In this document: piece by piece, positions 1 to 55,717 of the stretch
Layout: each line of letters begins with the position of its first letter
How positions within the stretch are numbered: position 1 is the stretch's first letter
Assembly: GCA_947455215.1 (NCBI GenBank)
Contig: CANGNA010000024.1
Coordinates: 1 to 55,717, forward strand
DNA length: 55,717 nucleotides
Reading direction: 5' to 3'
DNA from: Chitinophagaceae bacterium
GTDB lineage: Bacteria > Bacteroidota > Bacteroidia > Chitinophagales > Chitinophagaceae
Position numbers and translations under genes: made by a program
The notes under the pieces: model-generated
The model's input: the letters and a program-made list of their open reading frames with translations, nothing else
Databases searched by the model: none
Told to the model about the DNA's origin: nothing

Positions 1-767
1 AATTTAGCATAATCCGGAAGTGTACTATTAATATTACCTGCACACAGCAGCCAGTTAAGTTTGTAATTAGTAGCAGGGGCTTCCGGCACCAGCGCTGCAT
101 TATGCCCCCATGGCTGCATGGTGTCTTTATTATTCGGCGTTCCTATGTCAAAACTTACGCCCAGTTCGGCATTGAGCTCACCAACTAGCTGTGCATATGT
201 TTTGCCGGATGCCTGCTCCAGCATCAAACCTGCCAGCGTATAGCCTGGGTTGGAAAAACTGGTGGCACCTTTAGCGCGCGGTTGTTCCAGTGCCCACCTG
301 GCGAATTTTGTACGTTGCTCCTCCTCGCTTCCCTCCAGCTCATGCTCGCCGGGGCTGCTATTAGTGTAGGTCCATTTTACCGTACCCGCCCTGAAGCTGA
401 GCAGTTGCAGTAGCGTGATATCATGGTACCGCTCATTATTCTTAGTCCTCCAGTCGGGAAAGAGATCAAAGAACCTGGTATTCCAGGATAGCTTACCTGC
501 CGCTACAAGTCTTGCCGCAATAAATGCAGTTACTGCTTTGGTGTTCGAGCCTACCCTGAAACGGTCAGATAGTTCAGCACGATAAGGTCTGTCAACTCGC
601 TTACAACCCGAAATATGCATAGCTAATACACTGTCGGAAGAAACTACCGCAAAGCCCAGTTCCGGAATATGGTATAACCTGCGTAAGCTATCCGCTGTAT
701 TGGCAATTTGTTGAGCTATACAAACGGGCGACAATAATAAAAACAGTATGCAAAGCTTCAGTTTCAT
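1..767 (-). CDS. Serine hydrolase of the class C beta-lactamase / penicillin-binding family (3' end cut by window edge)
   Basis: The reading frame starts at an ATG on the minus strand at 767 and runs off the left edge, so only about 255 residues are visible. It begins with a signal peptide (residues 1-19, ending CIAQQ). The catalytic S-x-x-K motif is SNTK at residues 74-77, followed by the family-typical helix and a LLSFRAGT segment. The second active-site motif, normally Y-S-N, reads F-S-N at residues 171-173, followed by PGYTLAG. Family knowledge: such exported enzymes act on peptides, esters or beta-lactams; the substrate cannot be read here. The Tyr-to-Phe change may affect catalysis. The KTG motif would lie beyond the edge. 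Confidence 0.85.
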   Translation of the reverse strand, partial: MKLKLCILFLLLSPVCIAQQIANTADSLRRLYHIPELGFAVVSSDSVLAMHISGCKRVDRPYRAELSDRFRVGSNTKAVTAFIAARLVAAGKLSWNTRFFDLFPDWRTKNNERYHDITLLQLLSFRAGTVKWTYTNSSPGEHELEGSEEEQRTKFARWALEQPRAKGATSFSNPGYTLAGLMLEQASGKTYAQLVGELNAELGVSFDIGTPNNKDTMQPWGHNAALVPEAPATNYKLNWLLCAGNINSTLPDYAK

Positions 768-814
768 AAACAAGTTAAAGGTACATCCCCGGTGCTGACA
801 AATAGGGACATCAT

Positions 815-1135
815 TCAAAACTCACCATAAAATATTTCAACCGATCCGGCACGGCAAAGCCCTCTCGCGCCTGCAAGTACCTCGTAGCTGCCATCTGCAT
901 TCCTGTCAATAAAATCGTTCTCTATAAGAAATACGATCACGTTTTGAGATACCTCTGTTACCAACTCGCCCAAAGACCGATGTGTGATCAAATTGCTGGA
1001 AAGCAATAAGGCATTATCCGAGAAAATAAGATTAATAAGGTTGATGTGCAGTGGTATGCTGCCTTGCTCGGGAAGTAAAGGTATCAGTCGGTTGATGACA
1101 TCTCGTTCATATGGTGACAAAGCAGAAAATTTCAT
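815..1135 (-). CDS. Small hypothetical protein with winged-helix-like C-terminus
   Basis: About 106 residues if started at the ATG at 1135 (MKFSALSPYERDVINRL); a start 13 codons further upstream is possible but lies in AT-rich sequence. The C-terminal half has a helix, a strand-like FLIENDFIDRN segment, and a tail (RGLCRAGSVEIFYGEF) that resembles the LTxxGxxLKxxGSxExY ending of uncharacterised winged-helix-like Bacteroidota proteins. That resemblance is from memory and weak. No signal peptide or membrane segment is seen. It lies just upstream of the serine hydrolase on the same strand. Function unknown. Confidence 0.5.
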   Translation of the reverse strand: MKFSALSPYERDVINRLIPLLPEQGSIPLHINLINLIFSDNALLLSSNLITHRSLGELVTEVSQNVIVFLIENDFIDRNADGSYEVLAGARGLCRAGSVEIFYGEF

Positions 1136-1302
1136 GGAGAAACAGATGAGCAAATGTTCATATAAATATATCAAAATAAAATCATCTTAATCGTATTTTA
1201 ACAAATAAATGACACAGATTAACGAAGGGCAGAGACACTAAATATCACCTTACACAGTAAAAAAATAATTTTACTGTCATTTCTTTTTTTCAATAAAATC
1301 AG

Positions 1303-1310
1303 TAGTTTTG
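1303..1310 (+). promoter_or_regulatory. -7 box (TAGTTTTG) of the cold-shock gene
   Basis: TAGTTTTG fits the Bacteroidota TAnnTTTG -7 consensus and lies 29 nt before the cold-shock ATG. No clear -33 TTTG is visible, so this is a moderate call. Confidence 0.45.
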
Positions 1311-1339
1311 GTTATTGCTAATTTTTATACATAACCACA

Positions 1340-1531
1340 ATGCAAGAAGGTACAGTAAAATTTTTTAATGAAACTAAGGGATTTGGTTTCATTACACCGT
1401 CAAACGGAGGTCCTGACATCTTTGTTCACGTTTCTGGTCTGATAGACAAGATCCGCGAAAAAGACAATGTGTCTTTCGAAGTTCAGAACGGCAAGAAGGG
1501 TTTAAATGCAGTAAACGTTAAATTAGTTTAA
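1340..1531 (+). CDS. Cold-shock domain protein (CspA family)
   Basis: This 63-residue protein is one cold-shock domain, the usual length. The RNA-binding motifs RNP1 (KGFGFI, residues 14-19) and RNP2 (DIFVH, 26-30) are intact. Family role: binds single-stranded RNA/DNA and melts secondary structure, often as an RNA chaperone at low temperature. It stands alone, with its own -7 box upstream and a strong terminator just downstream, so it is monocistronic. Whether it is cold-induced cannot be told from sequence. Confidence 0.95.
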   Translation: MQEGTVKFFNETKGFGFITPSNGGPDIFVHVSGLIDKIREKDNVSFEVQNGKKGLNAVNVKLV

Positions 1532-1561
1532 TATAACTTACAGCTGTAACATCTTACTTCG

Positions 1562-1592
1562 AAAAAGACGCACCAAATCGTGCGTCTTTTTT
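1562..1592 (+). terminator. Intrinsic terminator after the cold-shock gene
   Basis: GACGCAC (1567-1573) pairs with GTGCGTC (1580-1586) around a 6-nt loop, flanked by A-run and T-run (T1587-1592). It could also serve the leftward DUF763 gene only weakly, as that gene ends at 1597. Confidence 0.9.
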
Positions 1593-1596
1593 CTTT

Positions 1597-2802
1597 TTAA
1601 AAAAGACTCAGTTGGCCATTGTCGGCCTTAGGCGGCTTTGCAGGTCCCTTTACCGTCCTGCCACCATATTTCCAGGAGTCGCGGTTCTCGCGTTCAATTA
1701 GCTTTTCAAAGTTCTCGTTGGGAACAAAATCTGCCTCCAGCCGCTTTGCAGCCTTATGCAACCCTTTTATGGCTTCAGCCTTTTCTGATTGTCCTATTTT
1801 AGCCAGTGCTATCGCTTTATCTAATGTCGCTATGGCATCATCATACACCTTGGTGGGTACGGGAAACGGATGACCATCCTTGCCGCCATGAGCAAAAGAA
1901 AAACGCGCAGGGTCCGTGAAACGCGATGGTGTGCCATGGATGACCTCACTCACCAGCACCAGCGATTGCAGCGTACGCGGTCCTACCCCCTCCAGTAGCA
2001 ATAGGTCTTCCATACCCAGGTTCTCCCGCTCATGTGCAATAGCCAGTGCACTGCCCAGCCGCTTCATATCTATATCTTCAGCTCTTACATCATGATGCCC
2101 GGGCAAGATCAGCCGCTTGGTTTCAGCTATTATCTTATCCGGATTTTCCTTTACCAGCTCCAGTATGCCATTACGGGTCCCCCCGGCGTCTTTATCGGTC
2201 ACGTTAATGATCTGTCCCTGGTTCTTACCATAGATAAAGGTATGTGGCTCTTCAACAAAAGAATTGACAGCACCCGAGTACCAGTGATAGCGCCGGGCCA
2301 TACCTGTAGCATCGTTCATACCTTGCTGAACAACCGCCCATTCTCCCTCTGCACTTAGTATGAACGAGTGCAGGTATAGTTGAAAGCCGTCCTGTATAGC
2401 CGTATTATCTACCTTGGCCGATAGTTTACTGTTACGCACCAGTTCGTCGCCATTCAAACCTGTTTTGTAAGCTATGGCCATCAATTCATTAGGCGTCTCG
2501 CGCGAATGCTTGCCCTTACCACCACAAATATAAATGCCCAGATCGCCTGAGCGCTGATTGATGGAGCGTTTCATGGCCCCCATCACAGAAGTGGTGATAC
2601 CCGAAGAATGCCAATCCATGCCCAACACACTACCCAGTGCCTGGAACCAAAAGGGATCGCTGAACCGCTGCAACAACGCAGCCCTGCCATATTCCATTAC
2701 TATGGCCTCGGCAATGGCCACACCCAAACTACTCATCCGCTCATATAGCCAGGCTGGTACCTGGCCATAATGCAGTGGCATATCTGCATACGATCTCCCC
2801 AT
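1597..2802 (-). CDS. DUF763 domain-containing protein
   Basis: 401 residues, matching the length of the DUF763 family. Recognisable family segments are the N-terminal DMPLHYGQVPAWLYERM, ALGSVLGMDWHSSGITTSV, and GDLGIYICGGKGKHSRETP, plus a charged region rich in H and R around the middle. The family is found in archaea and bacteria and has no established biochemical role; a helix-hairpin-helix-like segment (LLLLEGVGPRTLQSLVLVSEV) hints at nucleic-acid contact, which is inference. No signal peptide. It stands alone on its strand. Confidence 0.85.
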   Translation of the reverse strand: MGRSYADMPLHYGQVPAWLYERMSSLGVAIAEAIVMEYGRAALLQRFSDPFWFQALGSVLGMDWHSSGITTSVMGAMKRSINQRSGDLGIYICGGKGKHSRETPNELMAIAYKTGLNGDELVRNSKLSAKVDNTAIQDGFQLYLHSFILSAEGEWAVVQQGMNDATGMARRYHWYSGAVNSFVEEPHTFIYGKNQGQIINVTDKDAGGTRNGILELVKENPDKIIAETKRLILPGHHDVRAEDIDMKRLGSALAIAHERENLGMEDLLLLEGVGPRTLQSLVLVSEVIHGTPSRFTDPARFSFAHGGKDGHPFPVPTKVYDDAIATLDKAIALAKIGQSEKAEAIKGLHKAAKRLEADFVPNENFEKLIERENRDSWKYGGRTVKGPAKPPKADNGQLSLF

Positions 2803-2901
2803 ACCGGCAAGTTACGAAATTGCCGCAGCCAGTTTAATCATCTTGCTGTCAATTAATCAGCATTATCCCGCATTCCGACCATCAAAATGAAGATTTAATC
2901 G

Positions 2902-2908
2902 TAATTTG
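2902..2908 (+). promoter_or_regulatory. Probable -7 box upstream of cvfB
   Basis: TAATTTG, one base short of TAnnTTTG, ends 8 nt before the cvfB ATG at 2917. If used, the mRNA would have almost no leader. Confidence 0.4.
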
Positions 2909-2916
2909 GCAGGCTT

Positions 2917-3750
2917 ATGTTGCAAGTAGGAAAATACAATACGCTTAAGGTTGCCAGGTCTGTTGATTTCGGAATGTACCTGGACGGTTACGGACAGGAT
3001 ATCTTATTACCTAAAAGATATGTACCCCGCGATCTGAAAATAGACGATGAGATAAGTGTTTTTGTATACCACGACAACGAAGGCCGCCTTACAGCAACTA
3101 CCGACAAACCGGTGGCCGAGGTAGGCGATATTGCCATGATGGAAGCAGCAGACATTACCCAACATGGCGCTTTCCTGAAATGGGGCATCATGAAGGATGT
3201 ATTTATCCCCATCTCTCACATGGTATCGCGCATGCGCCCGGGCGGCAGGTATTTCGTTTACTTGTTCATAGACGAAAAAACCGGCCGTGTTACTGCCAGC
3301 GAGAAGATAGACCGCATACTCAGCAACAACGATCTCACTGTAGCCGTTGGCGACCAGGTAGACATGATCGTGTTCCAGAAAACAGACATCGGCTATAAGA
3401 CCATCATCAACAGCAAGCACCTGGGTGTACTCCATTTCAACGAAGTGTTCCGCGAGCTGAAAATAGGTGAAAGCATAAAGGGTTTCGTTAAGTACATAAG
3501 GCCCGATAATAAGATAGATGTTGCCCTGGGCACAAAAGGCTACGAAAAAGTAGGTGGCGAAGAAGGCAGGATCTTAGAAATGTTGCAACAAAACGACGGC
3601 TACTTGCCATACAACGACAAGTCTGAACCCGAAGCTATATATGCCTTTTTCGGCATCAGCAAGAAAACCTTTAAGATGACAGTCGGTGCACTCTATAAGA
3701 AAAAGCTGATCGAATTAACACAAACAGGCATCAAGCTTATTCCCGCATAA
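2917..3750 (+). CDS. cvfB: CvfB/YitL-type S1 RNA-binding protein
   Basis: 277 residues, the normal length for the family. It opens with two S1-like beta-barrel modules (DFGMYLDGYGQDILLPKRYVP, then QHGAFLKWGIMKDVFIPISH), has a third S1-like segment (SIKGFVKYIRPDNKIDVALG), and ends with a winged-helix (GYLPYNDKSEPEAIYAFFGISKKTFK in shape, a helix-turn-helix from about residue 225). Family role: RNA-binding regulator, named conserved virulence factor B in Staphylococcus. Here it is a single gene between convergent neighbours. Product call rests on the domain order and characteristic motifs. Confidence 0.9.
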   Translation: MLQVGKYNTLKVARSVDFGMYLDGYGQDILLPKRYVPRDLKIDDEISVFVYHDNEGRLTATTDKPVAEVGDIAMMEAADITQHGAFLKWGIMKDVFIPISHMVSRMRPGGRYFVYLFIDEKTGRVTASEKIDRILSNNDLTVAVGDQVDMIVFQKTDIGYKTIINSKHLGVLHFNEVFRELKIGESIKGFVKYIRPDNKIDVALGTKGYEKVGGEEGRILEMLQQNDGYLPYNDKSEPEAIYAFFGISKKTFKMTVGALYKKKLIELTQTGIKLIPA

Positions 3751-3764
3751 TATAGTGTAGAAAC

Positions 3765-4361
3765 TTAGTTAGATTTTACGTGAATGCCCGAGAACACCTC
3801 GTTTAACGCCAGCACCTGCGGTATCACTGCAGCCACATCATCATTGACCACTACATGATCGCAAAGCTTCATTTTTGCGGCATCATCCATCTGCCGGGCT
3901 ATTATTTCATGCACCTTTTCGCGGGTCTGCCCTCCCCTTTTCATTACCCTGGTTATGCGTAGGTCCAGCGGGCAGCTTACGCCTATCATCAGGTCCATTT
4001 CCTTGTTGCTGCCACTTTCAAAGAAGATGGCAGCTTCTTTTATCACGTATGGTGCGGTCTGTGCCATTATCCAATCTTTGCCGTACTGTATGGTTGCCGG
4101 GTGCACCAGGCTGTTCAGCCTTTCCAGCAATGCCGGATCTTTAAATATAATAGCAGACACACGCTCCCTGTTCAGCTGATCGTTCACATACACATCAGCC
4201 CCCAACAGTGCGGCAATAGCACTCCGCAATACCGGATCACTGTTCATCAGGTGCCGTGCAGCATCATCTGCCCGGAAAACAGGTATCCCCAGCGACTCGA
4301 ACACGCTGCAAACAACCGACTTTCCCGATCCTATCCCCCCGGTAACTCCTATTTTAAGCAA
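3765..4361 (-). CDS. coaE: Dephospho-CoA kinase
   Basis: Catalyses the last step of coenzyme A synthesis, phosphorylating the 3'-OH of dephospho-CoA. The P-loop GGIGSGKS lies at residues 8-15, followed by the FRADDAARHL and VHPATIQY segments of the family; the lid region is around VMKRGGQTREKV. Length about 198 residues fits. The start is chosen at a TTG (minus strand, 4361), giving MLKIGVTGG as in homologues. The longer frame would open with a TTG at 4407-4409 that sits inside the yajC terminator hairpin, so it is rejected. Downstream of the nusB/yajC cluster but separated from it by that terminator. Confidence 0.9.
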   Translation of the reverse strand: MLKIGVTGGIGSGKSVVCSVFESLGIPVFRADDAARHLMNSDPVLRSAIAALLGADVYVNDQLNRERVSAIIFKDPALLERLNSLVHPATIQYGKDWIMAQTAPYVIKEAAIFFESGSNKEMDLMIGVSCPLDLRITRVMKRGGQTREKVHEIIARQMDDAAKMKLCDHVVVNDDVAAVIPQVLALNEVFSGIHVKSN

Positions 4362-4395
4362 TGGATAATAAATTGGTGAACAACCACTGTAAGGC

Positions 4396-4437
4396 AAAAA
4401 AAATGCCAATCATCTTCATTATAAAGATAATTGGCAT
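4396..4437 (-). terminator. Strong intrinsic terminator after yajC
   Basis: On the minus strand ATGCCAAT (4430-4437) pairs with ATTGGCAT (4403-4410) and the stem extends inward through ATCTT/AAGAT; eight T follow (plus-strand A4396-4403). It separates yajC from coaE. Confidence 0.92.
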
Positions 4438-4460
4438 CATTAACATTTTATAATGCTGGC

Positions 4461-4817
4461 TTATTTGGCCGGCTCAGCTACAGCTGTTTTATCATTTTTC
4501 TTGCGGTAAGCCATGGTAGTTTCCATAGAAATAGCCTGGCGCTCGATCTTGATGAACATACCGCGACCTATTTCCAGCTGCAGGGTGCCATCTTCGTTAG
4601 CACGCTGTATAGTGCCATGGATACCGGCAGTTGTGATCACATACTCGCCTGCGTTCATGCTTTCTGCAAATGCTTTCTGCTCTTTAGCACGCTTCGACTG
4701 CGGACGCAGCATGAAGAAGTACATTACTGCAAACATGCCGACCATCAAAACTATCGACATTGTTGGATTGCCACCGGGAGCTGCCTGCAGCATAATGGTG
4801 TTGAATACTAATTGCAT
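4461..4817 (-). CDS. yajC: Preprotein translocase subunit YajC
   Basis: 118 residues. A single membrane helix (about residues 20-38, MSIVLMVGMFAVMYFFMLRP) is followed by the diagnostic RPQSKRAKEQKAF segment and a small cytoplasmic domain (VITTAGIHGTIQ). YajC belongs to the SecDF-YajC accessory complex at the inner membrane. It lies 31 nt after the DUF1573 lipoprotein gene, in a leftward cluster with nusB, and ends at a strong terminator. Confidence 0.95.
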   Translation of the reverse strand: MQLVFNTIMLQAAPGGNPTMSIVLMVGMFAVMYFFMLRPQSKRAKEQKAFAESMNAGEYVITTAGIHGTIQRANEDGTLQLEIGRGMFIKIERQAISMETTMAYRKKNDKTAVAEPAK

Positions 4818-4848
4818 TGATCTGATTTTATAATAAACTGATTAAAAA

Positions 4849-5313
4849 CTATTTAGGTGCTACTACCTCTCCTTTTATATACAACATACCCAATCCGCGT
4901 ACTGTATTGGTAGTAATGGTAACCGACTTTTCCTGGTGGCCACTTTTACCGCGGGAGTTAAACGTAACTTTTATAATGCCCGACTTACCCGGCTCAACAG
5001 GATCGTGTGGAAATTCAGGTACTGTACAACCACATGAGCCAACAGCATTGGTAATGATGAGCGGCGTTTTACCATTGTTGGTGAACGTAAATTCGTGATT
5101 CACCGTTTCGCCCTCATGGATAGTGCCAAACTCATGCACCGTATCTTTAAAATCCATGGTAGGCTTCCTGGCTGCAGATACTGTATCTATGCCTGCTGCC
5201 GTATGTGGGTTATTCACAATACTTGCCGGCATCTTCCCTTTAGGGGGTTCTACCGTGTTATTGCAGGCAGCTGCAACCGTACAAACCAATACTGCTATAA
5301 TTGCCTTTTTCAT
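4849..5313 (-). CDS. DUF1573 lipoprotein
   Basis: 154 residues with a lipoprotein signal (lipobox ending at Cys17) and a DUF1573 immunoglobulin-like fold: FGTIHEGETVNHEFTFTNNG, then VGSCGCTVPEFP, then GKSGIIKVTFNSRGKSG. DUF1573 proteins are abundant in Bacteroidota and their role is not established. The gene sits 8 nt after nusB and 31 nt before yajC, so all three are probably one transcript. In related genomes a YbbR-type gene often lies between yajC and coaE (from memory); it is absent here. Confidence 0.88.
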   Translation of the reverse strand: MKKAIIAVLVCTVAAACNNTVEPPKGKMPASIVNNPHTAAGIDTVSAARKPTMDFKDTVHEFGTIHEGETVNHEFTFTNNGKTPLIITNAVGSCGCTVPEFPHDPVEPGKSGIIKVTFNSRGKSGHQEKSVTITTNTVRGLGMLYIKGEVVAPK

Positions 5314-5321
5314 ATAGTAGA

Positions 5322-6251
5322 TTATTTAGCGTTCCTGTCTTGTTTACGGATCATGTTATCTTTCTCCAGGTCCTTCAGCAAATTATCCAGCACACCATTT
5401 ACAAACTGCCCGCTCTGCGGAAGACTGTATTGCTTAGCTACATCTATATATTCGTTAATAGTAACCTTGGTTGGGATAGTAGGAAAATACAGGAATTCAC
5501 AAACGGCCATCCTTAGCAGCAGCATGTCAATAACGGCTACACGCTCCTTATCCCAGTTGTTCAGCCTTGGGCCTATCAGCTCCATGCAGTACGCTTCCTT
5601 TTCAAGAACCGTTTGCAGCAGATCATGGGCGTATTCCTTTTTCTCTGCAGATAATAACCGTAAAAAGTCAACCTTGCTGCTGTTCTTATAGAAGTTCTGC
5701 ATCAGCATAATGATGAGTTCATCATTATCTTCCCATCCAGGTAATTCGTCAGAGAATGCACTTACCAGCAATTCGTTCTCCAGCATCAGCTTCTCCCAGA
5801 TGAACTGCATGATCTGCTTATCAGCTGCTACAGAGGGGGCCGAAGAGAGGTAGTTACTGTATTCCGGCGTTTTTACTAATTGCTGGTATATTTTCTTCAC
5901 CCACTCCTCATCTATAAAACGCTCCAGCTTATCTTTCTTTATCTTTTCGTTGAAAGACGCCTTTTCCAGTGTTTTGATCACCTGGGTGTTGGTAGCAATG
6001 CGTACATCAACATTCATATCCTCATCGGTCCGAATGTACTTTGATGAGCGCTGGATGGCATCCATTTCAGCATATTGTGCCACCTTTACCGGGTACAGCA
6101 CGCAAACTGTAAATACATCCAATACATGATCCAGCTTTTCATCGAGCATGCGGGCAACCGCAAGTTTATTAATAGCCTCCGGCTGATCGAACGTGGCTAA
6201 AGAATAAAGCGTCTGCATCACCTTAACCCTGATATTTCTCCTGCTAATCAT
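5322..6251 (-). CDS. nusB: Transcription antitermination factor NusB
   Basis: 309 residues, about twice the proteobacterial length but normal for Bacteroidota. The N-terminus MISRRNIRVKVMQTLYSL and the C-terminal helices (DMLLLRMAVCEFLYFPTIPTKVTINEYIDVAKQYS, around residues 235-270) carry the NusB core; a large helical insertion lies between. NusB binds boxA RNA with S10 (NusE) in the rRNA antitermination complex. A promoter with a TAACTTTG box lies upstream at 6286-6315. First gene of the leftward cluster. Confidence 0.93.
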   Translation of the reverse strand: MISRRNIRVKVMQTLYSLATFDQPEAINKLAVARMLDEKLDHVLDVFTVCVLYPVKVAQYAEMDAIQRSSKYIRTDEDMNVDVRIATNTQVIKTLEKASFNEKIKKDKLERFIDEEWVKKIYQQLVKTPEYSNYLSSAPSVAADKQIMQFIWEKLMLENELLVSAFSDELPGWEDNDELIIMLMQNFYKNSSKVDFLRLLSAEKKEYAHDLLQTVLEKEAYCMELIGPRLNNWDKERVAVIDMLLLRMAVCEFLYFPTIPTKVTINEYIDVAKQYSLPQSGQFVNGVLDNLLKDLEKDNMIRKQDRNAK

Positions 6252-6285
6252 ATATGACTAAAAGAACTCCTTATTTTTGAGCGGG

Positions 6286-6315
6286 CAAAGTTAATCAATC
6301 ACAACGGTTAAACAA
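6286..6315 (-). promoter_or_regulatory. Promoter of nusB cluster (TTG-N19-TAACTTTG)
   Basis: On the minus strand TTG (6313-6315) and TAACTTTG (6286-6293) are 19 nt apart, a good Bacteroidota sigma-A promoter. Predicted start of transcription is near 6280, about 28 nt before the nusB ATG. Confidence 0.7.
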
Positions 6316-6464
6316 CAAAAAAACTGTTAAGGAAATAACATTTGCCCCTGCAAATACGGCAATACCAACAATTCTCCCGCACCATACCTCATCACAACAC
6401 TTTGCCGGTATTGTTGAAACCATATAAAATAGCTTATTTTACAGGCTGTTTTTCATCCATATTA

Positions 6465-8714
6465 ATGAGCAAGAAACAACCAAAGACAAGGCCCGCCACT
6501 GCCGGTACTGCTGCTGTAAAAGAAGCACCCGTGCAAACACAACCTAAAGTAGCTGCCCCCATGCAGCTGAACTTTGGTGTTTTATCTGTTATCCTTGTAG
6601 CAGTGTCTTTTATCTTATATTTCAATACCCTGCACAATGGCTTTGTGCTCGACGATGTTATTATGGTGAAGGAAAATACCATTGTCGCCAAGGGTTTTAA
6701 GGGCATCATGGAATTGCTCTCTACCCCGCACATGCGTGGTTATCTTATTATCCCCAACGATACTTACAGGCCATTGTCACTGGTCATGTTCGCGGCAGAA
6801 TACCAGTTCTTCGGACTCAATCCCGGCGGGTATCATTTCATGAATATCCTGGTATTCGCCGGTTGCGTGGTATTACTCTTCTCATTCCTGCGCCATTTCC
6901 TGGGAGAAGATAAACTACTGGCCGCCTTTACCGGTGCCTTTATATTCGCCATACACCCCATTCATACCGAAGTAGTCGCCAATATCAAGAGCCGCGACGA
7001 GTTGCTCTGCTTCTTGTTTGCCTTTATGTCGCTCAACCTGTTCATGCGCTACATGAAGGAGAATAAACCCCTGCTGCTCATCGCCGGCATCTTCACCATG
7101 TACCTGTCTTTTATATCCAAAGAGAACGTCATTACCTTCCTGGGGGTAGTGCCTGCGCTGTTCTTCCTGTATAAAAGAGCTGACAATAAGCGGGCTATCT
7201 TCATCACCGCAGGCACTATAGTAAGTGCCCTGGCGTTCATGCTGGTAAGGAATGCAGTGCTTAAGGCATATGATGCCAATGCAACATCGGCCATAGAATT
7301 TATAGATAATGCACTCACCAAGGCACCAAGTGCTGCTGCCAGGTTGGCTACGGCAACCGCAATATCAGGCAAATACCTGTGGTTGCTGTTCATCCCCTAC
7401 CCGCTTATTTGTAATTACTCTTACAATAGCATCCCCTTCTCCAGCTTTGCTGATATCAATGTACTGGTATCATTGGCAGCCTATGGCGGTATGATATGGT
7501 ACGCCATTACCAGGATAATAAAGGACAGAAAAGATCCGTTCGCTTTCGCCATCATCTTCTTCCTCTGCACAATTGCATTGTTTAATAATATGTTCATTCT
7601 TATTGGCGCAGAAATGGGTGAGCGTTTTCTTTTTATGCCATCTGCCGCTATTGCCATTGCCGTAGCTGCCGCAGCCGATAAATGGCTGATAAAGGACAAG
7701 CCGCTGACCATAGATGCACTTAAAACACCGCAGTTACTGGCCGTATTACTCCCCCTGTTGCTGGTATTCGGCGGTATGACCATAGCCCGTAATGCAGACT
7801 GGCAGGATAACGTGAACCTCTACAAAACAGACCTTGTCAAATCGCCCAACGATGCCCGCCTGAACTATTACACCGGCACAGCGCTGGCCGAGACACAATA
7901 CGCAGAAGAAACAGACGCCGCTAAACGGAAAGAAATAGACAAAGAAGCACTGGGTTACCTTCGGGTGGCGCTTGGTATCTACCCCGATTTCACCGAGGCC
8001 AATGCAGAAATAGGCCGCATATTCGACCGCAACCAGATGTACGACTCAGCAGAGGTATATGACAAAAAAGCCCTGCAACTGAATCCTAACCACCCCATTG
8101 CCGCCAACAACCTGGGCAGTGTGTATATGGCCACCGGCAAATACAGGCTGGCTATCGAAACTTTTAAAAAGGCCTTGGCTGTAAACCCCAATTTCAACCT
8201 GGCCTACTTTAACATGGCTAGAACATACACCCAACTAAAGGTTTATGATTCAGCTATTTACAATTATCGCAAGATGCTGGAGCTACAGCCTAACTACCCC
8301 GACGCATTGCAGGAAATGGGCATGGCTTTCTTCACAACAGAAAAATACGATTCTGCAGCAGTATGCTTCAAAAAGATATTGGCACTCAATCCCAACGAAT
8401 CAAACGCGCTCAACAACCTGGGTGCCATATACCTGAACACCAAAAACTACGCCGAGGCGATCATCTATTTCAATAAGTCTATCGCAGTCAATCCTAATTA
8501 TCTCAATGCGTACTCCAACCTGGGCCGCGCATACTACTTCAACAAGCAGTACCAACAGGCCATAGAAACGTTTGTGAAAGAGGTGAACCTGGACAATAAG
8601 CGTGTAATGAATATTCCTTACATTGCCCTCTCGTACAAGGCACTTGGCAATATGGCCGAGGCGCACAAATATGAAGCAATAGCCAAACAATATTATTCCG
8701 ACTTTAAACTATAA
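6465..8714 (+). CDS. TMTC-like multi-pass membrane protein with C-terminal TPRs (first of tandem pair)
   Basis: About 749 residues from the ATG at 6465 (MSKKQPKTRP); the open frame extends to 6342 but that stretch lacks a better start. After a short cytoplasmic head come about ten membrane helices. The first loop has the HNGFVLDDV acidic pair, and a later helix has HPIHTEVVANIKSRDELL, both features of TMTC-type (GT-C fold) proteins. From about residue 490 there are roughly six TPR units. TMTC proteins in animals are O-mannosyltransferases; a sugar-transfer role here is inference. The next gene is a paralogue 8 nt downstream. Confidence 0.82.
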   Translation: MSKKQPKTRPATAGTAAVKEAPVQTQPKVAAPMQLNFGVLSVILVAVSFILYFNTLHNGFVLDDVIMVKENTIVAKGFKGIMELLSTPHMRGYLIIPNDTYRPLSLVMFAAEYQFFGLNPGGYHFMNILVFAGCVVLLFSFLRHFLGEDKLLAAFTGAFIFAIHPIHTEVVANIKSRDELLCFLFAFMSLNLFMRYMKENKPLLLIAGIFTMYLSFISKENVITFLGVVPALFFLYKRADNKRAIFITAGTIVSALAFMLVRNAVLKAYDANATSAIEFIDNALTKAPSAAARLATATAISGKYLWLLFIPYPLICNYSYNSIPFSSFADINVLVSLAAYGGMIWYAITRIIKDRKDPFAFAIIFFLCTIALFNNMFILIGAEMGERFLFMPSAAIAIAVAAAADKWLIKDKPLTIDALKTPQLLAVLLPLLLVFGGMTIARNADWQDNVNLYKTDLVKSPNDARLNYYTGTALAETQYAEETDAAKRKEIDKEALGYLRVALGIYPDFTEANAEIGRIFDRNQMYDSAEVYDKKALQLNPNHPIAANNLGSVYMATGKYRLAIETFKKALAVNPNFNLAYFNMARTYTQLKVYDSAIYNYRKMLELQPNYPDALQEMGMAFFTTEKYDSAAVCFKKILALNPNESNALNNLGAIYLNTKNYAEAIIYFNKSIAVNPNYLNAYSNLGRAYYFNKQYQQAIETFVKEVNLDNKRVMNIPYIALSYKALGNMAEAHKYEAIAKQYYSDFKL

Positions 8715-8722
8715 TTACACAA

Positions 8723-10726
8723 GTGGCAAAACAGAACAGACCTTCGAAGCCAAACAACCCGCAGGCGCAAAGGCCCAATGTACCACCCCGCCCGCAGGCC
8801 CAACCAAAGCCTGCCCCAAAGGCAGAAAAACAACCGCGTTTCCAGTTCACGCAGGTCACCTGGCTGTCTTTGATACTGGCAGCTATTACCTTTATTGTAT
8901 ACAGCAATACAATAGGCAATGGATTTGTGCTGGATGACGTAATGGTGATCAAAGACAATTTCATTGTACCCCAGGGCGCTAAAATGATCCCCGACATATT
9001 GAAAACGCTCAGGCTGAGCGGGTACGCCAATATGTCCAACGAATATCGCCCGCTTTCTTTGGTCATGTTTGCTATTGAATGCGATCTCAACAAGGCGTTC
9101 TCTGAAGATCATAGTCCGTTCCACCCGGCCATCCACCACTTTATGAATGTATTGGTGTTCATGGGCTGCGTAACCGGCTTGTTCACCTTCCTCAATAAAT
9201 TATTCGACCGAAAGAAAATTGCAGTAGCTTTTATAGCTGCATTGCTCTTTGCACTGCATCCTATCCATACCGAAGTAGTGGCCAACATCAAAAGCCGCGA
9301 TGAATTGCTGTGTTTCTTCTTCGCCTTCGTATCGTTGAATGCATTTGCCAACTATATGCGGTCGGGCAACACAAAGCAACTGCTATGGGGCGCGCTGGCT
9401 TTTTTCCTATCGTTCTTGTCAAAGGAAACGGTTATTACCTTCCTGGCGGTAGTGCCAATGATCTATTTCTTCTATATTAATGACGACAGGAAACGCAGCA
9501 TACATGTAACTGCCGCCACAGTCGCCATCACCGGCATTTACCTTCTCATCAGGCAATCTATCGTTAAAGCCACCGGCAATGGTGAATTCCCGATCAACTT
9601 TGTCGACAACATGCTGGTCAATACTCCCGCCGATAAATCAAGACTGGCAACGGAGATATTGATCATGGGCCATTACATACGCCTGCTGTTTGTGCCTTAC
9701 CCGCTCATTATCGACCGTTCATTTGCCAGCATACCTTATGTGACGTTCGGCAATCCATGGGTGATACTGTCATTGCTGGTGTACCTGGCGCTGGCCGTAT
9801 TTTCGGTCAAGCGGTTACTGGAGAATAAGAAAGATCCCTGGGCATTTGCCATCCTCTTTTTCCTGGCCACACTGTCGCTGTTTACCAATATCGTTATCAT
9901 GCTGGCGTCTACATTTGCAGAGCGCTTCTTGTTCTTCTGCTCCGTAGGCTTATGCCTGGCAGTAGCACTGGCTATAGAAAAATGGATCATCAGGAAGGTG
10001 GATGCGGATATCAATGACATAAAGGTGAGCAAGGTACTGGCAGTACTGGCACCCATCTGCATCGTTTTCAGCATCATCACTTATGGCCGCAATAACGACT
10101 GGAAGGACAGTTACCACCTGTATAAGGCTGATGCGGACAAGCTGCCGGAGAATACCCGCCTTAATTATTATGTAGCCAGCGAACTGCAAAAGATGTGTGG
10201 TGCAGAAACAAAAGACACGGTAAAGGCTAAACAGCTGAACGACCAAAGCATGGTATATCTCCGACAGTCGCTAAAAATATACCCCGACAATACTGATGCA
10301 CAGGCCGAAATAGGTGCTGCTTTCTTCAGAGCCAAGCAATACGACTCTTCTGCGTTACACCTCAAAAGGGCCCTGGAACTTAACCCTACAAAGTCCAACG
10401 CATTGGCTAACCTCGGCACGTTGTATATGACACTGGTAGACTACCCCAATGCGCTTATTTATTACAGGCGCACCAACCAGGTCGATCCACGCAACGTTGT
10501 TGCCCAGTTCAATGGTGGTGTTTGTTATTACCAACTAAAGAAGCCGGATTCGGCGATCATTAACTTTAAGAATACTATTATCCTGCAACCGGAGTTTTAC
10601 GATTATAAATCTTACCAGTTCATAGGTATCATATATAACGAAATGGGCAAGAGAGACTCTGCTGCTATGTACGAAAACATGTACCAGAACATCATCAAGC
10701 AGGCGCAACAGCAGGCTGCTCATTAA
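8723..10726 (+). CDS. TMTC-like membrane protein with TPRs (second of tandem pair)
   Basis: 667 residues starting at GTG (8723), 8 nt after the first paralogue's stop. The head is Pro/Gln/Lys-rich (residues 1-40). The acidic pair GNGFVLDDVMV and the HPIHTEVVANIKSRDELL segment match the first copy almost word for word, showing tandem duplication. The C-terminal TPR region is shorter (about four units) and ends in a Gln/Ala-rich tail. Acts presumably in the inner membrane with TPRs outside or inside depending on topology, which I cannot settle. No ATG is available near the start. Confidence 0.82.
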   Translation: MAKQNRPSKPNNPQAQRPNVPPRPQAQPKPAPKAEKQPRFQFTQVTWLSLILAAITFIVYSNTIGNGFVLDDVMVIKDNFIVPQGAKMIPDILKTLRLSGYANMSNEYRPLSLVMFAIECDLNKAFSEDHSPFHPAIHHFMNVLVFMGCVTGLFTFLNKLFDRKKIAVAFIAALLFALHPIHTEVVANIKSRDELLCFFFAFVSLNAFANYMRSGNTKQLLWGALAFFLSFLSKETVITFLAVVPMIYFFYINDDRKRSIHVTAATVAITGIYLLIRQSIVKATGNGEFPINFVDNMLVNTPADKSRLATEILIMGHYIRLLFVPYPLIIDRSFASIPYVTFGNPWVILSLLVYLALAVFSVKRLLENKKDPWAFAILFFLATLSLFTNIVIMLASTFAERFLFFCSVGLCLAVALAIEKWIIRKVDADINDIKVSKVLAVLAPICIVFSIITYGRNNDWKDSYHLYKADADKLPENTRLNYYVASELQKMCGAETKDTVKAKQLNDQSMVYLRQSLKIYPDNTDAQAEIGAAFFRAKQYDSSALHLKRALELNPTKSNALANLGTLYMTLVDYPNALIYYRRTNQVDPRNVVAQFNGGVCYYQLKKPDSAIINFKNTIILQPEFYDYKSYQFIGIIYNEMGKRDSAAMYENMYQNIIKQAQQQAAH

Positions 10727-10757
10727 TGTATAGCGGTGTTTTCAGCCAACGATAAAA

Positions 10758-10790
10758 AATAGCCCGGGTTACCGGGCTATTTCTATTTTC
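10758..10790. terminator. Bidirectional terminator between TMTC pair and helicase
   Basis: AATAGCCCGG (10758-10767) pairs with CCGGGCTATT (10772-10781), with T-rich sequence on each side. The helicase stop codon (10769-10771, minus strand) is in the loop. Confidence 0.88.
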
Positions 10791-12097
10791 AGCTTTTTGT
10801 TCTTTATTTTCTGGTCTCTTACGGCTGCCACCGTTGTGTTGGCCTTGCTCTTCCGGATAGCGGCAAACGCAAAGAAATCCTTTACCTCTATCAAGCCTAT
10901 ATCTTCCTTTTTCAGTCCACCCTTCTGGGCCAGGAAGCCAACAATATCTATCTTATTGATCTTATCTTTCTTACCTCCGGAGATGAACAGTGTCGTCCAT
11001 TTTGGTTTCTCAGGCAGCTCGGCATCCACCGGCAACCGCATTTCCTCCACGTTATCGCCCAAATATGGTGGCACATATTCACCGGGGCCTATTATAAGCA
11101 CAGCAGTACCCGATGCATCCATTCGTGCGGTACGCCCGTTACGGTGCGTATAAATATCTTCAGCGTGCGGCAGCTGATAGTGGATGATATAGCGCACATG
11201 CGCAATATCCAGCCCGCGCGATGCCAGGTCGGTGGTCACCAACACATTGGCTGTACCATTCCTGAATTTGCATAAAGCACTGTCGCGCTCCTGCTGCTCC
11301 ATAGCCCCGTGATAATATTCATTAACTATTCCTCTGGCGTGGAGTAGCTGGCTGGTACGTTCTACCGCTTCTCGATGGTTACAGAATACTATTGCCGGCT
11401 TACCACCCGCAGCGCACAATATGCGGAACAGCGCTTCGCTCTTATCAGAATTATCGGTCTTCACCGTTTTTACTTCCAGGCGCTGCTCCTTTTCCTCGCT
11501 ACCGGTAAGGAAGTTCAGCCTTTCGGGTGCTGTCATCCCAACATAATCCGGTATTTCTACCGCTTCAGTAGCAGAAGTAAGTATGCGCTTGGATACATTC
11601 TTCAACGAACCTATTATGAACGCCATCTCCTCCTGGAAGCCATACTCCAGCGATTTATCAAACTCATCAAGTATCAATGTCTGGATAGCATCCACGGTAA
11701 TATTACCGCGGCGTATGTGGTCGGCCAGCCTGCCGGGCGTGCCTATGATCAGTGCCGGGGGCTGCACCAGGTTGTTCTCCTCCGTCTCGCGCAGGTGTCC
11801 GCCATAGCAGCAGGTAACCTTGTAACCCGCGCGCATGCTTCTGAACACTTCTTCTATCTGTAACGCCAGTTCACGCGATGGCACAATTACCATCGCCTGT
11901 GTATCCTTGCTGGCATCATCCAGTCGGCCCAGCAACGGCAACAGAAAGCCAAGGGTCTTACCCGAGCCTGTAGCCGATAGTAGTATTACGTCTTTATGTG
12001 TTTCGTTTGCTTCTATTGATGCCAGCTGCATCGCATTGAGTGCCTCTATTCCCAGGTGACCAAGAATTGTAGCTGTACTAAGTTTACTTGTTTGCAT
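10769..12097 (-). CDS. dbpA: DEAD-box RNA helicase, DbpA type
   Basis: 442 residues. Helicase motifs in order: I SATGSGKT, Ia PSRELALQ, Ib TPGRL, II DEFD (instead of DEAD), III SAT, IV IVFCNHRE, V TDLASRGLDI, VI HRNGRTAR. The C-terminal 75 residues (TLFISGGKKDKINKIDIVGFL onward) form the DbpA RNA-binding domain that in E. coli recognises 23S rRNA helix 92 during large-subunit assembly. Motif II with Phe and motif VI with Asn/Ala are unusual but keep the catalytic Asp-Glu and arginines. A TACCTTTG box lies only 5 nt upstream of the ATG. Confidence 0.9.
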   Translation of the reverse strand: MQTSKLSTATILGHLGIEALNAMQLASIEANETHKDVILLSATGSGKTLGFLLPLLGRLDDASKDTQAMVIVPSRELALQIEEVFRSMRAGYKVTCCYGGHLRETEENNLVQPPALIIGTPGRLADHIRRGNITVDAIQTLILDEFDKSLEYGFQEEMAFIIGSLKNVSKRILTSATEAVEIPDYVGMTAPERLNFLTGSEEKEQRLEVKTVKTDNSDKSEALFRILCAAGGKPAIVFCNHREAVERTSQLLHARGIVNEYYHGAMEQQERDSALCKFRNGTANVLVTTDLASRGLDIAHVRYIIHYQLPHAEDIYTHRNGRTARMDASGTAVLIIGPGEYVPPYLGDNVEEMRLPVDAELPEKPKWTTLFISGGKKDKINKIDIVGFLAQKGGLKKEDIGLIEVKDFFAFAAIRKSKANTTVAAVRDQKIKNKKLKIEIAR

Positions 12098-12102
12098 TGC
12101 TG

Positions 12103-12110
12103 CAAAGGTA
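12103..12110 (-). promoter_or_regulatory. -7 box (TACCTTTG) 5 nt from dbpA start
   Basis: Minus-strand TACCTTTG lies 5 nt before the ATG at 12097, implying a leaderless or nearly leaderless mRNA. Confidence 0.6.
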
Positions 12111-12155
12111 CGAAGATTAAAACTGGCAGCTCCGGGAGGCCAGATCAGGCAGGAT

Positions 12156-12590
12156 TTAGTCTTCCTTGATCCTTCTTTTTATGGAGCCTTTTATCTCCCT
12201 GAAGCATATAAGGGCATACCATGCAGCCAACGCACAACCCACTATCAGCAGGCTGAACTCATATACACCATCCCTGGCTATAAGACTAAGGTCATGGCTC
12301 TGAAAGTACTTTTCCTTCACAAACATCTTCACGTATGCATAAGATGCTCCCCATGCAGACATAGTAATAAGGTAAATGATACGCTCTGTTTTCAGCTTTC
12401 TCCGGAAATGGGTGAAAAAGTTGAACAATACGCTGAGCAACTGCACAGCCAGCAGTATTGTAAAGACCAGCTTGTAACTGCTATCACCCTCGCTCAGGCT
12501 GTAGGCAAACCACACAAACAATAAACCTTGTAGCGCAGGATCGATCGTTTTGATGATCCTTACGTTGTCGAAACTTCGCTCTCTGCTCAT
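12156..12590 (-). CDS. Small four-helix membrane protein of unknown function
   Basis: 144 residues. Hydrophobic segments at about residues 19-33 (LQGLLFVWFAYSL), 41-60 (VFTILLAVQLLSVLFNFFTH), 72-85 (IIYLITMSAWGASYAY) and 112-132 (FSLLIVGCALAAWYALICF) suggest four membrane helices, with basic ends (GSIKRRIKED) placing the tail in the cytoplasm. No family recognised. It lies upstream of dbpA on the same strand, 58 nt away, though dbpA has its own promoter. Confidence 0.7.
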   Translation of the reverse strand: MSRERSFDNVRIIKTIDPALQGLLFVWFAYSLSEGDSSYKLVFTILLAVQLLSVLFNFFTHFRRKLKTERIIYLITMSAWGASYAYVKMFVKEKYFQSHDLSLIARDGVYEFSLLIVGCALAAWYALICFREIKGSIKRRIKED

Positions 12591-12658
12591 CGGGCAAGGG
12601 ATAGATATATTTATGATAAAGATAGGGAAACCAGTGCTTTGTTTAATAATTTTACCAC

Positions 12659-13375
12659 ATGAAAGCTATGATATTTGCAGCCGGGCTCGGCACCAGGTTA
12701 AAACCCTTTACTGATAGTGCTCCCAAAGCGCTGGCAATGGTCAATGGGAAAACCCTGCTGGAAATAAGCATCAGGTATCTGCAGCGCTATGGCATCACCG
12801 ATGTGATCATCAATGTGCACCATTATGCCGATATGATCGAGCGGGTAATAACCGACAATAAAGGCTTCGGCAGTACCATATCTATATCAGACGAGCGCAG
12901 CAAGGTTTTGGAAACAGGTGGCGGACTGCAGCATGCCGCATGGTACTTCGGCAAAACCGATCCTTTTGTGGTGATGAATGTGGATGTATTGACGACCCTG
13001 GCATTAGATAAATTGATAGACAGCCATATGCAGGGCGGTGCACAAGCCACCCTGGCGGTAATGAAACGCTCTTCTTCACGCGAACTCCTGTTCGATGATA
13101 AGATGTTCCTTTGCGGCTGGCGCAACAACGGCACGGGAGAATTGAAAGAAGCTCGATCATGCAGCGATCTTTCCGGGTATGCCTTCAGCGGTATACAGGT
13201 AGTATCTCCGGCTATATTCAGCGACTCTCCTTTCGGTGGTAAATTTTCCCTGATAGACCTGTACCTGCATGCCGCAAGGGCAAAAACAATCAAGGGTTTC
13301 GACCACACAGGCGATGTATTCATTGATGTCGGAAAACCGGAAAGCCTGGAGAAAGCCGCCTCCCTGTTTATTTGA
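12659..13375 (+). CDS. Sugar-1-phosphate nucleotidyltransferase (NDP-sugar pyrophosphorylase, MurU/HddC-like)
   Basis: 238 residues, one NTP_transferase domain. The nucleotide-binding GLGTRLKPFTDSAPKAL motif starts at residue 9, and metal-binding Asp is in VVMNVDVLT (around 108). The family joins NTP to a sugar-1-phosphate; the short length resembles MurNAc-1-P uridylyltransferase (MurU) or HddC. The usual kinase partner (AmgK-like) is not adjacent, so the sugar is unknown. Its 3' end overlaps the convergent SanA-like gene by 8 bp. Confidence 0.85.
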   Translation: MKAMIFAAGLGTRLKPFTDSAPKALAMVNGKTLLEISIRYLQRYGITDVIINVHHYADMIERVITDNKGFGSTISISDERSKVLETGGGLQHAAWYFGKTDPFVVMNVDVLTTLALDKLIDSHMQGGAQATLAVMKRSSSRELLFDDKMFLCGWRNNGTGELKEARSCSDLSGYAFSGIQVVSPAIFSDSPFGGKFSLIDLYLHAARAKTIKGFDHTGDVFIDVGKPESLEKAASLFI

Positions 13376-14000
13376 TCTCTACCTTGTCTCCGTAAAAAGC
13401 TGCCTGCTTATTCGTCAGCAGGTCCAGCATCATTTTTACACGGGCCAGCCGTTCCCTTATCTCAAATGCCATATCAAACGGACCATCATCGGCCACATAA
13501 CCTACGGTAGTTAGTTGCTTGTTGTTGGCTATATATATTGCCCGTTCGTCGTGGAACCGTTGGGAGATGACCGTAAAACGCTGCTGGCCGAATACATCCC
13601 GGCACCTTAGAATACTATCCAGCGTCCGCAAGCCGGCATTATCAAAGAGAATGCGCTTTTCCGGCACACCACGTGCCATAAGGTCTTGTTTCATCAATAG
13701 GGGCTCATTATAGTATTGGGTGCTGTTATCACCACTCACAATTACATAATCAATTTTACCGGCCATATATAATTCCACGGCCGCATCTATCCTGTTCTGG
13801 TAATAGGGGTTAATAATATTGCGCGCTTTATCCATATACTTGGCCGTCCCCAGCAAAAGACCAACCTTGTTTTTAGGAATATTATCAACATCGGTATATA
13901 TCTGGCTTTTTGTGGCACGATGTACAACATAGTTAACTACCAGTATCAACAATATTGATGAAATGACCAGCCCTATTAATATGTTTCGTACGCTGCGCAA
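13368..14000 (-). CDS. SanA/YdcF-like DUF218 envelope protein
   Basis: 210 residues starting at TTG (14000); the codon before it is an in-frame TAG, so no longer start exists. A membrane anchor spans about residues 6-26. The DUF218 core shows VGLLLGTAKY, PYYQNRIDAAVELYMAGK, YVIVSGDNS and the acidic-polar segments typical of SanA. E. coli SanA affects envelope permeability to vancomycin; the biochemical activity is not settled. Convergent with the nucleotidyltransferase. Confidence 0.87.
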   Translation of the reverse strand: MRSVRNILIGLVISSILLILVVNYVVHRATKSQIYTDVDNIPKNKVGLLLGTAKYMDKARNIINPYYQNRIDAAVELYMAGKIDYVIVSGDNSTQYYNEPLLMKQDLMARGVPEKRILFDNAGLRTLDSILRCRDVFGQQRFTVISQRFHDERAIYIANNKQLTTVGYVADDGPFDMAFEIRERLARVKMMLDLLTNKQAAFYGDKVEIK

Positions 14001-14178
14001 CTAAAGTTATTGTCGATTAGCTGGGCAAGTTATAAAAAAGCAACCTGTTATTACATGACAAATGTGCCGATATCCGGATTTTATCATTTGCCGCACAAGT
14101 AATAAACATGTTTCTGACATCACATTTAGATACAATTATATTTCAAAAACAGGCCTATCATTTTTCAAATCAAACGAC

Positions 14179-14186
14179 TATATTTG
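14179..14186 (+). promoter_or_regulatory. -7 box (TATATTTG) of the pyrophosphatase gene
   Basis: A perfect TAnnTTTG 32 nt before the ATG at 14219. No clear -33 motif at the expected distance. Confidence 0.55.
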
Positions 14187-14218
14187 TCGCCTAACATTTT
14201 TAACATTAATTTCAGAAT

Positions 14219-16429
14219 ATGAGTTCATTGTTTTACCTGGTGCCGGGATTTGGTGTCCTGGCTTTATTGTACACGTTCATTAAGAGTGCCTGGGTAACTA
14301 AGCAGGATGCCGGAAATGATCGTATGAAGGAGATCTCGGGCTATATAGCAGAAGGTGCCATGGCCTTTCTGAAGGCGGAGTACAAGATCCTTACTTATTT
14401 CGTTGTCATAGCCGGTTTGCTGCTCGGCGTTATGGGCGCAACCAATCCTAAGTCCAGCCCAATGATCGCTGGTGCATTTGTTATAGGTGCATTTTTTAGC
14501 GCACTGGCCGGTTTTATCGGTATGCGCATTGCCACTAAGGCCAATGTTCGTACTACCGAAGCGGCCAGAACAAGCCTTTCTAAAGCATTGAATGTATCTT
14601 TTGGTGGTGGTTCTGTTATGGGCCTCGGTGTTGCAGGCCTGGCCGTTCTTGGTCTCGGCAGCCTGTTCATCATCCTCAAAATGATATTTGCACCTAACTC
14701 AGCTGTTAACAGCGAAGAAATGGAGCGCACTATCGAAGTACTTACAGGTTTCTCCCTGGGCGCAGAAAGTATTGCCCTGTTTGCCCGCGTGGGCGGTGGT
14801 ATCTACACCAAGGCTGCCGACGTTGGCGCCGACCTGGTAGGTAAAGTGGAAGCAGGTATCCCTGAAGATGATCCACGTAACCCGGCCACTATTGCCGATA
14901 ACGTAGGTGATAACGTGGGCGACGTAGCAGGTATGGGTGCCGACCTTTTCGGTTCTTATGTAGCTACTGTACTGGCTACAATGGTACTGGGCCGCGAAAC
15001 AACTTCTATTGGCGACAACTTTGGTGGCTTCGCTCCGATCCTGCTGCCAATGCTGATAGCAGGTGTTGGTATCGTATTGTCTATCATCGGTACTTTGTTT
15101 GTTAAGATATCAGACAGCGCAGGCAACAGCACTGCAGCCGTACAGCGCGCGCTGAATATGGGCAACTGGGGTTCTATAGTGCTTACCGCTGTAGCTTCTT
15201 ATTTCCTGGTTAATTATATACTGCCGGAAAACATGTCGCTCCGCGGCCACGACTTCACAAGGATGGAAGTATTTGGCGCTATTATAGTAGGTCTTGTGGT
15301 AGGTACGCTGATGAGCATGATCACCGAGTATTACACAGCAATGGGTAAGCGCCCGGTAATGACCATCATCCGTCAGTCATCAACAGGCCACGCTACCAAC
15401 ATCATTGGCGGTCTGGCCATGGGCATGGAATCTACGTTCCTGCCTATCCTGGTGCTCGCAGGTGGTATATGGGGTTCATTTGCATGTGCCGGCCTTTACG
15501 GTGTGGCTATTGCTGCTGCCGGTATGATGGCCACTACAGCTATGCAGCTGGCTATTGATGCCTTCGGCCCTATTGCAGATAATGCTGGTGGTATTGCCGA
15601 AATGTGCGAACTGCCTAAAGAAGTACGTGAAAAGACCGACATCCTGGATGCTGTTGGTAATACTACTGCTGCTACCGGTAAGGGCTTTGCCATCGCATCG
15701 GCTGCGCTTACTGCGTTGGCACTGTTTGCTGCATTTGTAGGTGTTGCTAAGATCCCTGGTATCGATATTTATAAAGCCAACGTATTGGCCTGCCTGTTTG
15801 TAGGTGGTATGATACCGTTCATCTTCTCTTCCCTGGCCATCCGCGCCGTGGGCGAAGCTGCTATGGCGATGGTGGAAGAAGTTCGCCGCCAGTTCCGTAC
15901 CATCCCGGGCATCATGGAAGGTACCGGCAAACCTGAGTACGACAAGTGTGTGGCTATCTCTACAGAAGCATCTATCAAAAAAATGATACTGCCTGGTGCT
16001 ATCGCTATCATCTCTCCGCTGGTTATCGGCTTTATGCCTGGCCTCGGTGCAGAAGCACTGGGTGGCTTCCTGGCAGGTGCTACCGTTAGCGGTGTACTGA
16101 TGGGTATGTTCCAGAACAACGCCGGTGGCGCATGGGATAATGCTAAGAAATCTTTCGAGAAGGGTGTAGAGATCAATGGTCAGATCTACTACAAAAAGTC
16201 TGAACCACACAAAGCATCTGTTACCGGCGATACTGTAGGCGATCCGTTTAAAGATACATCTGGTCCGTCTATGAACATCCTCATCAAGCTGATGTCTATC
16301 GTTGCCCTGGTTATCGCACCAACCATTGCCAACCTCAACAATGGTACTGCACATACAGAGCCGGTTAAGAAAGAAGTAAAAACAGCTGCTGCCGCTGCTC
16401 CACTGAAGCCCGCTGCCAGCATGCGCTAA
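14219..16429 (+). CDS. hppA: Membrane-bound ion-pumping pyrophosphatase
   Basis: 736 residues, about 16 membrane helices, full length for the family. It hydrolyses pyrophosphate and pumps H+ and/or Na+ across the inner membrane. The catalytic loop [13 protein letters not shown] (near residue 200) and the long Asp-rich motif from [20 protein letters not shown] are intact. The [10 protein letters not shown] motif has Ala where K+-independent enzymes have Lys, placing it in the K+-dependent subfamily; Na+ versus H+ transport cannot be read safely. The C-terminus has a short Lys/Ala-rich tail. Monocistronic, with promoter and terminator. Confidence 0.95.
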
Positions 16430-16455
16430 AAATATACAATAAATATACCCTTTGC

Positions 16456-16490
16456 GAAACGCCTGTTAAATACAGGCGTTTCTTCTTTTT
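16456..16490 (+). terminator. Intrinsic terminator after hppA
   Basis: GAAACGCCTGT (16456-16466) pairs with ACAGGCGTTTC (16472-16482), followed by a T-rich run. Confidence 0.9.
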
Positions 16491-16515
16491 ACCAATTTAC
16501 TTGCAGCATTTACTC

Positions 16516-16523
16516 TATTTTTG
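16516..16523 (+). promoter_or_regulatory. -7 box (TATTTTTG) of the rhomboid gene
   Basis: TATTTTTG fits TAnnTTTG and lies 22 nt before the ATG at 16546. Confidence 0.45.
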
Positions 16524-16545
16524 ATCTCCTAATAACACAACATCA

Positions 16546-17160
16546 ATGCTCATTACTTTTTTAATAATTGCAGTAACAGCCCTGGTCAGTATCTACGCTT
16601 TCAACAACAGTTCACTCATACAGAAGCTGATCCTCTACCCCGTGGTGATGAAACGCCCTGCCGAATACTACAGGCTCATCACTTCCGGCTTTATCCATGC
16701 CGATTGGAACCACCTGATCGTTAACATGTTTACCCTGTTCTTTTTCGGTCGCATTACCGAGGGCATACTGGGAGAGATATACGGCACCGCCGGAGCACTC
16801 ATCTATGTTATTTTTTATCTCACGGCTATAGCAGCTGCATCTGCCCCGAGTGTTGCCAAGCATAAGAACAATGGCAGGTATGCGGCATTGGGCGCCAGTG
16901 GCGGTGTATCGGCCATTCTCTTTTTCGTTATTTATTATATGCCGTGGGCACAGATACGGGTGTATTTCATCCCCATGCCTGCCATTGTATATGCAGTACT
17001 TTACACCGCCTACTCTTACTACATGAACAAGCGCGGCATGGACAATATTGGCCACGATGCCCATCTTGGCGGGGCATTCTATGGTATCATCGCCGCCTTC
17101 CTTACCGACCCCACTCACGGGCAGGTATTCTTCGACCAGCTAATGCATCCTCAGTTTTAA
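16546..17160 (+). CDS. Rhomboid intramembrane serine protease
   Basis: 204 residues with six predicted membrane helices. The HxxxN motif (His56, Asn60), catalytic Ser118 in GASGG and His173 in DAHLGGAFYG are all present, so it should be active. Rhomboids cleave membrane-protein substrates within the bilayer; the substrate here is unknown. Monocistronic between two terminators. Confidence 0.93.
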   Translation: MLITFLIIAVTALVSIYAFNNSSLIQKLILYPVVMKRPAEYYRLITSGFIHADWNHLIVNMFTLFFFGRITEGILGEIYGTAGALIYVIFYLTAIAAASAPSVAKHKNNGRYAALGASGGVSAILFFVIYYMPWAQIRVYFIPMPAIVYAVLYTAYSYYMNKRGMDNIGHDAHLGGAFYGIIAAFLTDPTHGQVFFDQLMHPQF

Positions 17161-17180
17161 TACAGAACAATAACAACAAC

Positions 17181-17214
17181 AAAGCGGCAGCCATACATAA
17201 TGGCTGCCGCTTTT
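17181..17214. terminator. Bidirectional terminator between rhomboid gene and tilS
   Basis: A perfect stem AAAGCGGCAGCCA / TGGCTGCCGCTTT with A and T runs on the two sides serves both converging genes. Confidence 0.9.
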
Positions 17215-17228
17215 ATTATCAGGCTACC

Positions 17229-18563
17229 CTATTTCGCTTTACGGGTAACCACCAATACCTGCTCTGTACGCTCCTGTACCTTGAAACGCTCGTCCAGCCG
17301 CATACCTGCCAGCCATATTATTCGCTTATCATGCTCCAACACCCACACATGCTCTTTATCATGCAGGGGCATCTTCGCATCTATCAGCAGTTTGCTCACC
17401 TTCTTCTTCTTCATGTTCATACCCAGCGGATACAGGTAGTCGCCTGTCTTCCACTTCCTCAGTATGAGCGGGAACGCCACCTTCGCCATATCTATATAGG
17501 CTATGTCAGCATCCTGCGATAACTGGGCAGGCTTATCCTGTATGGCAAAGGTGTAATGCACCGTACCGCAATCAACTGTGCATGGTGCGTTTTCTATTAG
17601 TATAAGATCTGTTGTTGCTGCCGGTATGGTGGTAATGACCAGGAAGTCCCGGTTCCTGATGATGCGATGGGTGGAGGAAGCCACATAGTGCCCGCTTTCC
17701 GCATCCAGCAGGCCCAGCACCTGTGGCACCTGCGCCGGGCTATACCCATATCGGCATATCAGTTCATAACAAATGGTGTTCAGCGGCGTCCTGGTCACCA
17801 ACTTGCGGATAGGGATGTACACATCCTGTCCGCGCACTTCCGACAATTGCTTTAACTCCTTATCTATAGCCTTTTTATAAATTAGCTCCGCCTCCCTGAA
17901 GCGATCTATACTCTGCTTTACATGTTCCACCGCATTAGGGAACCACTGCTCCACTGCGGGCACTACATTATGCCGCACAGCATTGCGCAAGTAGTCATCA
18001 CTGGCATTCGATGCATCCTCCCTGTATCGTATATCATTGGCGTGGGCATACTCGGCTACCTCGGCCTTGGTGGCAAACAGCAGCGGCCTTATAATGTTGT
18101 TCTGCACCGGCAATATGCCGTGCAACCCTGCTATGCCCGTCCCCCTGAACAGGTTGATCAGCAGCGTCTCCACACTGTCATTAGCGTGATGCGCTGTGGC
18201 CACCCAGGCATATTTATGTTCCTGCCGCACCTCTTCAAACCACTCATAGCGCAGTATCCGGGCTGTTTCCTGTATACCTTTCTTCCATTCCTCCGCCATG
18301 TTTTTGGTATCGAATGATGTGGTATGGAAGGTAACACCGTTGGCCAGGCACCAGCTCTTTACAAATTGTTCATCGCCATCGGCATCAGCGCCCCTCAGCT
18401 TAAAATTGCAATGGGCAATGGCAAAGGGTATATTGCTATCCAGCAGTAGCTGCGCCAGCACCATAGAGTCCACACCACCGCTTACGGCCAGCAGGCCGCC
18501 ACCCGTATACTTATCAAATTTGTTTTCCGCCCAATGCTTTTTGAAACGTTCGGGTAATGTCAT
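17229..18563 (-). CDS. tilS: tRNA(Ile)-lysidine synthetase
   Basis: About 444 residues from the ATG at 18563 (MTLPERFKKHW); the longer frame to 18602 would overlap the upstream TPR gene and lacks homologue-like sequence. The PP-loop SGGVDS is at residues 28-33, followed by AHCNFKLRG and HHANDSVETLLINLFRGTG, then TilS substrate-binding and C-terminal domains. It converts C34 of the tRNA-Ile (CAU) anticodon to lysidine, an essential step for reading AUA. The ATG lies 13 nt after the TPR gene, so the two are cotranscribed. Confidence 0.94.
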   Translation of the reverse strand: MTLPERFKKHWAENKFDKYTGGGLLAVSGGVDSMVLAQLLLDSNIPFAIAHCNFKLRGADADGDEQFVKSWCLANGVTFHTTSFDTKNMAEEWKKGIQETARILRYEWFEEVRQEHKYAWVATAHHANDSVETLLINLFRGTGIAGLHGILPVQNNIIRPLLFATKAEVAEYAHANDIRYREDASNASDDYLRNAVRHNVVPAVEQWFPNAVEHVKQSIDRFREAELIYKKAIDKELKQLSEVRGQDVYIPIRKLVTRTPLNTICYELICRYGYSPAQVPQVLGLLDAESGHYVASSTHRIIRNRDFLVITTIPAATTDLILIENAPCTVDCGTVHYTFAIQDKPAQLSQDADIAYIDMAKVAFPLILRKWKTGDYLYPLGMNMKKKKVSKLLIDAKMPLHDKEHVWVLEHDKRIIWLAGMRLDERFKVQERTEQVLVVTRKAK

Positions 18564-18576
18564 GTATGGTGTGTCT

Positions 18577-18891
18577 TTAGTAAACAAGGTCCTCGTAAGC
18601 ACCTTGTAGTTCGCTGTATGAATGCATGTCTTTGGCTGCTTTGGCCTGCTCCATGCCCTTTTCGTATACTTTTATGGCATCGTCCTGCATACCGGTACGC
18701 TCCAGCAACTTACCCAGGTGATAATAGGTAGCCACATATGCAGGATCGCGCTCCATGTTTTGCTCAAAGTATTTCCTCGCCTCGGCCTCGTTACCGTCCT
18801 TCACATACTCCAGTGCCAGCGCATGATGCAGGAAACTATCGTTGGGCGAGTCCTTCAAAAAAGCCAGTAATTTATCTATCCTCTGGTTCAT
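18577..18891 (-). CDS. Small TPR protein upstream of tilS
   Basis: About 104 residues from the ATG at 18891 (MNQRIDKLLAFL). It contains two to three TPR units (SFLHHALALEYVKDGNEAEA, then AYVATYYHLGKLLERTGMQD). No signal peptide, so cytoplasmic. TPRs bind proteins; partner unknown. A TATCTTTG -7 box lies 24 nt upstream of the start and the gene runs directly into tilS, so this promoter probably drives both. Confidence 0.82.
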   Translation of the reverse strand: MNQRIDKLLAFLKDSPNDSFLHHALALEYVKDGNEAEARKYFEQNMERDPAYVATYYHLGKLLERTGMQDDAIKVYEKGMEQAKAAKDMHSYSELQGAYEDLVY

Positions 18892-18915
18892 TGTTCCGTA
18901 TTGTCGGTTTTGCCG

Positions 18916-18923
18916 CAAAGATA
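18916..18923 (-). promoter_or_regulatory. -7 box (TATCTTTG) for TPR-tilS operon
   Basis: Minus-strand TATCTTTG, a close TAnnTTTG match, 24 nt before the TPR start. Confidence 0.55.
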
Positions 18924-18943
18924 CCTTATTCCCCGGCCTGTAG

Positions 18944-18974
18944 AAAACAAAAACAGGCTGTAGAAACAGCCTGT
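18944..18974 (-). terminator. Intrinsic terminator after the PNGase F-like gene
   Basis: On the minus strand ACAGGCTGT (18966-18974) pairs with ACAGCCTGT (18953-18961) around TTCT, followed by a T-rich tract. Confidence 0.88.
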
Positions 18975-19049
18975 CCCTTTTAAACGTCTATTTAAACTTC
19001 TACACTCTTTTAAACATGTTCCCCGGTTCCTGGAAAGGATGAGGGACAA

Positions 19050-21005
19050 TTATTTTGAAATAACCACTCTTGCGTTGAGCCTGTTATTAGCTGCATCTAT
19101 GTATTGTACGGTATAGAGACCATTTACCAGGGCCGATATGTCCAGGTTGGTCTCCTGCTGGTTGCACTTAGCAGTAAGCACTTCCCTGCCCATCATATCT
19201 ATTACCCTTATGGTGCCGCTTACCTGGCCAAGACCTGCAAGATTTACCGAAAGTGTATTCTGCGCAGGGTTAGGATATACCTCTATCGCTGTGTTCTTAC
19301 CAATGTTATCTACACCTGCACTGAACGGACTTGCATAGAAGTACTTCACGAACTCGCAACCGAAATCGCTGGCGTAAGTGCCGGAAGTGGTATAACCAGC
19401 CACCGGTATATTAACGCCAGACAACTTTTTGATGAAGAAGTTACCTGCGCTGGTGCCCGATGGGTTGGCCCACCAGTGCAACCCGTTACAACCCGCATCG
19501 CTCAGCACCAGCTTGTAGCAGCCAGAATTCAGGATCACTGTATCGTTATATACATGGCTGGTAATAGCATCGGTGCGCTGTGCCACCACATTGTTGTCCA
19601 TGTCATATATCTTCCAGCTGGTCTCGCTGCTGGTGCCTGATGTGGCTTCGTTGTTGGTGGTCATGTATACGCGGAAGCTGTTAGGCCACAGTGCAGCATT
19701 TACATACTGGGTAGACATGCTGTTGTTGGTCGCATCTTCATCAGCCGACCCGTTAACTGCGTCAATAGAAGCGCTGAATGTATTGGTGCCGGTTACACCT
19801 GCGCCATTGTTCAGGTCGCTCAGTTCAGGCAACAGTACATCGGTCTCTGCCATAGAAGCCAGAGAGCCTGTCCAGTTGTAGGTAGCCATAGTACTGCCAA
19901 CAACGCCGTAGGTAATGGTCATAGCTGTAATGGCAGCGCTGCCGGAGTTACGGATGTGTACAGTTGGTTTGCCGCAGATCGTATTCTCCCTGAAATGGTT
20001 CTCGTTATTGGTAGGGGCAATGATATCTTCCAGCGATGCATCTGTAGTGTGGTTCATGCCACCGTAATAGATAAGGTGCGCTTCCGTTGTATAGCTTGGC
20101 GAACCACCTGCTGCGGTATAATCGTCGATCATAATGTTAGTATTGAACGACGTATTGGGCGTTAAGCCCGGCAATATATTATGGTGGGCATATACCATAG
20201 CGCCGGGACACCAGTTACCGCGGTCATACACCCATGTACCCGACTGTGGGTACAGTTCGTTCAGCCCGCAGTTGTCGCGCCATATGGTCTTGGCACCTAC
20301 AGTAGTACCGTTCACCAGTACATTGTAGTTCTTAGAGCAAAACTCGCTGCAGCCCGTATTATCGCTACCATGGCCGGTGATCGTGAATTTCAACTCTGTA
20401 GACACTGTACCTTCCGGAACTGTATCTGTAACCGGCGGGAAATGTGTATTGATGTTGGGTGTACCGCCGTAGCCAAAACTACCGTACCACTCCCGCTTTA
20501 CATTGATCACATTGCGCTCCGGCGTGCCTTGTATGAATGCGAATTTGATATCGCCTGTGAACCCTCCTGAATACCCCGAATACAGGATACGCATAATGGC
20601 CGGCCCGGTGAGCTTCTGTGCATATGGCGTAACGTCGAACACGTAATGTTGCTGCCAGGTAAAAGGTGTGCGTGGCGCACCGGCATTGGCATACGGGGTG
20701 ATCAAACGGCCCAGCTCAAAAGTATCGGTAGGGGTCATTACGAAGTTCTGCACTGTATAATCCCAATCGCCGCACCACGTACTACCGGCGGCACAGGTAT
20801 ACTTACCCAATGTAAATATCATCAGCACCTTGCGGTACGTGGTACCTGCAGCAGGAAAGGTGATCGCAGTATCAAAATTGTTGTAATAATCCAATTGTAC
20901 ATTATTGGCTTGTACCCAGGTAGTATCTCCCGGTGCCGCCTTCGCACCAACCGCACTGCACATAGCCACCAAAACGGCGAACAAAATTCTTTTCATTTTC
21001 TTCAT
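19050..21005 (-). CDS. Secreted PNGase F-like glycoamidase with T9SS sorting domain
   Basis: 651 residues: signal peptide (1-24), PNGase F N-terminal domain (about 28-165) and C-terminal domain (to about 330), a middle region with an invertebrate-style beta-sandwich, then a T9SS type A sorting domain (IEVYPNPAQNTLSV to the end). Compared from memory with Flavobacterium PNGase F, the CGDWDY segment keeps the catalytic Asp (Asp82 here, Asp60 there), and CSEFC keeps the second Glu (Glu206 there). The third acid (Glu118 there, in TETW) appears replaced (ILYSGYS). PNGase F releases N-glycans from glycoproteins. Own terminator; substrate unproven. Confidence 0.82.
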   Translation of the reverse strand: MKKMKRILFAVLVAMCSAVGAKAAPGDTTWVQANNVQLDYYNNFDTAITFPAAGTTYRKVLMIFTLGKYTCAAGSTWCGDWDYTVQNFVMTPTDTFELGRLITPYANAGAPRTPFTWQQHYVFDVTPYAQKLTGPAIMRILYSGYSGGFTGDIKFAFIQGTPERNVINVKREWYGSFGYGGTPNINTHFPPVTDTVPEGTVSTELKFTITGHGSDNTGCSEFCSKNYNVLVNGTTVGAKTIWRDNCGLNELYPQSGTWVYDRGNWCPGAMVYAHHNILPGLTPNTSFNTNIMIDDYTAAGGSPSYTTEAHLIYYGGMNHTTDASLEDIIAPTNNENHFRENTICGKPTVHIRNSGSAAITAMTITYGVVGSTMATYNWTGSLASMAETDVLLPELSDLNNGAGVTGTNTFSASIDAVNGSADEDATNNSMSTQYVNAALWPNSFRVYMTTNNEATSGTSSETSWKIYDMDNNVVAQRTDAITSHVYNDTVILNSGCYKLVLSDAGCNGLHWWANPSGTSAGNFFIKKLSGVNIPVAGYTTSGTYASDFGCEFVKYFYASPFSAGVDNIGKNTAIEVYPNPAQNTLSVNLAGLGQVSGTIRVIDMMGREVLTAKCNQQETNLDISALVNGLYTVQYIDAANNRLNARVVISK

Positions 21006-21152
21006 TTGATCTTCAAAATTAGCTAATAAACGGTGTTCTGAACAGCTAAAAAGCCCATGAACAGGGCCTTTTAGAACTAATACTACAAATTAGAGTTAAT
21101 TACTCTGATTATTAGTCAATAATAAATATTTTTTTGCACATTTAACTGATTA

Positions 21153-22790
21153 TCAGTCTTTTTTTACCAATCTGCGTGTCCTCAGCTTCACGCAGGCATC
21201 GTTGTAGAGCACCATATTATAGTTACCATCGGGCAGGTCGGTAAGCGATACAACACGGGCATTGTGCTGCTGTTTGATGACCACACCTTTATCATCGGTT
21301 ATCAATACATGCAGTGCAAACGGTGCCGATAGCACCAGGCTGTTGTTTGCAGGGTCGGCTGTTATAGATACCTGGCCATTCTGCTCGCTGGCTGCCGCCG
21401 TCTCCCGTTCGTCTATCACTACTTCTTCCGAAACCACTACGCTACCCTTTTTATCCGTTACTGATACCGCATAGGTACCCGGCTTATCAGGCGTATAGGC
21501 CGAATCGGTAGCGCCAACAATAGGCTTACCGTCCAGCAGCCACTGATAGCCCTGGTAGTGCGACACAGATAGCGTGAGGCATTTTTTGGTGATCACCGGC
21601 TTTGGCGCAGCCACTGTTACCGTTATGCTATCGGCGTATGTCACGCCGCCCATATCTACCGTACAGTAATAGGTATTGGTTTTGCGCACCGTAGTTGTTA
21701 TAGTTGTGGTGTGCTCTCCGGTAGACCATGCTATTACCGCACCCTGCCTGCCCATCCAGTTCAGCCGGTTGTTGCAATCCAGTGCGTAATTATAGGCATG
21801 GTCTTTGGCAAAGGTCTTTACTGCCGATACCTTTATGCTGCCCATGGTAGCCTTAGAAGTGAACAGGTATATATTATTATAGAAGTCCATAGCGGCAAAA
21901 ACATCGTGTTCCAGCTGCACACCGCCATAGCCGGGTACAGAGAACAACAGTTCTTCTGCATCTTTCTTCCGGTAAAGCTTATTATCAAAATAGAGGCCGC
22001 GGCGATATAGTGCCGTGGTGCCATCAAAGTCGGTAAGCGTGCAGTACTTATAGTTTTTCATATGATTGGTAGAGTTGGTGAGCTGCTGCCTGGGGTGCCC
22101 GACCCTAAGGGTGAACACATCTGTAGGCAGCGGATCCCAGAAGTTGGCAAAGTGCGCGTAGGCTATATCCCTGTCGTTGGCAGCATAGCGGCAGTTCTTG
22201 CTCCATAGTTGCCATTCGTTGGTAAGGTTCACGGTTGTTTTGGTTACGGTATTGTATTCAAATATATCGCCATCGCGGGTGAGCGAGGGGTACTGATCGT
22301 TGCCCCACGCATACAGGATGCGGGTCTTGTCGGTGCTCCAGTCCAGGTCGTACACCGCATTTTTGTTGAACTCCGGCACCCGGAACACCACCGATTCATT
22401 ACGGCCATCTACAGTGCTCGTGCATACCCACGCGGTATCCATGGCCGAGTAATACATAGCACCCTGGCGCTGTGGCCTGTAGCGCACATACAGCAGGCTG
22501 CGCTTATCGGCCGAGAGCACCACGTTCATACGGTCGTACCCGTCTTTGAACACGGGTTCATACTTGCCGCTGCCGCCCTTGCGCCAGATGGTCCACCGGG
22601 CAGATTCCGGGTTTTGTGCACAGAAGATAAAATTGCTGAAGAGCCGGGTAGAATCGATGCACAACCGTAGCACCGTGCCGCCGGTCACCGTAGTATCGCG
22701 CTGCAAAATGCGAAATGCGCGCTGCCCATACCCGGGCAGCCACAAGGCCAGCAACACAACCATAACAACCAAACGAGTACTCCACCGCAT
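21153..22790 (-). CDS. Secreted beta-propeller plus Ig-like domain protein with degenerate T9SS tail
   Basis: 545 residues. Signal peptide (1-22). Residues about 60-370 contain repeated blade-like segments (SADKRSLLYVRY, STDKTRILYAWGND, AANDRDIAYAHF) typical of TolB/WD40-like propellers. An Ig/PKD-like domain follows (CLTLSVSHYQGYQWLLDG to VSVTDKKGSVVV). The last 75 residues (LPDGNYNMVLYN, ending RRLVKKD) look like a weakened T9SS sorting domain. No enzymatic motif seen. A promoter-like element lies about 330 nt upstream (23117-23149), giving a long leader. Confidence 0.7.
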   Translation of the reverse strand: MRWSTRLVVMVVLLALWLPGYGQRAFRILQRDTTVTGGTVLRLCIDSTRLFSNFIFCAQNPESARWTIWRKGGSGKYEPVFKDGYDRMNVVLSADKRSLLYVRYRPQRQGAMYYSAMDTAWVCTSTVDGRNESVVFRVPEFNKNAVYDLDWSTDKTRILYAWGNDQYPSLTRDGDIFEYNTVTKTTVNLTNEWQLWSKNCRYAANDRDIAYAHFANFWDPLPTDVFTLRVGHPRQQLTNSTNHMKNYKYCTLTDFDGTTALYRRGLYFDNKLYRKKDAEELLFSVPGYGGVQLEHDVFAAMDFYNNIYLFTSKATMGSIKVSAVKTFAKDHAYNYALDCNNRLNWMGRQGAVIAWSTGEHTTTITTTVRKTNTYYCTVDMGGVTYADSITVTVAAPKPVITKKCLTLSVSHYQGYQWLLDGKPIVGATDSAYTPDKPGTYAVSVTDKKGSVVVSEEVVIDERETAAASEQNGQVSITADPANNSLVLSAPFALHVLITDDKGVVIKQQHNARVVSLTDLPDGNYNMVLYNDACVKLRTRRLVKKD

Positions 22791-23116
22791 TACCGCTACA
22801 AGTTACTTTATTTTGGCTTTTTGGGGGATGATGGTGCGTGAAAATTGCAGTTTTCTGCCGACGAAAAAAAATGATAGTTGCCGGCAATTTTACTTTAGAT
22901 GCAGGGGTTTAGTGTTCTGATTTGTAAGGGGTTGCTGATATGGCGTTTTTCTTTCTATTTGCAGTATCTGCAATTTTGTGCAATTTTTTGTCTGAATCAG
23001 TTGCCGCGCTTCGCTCGCAATGACGGCCGGAATTTTAGAATTTTCAGGATTCCCGTTTAGTGTAATAGTGTTTTCATATCGTTTTTTTGGGGTTTAGGAA
23101 AGGTTTTTTTGTGGGC

Positions 23117-23149
23117 CAAAGGTACTATCCGGCGAGGGAGGGTTCCAAA
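23117..23149 (-). promoter_or_regulatory. Consensus promoter (TTTG-N21-TACCTTTG) pointing left
   Basis: Minus-strand TTTG (23146-23149) and TACCTTTG (23117-23124) with 21 nt between. The only gene downstream is the propeller protein starting at 22790, so the leader would be about 320 nt. Confidence 0.6.
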
Positions 23150-23249
23150 TAAAGATATGCACATATTTAAGGCGTCAATAGCTAGATTGAGTTTCGCCAG
23201 TCGGCTAAGTAACATCGCATATATCAACATACGCGTAATACCCAACTCC

Positions 23250-23298
23250 GGCGATCGGGAGATCGCCTACACGCAAGGACGCGATTGCAAATCGCGCC
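23250..23298. repeat. Tandem REP-like hairpins
   Basis: GGCGATC/GATCGCC (23250-23267) and CGCGATT/AATCGCG (23280-23296) are two adjacent perfect hairpins in intergenic DNA, of the kind seen as dispersed REP families with RAYT transposases. No RAYT gene is in the window. Confidence 0.65.
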
Positions 23299-23347
23299 CA
23301 ACTGACTATGGGAGAGAAACGAGGAGAAAGCAATACTGAACTTTTTT

Positions 23348-23456
23348 CGCCGTTGTTGGCGTCCCCGCCAACGACCAGCACATGGGTGCGCTAAGTATGT
23401 GATCTACGAAAACGAATACGCCCCGATAATTTTTGGCGGGAACGCTAACAACGGCG
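23348..23456. repeat. 109-bp element with 24-bp inverted terminal repeats
   Basis: Arms at 23348-23371 and 23433-23456 match at 22 of 24 positions as inverted repeats. The left arm itself folds (TTGGCG/CGCCAA). No coding content between the arms. Possibly a REP doublet or miniature element. Confidence 0.65.
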
Positions 23457-23556
23457 GAGAGCAAATCAACTATCACATACAAATTTCATTAAATAGCAAT
23501 TTTATTGTATTGCATATGAACAATTTATGATTAATATTTGCTTCAAATGTGCGCAT

Positions 23557-25020
23557 ATGAACAAATACTTTATCAGTCTGCTATTGGTTACTGTTTTGTC
23601 TCAGCGTGCCTACTGCCAGAGACAGCGAATAGATATTGTCATCGACTCGCTGAAGACGGAACTGAACAAGCAAAGTGCAGATAGTAATAAAGTAAAATTG
23701 CTGAAAAAGATCGGCGAGAACTATAATAGTGTATGTTCAGATTCAGCAATAGCATATGGCAACAGCTCTTTACAGTTAGCCGATAAGACCTGCTGGGAAA
23801 GAGGCAAGGCCATAGCCCACCTGGGACTTGGCGTAAGTTATGAGCATCGCTCAGATCTCCCCAATTCACTTGACCATTACCTGCAGGCTTTGAAAATCAA
23901 TGAGCATATTGGCAATAAAAGAGGCATTGCAGCCAGCAATTGGGGTGTAGGTAATGTATACCGGCAACAAAAACAATACAACATAGCCAAACAGTATGCA
24001 CAAAAAGCATTGAAATACTATGAGGAAGCAGGAGATAAAACTTCTGTTTCCTCACTGCTCGTTAACCTGGGCAACTGCTACAACTCGCTTGATCAATTAG
24101 ATAGTGCAATAAGCCTGTATCGCAAGGCGCTATCCATAAAGCAGGAATTGGGTGATGTCAGGAGCGTATCGCAGGTCATGATGTGTATAGGTAGCATATA
24201 CCTGAAGCAAAAAAATTATGGTCAGTGCCTTTCACACTACTTCCGATCTCTAAAGATATTTGAAGAGATCGGTGATGAATACGACAATAGCAGTCTTATG
24301 GGCAACATAGGCCAGTGTTATCTTTTAATAGCCAAGGACAGTAATAAAATAAAACCAGACAGCCTGATCAGCGCCGACCGAAGGACCAACCTGATGACCG
24401 CAGTGAAATTTTTGGACAGTGCATTAAAGATCAGCAAGAGTACCGCACAACTAAATGATGCCCGCATCACCGCTCTCGATCTTTCGGAAGCGCTGGAGCT
24501 ATTGGGCAATTATCAACAGGCCTTGGCCATGTATAAAGAATATGTGGCGTACAAAGACTCTATTTACTCCGGCGAGAACATGGATAAAATTGCCGAACTG
24601 GAAACGAGGCGAGGAAAGGAGTTGAAAGATAAGGATATGGAGATAGCGAAATTAAGAATGCAGGTATATACCATTTGCATCCTGCTACTGGTGGTTGGTA
24701 TCAGTTACATTGGCTACCGGCTATACCTGCAGGTAAGGTCGAACAGGCAATTAGCCATAGACCGGGCGGAACATCTGCAAAGAATAGACTCGCAGGGAAA
24801 GATACTGGAACATATTACCTACAGGCAATCTCATGATCTGCGGGGAAATGTGGCGACCATACTTGGCCTTGCGAAATTGTTCAATTTTGAAGACGCGACC
24901 GACCCGTTCAACAAAGAGATCATACAACATATAGACGGCCTGGCCACTAAAATGGATAACGTGATCATAGACGTGATCAAGCAGGAGAATAAACTGATGA
25001 AAGAGAATAAAGGCAAGTGA
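23557..25020 (+). CDS. TPR membrane protein ending in a histidine-kinase dimerisation domain without ATPase
   Basis: About 487 residues from the ATG at 23557 (MNKYFISLLL); a signal peptide is followed by about seven TPR units (residues 60-330), a coiled coil, a membrane helix (VYTICILLLVVGISYIGYRL) and a cytoplasmic HisKA-like hairpin with the H-box His426 in SHDLRGNVATILGL. The protein then stops: no HATPase N, G1 or G2 boxes. It resembles periplasmic-TPR sensor kinases of Bacteroidota, but the catalytic domain is missing. It may be a phosphotransfer or signalling adaptor, or a natural truncation. Confidence 0.8.
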   Translation: MNKYFISLLLVTVLSQRAYCQRQRIDIVIDSLKTELNKQSADSNKVKLLKKIGENYNSVCSDSAIAYGNSSLQLADKTCWERGKAIAHLGLGVSYEHRSDLPNSLDHYLQALKINEHIGNKRGIAASNWGVGNVYRQQKQYNIAKQYAQKALKYYEEAGDKTSVSSLLVNLGNCYNSLDQLDSAISLYRKALSIKQELGDVRSVSQVMMCIGSIYLKQKNYGQCLSHYFRSLKIFEEIGDEYDNSSLMGNIGQCYLLIAKDSNKIKPDSLISADRRTNLMTAVKFLDSALKISKSTAQLNDARITALDLSEALELLGNYQQALAMYKEYVAYKDSIYSGENMDKIAELETRRGKELKDKDMEIAKLRMQVYTICILLLVVGISYIGYRLYLQVRSNRQLAIDRAEHLQRIDSQGKILEHITYRQSHDLRGNVATILGLAKLFNFEDATDPFNKEIIQHIDGLATKMDNVIIDVIKQENKLMKENKGK

Positions 25021-25043
25021 TCTTTTGAACTTAAACCCGGCAT

Positions 25044-25101
25044 CCCAAGCTGGGCGTAGTCTCCAGACTACGTCCGGGAGGATGGGAGTCTCCTGACTCC
25101 C
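25044..25101. repeat. REP-like pair (left copy flanking lipoprotein gene)
   Basis: Two hairpins share the core GTCTCCWGAC: CGTAGTC/GACTACG (25055-25072) and GGGAGTC/GACTCCC (25084-25101). The 33-nt segment 25044-25076 recurs at 25706-25738 with 3 mismatches. Confidence 0.7.
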
Positions 25102-25270
25102 GAAACTAACAAAGCATCGTTTCTGTCCCCGGCAAAATCCCCCTCAGCCTTTACATAGCCGAGGAATCAGCAATGTAGGATGGACACAGGCCCTCACATG
25201 CCAGAAAAAACAGGTATATTGCAGATGAAATATGGTGAGTACTATTGTAATAACCCAATAATTGATGACT

Positions 25271-25684
25271 ATGAAAACTAATAAATATCAATTAGCAGCT
25301 TTAATAGCAATAACAATGATAGTTGGATGTCATAAAACCCAATCACCACCATACGACCCATTAGCAAATACTTATAAAATGCAAGGATCCTATAATATGG
25401 CGGGGTACTTTTACCCCTATATAGGCTACAATACCTCTATTACCATTAAGGATTCTATTTACGTAGTATCAAAAGATCGTCTTTTTGTTTACACGTTTTA
25501 TACATCCTTCTCATATAACTATGACACGTTCTACCACCAATCATCGGACATAAATAATAACACTATAACATTCATAGGCAATTTCCCTAATGTAATTGAC
25601 ACACTCACTTACAATTATGCTACTGGCAAATTACGGCATGCAAGAATTGATGCAAATGGTTGGTGGTATACAAATTCGCAGTAA
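25271..25684 (+). CDS. AT-rich hypothetical lipoprotein
   Basis: About 137 residues from the ATG at 25271 (MKTNKYQLAALIAIT). The signal ends in a lipobox (MIVGC) with Cys at about residue 20. The mature part is rich in Tyr, Asn and Thr with short beta-strand-like stretches and no recognised domain. Base composition is noticeably more AT-rich than its neighbours, and matching repeat copies lie on each side (25044 and 25706), hinting at transfer or repeat-mediated insertion. Confidence 0.65.
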   Translation: MKTNKYQLAALIAITMIVGCHKTQSPPYDPLANTYKMQGSYNMAGYFYPYIGYNTSITIKDSIYVVSKDRLFVYTFYTSFSYNYDTFYHQSSDINNNTITFIGNFPNVIDTLTYNYATGKLRHARIDANGWWYTNSQ

Positions 25685-25705
25685 CTTTCTATCATCTGCA
25701 AAACC

Positions 25706-25771
25706 CCCAAGCTGGACGTAGCCTCCTGACTACGTCCGAATGGCCCCCGCTACTGCAAGCGTCTCGCTTGC
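25706..25771. repeat. REP-like cluster (right copy flanking lipoprotein gene)
   Basis: Second copy of the 33-nt repeat (25706-25738), then a perfect hairpin GCAAGCG/CGCTTGC (25755-25771). Confidence 0.7.
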
Positions 25772-25838
25772 GTAGTCTCAGTTCGGTGAGGACAGGATCT
25801 ATTCACCTATTGCGCCACTCAATTTGTGCATATCTTTA

Positions 25839-25871
25839 TTTGTCAACCCTTACTTACAGGGCGTACCTTTG
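25839..25871 (+). promoter_or_regulatory. Orphan promoter (TTTG-N21-TACCTTTG)
   Basis: TTTG (25839-25842) and TACCTTTG (25864-25871) are 21 nt apart, an excellent match. The next real gene (def) starts 460 nt downstream, so this may drive a small RNA or a long def leader. Confidence 0.55.
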
Positions 25872-26132
25872 CACCATCCGGGAACGGTTTCCGGGTACCC
25901 TAAACGCTCTTTACCATGTCACTATCACGCTGCAAAACATTGCAAAAACACAACCGGCAAAATTGCCACATCGGCAGAAATGACCATATTATCATTTTTC
26001 ATACAAGTTCTATTTATCAATCGCTTACCAACATTACCTCAAGCAGAATTGCCGGCAACTGTCAAAAAAGAAATTTTGCAGCACATCGGCACTTTTACCG
26101 TATTTCACCGATGCTGCCCAATCACCCCCGAT

Positions 26133-26174
26133 CCCGGCTGAGCCGGGAACAACACGTCTCGGCTCAGCCGAGAC
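26133..26174. repeat. Two adjacent perfect palindromes
   Basis: CCCGGCT/AGCCGGG (26133-26147) and GTCTCGGCT/AGCCGAGAC (26156-26174), with single-base loops. Confidence 0.65.
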
Positions 26175-26212
26175 TGGTCGAATATCGTCCCCTCTTTGGC
26201 AAGAGGGGAGTT
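26174..26212. repeat. 39-bp dispersed repeat, copy 1
   Basis: Identical over 39 nt to 48965-49003. Contains hairpin CCCCTCTT/AAGAGGGG. Confidence 0.8.
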
Positions 26213-26332
26213 GCCCACCTGGTTAATTTGCCCGGTGCTCCCCTCCGCCGTTGTTGCTGCTGCGACTAAAATCCCAAATCCAAAAGAGGAAAAATCCCGT
26301 AACTTGCATCGTTATTTAATATTTGAGTATAC

Positions 26333-26911
26333 ATGATACTACCTGTTGTGGCTTATGGCCATCCGGTTTTAAGAAAAGTTTGCGACGACATCACTCCCGA
26401 CTATCCCGGCCTGGAAAAGCTGCTGGCCGATATGTGGGAGACGCTTTATAATAGTAATGGCGTGGGCCTGGCGGCTCCGCAGATCAACAAGCCTATCCGC
26501 CTGTTTTTGGTAGATACCGAGCAGATAGTGGAAGGTTTTGATGATGAGGATCGTAAAGAGTACCCAAATGAAAAGGCAATAAAGCAGGTGTTCATCAATG
26601 CGCAGATCATAGAAGAGTCGGGCGAGTTATGGGCATATAACGAGGGTTGCCTGAGCATACCTAAGATACGCGAGGATATACAGCGCCGCGCCAAGGTACA
26701 CATCCGCTACATGGATGAAAACTTTGTGGAGCATGAGGGGCATTTCCATGGCATTACCGCCCGCGTTATCCAGCACGAATACGACCACATAGAGGGCAAG
26801 CTGTTCATCGACTACATGTCGAGCCTGAAGAAGCGCCTGATCAAGAAAAAGCTGGATGATATCAGCTCCGGGAAGATAAGGATGGACTATCGCATGATCT
26901 ATCCGAAATAA
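26333..26911 (+). CDS. def: Peptide deformylase
   Basis: 192 residues. All three metal-site motifs are present: GVGLAAPQ (43-50), EGCLS (104-108) and HEYDH (148-152), so the enzyme should bind its metal and remove formyl from the N-terminal Met of new proteins. The C-terminal basic helix (LKKRLIKKKLDDI) is common in Bacteroidota forms. The sigma factor gene follows closely, but its start is uncertain. Confidence 0.96.
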   Translation: MILPVVAYGHPVLRKVCDDITPDYPGLEKLLADMWETLYNSNGVGLAAPQINKPIRLFLVDTEQIVEGFDDEDRKEYPNEKAIKQVFINAQIIEESGELWAYNEGCLSIPKIREDIQRRAKVHIRYMDENFVEHEGHFHGITARVIQHEYDHIEGKLFIDYMSSLKKRLIKKKLDDISSGKIRMDYRMIYPK

Positions 26912-26952
26912 TCTATACATTTACGTTCAAATACCATTCACCACTGGCTCCC

Positions 26953-27495
26953 ATAGCTGCTACATATAGTGAACAGGAACTCGTTCTGCTGCTGAAACAG
27001 CAGAACAGGGAAGCTTTTGACTACCTGTATCAAAACTACTCGGCTGTGCTCTACGGTATCATCAACAAGGTGGTATTTGACGAGGAGACAGCTGCCGATG
27101 TGCTGCAGGAGGCCTTTGTGAAGATATGGAACAATATAGGCCAGTACGATGCTTCGAAGGGGCGTATCTACACCTGGATGCTGAATATAGCCCGCAACGC
27201 TGCTATAGATAAACTACGCTCCAAAGGCGAGGTGATGCGGGCAAAAATCCAAACAGGCGATGATATCGTAAATAATGCACAGAGAGACAGGAATACGGAG
27301 CAGGCGACAGATACAATAGGCCTCCGTAAAATGGTGGCCGCACTGAAACCCGAGTATGAAGTGATCGTCAGCATGGCGTACTTCCAGGGCTTTACACTCG
27401 ACGAAATATCGAAGACATTGAACATTCCGCTTGGTACGGTAAAGACCCGTATGCGCGCGGCTATGCAACAACTGAGAGCAGTTTTTAAACAATAG
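26953..27495 (+). CDS. ECF RNA polymerase sigma factor (non-canonical start)
   Basis: Region 2 (EAFDYLYQNYSAVLYGII through DVLQEAFVKIWNNI and GRIYTWMLNIARNAAID) and region 4 (TLDEISKTLNIPLGTVKTRM) are complete. The first ATG/GTG/TTG in frame is GTG 27046, which would delete part of region 2.1, while the frame is open back to 26860. Homology-like sequence (EQELVLLLKQQNREAF) starts at 26971. The likely start is ATA at 26953 (an ATG with one change) or CTG at 26944. The anti-sigma gene follows by 38 nt. Confidence 0.85.
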   Translation: MAATYSEQELVLLLKQQNREAFDYLYQNYSAVLYGIINKVVFDEETAADVLQEAFVKIWNNIGQYDASKGRIYTWMLNIARNAAIDKLRSKGEVMRAKIQTGDDIVNNAQRDRNTEQATDTIGLRKMVAALKPEYEVIVSMAYFQGFTLDEISKTLNIPLGTVKTRMRAAMQQLRAVFKQ

Positions 27496-27533
27496 ACAAA
27501 GAAGCAACAAGAATATTTTATTTTTAAGGCAAA

Positions 27534-28406
27534 GTGACGGCAAAAGAATACATAGAATCGGGTACCCTTGAAGCATACGTGCTGGGTGCGCTCTCCCCGG
27601 AAGAGGAAGCGCAGGTGCGCGCTGATGTGGCCCGTGACCCGGAGCTGGCAACAGAGCTGGCAGCGATAGAAGATGCGCTGCTGGACCTTGCCCATGCTAC
27701 TGCTGTGCCACCGCCTGCCGGCCTTGAAGATAAGATATGGAGTGCCTTACAACCCGCTGCGCCGATAACGGCACCAGTGAAGCAGCCGGAACAACCGCAT
27801 CATTTTTCGGCCAATGCAGGTAATAGTAACGATGGCAACAGGGGTAATAAAACCATGCCGTTAGGTCCATCTGCCGGCAGGCAGTGGCGCTATGCGGCCA
27901 TGTGGGCCATGCTGGCTGGCAGCCTGGGCATCAATGCCATGCTGTGGAACCAGAATAAGGAACAGAAAGAACAATTTGCCAGTCAGACGGCCAAAATAGA
28001 AGAAGTGATAGGCCACCAGGGCGACCTGGACAAGGCTGTGGCCACCTACCGCAAGCGCGCCGATATGATGGCAGACACTGCCATACAAACCATAGTGATG
28101 CGCACCATGGTGAAGGGCCACCCTATGGCCGCCACCATGTATTGGGACAAGACCCACGGCGATGCCTGGGTAGCCCTTGATGCCCTGCCCGAGCCACCGA
28201 AGGGTATGCAGTACCAGCTGTGGGTGATACAGAACGGCAAGCCCGTATCTATGGGCGTAATGCCAAAAGATATGCTGGGCCCATCGGCCGTGCAAAAGAT
28301 AGAGATGAAGGTAATGGAAGGCCAGGCATTTGCCGTGAGCCTGGAAAAAGAAGGTGGCAGCCCGCTGCCTACGCCCGAGAATATTTACGTGCTGGGGAAA
28401 TCGTGA
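27534..28406 (+). CDS. Anti-sigma factor, RskA family
   Basis: 290 residues from a GTG start. The N-terminal sigma-binding part (YIESGTLEAYVLGALSPEE through about residue 70) is cytoplasmic. A membrane helix is near residues 118-138 (AAMWAMLAGSLGINAMLW). The C-terminal RskA domain outside the membrane runs to the end (YQLWVIQNGKPVSMGVMP, AFAVSLEKEGG). It should hold the preceding sigma factor inactive until a signal leads to its proteolysis. Gene order sigma then anti-sigma supports the call. Confidence 0.9.
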   Translation: MTAKEYIESGTLEAYVLGALSPEEEAQVRADVARDPELATELAAIEDALLDLAHATAVPPPAGLEDKIWSALQPAAPITAPVKQPEQPHHFSANAGNSNDGNRGNKTMPLGPSAGRQWRYAAMWAMLAGSLGINAMLWNQNKEQKEQFASQTAKIEEVIGHQGDLDKAVATYRKRADMMADTAIQTIVMRTMVKGHPMAATMYWDKTHGDAWVALDALPEPPKGMQYQLWVIQNGKPVSMGVMPKDMLGPSAVQKIEMKVMEGQAFAVSLEKEGGSPLPTPENIYVLGKS

Positions 28407-28450
28407 TCGGGATTAAAGAATTTAAGGATCGGTAGAATAATTGCTTAATT

Positions 28451-28477
28451 AAACCCCGGCCCCTAAAGGGAGGTGTT
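28451..28477. repeat. Dispersed repeat with CCCTAAAGGG core, copy 1
   Basis: 27 nt nearly identical to 53445-53470 (one substitution and one base less). Confidence 0.65.
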
Positions 28478-28660
28478 GCTAATTATCTGTTTAAATCAGT
28501 TACTCCCAGCGCTGTAATAAAGGCCGGATCTTAGGATTTGAAAGTTGCAGCGGATAATCCCTACTCAAATGAGTATCCCCCGTTTTTCCTGAAATCCCGG
28601 GCACACTGGCTCAGACAATCTCCCCCAAATAAATTAATTTTGTAAAAAAGGATCAAAAAT

Positions 28661-29095
28661 ATGAGCATAGCAGACAGGCTATTTAATATGAAGAATGAAA
28701 AGGCTGCGGCCAACCTGAAGGAGGGCGAAGACTTTTTAGCTGCCAATAAAGAGAAACCAGGCGTAGTGGCATTGCCCAGCGGACTGCAATACGAAATATT
28801 GAAAGAAGGCGATGGTGCCAAACCAAAGGAAACAGATAAGGTGCTGTGCCACTACCACGGTACGCTGATCAACGGTACTATCTTTGACAGTTCTGTGCAG
28901 CGCGGCCAGCCAATAGCGTTCCCCCTGAACCAGGTGATCAAAGGCTGGACAGAAGGTGTACAGCTGATGGGCGTGGGCAGCAAATGGCGCTTCTTTATTC
29001 CACCGCACCTGGGCTACGGCGACAGGCAGGTAGGCCCTACTATTGGTCCTAACTCTACCTTGATATTCGACGTTGAGTTGCTGGGTATTAATTAA
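28661..29095 (+). CDS. FKBP-type peptidyl-prolyl isomerase
   Basis: 144 residues. A short helical N-terminus precedes the FKBP domain (VLCHYHGTLINGTIFDSS, then VIKGWTEGVQLMGVGSKWRFFIPP, then LIFDVELL). Typical active-site residues (Tyr, Asp, Trp, Phe) are in place. No signal peptide is visible, so it is probably cytoplasmic, unlike many Bacteroidota FKBP lipoproteins. Followed by a terminator at 29157. Confidence 0.92.
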   Translation: MSIADRLFNMKNEKAAANLKEGEDFLAANKEKPGVVALPSGLQYEILKEGDGAKPKETDKVLCHYHGTLINGTIFDSSVQRGQPIAFPLNQVIKGWTEGVQLMGVGSKWRFFIPPHLGYGDRQVGPTIGPNSTLIFDVELLGIN

Positions 29096-29142
29096 GTTAA
29101 AAGGTTAAAGAGTCAATTAGTTAAAGAGTTAATTAGTTGACC
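29095..29142. repeat. Degenerate 8-bp tandem array after FKBP gene
   Basis: Six units in strict 8-nt phase with consensus AGTTAAWK, starting on the last base of the FKBP stop codon. Confidence 0.6.
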
Positions 29143-29156
29143 TGAAAATAGTTTAG

Positions 29157-29186
29157 GGGTGCATCTTTCGGGTTGCACCCTTCTTC
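29157..29186 (+). terminator. Intrinsic terminator after FKBP gene
   Basis: GGGTGCA (29157-29163) pairs with TGCACCC (29174-29180), followed by TTCTT. Confidence 0.75.
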
Positions 29187-29198
29187 AAATATATAGCC

Positions 29199-29229
29199 TC
29201 ACCCCGGCCCTCTCCAAGGGAGAGGGTGA
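29199..29229. repeat. Palindromic dispersed-repeat-like element
   Basis: CCCTCTCC/GGAGAGGG hairpin next to ACCCCGG, resembling other palindromic spacers in this window. Confidence 0.5.
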
Positions 29230-29274
29230 TGTCATCTGATCGGTGTTGAGGTAAATTTTATATGTTTTTCAACC

Positions 29275-29310
29275 AATCAGCATATCAGCTAATCTGCTAA
29301 TCAGCTAATC
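29275..29310. repeat. 4.5-copy 8-bp tandem repeat before HEAT-protein start
   Basis: Units AATCAGCA, TATCAGCT, AATCTGCT, AATCAGCT, AATC in exact phase end 6 nt before the ATG at 29317, where the ribosome binding site would be. Confidence 0.7.
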
Positions 29311-29316
29311 AAAAAA

Positions 29317-30105
29317 ATGGCATTTTACGATAACAGCAAGGAACAACGGGTAGTTATAGTAGCGGAGATGGACCGCGAGGTAGCCGATGCCGTAGCTACA
29401 GGTAGTGATGCTACCCTGCTCTCTTACTTTTACGATGAGGACACCTACATCCGTAAAACCGCCTACTTATCTATTGGCAAGCTGTATAAGGCTGATGCCG
29501 CCCACTTGCCGGCCATCCTTAAAACCTTGCGCAAGCACTTTACTAACCCGGAGGCCAAGGTAAGGCAGACGGTAGTGAATGCAGCCGGGGAGATAGGCAA
29601 GTATGACTTTGATGCCGTACAGGACTTTTTTGATACCGGTTTGTTTGACGACCACCACTCGGTACGGAATGCGGTAATAGGCTCTATGAAGAAGATGGGC
29701 GAAAAGAACCCGGCCCCGGTGATAGCGTGGTCTAAAAAATACCTGCACCACCCTGACAAGGAGATACGCCGCGAGATATGCCACGGCATAGAGTTGAGGG
29801 GCCGCACCCATCCGCAGGATATTTTGCCACTACTGAAGGAGCTACAGTTTGATACCACCCGCCGCGTGCGCTGGACGCTGGTACACGTGATAGGCCAGAT
29901 AGCCTACAAAAAGGGTTGCCTGGAAACCGTGATGCACGATATACTGCAATGGGAGAACCATGACCTGGTGACCGATGCCATAGCAGAGATAATAGACGTA
30001 CACCACCGCTACCGCAACTTCAGTTTTTACACACAGGATGAAGCGAGAGAGGTAGTTGCCAACATCAGGCAGTCTTCTTCCCCTTCTTCCGCCCACGCCA
30101 AATGA
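29317..30105 (+). CDS. HEAT-repeat protein
   Basis: 262 residues made of about six HEAT-type helical repeats (TYIRKTAYLSIGKLYK, AKVRQTVVNAAGEIGKYD, HSVRNAVIGSMKKMGEK, KEIRREICHGIELRGRTH, RRVRWTLVHVIGQIAYK). No signal peptide or catalytic motif; HEAT proteins are scaffolds, and some (AlkD-like) bind DNA, which is only a possibility. The last 41 bp overlap the convergent PepSY gene, and an 8-bp tandem repeat lies just upstream of the ATG. Confidence 0.8.
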   Translation: MAFYDNSKEQRVVIVAEMDREVADAVATGSDATLLSYFYDEDTYIRKTAYLSIGKLYKADAAHLPAILKTLRKHFTNPEAKVRQTVVNAAGEIGKYDFDAVQDFFDTGLFDDHHSVRNAVIGSMKKMGEKNPAPVIAWSKKYLHHPDKEIRREICHGIELRGRTHPQDILPLLKELQFDTTRRVRWTLVHVIGQIAYKKGCLETVMHDILQWENHDLVTDAIAEIIDVHHRYRNFSFYTQDEAREVVANIRQSSSPSSAHAK

Positions 30106-31183
30106 TGAAGCCTGTTACCGGCAGGCTGGCAGCCAGTAAGCTGGCGCAGAAAGCCATTATCTTACCGGGCAGGCCCAGTACTGCACCTACATGGATATCG
30201 TAGTTCATGCGGGCTATTTTGTCGGCTCCTGTGGTATTTGACAGCTTGCCATACATGTGCTTTACAGGTATCTCCTGCAATGTGTACCTATCGAAATACA
30301 GGTTATCTATCTTCCAATAAGTGCGCTCGTCGGGGTTAATTGCTATGGCAATAGCCGATGAGTCTGTTTCCGGGAAATGCACTTCTATGGTTTGTGCCTG
30401 CGGGTATTTTTGTGTTACCCTTGTCCAAAGTATGTCTATGGCATTGGTATCGGCAGCAGCCCCACTGGTCTTTTGTGAGACAGGCTCATAATAGGCTATT
30501 GCCTTTTTACCACCCGATGTAACGCCGTACACTACAGCCGAGAACCACTGAAAACCCCATACCAGCCCAGTGATAGCTATAAAGATGGCTATCCAGCTTA
30601 TATAGAACCCCAGTACATTGTGCAGGTCATAATTGCGGCGGCGCCAGCGTGCATTCCATTTTATGGAGAAGCGCTGCTTGCGGGCGGCTTTGTTCTTAGG
30701 CCACCACAATACCATCCCGCTGATCATCATTACCACAAACACAAGCGTAGCCGATGCTACAATAGGCTGCCCTACCTTAGGCGGCAACCACAGGTAAAAG
30801 TGCCCGTTGATGACCACCCTGAAGAAGTCGCTGTCCATGTCCTTTACCTTCAAAACAGCGCCGGTGTATGGATCGATATAGATAAGGTAGTGATAGTCAG
30901 GAGCCGAGTGGTAAAAGGTTACCACCGCTGCCCTGCCCTGCTGTCCGTAGGTAACACTATGGATCGGCTTACCCGGCAATTGGCGCTCTGCAATAGCCCT
31001 GATCTTTGTGGGTGGCAGTTGCGGCGATTGTTGTGCGGCTACATACCTGTAGGGTTGTGTGGCTTCTTCTATCTCGCGCTGGAAGGCTAGTATAGATCCT
31101 GTTATGCCGAGGAATAGCACCACCGGCCCGGACAATAGCCCGAGCCAGAGGTGCATCTTTCCGATCATCTTCTTAATAGTCAT
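30065..31183 (-). CDS. PepSY-associated membrane protein linked to siderophore uptake
   Basis: 372 residues with four membrane helices (about 14-34, 136-160, 198-220, 340-362) and PepSY-like loops (PYTGAVLKVKDMD). Conserved His residues occur near the membrane (HLWLGLLSGP, INGHFYLWLP, YDLHNVLGFY). Such proteins often sit next to TonB siderophore receptors and may act in ferric-siderophore reduction (inference). Its ATG overlaps the receptor stop codon by one base, showing translational coupling. Confidence 0.88.
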   Translation of the reverse strand: MTIKKMIGKMHLWLGLLSGPVVLFLGITGSILAFQREIEEATQPYRYVAAQQSPQLPPTKIRAIAERQLPGKPIHSVTYGQQGRAAVVTFYHSAPDYHYLIYIDPYTGAVLKVKDMDSDFFRVVINGHFYLWLPPKVGQPIVASATLVFVVMMISGMVLWWPKNKAARKQRFSIKWNARWRRRNYDLHNVLGFYISWIAIFIAITGLVWGFQWFSAVVYGVTSGGKKAIAYYEPVSQKTSGAAADTNAIDILWTRVTQKYPQAQTIEVHFPETDSSAIAIAINPDERTYWKIDNLYFDRYTLQEIPVKHMYGKLSNTTGADKIARMNYDIHVGAVLGLPGKIMAFCASLLAASLPVTGFIIWRGRKKGKKTA

Positions 31184-33567
31184 CAGAAATTGTAGCCTAC
31201 GGTTAACCTGAGATTGCGTGGGGGATCGGCCTGCCAGTAGTATGCCTTCAGCCAGCTGTAGTACGACCCACTGTACAGGTATTGATTCAGTACATTGAAT
31301 ACATTGGCGGTAATGTGTATCCTGTCGTTCTCCCAGCTAAGGCCAGCATCCAGTTTAAAATAGTCGGGCAGTTTTATGCCTGGGTCGGGCGACTGCTCCC
31401 AGTAGGTAGCTCTGTCTCCCAGGAAGGTGGCACCCGCAGATATACCCAATCCTTTGAGTGCGCCGCTTTGTATGCGGTACACCAACCATGCGTTGGCCGT
31501 GTGTTTGGCAAAGCCCGGCACCAGATCGCCCGCCTTTACAGATGTTACCCCATCGGCCACACTCAGCACCTTAGCATCGGTGAAGGCATAATTGGCTACC
31601 AGGTTCAGGCCACGGGCTATCCTGCCCTTTATATCCAGCTCCACGCCCTGCGATACCTTTTCGCCCAACACAATGCTGAGGCCTGATGTGGGTGGCTGGT
31701 TAGGGTCGGCGGTCAGTTCATTCATCTTCAGTATACGGTATGCGGTGAGGCCTGTTGTCCAGCGGCCGTCGGCCCACTGCTTCTTTATGCCTGCCTCCAT
31801 ATCATTGCCGGTTATAGGGCGCACCTTGCCACCATTGCTCAGGGTGCCGGTTTGCGGCACAAAAGCCTGGTCGTACAGGGCATAAACTGCTGTGCTCTTA
31901 TTTACAGTTATGCTCAGCCCAGCGCGTGGTGTGAAATGTTGTGCCTTATCATCGGGCCCGGCATATGCCTGCTTCAGGTCGGTATAGCGGCCGGCAAGCG
32001 TAAGCCTGGCCTTGTTATCAAAGAAGCCCAGCTCGTCCTGCACATACACACTGGTGTAGGTCTGCGTCTGGTAGCCATAACCCGCCTGTGCGCGTTCCGA
32101 TATCGACTTCGTGCGATCGAACACCGGATAGCCGGTTACCGGTACGCCCAGGTAAGGGTTGGTAGGATCGAACAGGTGTGCCGAATCATCCAGATCGTGC
32201 GACTGGCTCCAATCCGCTGTGTAGCGCTTGTTGCCCATGTCTATGCCGCCCAGTATATTGTGGACTATAGCACCTGTTGTAGCCCTGCCATTCACAAACA
32301 CCTGGCCCATGGTCATGCTGCTCTTTGCGTCCCATATGCCTATATTACGGATCATGCTACCATCTAAGTTTACCACCGATGGCCACATAGAAGAGCCCTG
32401 CTGATCATACAGGAATCGTGCAGCCTGCGCCGTTATGCGCCAGTTGTTGCTGAACGAGTGCTGTAGGTTGACGTATATGCTGTGATCGTCGATACGGGTA
32501 CCCGGCACACCCGCAGGCAGTGCCGTAAAGTCTACAGGCAGTGTGGCAAAACCCTTAGGCGAGAACACATAGTAGCTGCCTACATTGCTCATGTCGGCAC
32601 GCTGATAGTCGTATTCAAAAGTCACCTTGGTTTTATCATCTACCTGGTAGCTAACTACGGGCGCTATAACATAACGGTTGTTACATTCATTAGCGCGGAA
32701 GGAGTTTTTGTTTTGCCCGGCTATATTCAGTCGATACAGCAGCTTACCATCCTTGCTCAGCTTACCGTCCAGGTCTACCGTGGCACGATACAGGCCAAAG
32801 CTGCCCAGGGTTACTTCTGCTGCACCCCTGGTTGTGCCTGTGGGCTTTTTGGTCACTACATTATACATGCCGCTCGGGTCGCCGCTGGACAGCATAAAGC
32901 CTACCGGACCTTTTACAAACTCTATGTTCTCCACAAAGCTCATATCCTCGGTAAGCGGCCCCCAGTAAGAATTGACCACATTAAAGCCATTGCGGAAAGC
33001 CTGTATCTGCGATCCCCTGGCAGTAATGTTGGTGTACATGTCTGCCCAGTGTTCCATCCTTACCAGGCCGCTTACGTTACGTATCAGTCCATCGCTCATG
33101 CTGATGACTTGTTGGTCTTTGAGCATGTCTTTGGTGACCACCTGCACATTCTGTGGCAGCTCCTGCAGTGGTGTTGTTATCCGCAGGCTTGATGAAGTAC
33201 TATTTTGCGTGTAGCGGTTCAGGCTGCTGTTGATGACCACCTCTGATAATGTGCGGGCATCCTCGGGCAGGCCGATGTTGACAGTGGCTGTTTCGTTGGC
33301 CTTTACCTGCACATCGCGCTCCACCGGCTGGTGGCCTGCTAAGGGTACCACTACTACATATATGCCCGGCTTTATATCCTTCAGCGTATACTGGCCCTTT
33401 CTATCGGTAGTGGTGCCTTTGGCCGTACCTTTTAATGCTACATTGATAAACTCGGCGGGGTGTGCGTCTGATGTTGTTATACTCCCCGCTATTGAACCTG
33501 TTTGCGCTATGGATACGTAGCTACACAACATGGCGATCGTAAAGATCCTGGTAGATTTCATTTTCAT
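31183..33567 (-). CDS. TonB-dependent siderophore receptor
   Basis: 794 residues. After the signal peptide (1-21) comes a carboxypeptidase-D regulatory-like domain (GSIAGSITTSD to about residue 100), then the plug (TPLQELPQNVQVVTKDML) and a 22-strand-type barrel ending NLRLTVGYNF with terminal Phe. The plug motif and the barrel segment ITVNKSTAVYALYDQAF fit the FhuA/ferrichrome class. It imports ferric siderophore across the outer membrane with energy from TonB. First gene of a two-gene operon. Confidence 0.93.
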   Translation of the reverse strand: MKMKSTRIFTIAMLCSYVSIAQTGSIAGSITTSDAHPAEFINVALKGTAKGTTTDRKGQYTLKDIKPGIYVVVVPLAGHQPVERDVQVKANETATVNIGLPEDARTLSEVVINSSLNRYTQNSTSSSLRITTPLQELPQNVQVVTKDMLKDQQVISMSDGLIRNVSGLVRMEHWADMYTNITARGSQIQAFRNGFNVVNSYWGPLTEDMSFVENIEFVKGPVGFMLSSGDPSGMYNVVTKKPTGTTRGAAEVTLGSFGLYRATVDLDGKLSKDGKLLYRLNIAGQNKNSFRANECNNRYVIAPVVSYQVDDKTKVTFEYDYQRADMSNVGSYYVFSPKGFATLPVDFTALPAGVPGTRIDDHSIYVNLQHSFSNNWRITAQAARFLYDQQGSSMWPSVVNLDGSMIRNIGIWDAKSSMTMGQVFVNGRATTGAIVHNILGGIDMGNKRYTADWSQSHDLDDSAHLFDPTNPYLGVPVTGYPVFDRTKSISERAQAGYGYQTQTYTSVYVQDELGFFDNKARLTLAGRYTDLKQAYAGPDDKAQHFTPRAGLSITVNKSTAVYALYDQAFVPQTGTLSNGGKVRPITGNDMEAGIKKQWADGRWTTGLTAYRILKMNELTADPNQPPTSGLSIVLGEKVSQGVELDIKGRIARGLNLVANYAFTDAKVLSVADGVTSVKAGDLVPGFAKHTANAWLVYRIQSGALKGLGISAGATFLGDRATYWEQSPDPGIKLPDYFKLDAGLSWENDRIHITANVFNVLNQYLYSGSYYSWLKAYYWQADPPRNLRLTVGYNF

Positions 33568-33587
33568 GTTTCCTTGATTTGCGGGTG

Positions 33588-33595
33588 CAAACCTA
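33588..33595 (-). promoter_or_regulatory. -7 box (TAGGTTTG) of the receptor operon
   Basis: Minus-strand TAGGTTTG lies 20 nt before the receptor ATG; the -33 region is poor, consistent with activator dependence. Confidence 0.55.
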
Positions 33596-33623
33596 TCTCA
33601 GCAGCGCAAGCGCCATCTTCACA

Positions 33624-33654
33624 AAACAGGAACATTACTTTTCAGAAACAGGAA
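33624..33654. promoter_or_regulatory. Direct repeat upstream of the receptor promoter
   Basis: AAACAGGAA at 33624-33632 and 33646-33654 (TTCCTGTTT on the coding strand), 22 bp apart or two helical turns, placed at roughly -40 and -62. Candidate regulator site; no Fur box was seen. Confidence 0.5.
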
Positions 33655-33709
33655 TAAACAAAAGTGTTATGAATTACTAAACTGACAGATAGCCATTAAT
33701 CGTAGTCAC

Positions 33710-33742
33710 AAAAAACAAAACAGGCGACCAAAGGCCGCCTGT
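33710..33742 (-). terminator. Intrinsic terminator after the adhesin-like gene
   Basis: On the minus strand ACAGGCG (33736-33742) pairs with CGCCTGT (33720-33726), followed by a T-rich run. Confidence 0.88.
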
Positions 33743-33767
33743 CAATTATATATTGATCATCAATTAC

Positions 33768-34661
33768 TTACTGCACAATAGCACTGCAAGTGCTATAGGT
33801 GTTGATATCGCCTACCTTCAGGAAATAGATGCCAGGTGTGAGGGACAGATCATTCAAAGAATGGGTACCGAGGCCGGAGCCCATGAAGAAGGTTTCTTTG
33901 CGTACTTCGCGGCCCATGCCATCGTACAGGTATACATTATAGTTGCCGGCATTGGGGTAATCGCCTGCAAAAGATATCTTGCTGGTGGTGCTGCCGCCTA
34001 TTACGCTCAGCTTCATGCTGTGCTTACTCACGTCGGTCACGTTCAAACCCCAAGGGGTCAGGAACACGTTATCTATGGTCCATGCGCCACCGGCTGTGGT
34101 GGTTGATACATAGCGGAAGGCCACATACAACGGCACTGATTTGAACGAAGTGAGGTTGACATAGTGTGTCACCCAACCGGCAGAATCGTCGGGGCCAATA
34201 ACGGGAGCTACCCTGTTAGCAGTGCTCAGATCCATAAAACCATGCAGGTAAACTGAGTCGTTGGGATTTAACCCTGTAGTATCGTAAGTAGGGTTATATA
34301 CTATTTGCATCCTGGCCCCGCTGATATCGTAGCGGGAATCGAAGCGCAGGTACACGCTATCAGGAAACGCTGACAGATCAAGCCGCGGGGTGAATAACCA
34401 GGCGGTATCCATATAATGCGTACCGCCAATATGGCTGTTACAAACAATACCCGGAGTAGCATCCCTGCCGCCTGCCGGGGTGCAGGTCCAGGCTAAGGCA
34501 TTTACGGGTGGTATCACGTTCCATTCCGTCCAGTACAGCGGGTAATTGTTGCCCGTGGTGGCGCAGGAAGCGTTAAAGGTCTCGCTGAGCGACGACACCG
34601 TTTGGGCGTGCGCACAGGCGGCGATGATTGATGTGGTGAGTAAAGCTGCAAATCTCTTCAT
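33768..34661 (-). CDS. Secreted choice-of-anchor J-like protein with T9SS sorting domain
   Basis: 297 residues: signal peptide (1-19), a cleaved-adhesin/choice-of-anchor J-like beta-sandwich (ETFNASC to TTTAGGAWTIDNVFL, residues 26-205), and a T9SS type A domain to the end (SFAGDYPNAGNYNVYLYDGMG, LTPGIYFLKV). The signature AWTIDNV is typical of the J family. Exported through the outer membrane and attached to the cell surface or released. Target unknown. Terminator at 33710. Confidence 0.85.
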   Translation of the reverse strand: MKRFAALLTTSIIAACAHAQTVSSLSETFNASCATTGNNYPLYWTEWNVIPPVNALAWTCTPAGGRDATPGIVCNSHIGGTHYMDTAWLFTPRLDLSAFPDSVYLRFDSRYDISGARMQIVYNPTYDTTGLNPNDSVYLHGFMDLSTANRVAPVIGPDDSAGWVTHYVNLTSFKSVPLYVAFRYVSTTTAGGAWTIDNVFLTPWGLNVTDVSKHSMKLSVIGGSTTSKISFAGDYPNAGNYNVYLYDGMGREVRKETFFMGSGLGTHSLNDLSLTPGIYFLKVGDINTYSTCSAIVQ

Positions 34662-34817
34662 AGGTTTAAGTATTAATATGGCAAATGTATCAGATTAGTA
34701 TCAAAGAATGTGTAGACGTTTTCCCTTAAAAAACGAGCAAAACACACCTTCTCCTCCTATATTGACGTTAGTTTTTGGTCGTTTGTTAGTAACTTAGAAA
34801 AAATATCAGGAGTTTCT

Positions 34818-34841
34818 AACGTTTTCCCGTGTTACATCGTC
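34818..34841 (+). promoter_or_regulatory. ECF-type promoter candidate upstream of the sigma gene
   Basis: AAC (34818-34820), 17 nt, then CGTC (34838-34841), matching the general AAC/CGTC ECF promoter pattern. A related ACGTTTTCCC copy is at 34716-34725. It may allow self-activation by the sigma factor. Confidence 0.4.
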
Positions 34842-34893
34842 ATATTAATTGTGCGCTAAGGAACTGTGTATTTGTGAACTAACTACCTGAGCA

Positions 34894-35490
34894 TTGACCG
34901 AGCAATTGAACATAAGCATTCCACTGACCGCTGCCCCTGACCGGGCAAACACAGAGCAGCATGACCTGCATGTGTTGGTGAAGGAATGTATTGCCCAGTC
35001 GAGAACGGCACAAAAAAAGCTGTACGATACCTATTCACCCGCAGCATATGGCGTAATAAAACGCTATATGTTCAATAACGAGGAAGCCGCCAAGGAGATA
35101 CTGAACGATGCTTTCTATAAAATATTTACCAAGCTGGATCAGTATTCTTTCCAGGGATCGTTTGAGGGGTGGATACGCCGCATAGTGGTGAACACCGTTA
35201 CCGACCACCTGCGTAAGACCATGAACACCGAGCACAATTTTAAAGAAGTGCAACCGGAAGATGGACAAACAGACAGCACGCCGGTGGGCAACCTGTCTTT
35301 CAAAGAGCTGATGGAAGTGGTGCAGACCCTGCCGGAAGCACAGCTGGGGGTGTTCAACCTATTTGTATTTGAAAATTATTCACATAAAGAAATTGGCGCA
35401 TTGCTCAGTATAACGGAAAACAACAGCCGGTGGTACCTGAACGATGCCCGTAGAAGACTTAAAGAAAAAGTAAATTCATTATTGAAGTAA
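34894..35490 (+). CDS. ECF RNA polymerase sigma factor paired with trans-envelope protein
   Basis: 198 residues from TTG (34894); a TGA lies two codons upstream so no longer start is possible. Region 2 (QKKLYDTYSPAAYGVIKRY, EILNDAFYKIFTKLDQY, GSFEGWIRRIVVNTVTDHLR) and region 4 (LPEAQLGVFNLFVFENYSHKEIGALL, NSRWYLNDARRRLKEKV) are complete. The next gene starts 10 nt downstream and encodes the presumed anti-sigma partner. An ECF-like promoter candidate is at 34818. Confidence 0.92.
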   Translation: MTEQLNISIPLTAAPDRANTEQHDLHVLVKECIAQSRTAQKKLYDTYSPAAYGVIKRYMFNNEEAAKEILNDAFYKIFTKLDQYSFQGSFEGWIRRIVVNTVTDHLRKTMNTEHNFKEVQPEDGQTDSTPVGNLSFKELMEVVQTLPEAQLGVFNLFVFENYSHKEIGALLSITENNSRWYLNDARRRLKEKVNSLLK

Positions 35491-35500
35491 TAGAAGTGAG

Positions 35501-38182
35501 ATGAGAAACGATTTGAACAATATTGATGACCTCTTCAGAGCCAGCCTTGGTGGGTACACCGAGGTTCCTCCGCCCGATGTGTGGGTGGCGCTCGAGCAGC
35601 GGTTAGACAATGATAAAAAGAAGCGGCCCTTCGGGTGGTACTGGTTCGTTATGGTCCTGCTGTGCATCGGCATAGGCGGTGGATCATTATTTGCCTGGAG
35701 AACATTGCACCATGGCAATGGTGGCCCTTCTGCAGATGATGGATCTATTGCATCAGTACAGCAGGCTGCAACCCCAGCAACTACCGCCGGCAACACATCG
35801 GCCGCAACGGTAAACAATGACCAGCATACCAATTCCAATTCAGTTCACCGCAAACATCGTAACCATAACAATACATCTACAACAACCGCGAATACAGATG
35901 AACCGGTAACTACCGCGGCCAATAGCGCAGCAGCTGTTATCAATACACCGGCAGCAAGCGGCATGAGCAATGCTGTAAACAGCACACCTGCACTGGCCAG
36001 CGCAGGAGAACCAACCGTAAACAGGCAGGAAGAAAGAGCTAACAACAAGGCTGCTGCTATACAATATATTATCAGCAACAAAAAGCGCAATAATATAGCT
36101 GTAGCCGAAAGCGATGACGAGGAACCTGCAATAGCAAGTAATAATACTGATGCAGGTGAAGAAGATAATGTAACCTTCGGAAAGCGCCCAACGGCTAACT
36201 TAGATGCCCCTAAGCATAACGCTACTGCCACAAGGCAGGCGCAACACACGTATGCGTCAGCAGCACCTGCGGGTAGCAGCAGGCACACTAGCAGTGCAAC
36301 CCGCCGTAGAAACAATAACGCAGTTAACTTTAGCATTGTGGGCAGCAATGGCAATGCGCCACGCCCTATAGTTGCCAATGCACCGGTAGCCCGCAACACC
36401 AAACCTGCTGCCCCGGCTACGGTGGCCAATAAAGGCACATCAACTACTGCACCTGCCGCCGATAACGCTGTAGGCACAGTGGCTATTACTACCCCGGTAG
36501 GCAATACTGCTGCACCAAAGCATACGCGCCCCGCAGCAAAACAAGCCAGTGCTACTCCGGCTATTGCTGCCGCTAAGCCAGCACAACCTGCTGCACCAAC
36601 TGCGGTTAATACACCTGTAGCTAAAGCTGATGCTCCGGCTGACAAGCCTGTAGCCACAAAGCCAACTACAAATATTATCGCTTCAGCTACGCCAGTTAAG
36701 GTGAACACCAAACACGTAGCAAGGGTTACCAAACCAGCTACGCACCCTGCTGTTGCCGCTGCTAAGCCAGTAACTACTAAGCCTGCAATTGCTGCACGCC
36801 CCACTACCACTGCTCAACCAACTGTGGCAACAACTGTAGCTGATGAAAATCCGGCAAAACACACAACAGTAGCCAAGCATCATACTGCAGCTAAAACCGT
36901 CGGCCAATCTGCTAAGCCAACTGCAAACACAGTAGCTGCAAAAAATACCACTACTACTGGCCACGCAAAGCACAACAACACTTTTGTAGCCGGTGCTGCT
37001 CCTACCAAGCATACTGGTGCAGCAGCTCAGCATCAGCAACCAGCTGCTACTGCTGAGGTTGCCGTAAACACCCCGGTTGCTACTGCAGAAAAAGCACCTA
37101 AACGTGCGAAACACAGCGTTGTCACCAAGTCAGCTGTGCCTGCTGTTGCCGCAGTTAAAAAGCCTGCGAAACCTGTAGTTGCCACTAAGCCTGCCAAGAG
37201 CAATAAGCCGGCTGCTACGACACCGACTACAGTAGCTGCTACAACCCCAGCCCAACCAACAGCTGTGGTACCGGCAGCTAAACCAGCTACCACACCGGCA
37301 TCAAAACCTGCAACTCCAGCACCTGCTGCCAAGCCAGTAGACAGCACTCCGGTTGCGGCTACAGTAACTTCACCTCCTACCGACTCTGTAGCACCTAAAA
37401 AAGGCTGGTTGAAGGGTATCAGTTATGGTATAAAAGGCGGGTACGAAGGCGGTATGAGCAAGAACGCATCTAACAAGATCGTTATCTCTCCTTATATCGA
37501 AAAACAATTGTCTTCTAAGTTTTCAATCATGGCACAGCCTGCCTTTAAATTATCTAAGGTGCGTGCGAATAACCTGGACGGCGATCAGAAATACTACAGC
37601 ATAGACCCTAACAGCAAGGTGACCGTACTGGACAGCGCGCTGATACCTATTATACAGAACAACCAACAGATGGGCTACCTGGTAAGGGTGAATCTTGCGT
37701 ACCACGAAAAGCACGACTCTATTGTAAAGTCCTATGCTACCGGTGGCAGCTATATGGAAATGGAAATGCCGATAATGGTGAAATACGCCATCAATAATAA
37801 GATGTCGGTGTATGGCGGTGTGAACCTAAACTACAGCAGGTATGTATCTATTAAAGAGCACACCTTTGCGCAAACGATCACCGTTGATGATACTACCTTC
37901 ACTATACTGCCGGCTGGCAACCCGCCGATACGCAGCGTATTGCAGTATGCGGGCAACAACATCAACAGCTATTCAGGTCCGTTGTACCCTACGCAGTCGG
38001 GTGGCATCTTCAGGATGGGCTTTATGTTGGGCGTGAGCTACGAGTTCCGCAAGCGCTGGATGGTAGATGCATTGATGACCAAAAATGCAGCTAAGGCCAA
38101 TATGCAGGGTGGATACGATGTGAACAAGCCATTGTCGAGCACCTACTTCAGGTTTACGCTTGGCTACAGGCTTTCTAAATAA
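35501..38182 (+). CDS. Candidate dual-membrane-spanning anti-sigma factor: TM helix, disordered linker, outer-membrane barrel
   Basis: 893 residues in one frame. Residues 1-43 are a cytoplasmic head (IDDLFRASLGGYTEVPPPDVWVALEQRL) of the Bacteroidota type with a PPxxVW motif. A membrane helix is at 44-66. Residues about 67-630 are low-complexity Ala/Thr/Pro/Lys/Asn, with Lys/Thr-Pro-Ala units repeated many times, probably disordered. Residues about 633-893 form a porin-like beta-barrel (ISYGIKGGYEGGMS to FRFTLGYRLSK). The layout matches the Dma anti-sigma factors of Bacteroides (from memory). It would bind the upstream sigma and sense the outer membrane. The Ala-rich reverse frames are composition artefacts. 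Confidence 0.82.
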   Translation: MRNDLNNIDDLFRASLGGYTEVPPPDVWVALEQRLDNDKKKRPFGWYWFVMVLLCIGIGGGSLFAWRTLHHGNGGPSADDGSIASVQQAATPATTAGNTSAATVNNDQHTNSNSVHRKHRNHNNTSTTTANTDEPVTTAANSAAAVINTPAASGMSNAVNSTPALASAGEPTVNRQEERANNKAAAIQYIISNKKRNNIAVAESDDEEPAIASNNTDAGEEDNVTFGKRPTANLDAPKHNATATRQAQHTYASAAPAGSSRHTSSATRRRNNNAVNFSIVGSNGNAPRPIVANAPVARNTKPAAPATVANKGTSTTAPAADNAVGTVAITTPVGNTAAPKHTRPAAKQASATPAIAAAKPAQPAAPTAVNTPVAKADAPADKPVATKPTTNIIASATPVKVNTKHVARVTKPATHPAVAAAKPVTTKPAIAARPTTTAQPTVATTVADENPAKHTTVAKHHTAAKTVGQSAKPTANTVAAKNTTTTGHAKHNNTFVAGAAPTKHTGAAAQHQQPAATAEVAVNTPVATAEKAPKRAKHSVVTKSAVPAVAAVKKPAKPVVATKPAKSNKPAATTPTTVAATTPAQPTAVVPAAKPATTPASKPATPAPAAKPVDSTPVAATVTSPPTDSVAPKKGWLKGISYGIKGGYEGGMSKNASNKIVISPYIEKQLSSKFSIMAQPAFKLSKVRANNLDGDQKYYSIDPNSKVTVLDSALIPIIQNNQQMGYLVRVNLAYHEKHDSIVKSYATGGSYMEMEMPIMVKYAINNKMSVYGGVNLNYSRYVSIKEHTFAQTITVDDTTFTILPAGNPPIRSVLQYAGNNINSYSGPLYPTQSGGIFRMGFMLGVSYEFRKRWMVDALMTKNAAKANMQGGYDVNKPLSSTYFRFTLGYRLSK

Positions 38183-38207
38183 GATCTTTAAGTGTGTGCG
38201 TTTAGCA

Positions 38208-38237
38208 GCTCCCGGTTCGTCCGGGAGCATTGTTTTT
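38208..38237 (+). terminator. Intrinsic terminator after the trans-envelope gene
   Basis: GCTCCCGG (38208-38215) pairs with CCGGGAGC (38221-38228), followed by T-rich sequence. Confidence 0.88.
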
Positions 38238-38274
38238 TTAGAAAGTTTATCATTACAAAATACCGTGTAATGCC

Positions 38275-38282
38275 TAAATTTG
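38275..38282 (+). promoter_or_regulatory. -7 box (TAAATTTG) of kdnB
   Basis: TAAATTTG lies 34 nt before the ATG at 38317. Confidence 0.5.
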
Positions 38283-38316
38283 GTCATTATTTTCACGCAC
38301 ATTCAGAATACTACAT

Positions 38317-39393
38317 ATGAAGTTTCGCAATTTTAAGATGGTAGATTACGTGGTGTATGGCCGCGGCTGTTTCGACCAGGTAGATGACATACTGGCCCCA
38401 CAACGCAAGGGCGATGCACCGATCGTGTTCCTGCTGGATCATTATTTTGAAAACAGCGAGGCACTGAAAAGCCGTATACCACTACGTGGCAACGATGCAC
38501 TGATCATAGCCAATGTAGAACACGAACCTAAAACATCTTATGTTGACGAGATAGCACAGTCGCTGAAGGATAAATACGGCACTGTGTCCGGCGTTATAGG
38601 TATCGGCGGCGGTTCTACTATGGACCTAGCCAAGGCGGTATCTATCATGATGACCAACCCCGGCAAAGCACAAGACTACCAGGGCTGGGACCTGGTAAAA
38701 TATCCATCGGTATATAAGGCAGGCATCCCTACCCTTTCCGGTACCGGTGCCGAGGTATCGCGCACAACAGTGCTTACCGGCCCTACCCGCAAGCTGGGCA
38801 TGAACAGCGACTTTACGCCATTCAACCAGATAGTACTGGACCCTGCCCTGATAAAGGATGCACCCAAGAACCAGCGCTTCTACACCGGCATGGACTGCTT
38901 CATACATTGCGTAGAGTCCCTGAAAGGCACATTCATCAATGAATTTAGCCGCTCTTACGGCGAGAAAGCACAGGCACTCTGCGAGGAGATATACCTGCAC
39001 AAGGATGAGTGGAACGACGAGAGCGACGAGCAGCTGATGATGGCATCTTACGCCGGCGGTATGAGCATTGCTTACTCCCAGGTAGGTGTAGCACACGCTG
39101 TAAGCTATGGCCTCAGCTACCTGCTGGGCACCAAGCACGGCCTGGGCAACTGTATCGTGTTCAATCACCTGCAGGAGTATTATCCTGAAGGTGTGGAGAC
39201 CTTCCACAAGATGGTAAAGAAGAACGACATCTACATACCCGAAGGTATTTGTAAGGGACTCACAGATGAGCAGTTCGATGTTATGATCAATGTATCGCTG
39301 GGCATGGCGCCACTGTGGGAAAACGCACTGGGCAAAGACTGGCAGCAGCAAATGACACGCGAAAAACTGCGTGCGCTGTACGAAAAATTGTAA
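38317..39393 (+). CDS. kdnB: Kdo 8-oxidase (iron-type alcohol dehydrogenase family), KdnB-like
   Basis: 358 residues. The Rossmann-type GGGS motif is at 97-100 and metal ligands are Asp193, His197, His260 and His274. From memory the sequence follows Shewanella KdnB closely in GIPTLSGTGAEVSRT, FYTGMDCFIHCVESL, and SQVGVAHAVSYGLSYLLG. KdnB oxidises Kdo at C8 so that KdnA can aminate it to 8-amino-Kdo, a lipopolysaccharide sugar. No KdnA-type aminotransferase is in the window, so the partner must be elsewhere or the substrate differs. Monocistronic. Confidence 0.85.
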   Translation: MKFRNFKMVDYVVYGRGCFDQVDDILAPQRKGDAPIVFLLDHYFENSEALKSRIPLRGNDALIIANVEHEPKTSYVDEIAQSLKDKYGTVSGVIGIGGGSTMDLAKAVSIMMTNPGKAQDYQGWDLVKYPSVYKAGIPTLSGTGAEVSRTTVLTGPTRKLGMNSDFTPFNQIVLDPALIKDAPKNQRFYTGMDCFIHCVESLKGTFINEFSRSYGEKAQALCEEIYLHKDEWNDESDEQLMMASYAGGMSIAYSQVGVAHAVSYGLSYLLGTKHGLGNCIVFNHLQEYYPEGVETFHKMVKKNDIYIPEGICKGLTDEQFDVMINVSLGMAPLWENALGKDWQQQMTREKLRALYEKL

Positions 39394-39415
39394 AAGTTGA
39401 CAAGTGATATTGGAA

Positions 39416-39439
39416 GGGCTGCCGGATGGCGGCCCTTTT
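39416..39439 (+). terminator. Intrinsic terminator after kdnB
   Basis: GGGCTGCC (39416-39423) pairs with GGCGGCCC (39428-39435) then TTTT. Confidence 0.88.
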
Positions 39440-39639
39440 CGGTAAGCTCCTCAGCGACACCGCAACCACAGCACACCACTGCTGTTGCTGTTGCCTGATA
39501 TTTATTCTATGCTCACAAGGTTCATCCGACCTTTGAGCGTTATGAAAAAGAAAAAACGTTAAAAAAAGGCCAGCGGGACGAATAAGGCGTTAAAAAACAT
39601 ATTTTTGCGATTAGCGCATTTTACATTTTTTATTTCAAC

Positions 39640-41037
39640 ATGAGTCTTTTCAAGATCAACAATATAATTAAAGCAGGCCAGGCAGGCATATTGGCGGCCG
39701 TACTGCTTTCATCGGCCGGAGCCTATGCACAGGAAACGGCAGATAAAATAATTGGTGTGGTAGGTCGTAACAAGATCATACTGCAGTCTGACGTTGAAAA
39801 GCGTTTTATGGAGGCTAAGGGTCAGGACCCTAACCTGCCGGATAGCGCACGCAGTATGATACTGCAGCAACTGGTGATACAAGATGTATTGCTGGAGCAG
39901 GCAGAACGCGATAGCGTAATGGTGAGCGACGAGGATGTGGACGGCCAGCTGGACAACCGCCTGCGTTACTTCATCAGCATGTATGGCTCAAAGGAAAAGA
40001 TGGAAGCCCTTGCAGGCAAAACGGTGTACCAGATGAAAGAGGAATACCGCGATGATGTGAAGAATGAGCTGATAGTGCAGAAAATGCAGGGCCAGATATT
40101 TGAGAATGTGAGCATAACCCCTGCCGAAGTAACCAATTTTTATAACCGCATACCTAAGGATAGCCTCCCCTATTTTCCGGCAACCATAGAAGTAGGACAG
40201 ATAGTAATTGATCCACCGGTGAGCATAGAGATGGAAGAATATGCGCATAGCCAGCTGGAGAGCATCCGTAAAGAAATAATAGAAGGTAAAAAGACATTTG
40301 AAGACGCCGCTACATGGTATACCGATGACCCGGGCAGCCGCGATAATGGTGGCCGCTACGATGGTGTGACCCGCAATGGCCCGTGGGCTGCCGAGTTTGT
40401 TGCTGCGGCCTTTAAACTACAGAACGGAGAGATATCGCCCATCTTCAAAACCAAGTTTGGTTACCACATCATACAGATGGTGAACCGTAAGGGTGACGAG
40501 GCAGATCTGCGTCATATCCTTATAAAGCCAAAGATAACCAGCGTTGACATAAAAGCCTCGATGACCAAACTGGACAGCATATACAACCTGCTGGTATCGG
40601 GCAAAATAACATTCCAGGAAGCAGTTGGCAAATTCTCGACAGACGAAGCTGCAAAGCGCACAGGTGGTATGATAGCCGATCCGCAGACGGGCAATACAGA
40701 ATTGGACATCACCAAGCTAGACCCGGGGATGGTACTGATGATGGACAGCCTGCAGAAAGGTGAATATACCAGGCCGCATGTATTTTACAATGATATGCGC
40801 GAACAGTCTTGCCGTATAGTGTACCTGCGCAACCGCACTACCCCACACCGTGCCAACCTTACCGACGACTACAGCAAGATAAAGGAAGTGGCGCTGATGG
40901 AAAAGAAGAACCAGAAACAGATGGCCTGGATCAAAGATAAGCTACCGACATTCTACCTGAAGTTAGCACCGGAATATGTGAACTCTGCCAACTTCAGGGC
41001 GTGGAACCTGGCGCACATAATGGACGGGGCGGAATAG
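39640..41037 (+). CDS. SurA-like periplasmic peptidyl-prolyl isomerase
   Basis: 465 residues. Signal peptide (1-30), a SurA N-terminal helical domain (IIGVVGRNKIILQSDVEKRF through about 155), two parvulin PpiC domains (about 175-290 with GSRDNGGRYDGV, and 291-390 with ADLRHILIKPK) and a C-terminal helix returning to the core. SurA escorts outer-membrane proteins to the BAM machinery. The ABC ATPase gene begins 24 nt after its stop, so the two are probably cotranscribed. Confidence 0.9.
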   Translation: MSLFKINNIIKAGQAGILAAVLLSSAGAYAQETADKIIGVVGRNKIILQSDVEKRFMEAKGQDPNLPDSARSMILQQLVIQDVLLEQAERDSVMVSDEDVDGQLDNRLRYFISMYGSKEKMEALAGKTVYQMKEEYRDDVKNELIVQKMQGQIFENVSITPAEVTNFYNRIPKDSLPYFPATIEVGQIVIDPPVSIEMEEYAHSQLESIRKEIIEGKKTFEDAATWYTDDPGSRDNGGRYDGVTRNGPWAAEFVAAAFKLQNGEISPIFKTKFGYHIIQMVNRKGDEADLRHILIKPKITSVDIKASMTKLDSIYNLLVSGKITFQEAVGKFSTDEAAKRTGGMIADPQTGNTELDITKLDPGMVLMMDSLQKGEYTRPHVFYNDMREQSCRIVYLRNRTTPHRANLTDDYSKIKEVALMEKKNQKQMAWIKDKLPTFYLKLAPEYVNSANFRAWNLAHIMDGAE

Positions 41038-41060
41038 TTATCTCACTTCATCATCCGGGC

Positions 41061-41681
41061 ATGAACATATCCCTGCAACAGGTAAGCAAGCGCTTTCAGC
41101 AACACTGGATATTCAAACAGGTAACGTACGATTTCAGTACAGGCAATGCCTATGCCCTGCTTGGTGCCAATGGCAGTGGTAAGAGCACCCTGCTGCGGGT
41201 GATAGCGGGCATGCAGGCAGCATCTAAAGGCCAGGTGATCTATACAGATGCCACAGGTGCTGCCATCAATACACAACAGGCTTTCCGCAACATCAGCTTT
41301 ACCGCACCGGGGCAAGAGATAATAGAAGAACTGACCATGCGGGAGTTCCTGGATTTTCACTTCTCGTTCAAGAAGCCACTGCAGGGACTACGGATAGATG
41401 ATATCATAGCGCTGACGGGCCTACAGGCTGCGGCTGATAAACCATTGGGCGATTATTCATCGGGCATGAAACAGCGTGTAAAACTGGCGCAGGCCATCTT
41501 CAGCGATACGCCGGTGCTGATGGTAGACGAGCCCTGCACCAACCTTGATGAGGCCGGTACCGAGCAATACCGCACCTGGATGGAGACCTACGCCAAACAT
41601 CGCCTGGTGCTTGTAGCCAGCAACGATGTACGAGAATATTTCTTTTGCCGGGAGAAAATAATGGTGGAGAGCTATAAATAA
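41061..41681 (+). CDS. Stand-alone ABC transporter ATPase
   Basis: 206 residues from the ATG at 41061 (MNISLQQVSKRF); the longer frame overlaps surA and has no homologue-like sequence. Walker A GANGSGKS (35-42), Q-loop TAPGQE, signature YSSGMKQR and Walker B VLMVDEPCTN are present. No permease gene is next to it, so its partner is unknown; it may serve a membrane protein encoded elsewhere. Close spacing to surA suggests one transcript. Confidence 0.88.
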   Translation: MNISLQQVSKRFQQHWIFKQVTYDFSTGNAYALLGANGSGKSTLLRVIAGMQAASKGQVIYTDATGAAINTQQAFRNISFTAPGQEIIEELTMREFLDFHFSFKKPLQGLRIDDIIALTGLQAAADKPLGDYSSGMKQRVKLAQAIFSDTPVLMVDEPCTNLDEAGTEQYRTWMETYAKHRLVLVASNDVREYFFCREKIMVESYK

Positions 41682-41682
41682 T

Positions 41683-41690
41683 TACATTTG
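41683..41690 (+). promoter_or_regulatory. -7 box (TACATTTG) of the tRNA gene
   Basis: TACATTTG 25 nt before the tRNA 5' end, suggesting independent expression of the tRNA. Confidence 0.5.
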
Positions 41691-41715
41691 CAGCCCTATC
41701 GGTTTTCAGATCATT

Positions 41716-41787
41716 GGTCCCGTAGTACAATGGATAGTATAAGAGTTTCCGAAGCTCCAGATCCAGGTTCGATTCCTGGCGAGACCA
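41716..41787 (+). tRNA. tRNA-Arg (anticodon CCG)
   Basis: Cloverleaf read by eye: acceptor 41716-41722 with 41780-41786, D-arm, anticodon CCG at 41749-41751 in loop TTCCGAA, variable AGAT, T-arm CCAGG-TTCGATT-CCTGG, discriminator A41787. It reads CGG codons. Two stem mismatches stand out: C5-A68 in the acceptor and A27-C43 in the anticodon stem. The next bases are CCG, so CCA is not encoded. Likely functional, though slightly degraded. Confidence 0.85.
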
Positions 41788-41796
41788 CCGAAAGAG

Positions 41797-41841
41797 AGCG
41801 GAGAGCGTTAGAGCGAAGAGCGATAACATCTCCGCTTTTTT
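41797..41841 (+). terminator. Terminator after tRNA-Arg
   Basis: AGCGGAGA (41797-41804) pairs with TCTCCGCT (41829-41836) followed by TTTTT. The loop region has repeated GAGCG. Confidence 0.75.
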
Positions 41842-41898
41842 ATTTCACTGCGCTGCAGCGGTATTCCTCGCTCTTAAAGTCGATCATTTGAAATAGCT

Positions 41899-41944
41899 CC
41901 AAGTCCTTAGTATGAAAGTTCGCCATATCACCGCCCGTCTCCAC
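41899..41944. repeat. Direct repeat, left boundary of DUF262 island
   Basis: 46 nt matching 43800-43845 at 36 of 46 positions, including AAGTTCG, CATAT and CCGCCCGT. Candidate attachment-type repeat next to the tRNA. Confidence 0.6.
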
Positions 41945-42044
41945 TTCAACCAGATACATCGAACTGATGTTTCCGGCTTTTTACTTTGAAGTAACTATTT
42001 TAAAATGCTTATCTCATAAAATGCTGTATATATCACGGCTGTAT

Positions 42045-42674
42045 TTATAGATTTTGAACAAGCCCTTCCATATTATTAATCAAATTATTAAAACAGCGTG
42101 TGGAAGAACTAATCTCAACGGATTCTAGAATATCTATTAATCGATGATCTGCACCGAATGAATAATAACCTGCAATCGCATTTAGATGAAAAACATTTTC
42201 GTTATTAAGGTGGGTAAGAGTGTTTCTTATTCTTTGGAAATGTTGCAAGTGAGTTTGGTAATATCCAAGAATACCTGAAAGGTGCGCCATGCTCCCATGG
42301 TGAGGTGTCATTTTGATGGCAATTAAGGATATAATATTCGGATCACCCCACGTCGCTTCCTGGTGGCTCCCTGTAATAGTAGCACCAAACAAATGGTTGC
42401 TCCGTTTGTTGCATGCGTATAAAAGATAGTGACAACTTTGCTTATCATTATACCCGTTGTATAACGGATGGATTATATTATTTCCAAAATCATATCCACC
42501 CGATACGTGAGCAATCCAGTAGTCGCGCCAAAAATTATTCCACAGGTTCCATATCGAATTCAACACTCCTGCGGAAATCAATAACTGTTCCCTTTGATTG
42601 GCATAGGAATACATTATTGCAACATTCTTAAGACTATCAAGGAAACGCTGTCTTTTATGTGACAAATATCTCAT
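42045..42674 (-). CDS. HEPN-like protein with RNxxxH motif, partner of DUF262
   Basis: 209 residues. Helix-rich and soluble; the C-terminal part carries RNTLTH at residues 150-155, the R-N-x3-H signature of HEPN ribonucleases, preceded by a helix (HLSGILGYYQTHLQHFQRI). An early segment (residues 70-110) with Trp and His is also HEPN-family-like but unproven. The gene overlaps the DUF262 gene by 4 bp (start inside its stop), showing coupled translation. AT-rich compared with flanks. No homologue name recognised. Confidence 0.7.
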   Translation of the reverse strand: MRYLSHKRQRFLDSLKNVAIMYSYANQREQLLISAGVLNSIWNLWNNFWRDYWIAHVSGGYDFGNNIIHPLYNGYNDKQSCHYLLYACNKRSNHLFGATITGSHQEATWGDPNIISLIAIKMTPHHGSMAHLSGILGYYQTHLQHFQRIRNTLTHLNNENVFHLNAIAGYYSFGADHRLIDILESVEISSSTRCFNNLINNMEGLVQNL

Positions 42675-43726
42675 GGTAATCTAAGAGCATTGATTAGAGT
42701 TTCAATTCTTGTTACCCTATTCTTGTAACTATGTGTTGTTGAAAGAGATGCTTTTACAAAGTCGGAATATAAGCCGGCTTCATTTTTTTCATCAGCCTCC
42801 GTAAATATTCTTATTAGTTCCGAACTACTATTATTGACGTTCAAGCAAAACTGGCCAATTGGAGGAAATTTTTCTATTAAGCTATCTTCGCCACGAGAAA
42901 AACCATACCTGTTGTAGATTAACGCTCCCATTAAGGCATAAAAGTTATACGATTGAACATCGCAATTGTCAAAAACTTCTATAAGGTTATCCTTGATGTA
43001 ATTAAATGAGCTTATGACAATATCCCTCAAATCAGCTTCCTCCTTAAAATCCATGTCGAATTTCTTGTATATTTCATCGAGTTTAGCGGAAGATCTCGCT
43101 TGAATTCCGTCTAATCGTAATTGACAGCACTCAGTTAACAAATCAGCATCGCTCATTCTCGAAATATCTTTTAAAGAAAGTATCTTATATTTTTCAAAAA
43201 AAGGAGTTGCGTATTCTGTCAAATCACTTATAAACCATTTGAATTTTCCTTGGTATGTTGCATGTCGTTTCTCGGAGTTGTTGAGCGGCAACGTGTAAGA
43301 GTTAATTCTTCGGAATATTTCCAAAATTTCTTCTGTTGTAGCGGTAACTATATTATCAACAGAGACTTCATATGCCAACAGAGAATTACGACTCTCTTCA
43401 GTTAAGTCTTCATAAAACAATCCACTATAGTTCTTGCTAACATTCGATAACTTAAATTTATTGTCAACAAAATCCTTGATTGTCGTTAATCTTTGCTGAC
43501 CGTCAATTATTTCTCTTTTAGTTTTTTTAGTTTTTATATCTACAATTTGTCTTATCACCACTTTAGGGAATGGAAAATCATTTAGAACCGTATCAATAAA
43601 ATATGATCTAGCATTATCAGGCCAAAGACCAGTTCCTCGCTGATAAGTTCTATTCGCTATCAAATCGCCAGATTTCATCATGTTGTATAAATCAGAGACG
43701 GGAATTGTATTTCTAATTATTCTCAT
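42671..43726 (-). CDS. DUF262 domain protein (GmrSD/ParB-like fold)
   Basis: 351 residues. The DUF262 motif DGQQR (Asp75 to Arg79, in IIDGQQRLTTI) and the following FRRINSYTLPLNNSEKRHATYQG segment are classic. Family members include the GmrS part of the type IV restriction enzyme GmrSD and components of several defence loci. The second half has no GmrD HNH nuclease. The gene precedes the HEPN-like gene with a 4-bp overlap and sits in an AT-rich patch beside tRNA-Arg. A sampled 60-nt line (43021-43080) has 35 percent GC. Confidence 0.88.
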   Translation of the reverse strand: MRIIRNTIPVSDLYNMMKSGDLIANRTYQRGTGLWPDNARSYFIDTVLNDFPFPKVVIRQIVDIKTKKTKREIIDGQQRLTTIKDFVDNKFKLSNVSKNYSGLFYEDLTEESRNSLLAYEVSVDNIVTATTEEILEIFRRINSYTLPLNNSEKRHATYQGKFKWFISDLTEYATPFFEKYKILSLKDISRMSDADLLTECCQLRLDGIQARSSAKLDEIYKKFDMDFKEEADLRDIVISSFNYIKDNLIEVFDNCDVQSYNFYALMGALIYNRYGFSRGEDSLIEKFPPIGQFCLNVNNSSSELIRIFTEADEKNEAGLYSDFVKASLSTTHSYKNRVTRIETLINALRLP

Positions 43727-43799
43727 TTTATTCCGATAAAAGGTGTCAAACCTTGGTTAGAAAAATCTAAGTCAATGATAATTGATAATGCAAACCTTT

Positions 43800-43845
43800 C
43801 CAAATCCTCAACAAAAAAGTTCGACATATTTCCGCCCGTTTCCAC
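43800..43845. repeat. Direct repeat, right boundary of DUF262 island
   Basis: Second copy of the 46-nt repeat at 41899-41944; 36 of 46 identical. Followed by a terminator-like hairpin. Confidence 0.6.
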
Positions 43846-43851
43846 AAAAAT

Positions 43852-43895
43852 GAGCGGGTGCGCGCAGCGAGAGCGATGCCACCCGTTCTCTTTTT
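43852..43895 (+). terminator. Terminator-like hairpin at the island's right edge
   Basis: CGGGTG (43855-43860) pairs with CACCCG (43880-43885) inside outer GAG/CTC pairs, followed by TTTTT. No rightward gene ends here, so it may be a relic of the tRNA locus. Confidence 0.5.
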
Positions 43896-44000
43896 ATGAC
43901 CGCTAGTATTTTAAGGATCAACTGTAACGGCACCATAGACCACATCGACGGTACATTGGCGACTATTTATTACAAAACTGGAAAATATGGGCAAGCTGGC

Positions 44001-44008
44001 TATATTTG
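44001..44008 (+). promoter_or_regulatory. -7 box (TATATTTG) of the lipocalin-like gene
   Basis: Perfect TAnnTTTG, 28 nt before the ATG at 44037. Confidence 0.55.
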
Positions 44009-44036
44009 TTCTTTCAAAACCACAAAAAAGCTTTTA

Positions 44037-44465
44037 ATGAAAAAGATCATCGTAGCACTTTCTGTACTGGTTACATTGAGCGCAGGCACTAACGCTATAG
44101 CTCAGCAGAAGGGCGCAACAAAACCTAAACCCGCTGCCGCAGCTGAAACATCTATAGTTGGCAAATGGCACCTGGTTGATGCCAAGTTCAAGCAAATGCC
44201 ACCTAATGCCACTCCGGAGCAGATCAAAGAATCTATGGTAGCAGAGAATATGGTGTATGAATTTACAGCAGCGGGCAAGGTGATAGCTACCGGTAAGTCT
44301 ATGCCGGCTAACGAAGCCAATTACACCAGGAAAGGCAAAGTGATCACGCTTAAAGACGATAAGGATCCTAAGACCGAAAATATGAATATCCTAAGCGTTA
44401 GCGATAAGGCACTAACGCTTGAATTACCGGCAGAAGGCATGACCTTTATATTCGAGAAAATGTAA
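44037..44465 (+). CDS. Exported lipocalin-like protein
   Basis: About 142 residues from the ATG at 44037 (MKKIIVALSVLV); the longer frame to 43896 crosses the promoter and is rejected. Signal peptide to about residue 22, then an Ala/Lys-rich spacer and a small beta-rich domain (IVGKWHLVDAKFKQMP, MVYEFTAAGKVIATG, GKVITLKDDKD, LTLELPAEGMTFIFEKM) of the lipocalin-like type found in many Bacteroidota. Ligand unknown. Terminated by a bidirectional hairpin. Confidence 0.78.
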   Translation: MKKIIVALSVLVTLSAGTNAIAQQKGATKPKPAAAAETSIVGKWHLVDAKFKQMPPNATPEQIKESMVAENMVYEFTAAGKVIATGKSMPANEANYTRKGKVITLKDDKDPKTENMNILSVSDKALTLELPAEGMTFIFEKM

Positions 44466-44488
44466 ACCGGGGTATATTATATCCAGCT

Positions 44489-44519
44489 AAAAAGGCACAA
44501 CGTGATGTTGTGCCTTTTT
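44489..44519. terminator. Bidirectional terminator between lipocalin-like gene and pyrD
   Basis: AAAAAGGCACAAC (44489-44501) pairs with GTTGTGCCTTTTT (44507-44519); strong in both directions. Confidence 0.92.
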
Positions 44520-44541
44520 AGTTATGTCATTTGTGTAACCT

Positions 44542-45582
44542 TTATTTTCCTGCCGCCAGTAATCCTTCGCAAATGTTGCGGGCTATACGCGGCCCTTCGT
44601 AAATAAAGCCTGTATATACCTGCACCAGTGCTGCACCGGCTTCCAGCTTCTCTATTGCATCTTCAGCGGTAAATATACCGCCTACCGCTATTATAGGTAT
44701 CTGGCCGTTGCTGCGGGTGTGGATGTACTTTACCACCTCTGTAGCACGCTGGCGTAATGGCTTACCGCTAAGGCCGCCGGCACCCATATTGTCTACCTCT
44801 GTTCCTGGGGTATTCAGGCCGCTGCGGTCGATAGTAGTATTGGTGGCCACTATGCCATGCAAGCCTGTAGCACGCACGATATCTATGATATCATCCAACT
44901 GCTCGTTGGTAAGATCTGGGGCTATCTTCAGCAACAGAGGCTTTACGCTACCCTTGCCGAGTTCGGTATTCTTCCGCTGCAATTTCATCAGCAGATTAGT
45001 AAGGGGTTCCTTTTCCTGTAGCTGGCGCAGGCCGGGAGTATTTGGACTGCTTACGTTCACCACAAAGTAGTCGACCACTTTATACAGCGCCTCGAAACAT
45101 ATTTCGTAGTCGGCATCAGCATACTCCAGCGGGGTATCTTTATTCTTGCCTATGTTCCCCCCAATCAATACATTTTCTCTACGCCTTTTGATACGCGGCA
45201 CAGCACTATGCACGCCCTTATTATTGAAGCCCATCCGATTGATGAGCGCCTGGTCGGCTGGCAGGCGGAACATACGTGGCTGGGGGTTGCCTGGCTGAGC
45301 CTTGGGCGTGAGCGTGCCTATCTCTATGAATCCGAAACCCAGACAAGCCAGCGCATCTATATGCTTTGCATTCTTATCGAAGCCCGCAGCAAGGCCTACA
45401 GGGTTGGGGAATTTTAATCCCCACAGGGTACGCTCCAGCTTAGGATCGCTGATGGTGTAGTTCGACTTCATCCATTTGCGCAGCACCTTGCTATCGTAGG
45501 CAAACTGCAGCCTGTTCATTACCCAGGCATGTATGGTCTCAGGATCTGTTTTGAAAAGAATACTGCGGATGAGCTTGTACAT
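44542..45582 (-). CDS. pyrD: Quinone-dependent dihydroorotate dehydrogenase (class 2)
   Basis: 346 residues. The N-terminal amphipathic extension ([20 protein letters not shown]) marks class 2, the membrane-associated quinone-linked form. FMN-binding AAGFDKNA, the [11 protein letters not shown] catalytic segment with Ser, and [10 protein letters not shown] are present. It makes orotate in pyrimidine synthesis. A TACCTTTG -7 box lies 8 nt upstream of the ATG, leaving almost no leader. Confidence 0.96.
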
Positions 45583-45590
45583 AATGGCTA

Positions 45591-45598
45591 CAAAGGTA
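45591..45598 (-). promoter_or_regulatory. -7 box (TACCTTTG) 8 nt from pyrD start
   Basis: Minus-strand TACCTTTG with 8 nt between its end and the ATG, so transcription should start at or within a few bases of the start codon. Confidence 0.6.
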
Positions 45599-45668
45599 CA
45601 TCACGGTTTCGTGTATTTTAACAAATAAAAACACACATAAATGCGCCTAAACTGTAATTTAGCGGGTA

Positions 45669-46379
45669 ATGAACACAAAGTATTGCTATCTGTTGCTTAC
45701 GCTGCTATCGCTGATGACCGTACCCGCACCGGCGCAAATAATTAAGGGCGATGTAGCAGACAGGGAAAACAGACATTCTTTGGCGGGCGTCAACATCCGC
45801 AATGTTCATACTACCCTTACGGTAAGCACCGGCGATAATGGCAATTTTGTAATAGCCGCAGGCAGCGACCAGTTGCTGGAGTTTACCAAAAAAGGCTACC
45901 AGACAGTAAGGGTAAGGATACCCAAGGGAATGGTGCCACCCTATTTTAAGATACTGATGCAGCAGGGGATCACCCCTATACGCGAGCTACTGGCCAGTAA
46001 CGATAACCGGTATGACTACAAAGAAGACAGTCTGCGCTTTTATGAACTGTACAAGCACGAACTGGAGTTCCCCAAGCTATCGGCGATTGGCAGTATACAG
46101 CATCCGTTCTCGGCCATGAGCAAGAAGAACAGGGAGATATGGCGTTTCCAGGAAAGCTATACCGCTGCTGAAAAAGAGAAGTATGTAGACAGGACCTTCA
46201 ACAAAGAAGTGATCACCAAATATACCGGCCTTACCGGCGACAGCTTGTCGTATTATATGGTGAAGTATCGCCCGGATTATGAAGACCTGCGTGGCATGAA
46301 TGATTACACGTTCTTCAGCTACATCAAGCGCACGGCTTACACTTACCGCAATTATTCCCGCGGCAGGAGTGCACAGTAA
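45669..46379 (+). CDS. Exported protein with carboxypeptidase regulatory-like domain
   Basis: 236 residues. Signal peptide (1-22), then a carboxypeptidase-D regulatory-like/CarbopepD beta-sandwich (IKGDVADRENRHSLAGVNIRN to TKKGYQTVRVRIP, residues 24-90) and a helical Tyr/Lys-rich C-terminal part without a recognised fold. Similar small exported proteins accompany surface-polysaccharide loci in Bacteroidota, but none is adjacent here. Function unknown. Confidence 0.75.
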   Translation: MNTKYCYLLLTLLSLMTVPAPAQIIKGDVADRENRHSLAGVNIRNVHTTLTVSTGDNGNFVIAAGSDQLLEFTKKGYQTVRVRIPKGMVPPYFKILMQQGITPIRELLASNDNRYDYKEDSLRFYELYKHELEFPKLSAIGSIQHPFSAMSKKNREIWRFQESYTAAEKEKYVDRTFNKEVITKYTGLTGDSLSYYMVKYRPDYEDLRGMNDYTFFSYIKRTAYTYRNYSRGRSAQ

Positions 46380-46430
46380 GCACTCATCGCCCGGCATCTT
46401 TAGTACATCATTCGTTTCTGGCAGGCACAG

Positions 46431-46460
46431 AAAAGCACCGGCATTGTATAACACCGGTGC
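46431..46460 (-). terminator. Terminator after the small coiled-coil protein gene
   Basis: On the minus strand GCACCGG (46454-46460) pairs with CCGGTGC (46435-46441), followed by TTTTC. Confidence 0.75.
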
Positions 46461-46484
46461 AGTACATATTTTCAGTTACAACTA

Positions 46485-46826
46485 TTAGTGTATCGCTTCG
46501 TCAATCTTGCCGTCGATCACGTGCCAGTTTTGTACGGGCTTAGGCTTTTCTTCAGCCTTTTTGCGCTCGGCAGCAGCTTTGCGTTTGGCAGCCAGGTAGC
46601 GCTGTGCAGCGGCAGTGCTGTCTTGCTGGTGCTTGTGGAACTGTTCTGCCTTCAGCTGTTCCATGCCTTCTTTAATGCCTGCTGCTTTACCATCGGCCAT
46701 GCCCTTTTTGGTGCCTTCTTCCACACCGCTGTCATGTGCCTGCTTTTTGATGGAAGGATACGCCAGGAAGCCGGCAAGTGCGCACACAATAATGCCTGTG
46801 AGCAGGCCCATAAAAAATTTACCCAT
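46485..46826 (-). CDS. Small membrane-anchored coiled-coil protein
   Basis: 113 residues: one membrane helix at about 4-24 (FMGLLTGIIVCALAGFLAYP) followed by a charged Gly/Lys segment (GVEEGTKKGMADGKAAGIKEG) and a Lys/Ala/Glu-rich helical stretch. No catalytic motif or known family. It stands alone between convergent and divergent neighbours. Could be an envelope tether. Confidence 0.65.
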   Translation of the reverse strand: MGKFFMGLLTGIIVCALAGFLAYPSIKKQAHDSGVEEGTKKGMADGKAAGIKEGMEQLKAEQFHKHQQDSTAAAQRYLAAKRKAAAERKKAEEKPKPVQNWHVIDGKIDEAIH

Positions 46827-46960
46827 AATGCTTAATTGTTAAAGAGACGTAGCAGCTAAAGCGATGTGATCTATCCTTGTTGGATTTAAAGATAAGAAGA
46901 ATAAATCTGATGTGCAATATGCCCACAAAAAATAACGGGACGCTATCAACAGTCAACATC

Positions 46961-46992
46961 TTTCCATTCCTCCCTTTTTACAAGTACCTTTG
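46961..46992 (+). promoter_or_regulatory. Promoter 8 nt from the ABC-F start (TTTC-N20-TACCTTTG)
   Basis: TACCTTTG (46985-46992) ends 8 nt before the ATG at 47001, with TTTC 20 nt upstream. Near-leaderless transcript expected. Confidence 0.6.
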
Positions 46993-47000
46993 CGCCGTTT

Positions 47001-48902
47001 ATGCATTACGTTACAGCGGAGAAGATAAGTAAGAGCCATGGTATCAAGCAGCTATTCAAGGATATCACCTTTCATATTAACGAAGGGGATAAGATAGCCC
47101 TGGTAGCCCGCAATGGCACCGGGAAAAGTACGCTATTGAAGATACTGGCAGGCAAGGATAATGTGGAAGAGGGCAATGTATGGATACACAAAGATGTGAC
47201 CGTGGCCCTGTTTGAGCAGGAGCCGCAGTTTGCCGAAGAGCTCTCGGTACTAGATAATATCTTCCACTACAAACACCCGGTATCGGAAGCGCTGCGTAAG
47301 TATGAAAAGGTGATGAATGCACCCACCCCCGACCCTACGGCCATGGCCGAGGCACTGGCAGAGGTGGATGAGTTGGGTGCGTGGCAGTTTGAGGCCAAGG
47401 TGAAGGAGATACTGGGCAAGCTGAACATACACAACCTGGACCAGAAGGTAAAGTCGCTATCGGGCGGCCAGCGTAAGCGCATAGCCCTGGCACAAACCCT
47501 TATAGATATAGGCTTTGAGCATAAGCACGTGCTACTGATAATGGACGAACCTACCAACCACCTGGACGTGGAGATGGTAGAATGGCTGGAACACTACCTG
47601 AACCAGGAGAACGTGACCCTGCTGATGGTGACCCACGACCGCTACTTCCTGGAAGATGTGTGCGATGAGATATGGGAGCTGGACGATAATAAGATATATA
47701 GCTACAAGGGCGATTATGCCAACTTTTTGGAGAAGAAGGCAGCCCGTATAGAGAATACCTTGGCCAATATAGATAAGGCCAAGAACCTGTATAGGAAAGA
47801 ACTGGAGTGGATGCGCAAGCAACCCAAGGCACGCACCACCAAGAGTAAGAGCAGGCAGGATTCGTTTTACGACACTGAAGCAAAAGCCAAGCAGAAGGTG
47901 GTAGACCTGCAGGTGAAGCTGGAAGTGAAAATGAACCGCCTGGGGGGTAAGATAGCCGAGCTGAAGAAAGTGTACAAGAACTTTGGCGACAAGGTGATCA
48001 TGCGCGGCTTCGATTATACCTTTAAGAAGGGCGAACGCATAGGCATAATAGGCAAGAATGGCGCGGGCAAGAGTACCTTCCTGAACCTGCTGCAGGGGCT
48101 GGACGTGGCTGATAGCGGCAAGATAAACATAGGCGACACCGTTATATTCGGCAACTTCTCTCAGCAGGGGCTGGTGATAAAAGAAGACGTGCGTGTGATA
48201 GAATACGTGAAGAATATAGCCGAGAACTTTCCGCTGGCCAATGGCGGGTCTATCAGTGCATCGCAATTCCTTACTTTGTTCCTGTTTCCGCCCGAGCAGC
48301 AGTTTACCTACGTATCTAAGCTGAGCGGTGGTGAGAAAAAAAGGCTGCAGCTGCTTACAGTATTGTTCCAGAACCCCAATTTTTTGATACTGGATGAACC
48401 TACCAACGACCTTGACCTGCCTACCCTGTCGGTACTGGAGAACTTTTTGAGCGAATACCAGGGCTGTCTGCTTATTGTATCGCACGACAGGTACTTTATG
48501 GACAGGCTGGTAGACCACATATTTGTATTCGAGGGTGATGGTGTGATCAAGGACTTCCCGGGCAACTATACCGAATACCGTATAGACCAGAAGAACGGCG
48601 ACAAGCTATCGACCCAGCTGAACGATGCCAGCAAGCCGGTGATAGATACTCCTGTAGCTACAGAAAAGCCCAAAGACACAGAAAAGAAGAAAGTATCGTT
48701 CAAGGATAAGCGCGAGTTTGAACTACTGGAAAAAGAGATGGCTGCCCTGGAACAGGAGAAAGCCACCATCACCGAAAAGATGGCCAGTGCCAACATGCCT
48801 TACGACGAACTGCAAAAGGCAGGCAACCGTCTTACCGAGATAGCGACCCTGCTGGAAGAAAAAGAAATGCGCTGGCTGGAGCTGAGTGAATTAATGGCTT
48901 AA
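47001..48902 (+). CDS. ABC-F family ATPase (Uup-like)
   Basis: 633 residues with two ABC cassettes and no membrane segment. First cassette: ARNGTGKST, signature LSGGQRKR, Walker B LLIMDEPTNHLD; second: GKNGAGKS, LSGGEKKRLQ and FLILDEPTNDLD. The inter-domain linker (about 250-330) is charged and helical, and a C-terminal coiled coil (about 560-633, ELLEKEMAALEQEKATI) is present as in Uup. ABC-F proteins act on ribosomes or DNA rather than in transport. The N-terminal MHYVTAEKISKSHG confirms the start at 47001. Confidence 0.94.
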   Translation: MHYVTAEKISKSHGIKQLFKDITFHINEGDKIALVARNGTGKSTLLKILAGKDNVEEGNVWIHKDVTVALFEQEPQFAEELSVLDNIFHYKHPVSEALRKYEKVMNAPTPDPTAMAEALAEVDELGAWQFEAKVKEILGKLNIHNLDQKVKSLSGGQRKRIALAQTLIDIGFEHKHVLLIMDEPTNHLDVEMVEWLEHYLNQENVTLLMVTHDRYFLEDVCDEIWELDDNKIYSYKGDYANFLEKKAARIENTLANIDKAKNLYRKELEWMRKQPKARTTKSKSRQDSFYDTEAKAKQKVVDLQVKLEVKMNRLGGKIAELKKVYKNFGDKVIMRGFDYTFKKGERIGIIGKNGAGKSTFLNLLQGLDVADSGKINIGDTVIFGNFSQQGLVIKEDVRVIEYVKNIAENFPLANGGSISASQFLTLFLFPPEQQFTYVSKLSGGEKKRLQLLTVLFQNPNFLILDEPTNDLDLPTLSVLENFLSEYQGCLLIVSHDRYFMDRLVDHIFVFEGDGVIKDFPGNYTEYRIDQKNGDKLSTQLNDASKPVIDTPVATEKPKDTEKKKVSFKDKREFELLEKEMAALEQEKATITEKMASANMPYDELQKAGNRLTEIATLLEEKEMRWLELSELMA

Positions 48903-49144
48903 TGGCTCAATGCCTACTTGCTTAGCGCCCCGATCACCCTCGACATTCGACAACATGCCTGCGGCTGGTCGAATATCGTCCCCTCTTTGGCAAGAGGGGA
49001 GTTCTCATGTGGTTAGCGCTACAGTTCATTTAATAAATCAGGTGATAAATTTTGCATCCATACCATGAGTTAATTAAATATATTAATATTTAAGCGGTAG
49101 GCTATGGACTGCAAAACACAATTGACACTGAACCCATAATCATC
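48903..49144. other. Non-coding spacer with dispersed repeat
   Basis: Contains copy 2 of the 39-bp repeat (48965-49003) and AT-rich sequence leading to the next promoter. No gene seen. Confidence 0.6.
48965..49003. repeat. 39-bp dispersed repeat, copy 2
   Basis: Identical over 39 nt to 26174-26212, 22.8 kb away. Confidence 0.8.
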
Positions 49145-49152
49145 TACCTTTG
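49122..49152 (+). promoter_or_regulatory. Promoter of the YihY gene (TTG-N20-TACCTTTG)
   Basis: TTG (49122-49124), 20 nt, TACCTTTG (49145-49152). Transcription should start near 49158, so the TTG at 49150 cannot be the translation start. Confidence 0.7.
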
Positions 49153-49221
49153 CCCGTTCTGAATACCCCCGTCAATAATATCGTAGCTGGTCATCGCCTT
49201 AGCATTTTTAAGCTGAAGCCG

Positions 49222-50121
49222 GTGCGTTATGTGCTGAGGAAGGCACATGGGGTGGTATTGCCGGGGCTGGATGGTGCTACACTGTATGATGTGGCCAAGT
49301 TCTTTTTCCTGGAGTTGCGCAAGGTAAAGCTGACGGAAAGGGCTGCTGCCTGCACCTACAACTTCATCATGGCGATGCCGCCTACCTTCCTGTTCCTGCT
49401 GTCGCTGGTGCCATACCTGCCACTGAAAAGGGTGCAGCAAACCATCCTGTCTACCATAAAACTGATAGCACCCAACCCGCATATATATAGTAGCATAAGC
49501 GGTGTGGTGCGCGATTTTATGGGCAAGCAGCACCACGATGTGCTATCGTTCGGCATCCTGATGGTGCTGTTCTTCAGCAGCAACGGCATGATGGGACTGA
49601 TGAAGAGTTTTGACCGCAGCGAGGTATTGTACAAGAAACGCACTGGCCTGCAACGGCGCTGGGTGGCCATAAAACTTACTGTAATGCTGATACTGGTAAG
49701 CATAGTAACGCTTAGCGTGCTGGTGCTGCAAAATACCACGCTCAATAATTTATTACCTTCAGTATTCCCGCATACTATTGCCATTAAGATACTCAGCATC
49801 ACCATCCTGATACTTACCATATTCTTCACCTTCTGCCTCATATACCGCTATGGGCCTTCACTGCACCATAAGCTAAAGTTTGTAACAGCAGGGTCTGTTT
49901 TTGCTACGCTGGCCTCTATGCTGGCCACATCGGTGTTCTTTTTCCTGGTAAATAATTTCCTCAATTACAACAAAGTATACGGATCTATCGGAACTTTGAT
50001 AGCCTTTATGGTGCTGGTATGGCTCAATACCGTCATCATCATATTAGGCTACGAACTGAACATAAGTATCTTATTAGGCAAACTGTCGCAAACAGGCGAG
50101 TATGATGAAGCAGATCTGTAA
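49222..50121 (+). CDS. YihY/BrkB family membrane protein
   Basis: About 299 residues from a GTG at 49222; the longer frame opens with a TTG at 49150 that lies inside the promoter's -7 box. The family (UPF0761/YihY) has about six membrane helices: residues near 60-85, 130-150, 165-185, 200-225, 235-260, 270-295. The conserved core LTERAAACTYNFIMAMPP is near residue 37. The function is unsettled. The 3' end overlaps the next gene by 20 bp. Confidence 0.85.
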   Translation: MRYVLRKAHGVVLPGLDGATLYDVAKFFFLELRKVKLTERAAACTYNFIMAMPPTFLFLLSLVPYLPLKRVQQTILSTIKLIAPNPHIYSSISGVVRDFMGKQHHDVLSFGILMVLFFSSNGMMGLMKSFDRSEVLYKKRTGLQRRWVAIKLTVMLILVSIVTLSVLVLQNTTLNNLLPSVFPHTIAIKILSITILILTIFFTFCLIYRYGPSLHHKLKFVTAGSVFATLASMLATSVFFFLVNNFLNYNKVYGSIGTLIAFMVLVWLNTVIIILGYELNISILLGKLSQTGEYDEADL

Positions 50122-51478
50122 CACGGCGTTACTGGCCAGCACCATTGCGGTGCTGGCATCGTGCAACGGTGGCAATAAAACACCACAGAAAACAGTACCC
50201 GATGTGGTGACCTTTACCGAGCATGTGGCCCCCATATTGTATAACAACTGTACCGTATGCCACAGACCCTATGGTGGTGCGCACTTCTCGCTCATCTCTT
50301 ACGATGACGCCCGCCGTACAGCTGCATCCATAGCCTACTCTGCCAAAACACGCATCATGCCGCCATGGCCTGCCGACCCGCATTATACCGAGTTCATAGG
50401 GCAGCGCATCATGGACTCTGTAGATATAGCCATACTGGAGAAATGGGTGAAGGAAGGCGCACCGGAAGGCCCCAAGGATAAGATGCCGCTGCTGCCCCAG
50501 TACCCTGCATCGCTGGCAGGCCGCCCCGATATGCGCATCCCCGTGGTGCCCGTATTCCTGAAGGCCAACAGCCCTGATAAGTTCCTGCTGATAAAAGTAC
50601 CTTACGAGCTGCCTGCCGATACCTTTGCCGCACTGATAGAGTTTGTGCCCGGCAGCGGAAATGTGCACCATGTGAACGGCGACATGGTGAAGTACGACTT
50701 CGATAAAAAGAAGACCACCCTGGGCGGTGTATATTGTGTGACCATGGAACCCACAGACACCACCAAGCTGGTAGAGGCCTTCCGCAAGCTGGACTTGCCC
50801 AATGATGATGGCAGCTACCCTATCCTGCAGAAATCGGTAGTGAACTACCTGCCCGGTGCCATAGGCCAGAAATACCCCGATGGCATAGGCGGCTATTTTC
50901 TGCCACGTAAGGGCGCTTTTATTTTTAATGATATCCATTACGGGTTTACCGGAAAAGACGATGTGACCGATACCTCTTATATCAACATATTCTTTAGTAA
51001 GATACCGCCCAACAGGCCTATGCAGGAGTTTCAGCTGGGCACACTGGGCGCTGCACCGGTAGAGCCGGATATGATCATACTGCCCAATACGGTAAAGCCC
51101 ATTATGAGCCGGCTGAAAATAGCAGAGGATATATCTGTGGTCACCATAAACCCACATATGCACCTGCTGGGCAAGAGCTTCAAAGCCTATGCCGTAGCCC
51201 CTACGGGTGATACTATCCGACTGATATCCATACCCCGCTGGGACTTTAACTGGCAATATTTCTACACCTTTAAGAAGATGGTGAAGATACCTGCACACAG
51301 CACCATATATGCCGAGGGTGTGTACGACAACACCAAGAACAACCTGAACAATCCATTCAGTCCGCCACAGATCATCACCGACCGTAATGGCAGCATGAAG
51401 GCCACCGACGAGATGTTCCAGTTCATAGTAAGCTACTTGCCATATAAGCCGGGTGATGAGAATATTAGTTTGGAGTAA
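50102..51478 (+). CDS. Lipoprotein with cytochrome c motif and Cu-monooxygenase-like domain
   Basis: 458 residues starting inside the YihY gene (ATG 50102). The lipobox ends at Cys21 (VLASC). A single c-type heme motif CTVCH is at 50-54 (CxxCH), followed by a domain with HHVNG around residue 190 and a HMHLLGKSF segment near 355. The HxH and the beta-strand pattern resemble the copper type II ascorbate-dependent monooxygenase fold. The architecture (heme plus Cu-monooxygenase-like) recurs in Bacteroidota and Planctomycetes of unknown role. Substrate not inferable. Confidence 0.75.
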   Translation: MMKQICNTALLASTIAVLASCNGGNKTPQKTVPDVVTFTEHVAPILYNNCTVCHRPYGGAHFSLISYDDARRTAASIAYSAKTRIMPPWPADPHYTEFIGQRIMDSVDIAILEKWVKEGAPEGPKDKMPLLPQYPASLAGRPDMRIPVVPVFLKANSPDKFLLIKVPYELPADTFAALIEFVPGSGNVHHVNGDMVKYDFDKKKTTLGGVYCVTMEPTDTTKLVEAFRKLDLPNDDGSYPILQKSVVNYLPGAIGQKYPDGIGGYFLPRKGAFIFNDIHYGFTGKDDVTDTSYINIFFSKIPPNRPMQEFQLGTLGAAPVEPDMIILPNTVKPIMSRLKIAEDISVVTINPHMHLLGKSFKAYAVAPTGDTIRLISIPRWDFNWQYFYTFKKMVKIPAHSTIYAEGVYDNTKNNLNNPFSPPQIITDRNGSMKATDEMFQFIVSYLPYKPGDENISLE

Positions 51479-51525
51479 GTTTTTAAGAGCCAAGGTCCAA
51501 ATTCCAGGAACCAAATAGCCCGCCA

Positions 51526-51613
51526 GAGTTTGTCGAAGGGTCGAGTCCATTATTGCGATGATGAGTTTACTATCGCTCCATGTCCGTGCCGCACTTCGAC
51601 AGGCTCAGTGTGA
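51526..51613. repeat. Inverted REP-type repeat (CTTCGACAGGCTC family)
   Basis: Arms at 51526-51538 and 51594-51606 pair as an inverted repeat (11 of 13). The right arm with following CAGTGTGACA resembles a palindromic family common in Bacteroidota spacers (from memory). Confidence 0.6.
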
Positions 51614-51646
51614 CACTCTGTAATTGGCAAATACCGCCAGTACCGG

Positions 51647-51692
51647 TGTTACGCTTTTTCGTAACAGCAACGTAACAGTTGAGGTGTTACGT
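51647..51692. repeat. Two tandem TGTTACG hairpins
   Basis: TGTTACG/CGTAACA (51647-51666) and ACGTAACA/TGTTACGT (51670-51692) lie between converging genes without a T-tract. Confidence 0.6.
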
Positions 51693-51718
51693 TACGTGTT
51701 GCGCCTTGTATAACTTCA

Positions 51719-52216
51719 CTACTTTAAAAACAAAACCATTTGTTCTTCATCAAAGTACTTGCCCTTCCATTTGATAGCGCGCTCTTCTACTCCAAATGTT
51801 CTGAAGCCAAATTTGGTGTATAGGTGCTTTGCCCGGTCATTGACCGCTATCACTGTCAGGTTCACTTGCTCTATGTCGTCTAATTGCCTGGCTCGCTCCA
51901 GCGCAGCCTTTATCAGCAAAGAAGATATACCCTGCCCCCTATATGGAGCAGCAACATACATACGGAACAGGATGCCCTTGTGCCGCAGTTTGCGCCTGTT
52001 ATCGCCATCTCTTGCAAAGCTGGCTATACCACACAGCTCATCATTGCTGAATGCCGCTATCGTAAAACTATCCGCAGTATCCCTGGTAGGAAAAGTAGCC
52101 TGTTCATCATCTTCCGGCGCTATCCTGAAATGATCTTCATCTGAAACAAGTCCCTGCCTGAGCAAGTTGAAATAGAGTCCGGCAGATGCCGATGTTATTT
52201 CCCGGATCGTTATCAT
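51719..52216 (-). CDS. GNAT N-acetyltransferase
   Basis: 165 residues forming one GNAT fold. The acetyl-CoA motif A is RMYVAAPYRGQGISSLLIKA (Q/R-x-x-G-x-G form, RGQGIS). A following NDRAKHLYTKFGF motif B is typical. Substrate not predictable: GNATs acetylate small amines, antibiotics, peptides or protein termini. Convergent with the cytochrome-type lipoprotein, stands alone. Confidence 0.9.
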   Translation of the reverse strand: MITIREITSASAGLYFNLLRQGLVSDEDHFRIAPEDDEQATFPTRDTADSFTIAAFSNDELCGIASFARDGDNRRKLRHKGILFRMYVAAPYRGQGISSLLIKAALERARQLDDIEQVNLTVIAVNDRAKHLYTKFGFRTFGVEERAIKWKGKYFDEEQMVLFLK

Positions 52217-52299
52217 AACTGTTTTTCACCGAAGCTAAGACCAACAACACTAACCCGACTAAGAATAGCCTGTATTTTAATATTAATTAACTACTACCT

Positions 52300-52731
52300 C
52301 TACCCTTGCAGCAGGTTGCGCAGTGCATCGGTCATGGGTACTTTCTTGCGGGTATCGTAGTTGAAGCACACCATGCAGGTTTTGGCATGGGCTATTTCTT
52401 TCAGTTCGCCATTGCGGATGCTAGTGATGCGGTACAGGAGATCGAAGGTGAGCGTGGTTAGTTCTTCGGCAAATAGTTCTACCTGCAGGGTATCACCATA
52501 AAAAGCCTCTCCCCGGTAGGCAATCATCACGTCGGCCATTATCAGGCTGGTACCTGCGGCGTTCAGCTCGGTATAGCCATGGGCTGCCAGCAGCAGCATA
52601 CGGGCTTCGTGTATGATGCTTAGCACGGCATCATTACCTACATGTCCGCCGTAATTAATGTCGGTAATGCGTACGGGAATACACGCAGTGTGCAAGGGTG
52701 CCTGGTTGGGGAAATTTATTTTAACGCGCAT
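52300..52731 (-). CDS. Acyl-CoA thioesterase, 4HBT hotdog fold
   Basis: About 143 residues from the ATG at 52731 (MRVKINFPNQ); the longer frame to 52764 adds a hydrophobic lead without support. The hotdog core shows PVRITDINYGGHVGNDAVLSIIHEAR, with Asp and conserved His for catalysis, as in YbgC/FadM-like thioesterases. Hydrolyses acyl-CoA, usually short or medium chain; substrate unknown. Single gene. Confidence 0.86.
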   Translation of the reverse strand: MRVKINFPNQAPLHTACIPVRITDINYGGHVGNDAVLSIIHEARMLLLAAHGYTELNAAGTSLIMADVMIAYRGEAFYGDTLQVELFAEELTTLTFDLLYRITSIRNGELKEIAHAKTCMVCFNYDTRKKVPMTDALRNLLQG

Positions 52732-52790
52732 TATACAGTATTGTGGACACAAAACTAATGGCAAAGTGCGTGCAAAATTGTTTTATCAGT

Positions 52791-52798
52791 TAAATTTG
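52791..52798 (+). promoter_or_regulatory. -7 box (TAAATTTG) before the FAH-family gene
   Basis: TAAATTTG 36 nt before the ATG at 52835. No -33 motif at the usual spacing. Confidence 0.45.
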
Positions 52799-52834
52799 TA
52801 ACTACAAAACTAACGCTACAAAAGCTGCTTATTT

Positions 52835-53446
52835 ATGAAAGTTATTTGCATAGGAAGGAATTATGCAGAGCACGCGAAAGAACTGAACAACGATGTGCCG
52901 ACCGAGCCGGTGATCTTTATGAAGCCCAAGAATGCGCTTTTGTTTCCCGGCAAACCATTTTTCTACCCCGAGTTTACAGAGGACCTACATTACGAATGCG
53001 AGGTGATCGTAAAGATCTGCAAGAACGGTAAGTATATACAGGAAAAGTTTGCCCATAAATACTACGACCAGGTATCGCTGGGCATAGACTTTACCGCACG
53101 CGACCTGCAGGCCAAACAAAAGCAGAAGGGACTGCCGTGGGAGATAGCCAAAGCGTTTGACAACAGCGCCCCTGTAGGCGATTTCATACCGCTTACCGAG
53201 GATACGAAGATCAGCGATATAGACTTTCAGCTGCTGCTGAACGGTACCAAGGTGCAGAGCGCAAATACCCGCGAAATGATATATAATGTAGATGCCATCA
53301 TCGCGTATGCATCGCAGTTTTTCACCCTTAACATCGGCGATATCATCTTTACAGGCACCCCGGCAGGTGTAGGCCCCGTGCAGCAGGGCGATAAGCTGGA
53401 AGGCTTTCTGAAAGGCACCAAACTGCTGGAATTAGTGATCAGATAA
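52835..53446 (+). CDS. Fumarylacetoacetate hydrolase family protein
   Basis: 203 residues, the short single-domain FAH form. Metal-ligand motifs appear as YECEVIVKI (ExE near residue 54) and GIDFTARDLQ (Asp near residue 90). The conserved FTGTPAGVGPVQQGDKL closes the domain. Members act as hydratase, decarboxylase or oxaloacetate/acylpyruvate hydrolase; the reaction here is not set. The gene begins at the canonical MKVICIGRNYAEHAKE. Confidence 0.93.
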   Translation: MKVICIGRNYAEHAKELNNDVPTEPVIFMKPKNALLFPGKPFFYPEFTEDLHYECEVIVKICKNGKYIQEKFAHKYYDQVSLGIDFTARDLQAKQKQKGLPWEIAKAFDNSAPVGDFIPLTEDTKISDIDFQLLLNGTKVQSANTREMIYNVDAIIAYASQFFTLNIGDIIFTGTPAGVGPVQQGDKLEGFLKGTKLLELVIR

Positions 53447-53470
53447 ACCCCGACCCTAAAGGGAGGTGTT
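53445..53470. repeat. Dispersed repeat with CCCTAAAGGG core, copy 2
   Basis: Close match to 28451-28477; overlaps the stop codon of the FAH-family gene. Confidence 0.65.
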
Positions 53471-53524
53471 ATGTGTGGTCTTTAAAAGAAAAGCAGAATA
53501 CTAATAAATAGAGGTCGGACACCA

Positions 53525-54214
53525 ATGAACGTACAGATAGAAGATAGCTGGAAGGAAGAGCTGAAGGAAGAATTTGGCAAGCCATACTTCATACAGATAA
53601 CAGACCGGCTCAAGCAGGAAAAGCAGGCCGGCAAGGTCATCTACCCGCCGGGCAATCTCATCTTCAATGCTTTTGCACATACACCCTTCCAAAAGGTGAA
53701 GGTGGTGATACTGGGCCAGGACCCCTACCATGGACCAGGCCAGGCGCACGGCCTATCGTTTTCCGTACCCGATGGCGTAAAGCCCCCACCATCGCTGGTG
53801 AATATCTATAAAGAGATAGAGGATGACCTGGGCATACCTGCACCACGCAGCGGCAACCTTACCCATTGGGCCAACCAGGGCGTACTGCTGCTGAACGCCG
53901 GGCTTACTGTAGAAGCCAATACCGCCAACTCGCACGCACACATAGGCTGGCACGAGTTTACCGACAATGTCATCCGCCATATATCGGCGCATAGGGAGCA
54001 TGTGGTATTTATGCTCTGGGGCAGCTTTGCACAAAACAAAGCGACACTTATAGATGGCAGCAAACATCTTATCCTTACGGCACCCCACCCTTCGCCTTTA
54101 TCTGCATACAGGGGCTTTCTGGATTGCGGGCACTTCAGCAAGGCCAATAACTACCTGCGTGAGCACGGACTGAAGCCTGTAGACTGGCATACAGAGCGCC
54201 CTGCTGATGACTAA
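53525..54214 (+). CDS. ung: Uracil-DNA glycosylase
   Basis: 229 residues. The catalytic water-activating motif GQDPYH is at 64-69 (Asp66), with the HPSPLS motif near 196 and [12 protein letters not shown] intact. Removes uracil from DNA to start base-excision repair. Length and motif order match family 1 (Ung). It lies between two unrelated genes; a short 5' gap holds no other gene. Confidence 0.96.
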
Positions 54215-54296
54215 CAGCCGCAGGTTTTTGCATTTATGTAAAAAATGACCGACTTTTAAAGGCCGTACCGTGTGCGGCTGTGTATCAAGCCATTAA

Positions 54297-55046
54297 ATGA
54301 AAGTTATACAAAACATACTGGGTAAAATATTTGCAGTATACGCCGCACTGGTATTTGTGGCCACTATGCTGGTGGTATTCATCCCCATCCTGATCATCTC
54401 TTTTTTGCCCGAGCCGGCAAGGGCACGCGCGTTACACCCTGTGTTCAGGGTATGGATGGGGGTGTATATGCCGCTGGTATTCTGCCCTGTGTTCCGCAAG
54501 GGTAAACACCATTTCAAGAAAGGCGAGAACTATGTGGTGGTCATTAATCACAATTCCCTGCTCGATATTCCTATCTCATCGCCATGGATACCCGGCCCTA
54601 ACAAAACACTGGCGAAGGCTGAAATGGCCAGGATACCCCTGTTTGGTGTTATCTACAAGGCAGGATCTATATTGGTAGATCGTAAGAACGAGAGCAGCCG
54701 TAGGGGCAGTTTTGGCAAGATGCATGATACCCTGATGTCGGGGATCAACCTGTGCCTGTACCCCGAAGGGACGCGCAACAAAAGCAGCCAGCCGATGCAG
54801 CCCTTCTTCGATGGGGCCTTTACCACAGCGGTAAAAGCGCAGAAACCGGTGATACCGGGTGTTATCTTTAATACCGGCAAAGTATTACCAGCCAAAAAGA
54901 CCTTCTGGATGAGGCCTATGCCCGTGCACATACACTTTTTAGCCCCCATACCTACCGCAGGGCTTACTACCAACGATGTACCGGCCCTTAAGGCACAGGT
55001 ACACAGCATTATGGAATCCTATTATATACAGCATAACAAGCGTTAA
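54297..55046 (+). CDS. plsC: 1-acyl-sn-glycerol-3-phosphate acyltransferase
   Basis: 249 residues with an N-terminal membrane helix (residues 9-36). The HX4D acyltransferase motif is NHNSLLD (His85, Asp90) and the glycerol-phosphate-binding motif is PEGTR (156-160). It forms phosphatidic acid in membrane lipid synthesis. The next gene begins directly at the first base after its stop codon, so translation is probably coupled. Confidence 0.93.
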   Translation: MKVIQNILGKIFAVYAALVFVATMLVVFIPILIISFLPEPARARALHPVFRVWMGVYMPLVFCPVFRKGKHHFKKGENYVVVINHNSLLDIPISSPWIPGPNKTLAKAEMARIPLFGVIYKAGSILVDRKNESSRRGSFGKMHDTLMSGINLCLYPEGTRNKSSQPMQPFFDGAFTTAVKAQKPVIPGVIFNTGKVLPAKKTFWMRPMPVHIHFLAPIPTAGLTTNDVPALKAQVHSIMESYYIQHNKR

Positions 55047-55717
55047 ATGACATTCAGCATTATTGGCACAGGCAATATAGCCTGGTTCTTTGGCAGGAGA
55101 TTAGCATCGGGCGGACACAGGTGTAAGGGTGTCTTTGGCCGCGATGAAACTGCTACCCGTACACTTGCTGATGCCTTGCTGTCGGCTAAATGGGGCAATA
55201 TAGGCGATGTACGAGATGATGATGCAGATGTATGCTTTGTTGCCGTATCAGACAATGCCATAGCCGATGTAGCGGGCAAAATACAGTTCAAAAAAACAGT
55301 ACTGGTGCATATGTCAGGTGCACAACCCCTCAGCATCATAAGTGGAGCTGCTAAAGATTGTGCAGTACTGTGGCCCGTGTATTCTATACTAAAGAACAAC
55401 ATACCTAACCACCGGGAGGTGCCAATGGCCTGGGAGGCATCTACCGACCGGGCTAAGAAGTATATGCTGGAGATGGCCCATGCCATTACTGACAACCTGT
55501 TCGAGGCCAAAGACGAACAACGTAAATGGCTGCACCTGGCTGCAGTAATGACCAATAACTTCATTAACCACCTGCTATCGCTGAACGAGCAGATATGCAA
55601 GGAGCACAACCTACCGGCAACAGCCCTGCAACCCATCATTAACCAGACATTTGAACGACTGAAACACGCCTCTCCGCAAGCCATACAAACAGGCCCTGCC
55701 ATACGTGGCGACCAAAG
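55047..55717 (+). CDS. DUF2520 Rossmann-fold protein (3' end cut by window edge)
   Basis: The ATG at 55047 abuts the plsC stop. About 223 residues are visible: an NAD(P)-binding Rossmann start (SIIGTGNIAWFFGRRLA), then LVHMSGAQPLSII and WPVYSILKN, and a C-terminal helical DUF2520 part (WLHLAAVMTNNFINHLLSLNEQ). The family resembles F420/NADP oxidoreductases and lacks a settled function. The frame continues past the window end. Confidence 0.88.
   Translation, partial: MTFSIIGTGNIAWFFGRRLASGGHRCKGVFGRDETATRTLADALLSAKWGNIGDVRDDDADVCFVAVSDNAIADVAGKIQFKKTVLVHMSGAQPLSIISGAAKDCAVLWPVYSILKNNIPNHREVPMAWEASTDRAKKYMLEMAHAITDNLFEAKDEQRKWLHLAAVMTNNFINHLLSLNEQICKEHNLPATALQPIINQTFERLKHASPQAIQTGPAIRGDQ

What the first reader, a model, noticed from the sequence alone, without database searches (positions are those of the whole stretch)
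34818..38182. ECF sigma factor paired with a probable dual-membrane-spanning anti-sigma factor
One 893-residue frame combines a cytoplasmic head with PPPDVW, a single membrane helix, about 565 low-complexity residues and a C-terminal barrel, 10 nt after an ECF sigma gene. An inner-membrane anchor plus an outer-membrane barrel in one chain would let outer-membrane state report directly to sigma. This matches the Dma/Das idea known from Bacteroides (recalled, not checked) but in a different lineage and with an unusually long Ala/Pro/Lys linker.
Basis: partly seen in the sequence, partly recalled or inferred. Interest (0 to 1): 0.9.

Follow-up and report, generated by a model that had tools for sequence, protein, structure and literature searches.

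The report
Sigma switch spanning both membranes
A bacterium appears to use one very long protein, anchored in both of its membranes, to hold back a gene-control factor that probably switches on proteins displayed on the cell surface; such two-membrane regulators are known from gut bacteria, but this link to surface secretion may be new.

Summary
An ECF sigma gene (34894-35490) is followed 10 nt later by an 893-residue frame: head with VPPPDVW, one membrane helix, a 576-residue Ala/Thr/Pro-rich linker, and a C-terminal outer-membrane-type barrel. It passes the sequence tests for the published Dma/Das kind: its head matches two Bacteroides faecis Dma-like heads, and its sigma groups with the only four of 30 B. 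faecis ECF sigma loci examined that have a barrel partner. It is another family of the same phylum, not a new kind; its linker is the second longest of 19 relatives (169-633). New here: an ECF-type promoter, CTAAC-N17-CGTC, lies upstream of the sigma gene in close relatives (16 of 19 strictly, 19 of 19 relaxed). In 12 genomes with the pair, 33 of 97 motif matches precede genes for type IX secretion (T9SS) cargo; 11 are the sigma gene itself, 4 a second sigma gene, 9 other exported proteins, 40 none of these. In four relatives without the barrel, 0 of 8. The window's divergent neighbour (33768-34661) is such a cargo gene with its own site. Best reading: an outer-membrane-anchored anti-sigma controls a self-activating sigma that drives T9SS cargo. 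Topology, sigma binding, signal and transcription are untested.

The parts
34816..34841 (+). ECF-type promoter-like element CTAAC-N17-CGTC of the sigma/anti-sigma operon
   Evidence: TAAC-N17-CGTC upstream of the sigma gene in 16 of 19 close relatives and 0 of 28 other pairs; listed
34764..34789 (-). Second CTAAC-N17-CGTC element, facing the divergent gene
   Evidence: the same facing pair of sites stands in the same-genus genome
33768..34661 (-). Divergent gene, 297 aa: choice-of-anchor J domain and T9SS type A sorting tail; predicted target
   Evidence: NF038128 34.7 bits (cut-off 30), TIGR04183 24.1 bits (cut-off 23); start 102 nt from the site
34894..35490 (+). ECF sigma factor, 198 aa, TTG start
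   Evidence: Pfam and NCBIfam; tree
35501..38182 (+). Dma-like anti-sigma factor, 893 aa
35501..35635 (+). Cytoplasmic anti-sigma head (residues 1-45), VPPPDVW
   Evidence: alignment of 17 heads; profile match to B. faecis heads, probability 97.2; two short helices in the model, low confidence
35642..35698 (+). Membrane helix, about residues 48-66
   Evidence: hydropathy; helix 44-70 in the model
35699..37426 (+). Low-complexity linker, residues 67-642 (576 aa)
37427..38179 (+). C-terminal outer-membrane-type beta-barrel, residues 643-893
   Evidence: PF13568 on the last 273 residues; model pLDDT 89.5; Foldseek; alternating hydropathy in 7 of 9 strands tested
38208..38239 (+). Terminator-like hairpin and T-run after the operon
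   Evidence: 1 found in 38100-38330, 0.1 expected from shuffles

Best explanation
This is a sigma/anti-sigma switch of the Dma/Das kind. The cytoplasmic head (residues 1-45) holds the ECF sigma factor; one helix anchors the chain in the inner membrane; a 576-residue flexible linker crosses the periplasm; the C-terminal barrel sits in the outer membrane. A change at the outer membrane, most likely a barrel that is disturbed or not assembled and then triggers proteolysis of the chain, frees the sigma. Free sigma reads CTAAC-N17-CGTC promoters: its own operon, the divergent T9SS cargo gene, other T9SS cargo and lipoprotein genes, and probably a second ECF sigma gene. It thereby adjusts what the cell exports to its surface. 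Shown by computation: layout, kinship, the promoter-like element and where its copies lie. Inferred: sigma binding, topology in the cell, direct transcription, the signal and the release step (the proteolysis step alone I put at about 0.45).
For: Layout and conserved gene pair. Head similarity to B. faecis Dma-like heads, probability 97.2. Sigma clade: 49 sequences including exactly the four B. faecis sigmas with barrel partners, support 0.88; the window's 19-member clade 1.0; none of the other 26 B. faecis sigma loci looked at has a barrel partner. Barrel model and matches. Promoter in 16 of 19 relatives. Motif matches before T9SS cargo genes: 8 of 25 in the own genome, 4 of 16 in the same-genus genome, 10 of 25 in four genomes of three other genera, 11 of 31 in six further genomes; 0 of 8 in four family genomes without a barrel match; 9 matches for two other spacings together in the own genome against 25. 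A Phocaeicola relative answers toxin and envelope stress (PMC9308784, passages).
Against: The barrel profile does not match the B. faecis Dma barrels (probability 1); TM-scores are low; the same-genus protein gets no Pfam hit at E 0.01. 40 of 97 motif matches are inside frames, at contig edges or without a convincing gene. Raw match counts do not exceed the reversed pattern outside the own genome (16 vs 42, 25 vs 35, 31 vs 38). One of the 12 genomes (G062) has no T9SS match. The four control genomes were not checked for T9SS and have fewer sites in all. No expression or binding data.
Confidence: 0.72

Rival explanations
1. Same pair and same targets, but release happens by ligand or protein binding at the barrel's outer loops, without proteolysis (glycan or surface sensing, as its authors propose for Dma2).
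For: The authors of the Dma2 paper hypothesise glycan sensing at the outer membrane surface (discussion read). The barrel is modelled with long outer hairpins.
Against: Nothing here identifies a ligand; the Phocaeicola relative responds to envelope damage (passages).
Confidence: 0.3
2. The C-terminal domain is a beta-domain that stays in the periplasm or is not inserted, so the protein is an ordinary inner-membrane anti-sigma with a large periplasmic sensor.
For: Low TM-scores; whole-protein Pfam score below cut-off; some relatives of the pair end in other kinds of tail (L095, L101, L105, read by eye).
Against: PF13568 and PF13505 matches, alternating hydropathy, and a Foldseek list of 50 that is outer-membrane barrels throughout; Dma proteins are described as spanning both membranes (PMC13088901).
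Confidence: 0.12
3. The CTAAC-N17-CGTC sites before T9SS genes are read by another ECF sigma with a similar promoter, and this pair controls only itself.
For: The own genome has at least five related sigmas and ECF promoters resemble each other; the second sigma gene itself has a site.
Against: The strict element is upstream of 16 of 19 sigmas of this clade and 0 of 28 other pairs, including two paralogue pairs of the own genome; four genomes without the barrel have 8 sites and none before a T9SS gene.
Confidence: 0.2
4. Chance frame: a low-complexity run that happens to be open, joined to an unrelated barrel gene.
For: Linker is low-complexity and other frames in it are open too.
Against: Same layout in 25 of 28 loci, 953-aa same-genus copy, conserved head.
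Confidence: 0.01

Closest known systems
Dma/Das of Bacteroides thetaiotaomicron (Dma1/Das1, Dma2/Das2, Dma3)
   Same: Anti-sigma head, one helix, disordered tether, C-terminal barrel, ECF sigma gene next to it (PMC13088901); heads match by profile and sigmas share a clade, tested on B. faecis.
   Different: Linker 576 residues here; by eye about 125 in the shorter of the two B. faecis proteins. Barrel not alignable by profile. Reported effects there are vesicles and glycan loci; here the predicted targets are T9SS cargo and lipoproteins.
EcfO/Reo of Bacteroides fragilis and the M0N98_03760/03761 pair of Phocaeicola vulgatus
   Same: ECF sigma with a large anti-sigma predicted to end in an outer-membrane barrel (PMC9308784, passages; the EcfO paper itself not read, name Reo recalled).
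   Different: Studied responses there are oxidative stress and toxin or envelope stress with longer O-antigen; no T9SS link in the passages seen.
SigP of Porphyromonas gingivalis and motif SM6 of Flavobacterium psychrophilum
   Same: ECF sigma control connected with T9SS (PMC4800418 and PMC9723704, passages); SM6 has a CGT -10 box and one sigma/anti-sigma pair among its genes.
   Different: They act on T9SS machinery genes; SigP works with the response regulator PorX and the paper's text has no 'anti-sigma'. Here the sites precede cargo genes.

Membership tests
[quoted passage not shown]
   hhalign of 17 heads against two B. faecis Dma-like heads: probability 97.2, E 2.9e-11 over 38 columns. 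B. faecis stands in for B. thetaiotaomicron, whose sequences were not obtained.
[quoted passage not shown]
   Hydropathy and model; by prediction only.
[quoted passage not shown]
   576 residues, 5% ILMFWYC, A/T/P rich; composition only, no disorder program run.
[quoted passage not shown]
   PF13568 above cut-off on the tail only, model, Foldseek list; low TM-scores, and no profile match to the B. faecis barrels.
[quoted passage not shown]
   Adjacent ECF sigma met. No ECF21 model was at hand; the tree places the sigma with the four B. faecis sigmas that have barrels.
[quoted passage not shown]
   Needs fractionation and binding or deletion experiments.
FecR-type anti-sigma factors | FecR domain | tested here: not met
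   No FecR match at E 1; FecR was found in 7 of 10 other B. faecis partners scanned, so the library detects it.
SigP-type T9SS regulators | Orthology to PGN_0274 and control through PorX | not tested
   SigP sequence was not obtained.

The most novel reading that the evidence does not exclude
One polypeptide reaching from the outer membrane to an RNA polymerase sigma factor controls which proteins the type IX secretion system puts on the cell surface: a direct outer-membrane-to-cargo-gene loop with autoregulation and a downstream second sigma, conserved over several genera outside Bacteroides.
Probability: 0.52. Interest if true: 0.78.

Novelty: new variant of a known kind. Interest (0 to 1): 0.62.

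Why it matters
How bacteria with T9SS match the supply of surface cargo to the state of the outer membrane is, to my knowledge, open. If this holds, a two-gene switch and a named promoter motif make it testable. It would also widen the Dma family, so far studied in Bacteroides and tied to vesicles and glycan loci, to a secretion regulon, and gives a natural series of linker lengths (169-633 residues in 19 relatives) for asking what the tether does.

Tried and rejected
Naming a relative: one scan of genome contigs with a 22-base 16S fragment aimed at B. thetaiotaomicron returned only Bacteroides faecis MAJ27, used as a stand-in.

Barrel profile against the two B. faecis Dma-like proteins: nothing; against one other relative's tail: weak, probability 27.

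Other barrel-matching frames of the own genome on C84, C6 and C8 had no ECF sigma hit near them; those on C84 and C6 look like OmpA-type secreted proteins by eye. Two paralogue pairs exist on C28 and C3.

The first sigma tree lost minus-strand loci and was redone. The single-chain sigma-barrel proteins of B. faecis looked new until the Dma2 paper's discussion showed that Dma3 is described that way. Lipoprotein anchoring was rejected by eye (no lipobox at the only Cys in the helix), a cleaved signal peptide because a conserved 45-residue head precedes the helix.

Rows dropped: 3 of 28 barrel loci cut at contig ends had no sigma in view. L032 dropped from the linker count, leaving 19 of 20. The 19-member clade was set by identity to the window sigma; L088 (44.2%) was left out by hand and the tree put it elsewhere. 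Of 33 B. faecis sigma hits, 30 had loci, 28 entered the tree, and partners were looked at for 30; 6 of these had no downstream frame within 200 nt. The relaxed promoter pattern was written after seeing the three strict misses. The pattern was wider in the own and same-genus genomes than in the others. In my notes I first wrote 24 of 28 loci with a sigma; the recount gives 25. A chance figure for the four genomes used 10 sites although one lies 248 nt away and assumed T9SS gene numbers, so I do not use it.
Full report
1. Observation. The window holds an ECF sigma gene (34894-35490, TTG start) and, 10 nt later, an 893-codon frame (35501-38182). The sigma matches Sigma70_r2 and Sigma70_r4_2 above cut-off. 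The long frame has a head with VPPPDVW, a hydrophobic stretch at about residues 48-66, a 576-residue linker (A 23%, T 15%, P 10%) and a barrel region from about residue 643. OMP_b-brl_2 scores 24.9 bits on the whole protein (cut-off 27) and 28.9 on the last 273 residues. A terminator-like hairpin follows at 38208-38228.

2. It is a conserved pair. A search of 147 same-family genomes with the barrel finds 24 with a match, the own genome included. Of the 28 loci, 25 have an ECF sigma gene directly upstream; three frames begin at a contig edge. In 17 aligned heads M1, D9, W28 and L35 are invariant, E21 and P23 nearly so. The same-genus protein has 953 residues; the two linkers align end to end at 25% identity with filters off, so shared composition counts.

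3. The barrel. AlphaFold2 with 20 sequences gives a model that is nearly all strand, mean pLDDT 89.5, pTM 0.72. All 50 listed Foldseek matches (of 864) are outer-membrane barrels such as FapF, OmpA, Ail, NanC, FadL and autotransporters, E 2.8e-6 to 4.1e-4; query TM-scores are only 0.14-0.36, so closure of the barrel is not proven. Seven of nine strands tested alternate in hydropathy by 1.0 or more. The head model has helices 6-16 and 25-37 and a membrane helix 44-70, pLDDT 68, pTM 0.29. The same-genus protein itself gets no Pfam hit at E 0.01.

4. The linker. Among 19 relatives it runs from 169 to 633 residues, median 302; the window is second longest. By a scaling formula recalled from the literature on disordered chains, about 565 residues would span some 17 nm when relaxed and about 200 nm when stretched. 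It can cross a periplasm without tension, which speaks against a taut mechanical link (inference).

5. Relation to Dma/Das. Of the Dma2 paper (PMC13088901) I read the abstract, introduction, discussion, part of the reference list and found passages. It gives the Dma layout as anti-sigma domain, helix, disordered tether and barrel, beside ECF21 sigma genes, only in Bacteroidota; Dma3 carries its sigma at its own N-terminus. The Dma1 paper is not held. In B. faecis MAJ27 the window sigma has 33 hits; the first four have E 8.7e-25, 5.0e-21, 4.1e-19 and 8.1e-13, the fifth 6.5e-12, so rank alone does not set the fourth apart. These four are two pairs with Dma-like partners (419 and 350 aa) and two single chains sigma-helix-linker-barrel (551 and 554 aa), the Dma3 layout. 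Of the other 26 loci none shows a barrel partner: 10 partners were scanned, 7 are FecR, 1 has carboxypeptidase-regulatory and weak TonB domains, 2 have no match; the rest are short or have no frame within 200 nt. Three hits without loci were not looked at. In a tree of 73 sigmas the window's 19-member clade has support 1.0, and the smallest clade that takes in these four holds 49 sequences (all 45 relatives collected by similarity, these four, and none of the other 24 B. faecis sigmas), support 0.88. Heads align by profile, probability 97.2; barrels do not, probability 1. The pair is thus related to Dma/Das, not a one-to-one counterpart of Dma1 or Dma2.

6. Promoter. In 300 nt upstream plus 90 nt of the sigma gene, TAAC-N(15-18)-CGTC occurs in 16 of 19 clade members, always with 17 bases between, and in 0 of 28 other pairs; letter-shuffled expectation is 0.00-0.055 per sequence. 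A relaxed form, written after seeing the three misses, occurs in 19 of 19 and 4 of 28. In the window it is 34816-34841; a second site, 34789-34764, faces the divergent gene, and the same-genus genome has the same two facing sites.

7. Predicted targets, own genome. CTAAC-N17-CGTC has 25 matches, against 14 for the reversed pattern and 9 for two other spacings together (reversed 32). Of the 25: 8 precede genes with a T9SS sorting tail above cut-off (7 type A, 1 type B, 11-109 nt away), 5 precede lipoprotein-like genes (4 by a simple lipobox pattern, 1 by eye), 1 is the sigma gene, 1 a second ECF sigma (187 nt), 6 lie inside reading frames, 4 have no convincing gene. At least 150 frames of the genome carry a type A tail (150 of 202 candidates scored); if all 202 were real, 0.09 of 25 sites would fall within 150 nt before one by chance. 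None of the 9 spacing-control matches precedes a T9SS gene start; one lies inside a frame with a T9SS-like tail.

8. Predicted targets, other genomes. Same genus: 16 matches; 4 T9SS, 2 lipoprotein-like (one a 39-residue frame), 1 self, 1 second sigma, 8 other. Four genomes of three other genera, narrower pattern CTAACR-N16-CGTCW: 25 matches; 10 T9SS above cut-off (one 248 nt away), 3 self, 1 with a tail at 20.2 bits below the cut-off of 23, 11 other. Six more genomes, as a replicate: 31 matches; 11 T9SS (23-65 nt), 6 self, 2 second sigma (220 and 256 nt), 2 other exported, 10 other; one genome (G062) has no T9SS match. Together 12 genomes, 97 matches: 33 T9SS, 11 self, 4 second sigma, 9 other exported, 40 none of these. 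Some are near-duplicates (two adjacent paralogues in G132), so they are not all independent. Four family genomes without a barrel match, chosen for few contigs: 8 matches, 6 inside frames, 0 before a T9SS or exported gene; these genomes were not checked for T9SS. Outside the own genome the raw counts do not exceed the reversed pattern (16 vs 42, 25 vs 35, 31 vs 38); the signal lies in where the sites stand.

9. Gene order. In three genomes (G031, G136, G050) a site lies just after the anti-sigma gene and precedes a T9SS cargo gene; in G132 the site lies one gene further on. The second sigma gene has a site at 187-256 nt in four genomes of two genera; two pairs of its products compared are 83% and 68% identical. 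At that distance the link is less certain.

10. How it works, most likely. Shown by computation: layout, kinship, promoter-like element, placement. Inferred: the head holds sigma; the barrel anchors in the outer membrane; outer-membrane disturbance leads to proteolysis and frees sigma; sigma raises its own operon, T9SS cargo, lipoproteins and probably a second sigma. The Phocaeicola relative is induced by a toxin, its authors suspect envelope stress, and it changes the surface (PMC9308784, passages), which favours a damage signal. A ligand-sensing barrel, as proposed for Dma2, is the chief rival.

11. Novelty. A known kind, a new variant. ECF control of T9SS machinery is in print (SigP, PMC4800418; SM6, PMC9723704; passages). 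A Dma-type pair tied to T9SS cargo did not turn up in these searches of the held library: 'dual membrane-spanning anti-sigma' (12 papers, 11 listed; of these I opened the Dma2 paper and passages of the TamL paper, which only cites it), ECF21 with anti-sigma (3 papers, 2 listed), type IX secretion with sigma factor, ECF and regulat (41 papers, 15 listed, two opened), anti-sigma with type IX secretion, outer membrane and Chitinophaga (1 paper, listing only), T9SS with sorting domain, anti-sigma factor and regulon (0 papers), and Dma1 with related terms (7 papers, 6 listed). The Dma1 paper and all supplements were out of reach, so absence from print is not shown.

Noticed in passing
L034:6007-8070:- and L035:5975-7987:- (genomes G132, G042); L098:3355-4128:+ (G004): Anti-sigma proteins with three (L034) or two (L035, L098) tandem copies of the head motif before the membrane helix, with one sigma gene upstream: possibly several sigma-binding sites on one chain. 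L098 is 258 aa.
   Followed up: partly
L139:3264-4916:- and L140:2826-4487:- (Bacteroides faecis MAJ27): Single chains with ECF sigma regions 2 and 4, a hydrophobic stretch, a linker and an OMP_b-brl_2 barrel (551 and 554 aa). This is the layout described in print for Dma3.
   Followed up: yes
L095:3452-4294:+, L101:2891-5203:+, L105:2862-3863:+: Partners of related sigmas with head and helix but C-termini that by eye resemble FlgD-like or T9SS-type tails instead of barrels: the head seems to be combined with different outer parts.
   Followed up: no
window 34894-34896: The sigma gene has no in-frame ATG before the conserved region 2 start, so it must begin at TTG or GTG; several relatives also seem to start at TTG or GTG, though my script picks the most upstream start.
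   Followed up: no
L200:2932-3507:- (own genome C5), L211:3575-4150:-, L300:1544-2125:-, L301:1986-2567:-: A second ECF sigma gene with a CTAAC-N17-CGTC site 187-256 nt upstream in four genomes of two genera: a possible sigma cascade.
   Followed up: partly
L086:4912-7230:+ and L087:4816-6051:+ (own genome C28 and C3): Two further sigma/anti-sigma pairs of the same superfamily in the window's genome, 773 aa (PF13568 28.3 bits, above cut-off) and 412 aa (no Pfam match).
   Followed up: partly
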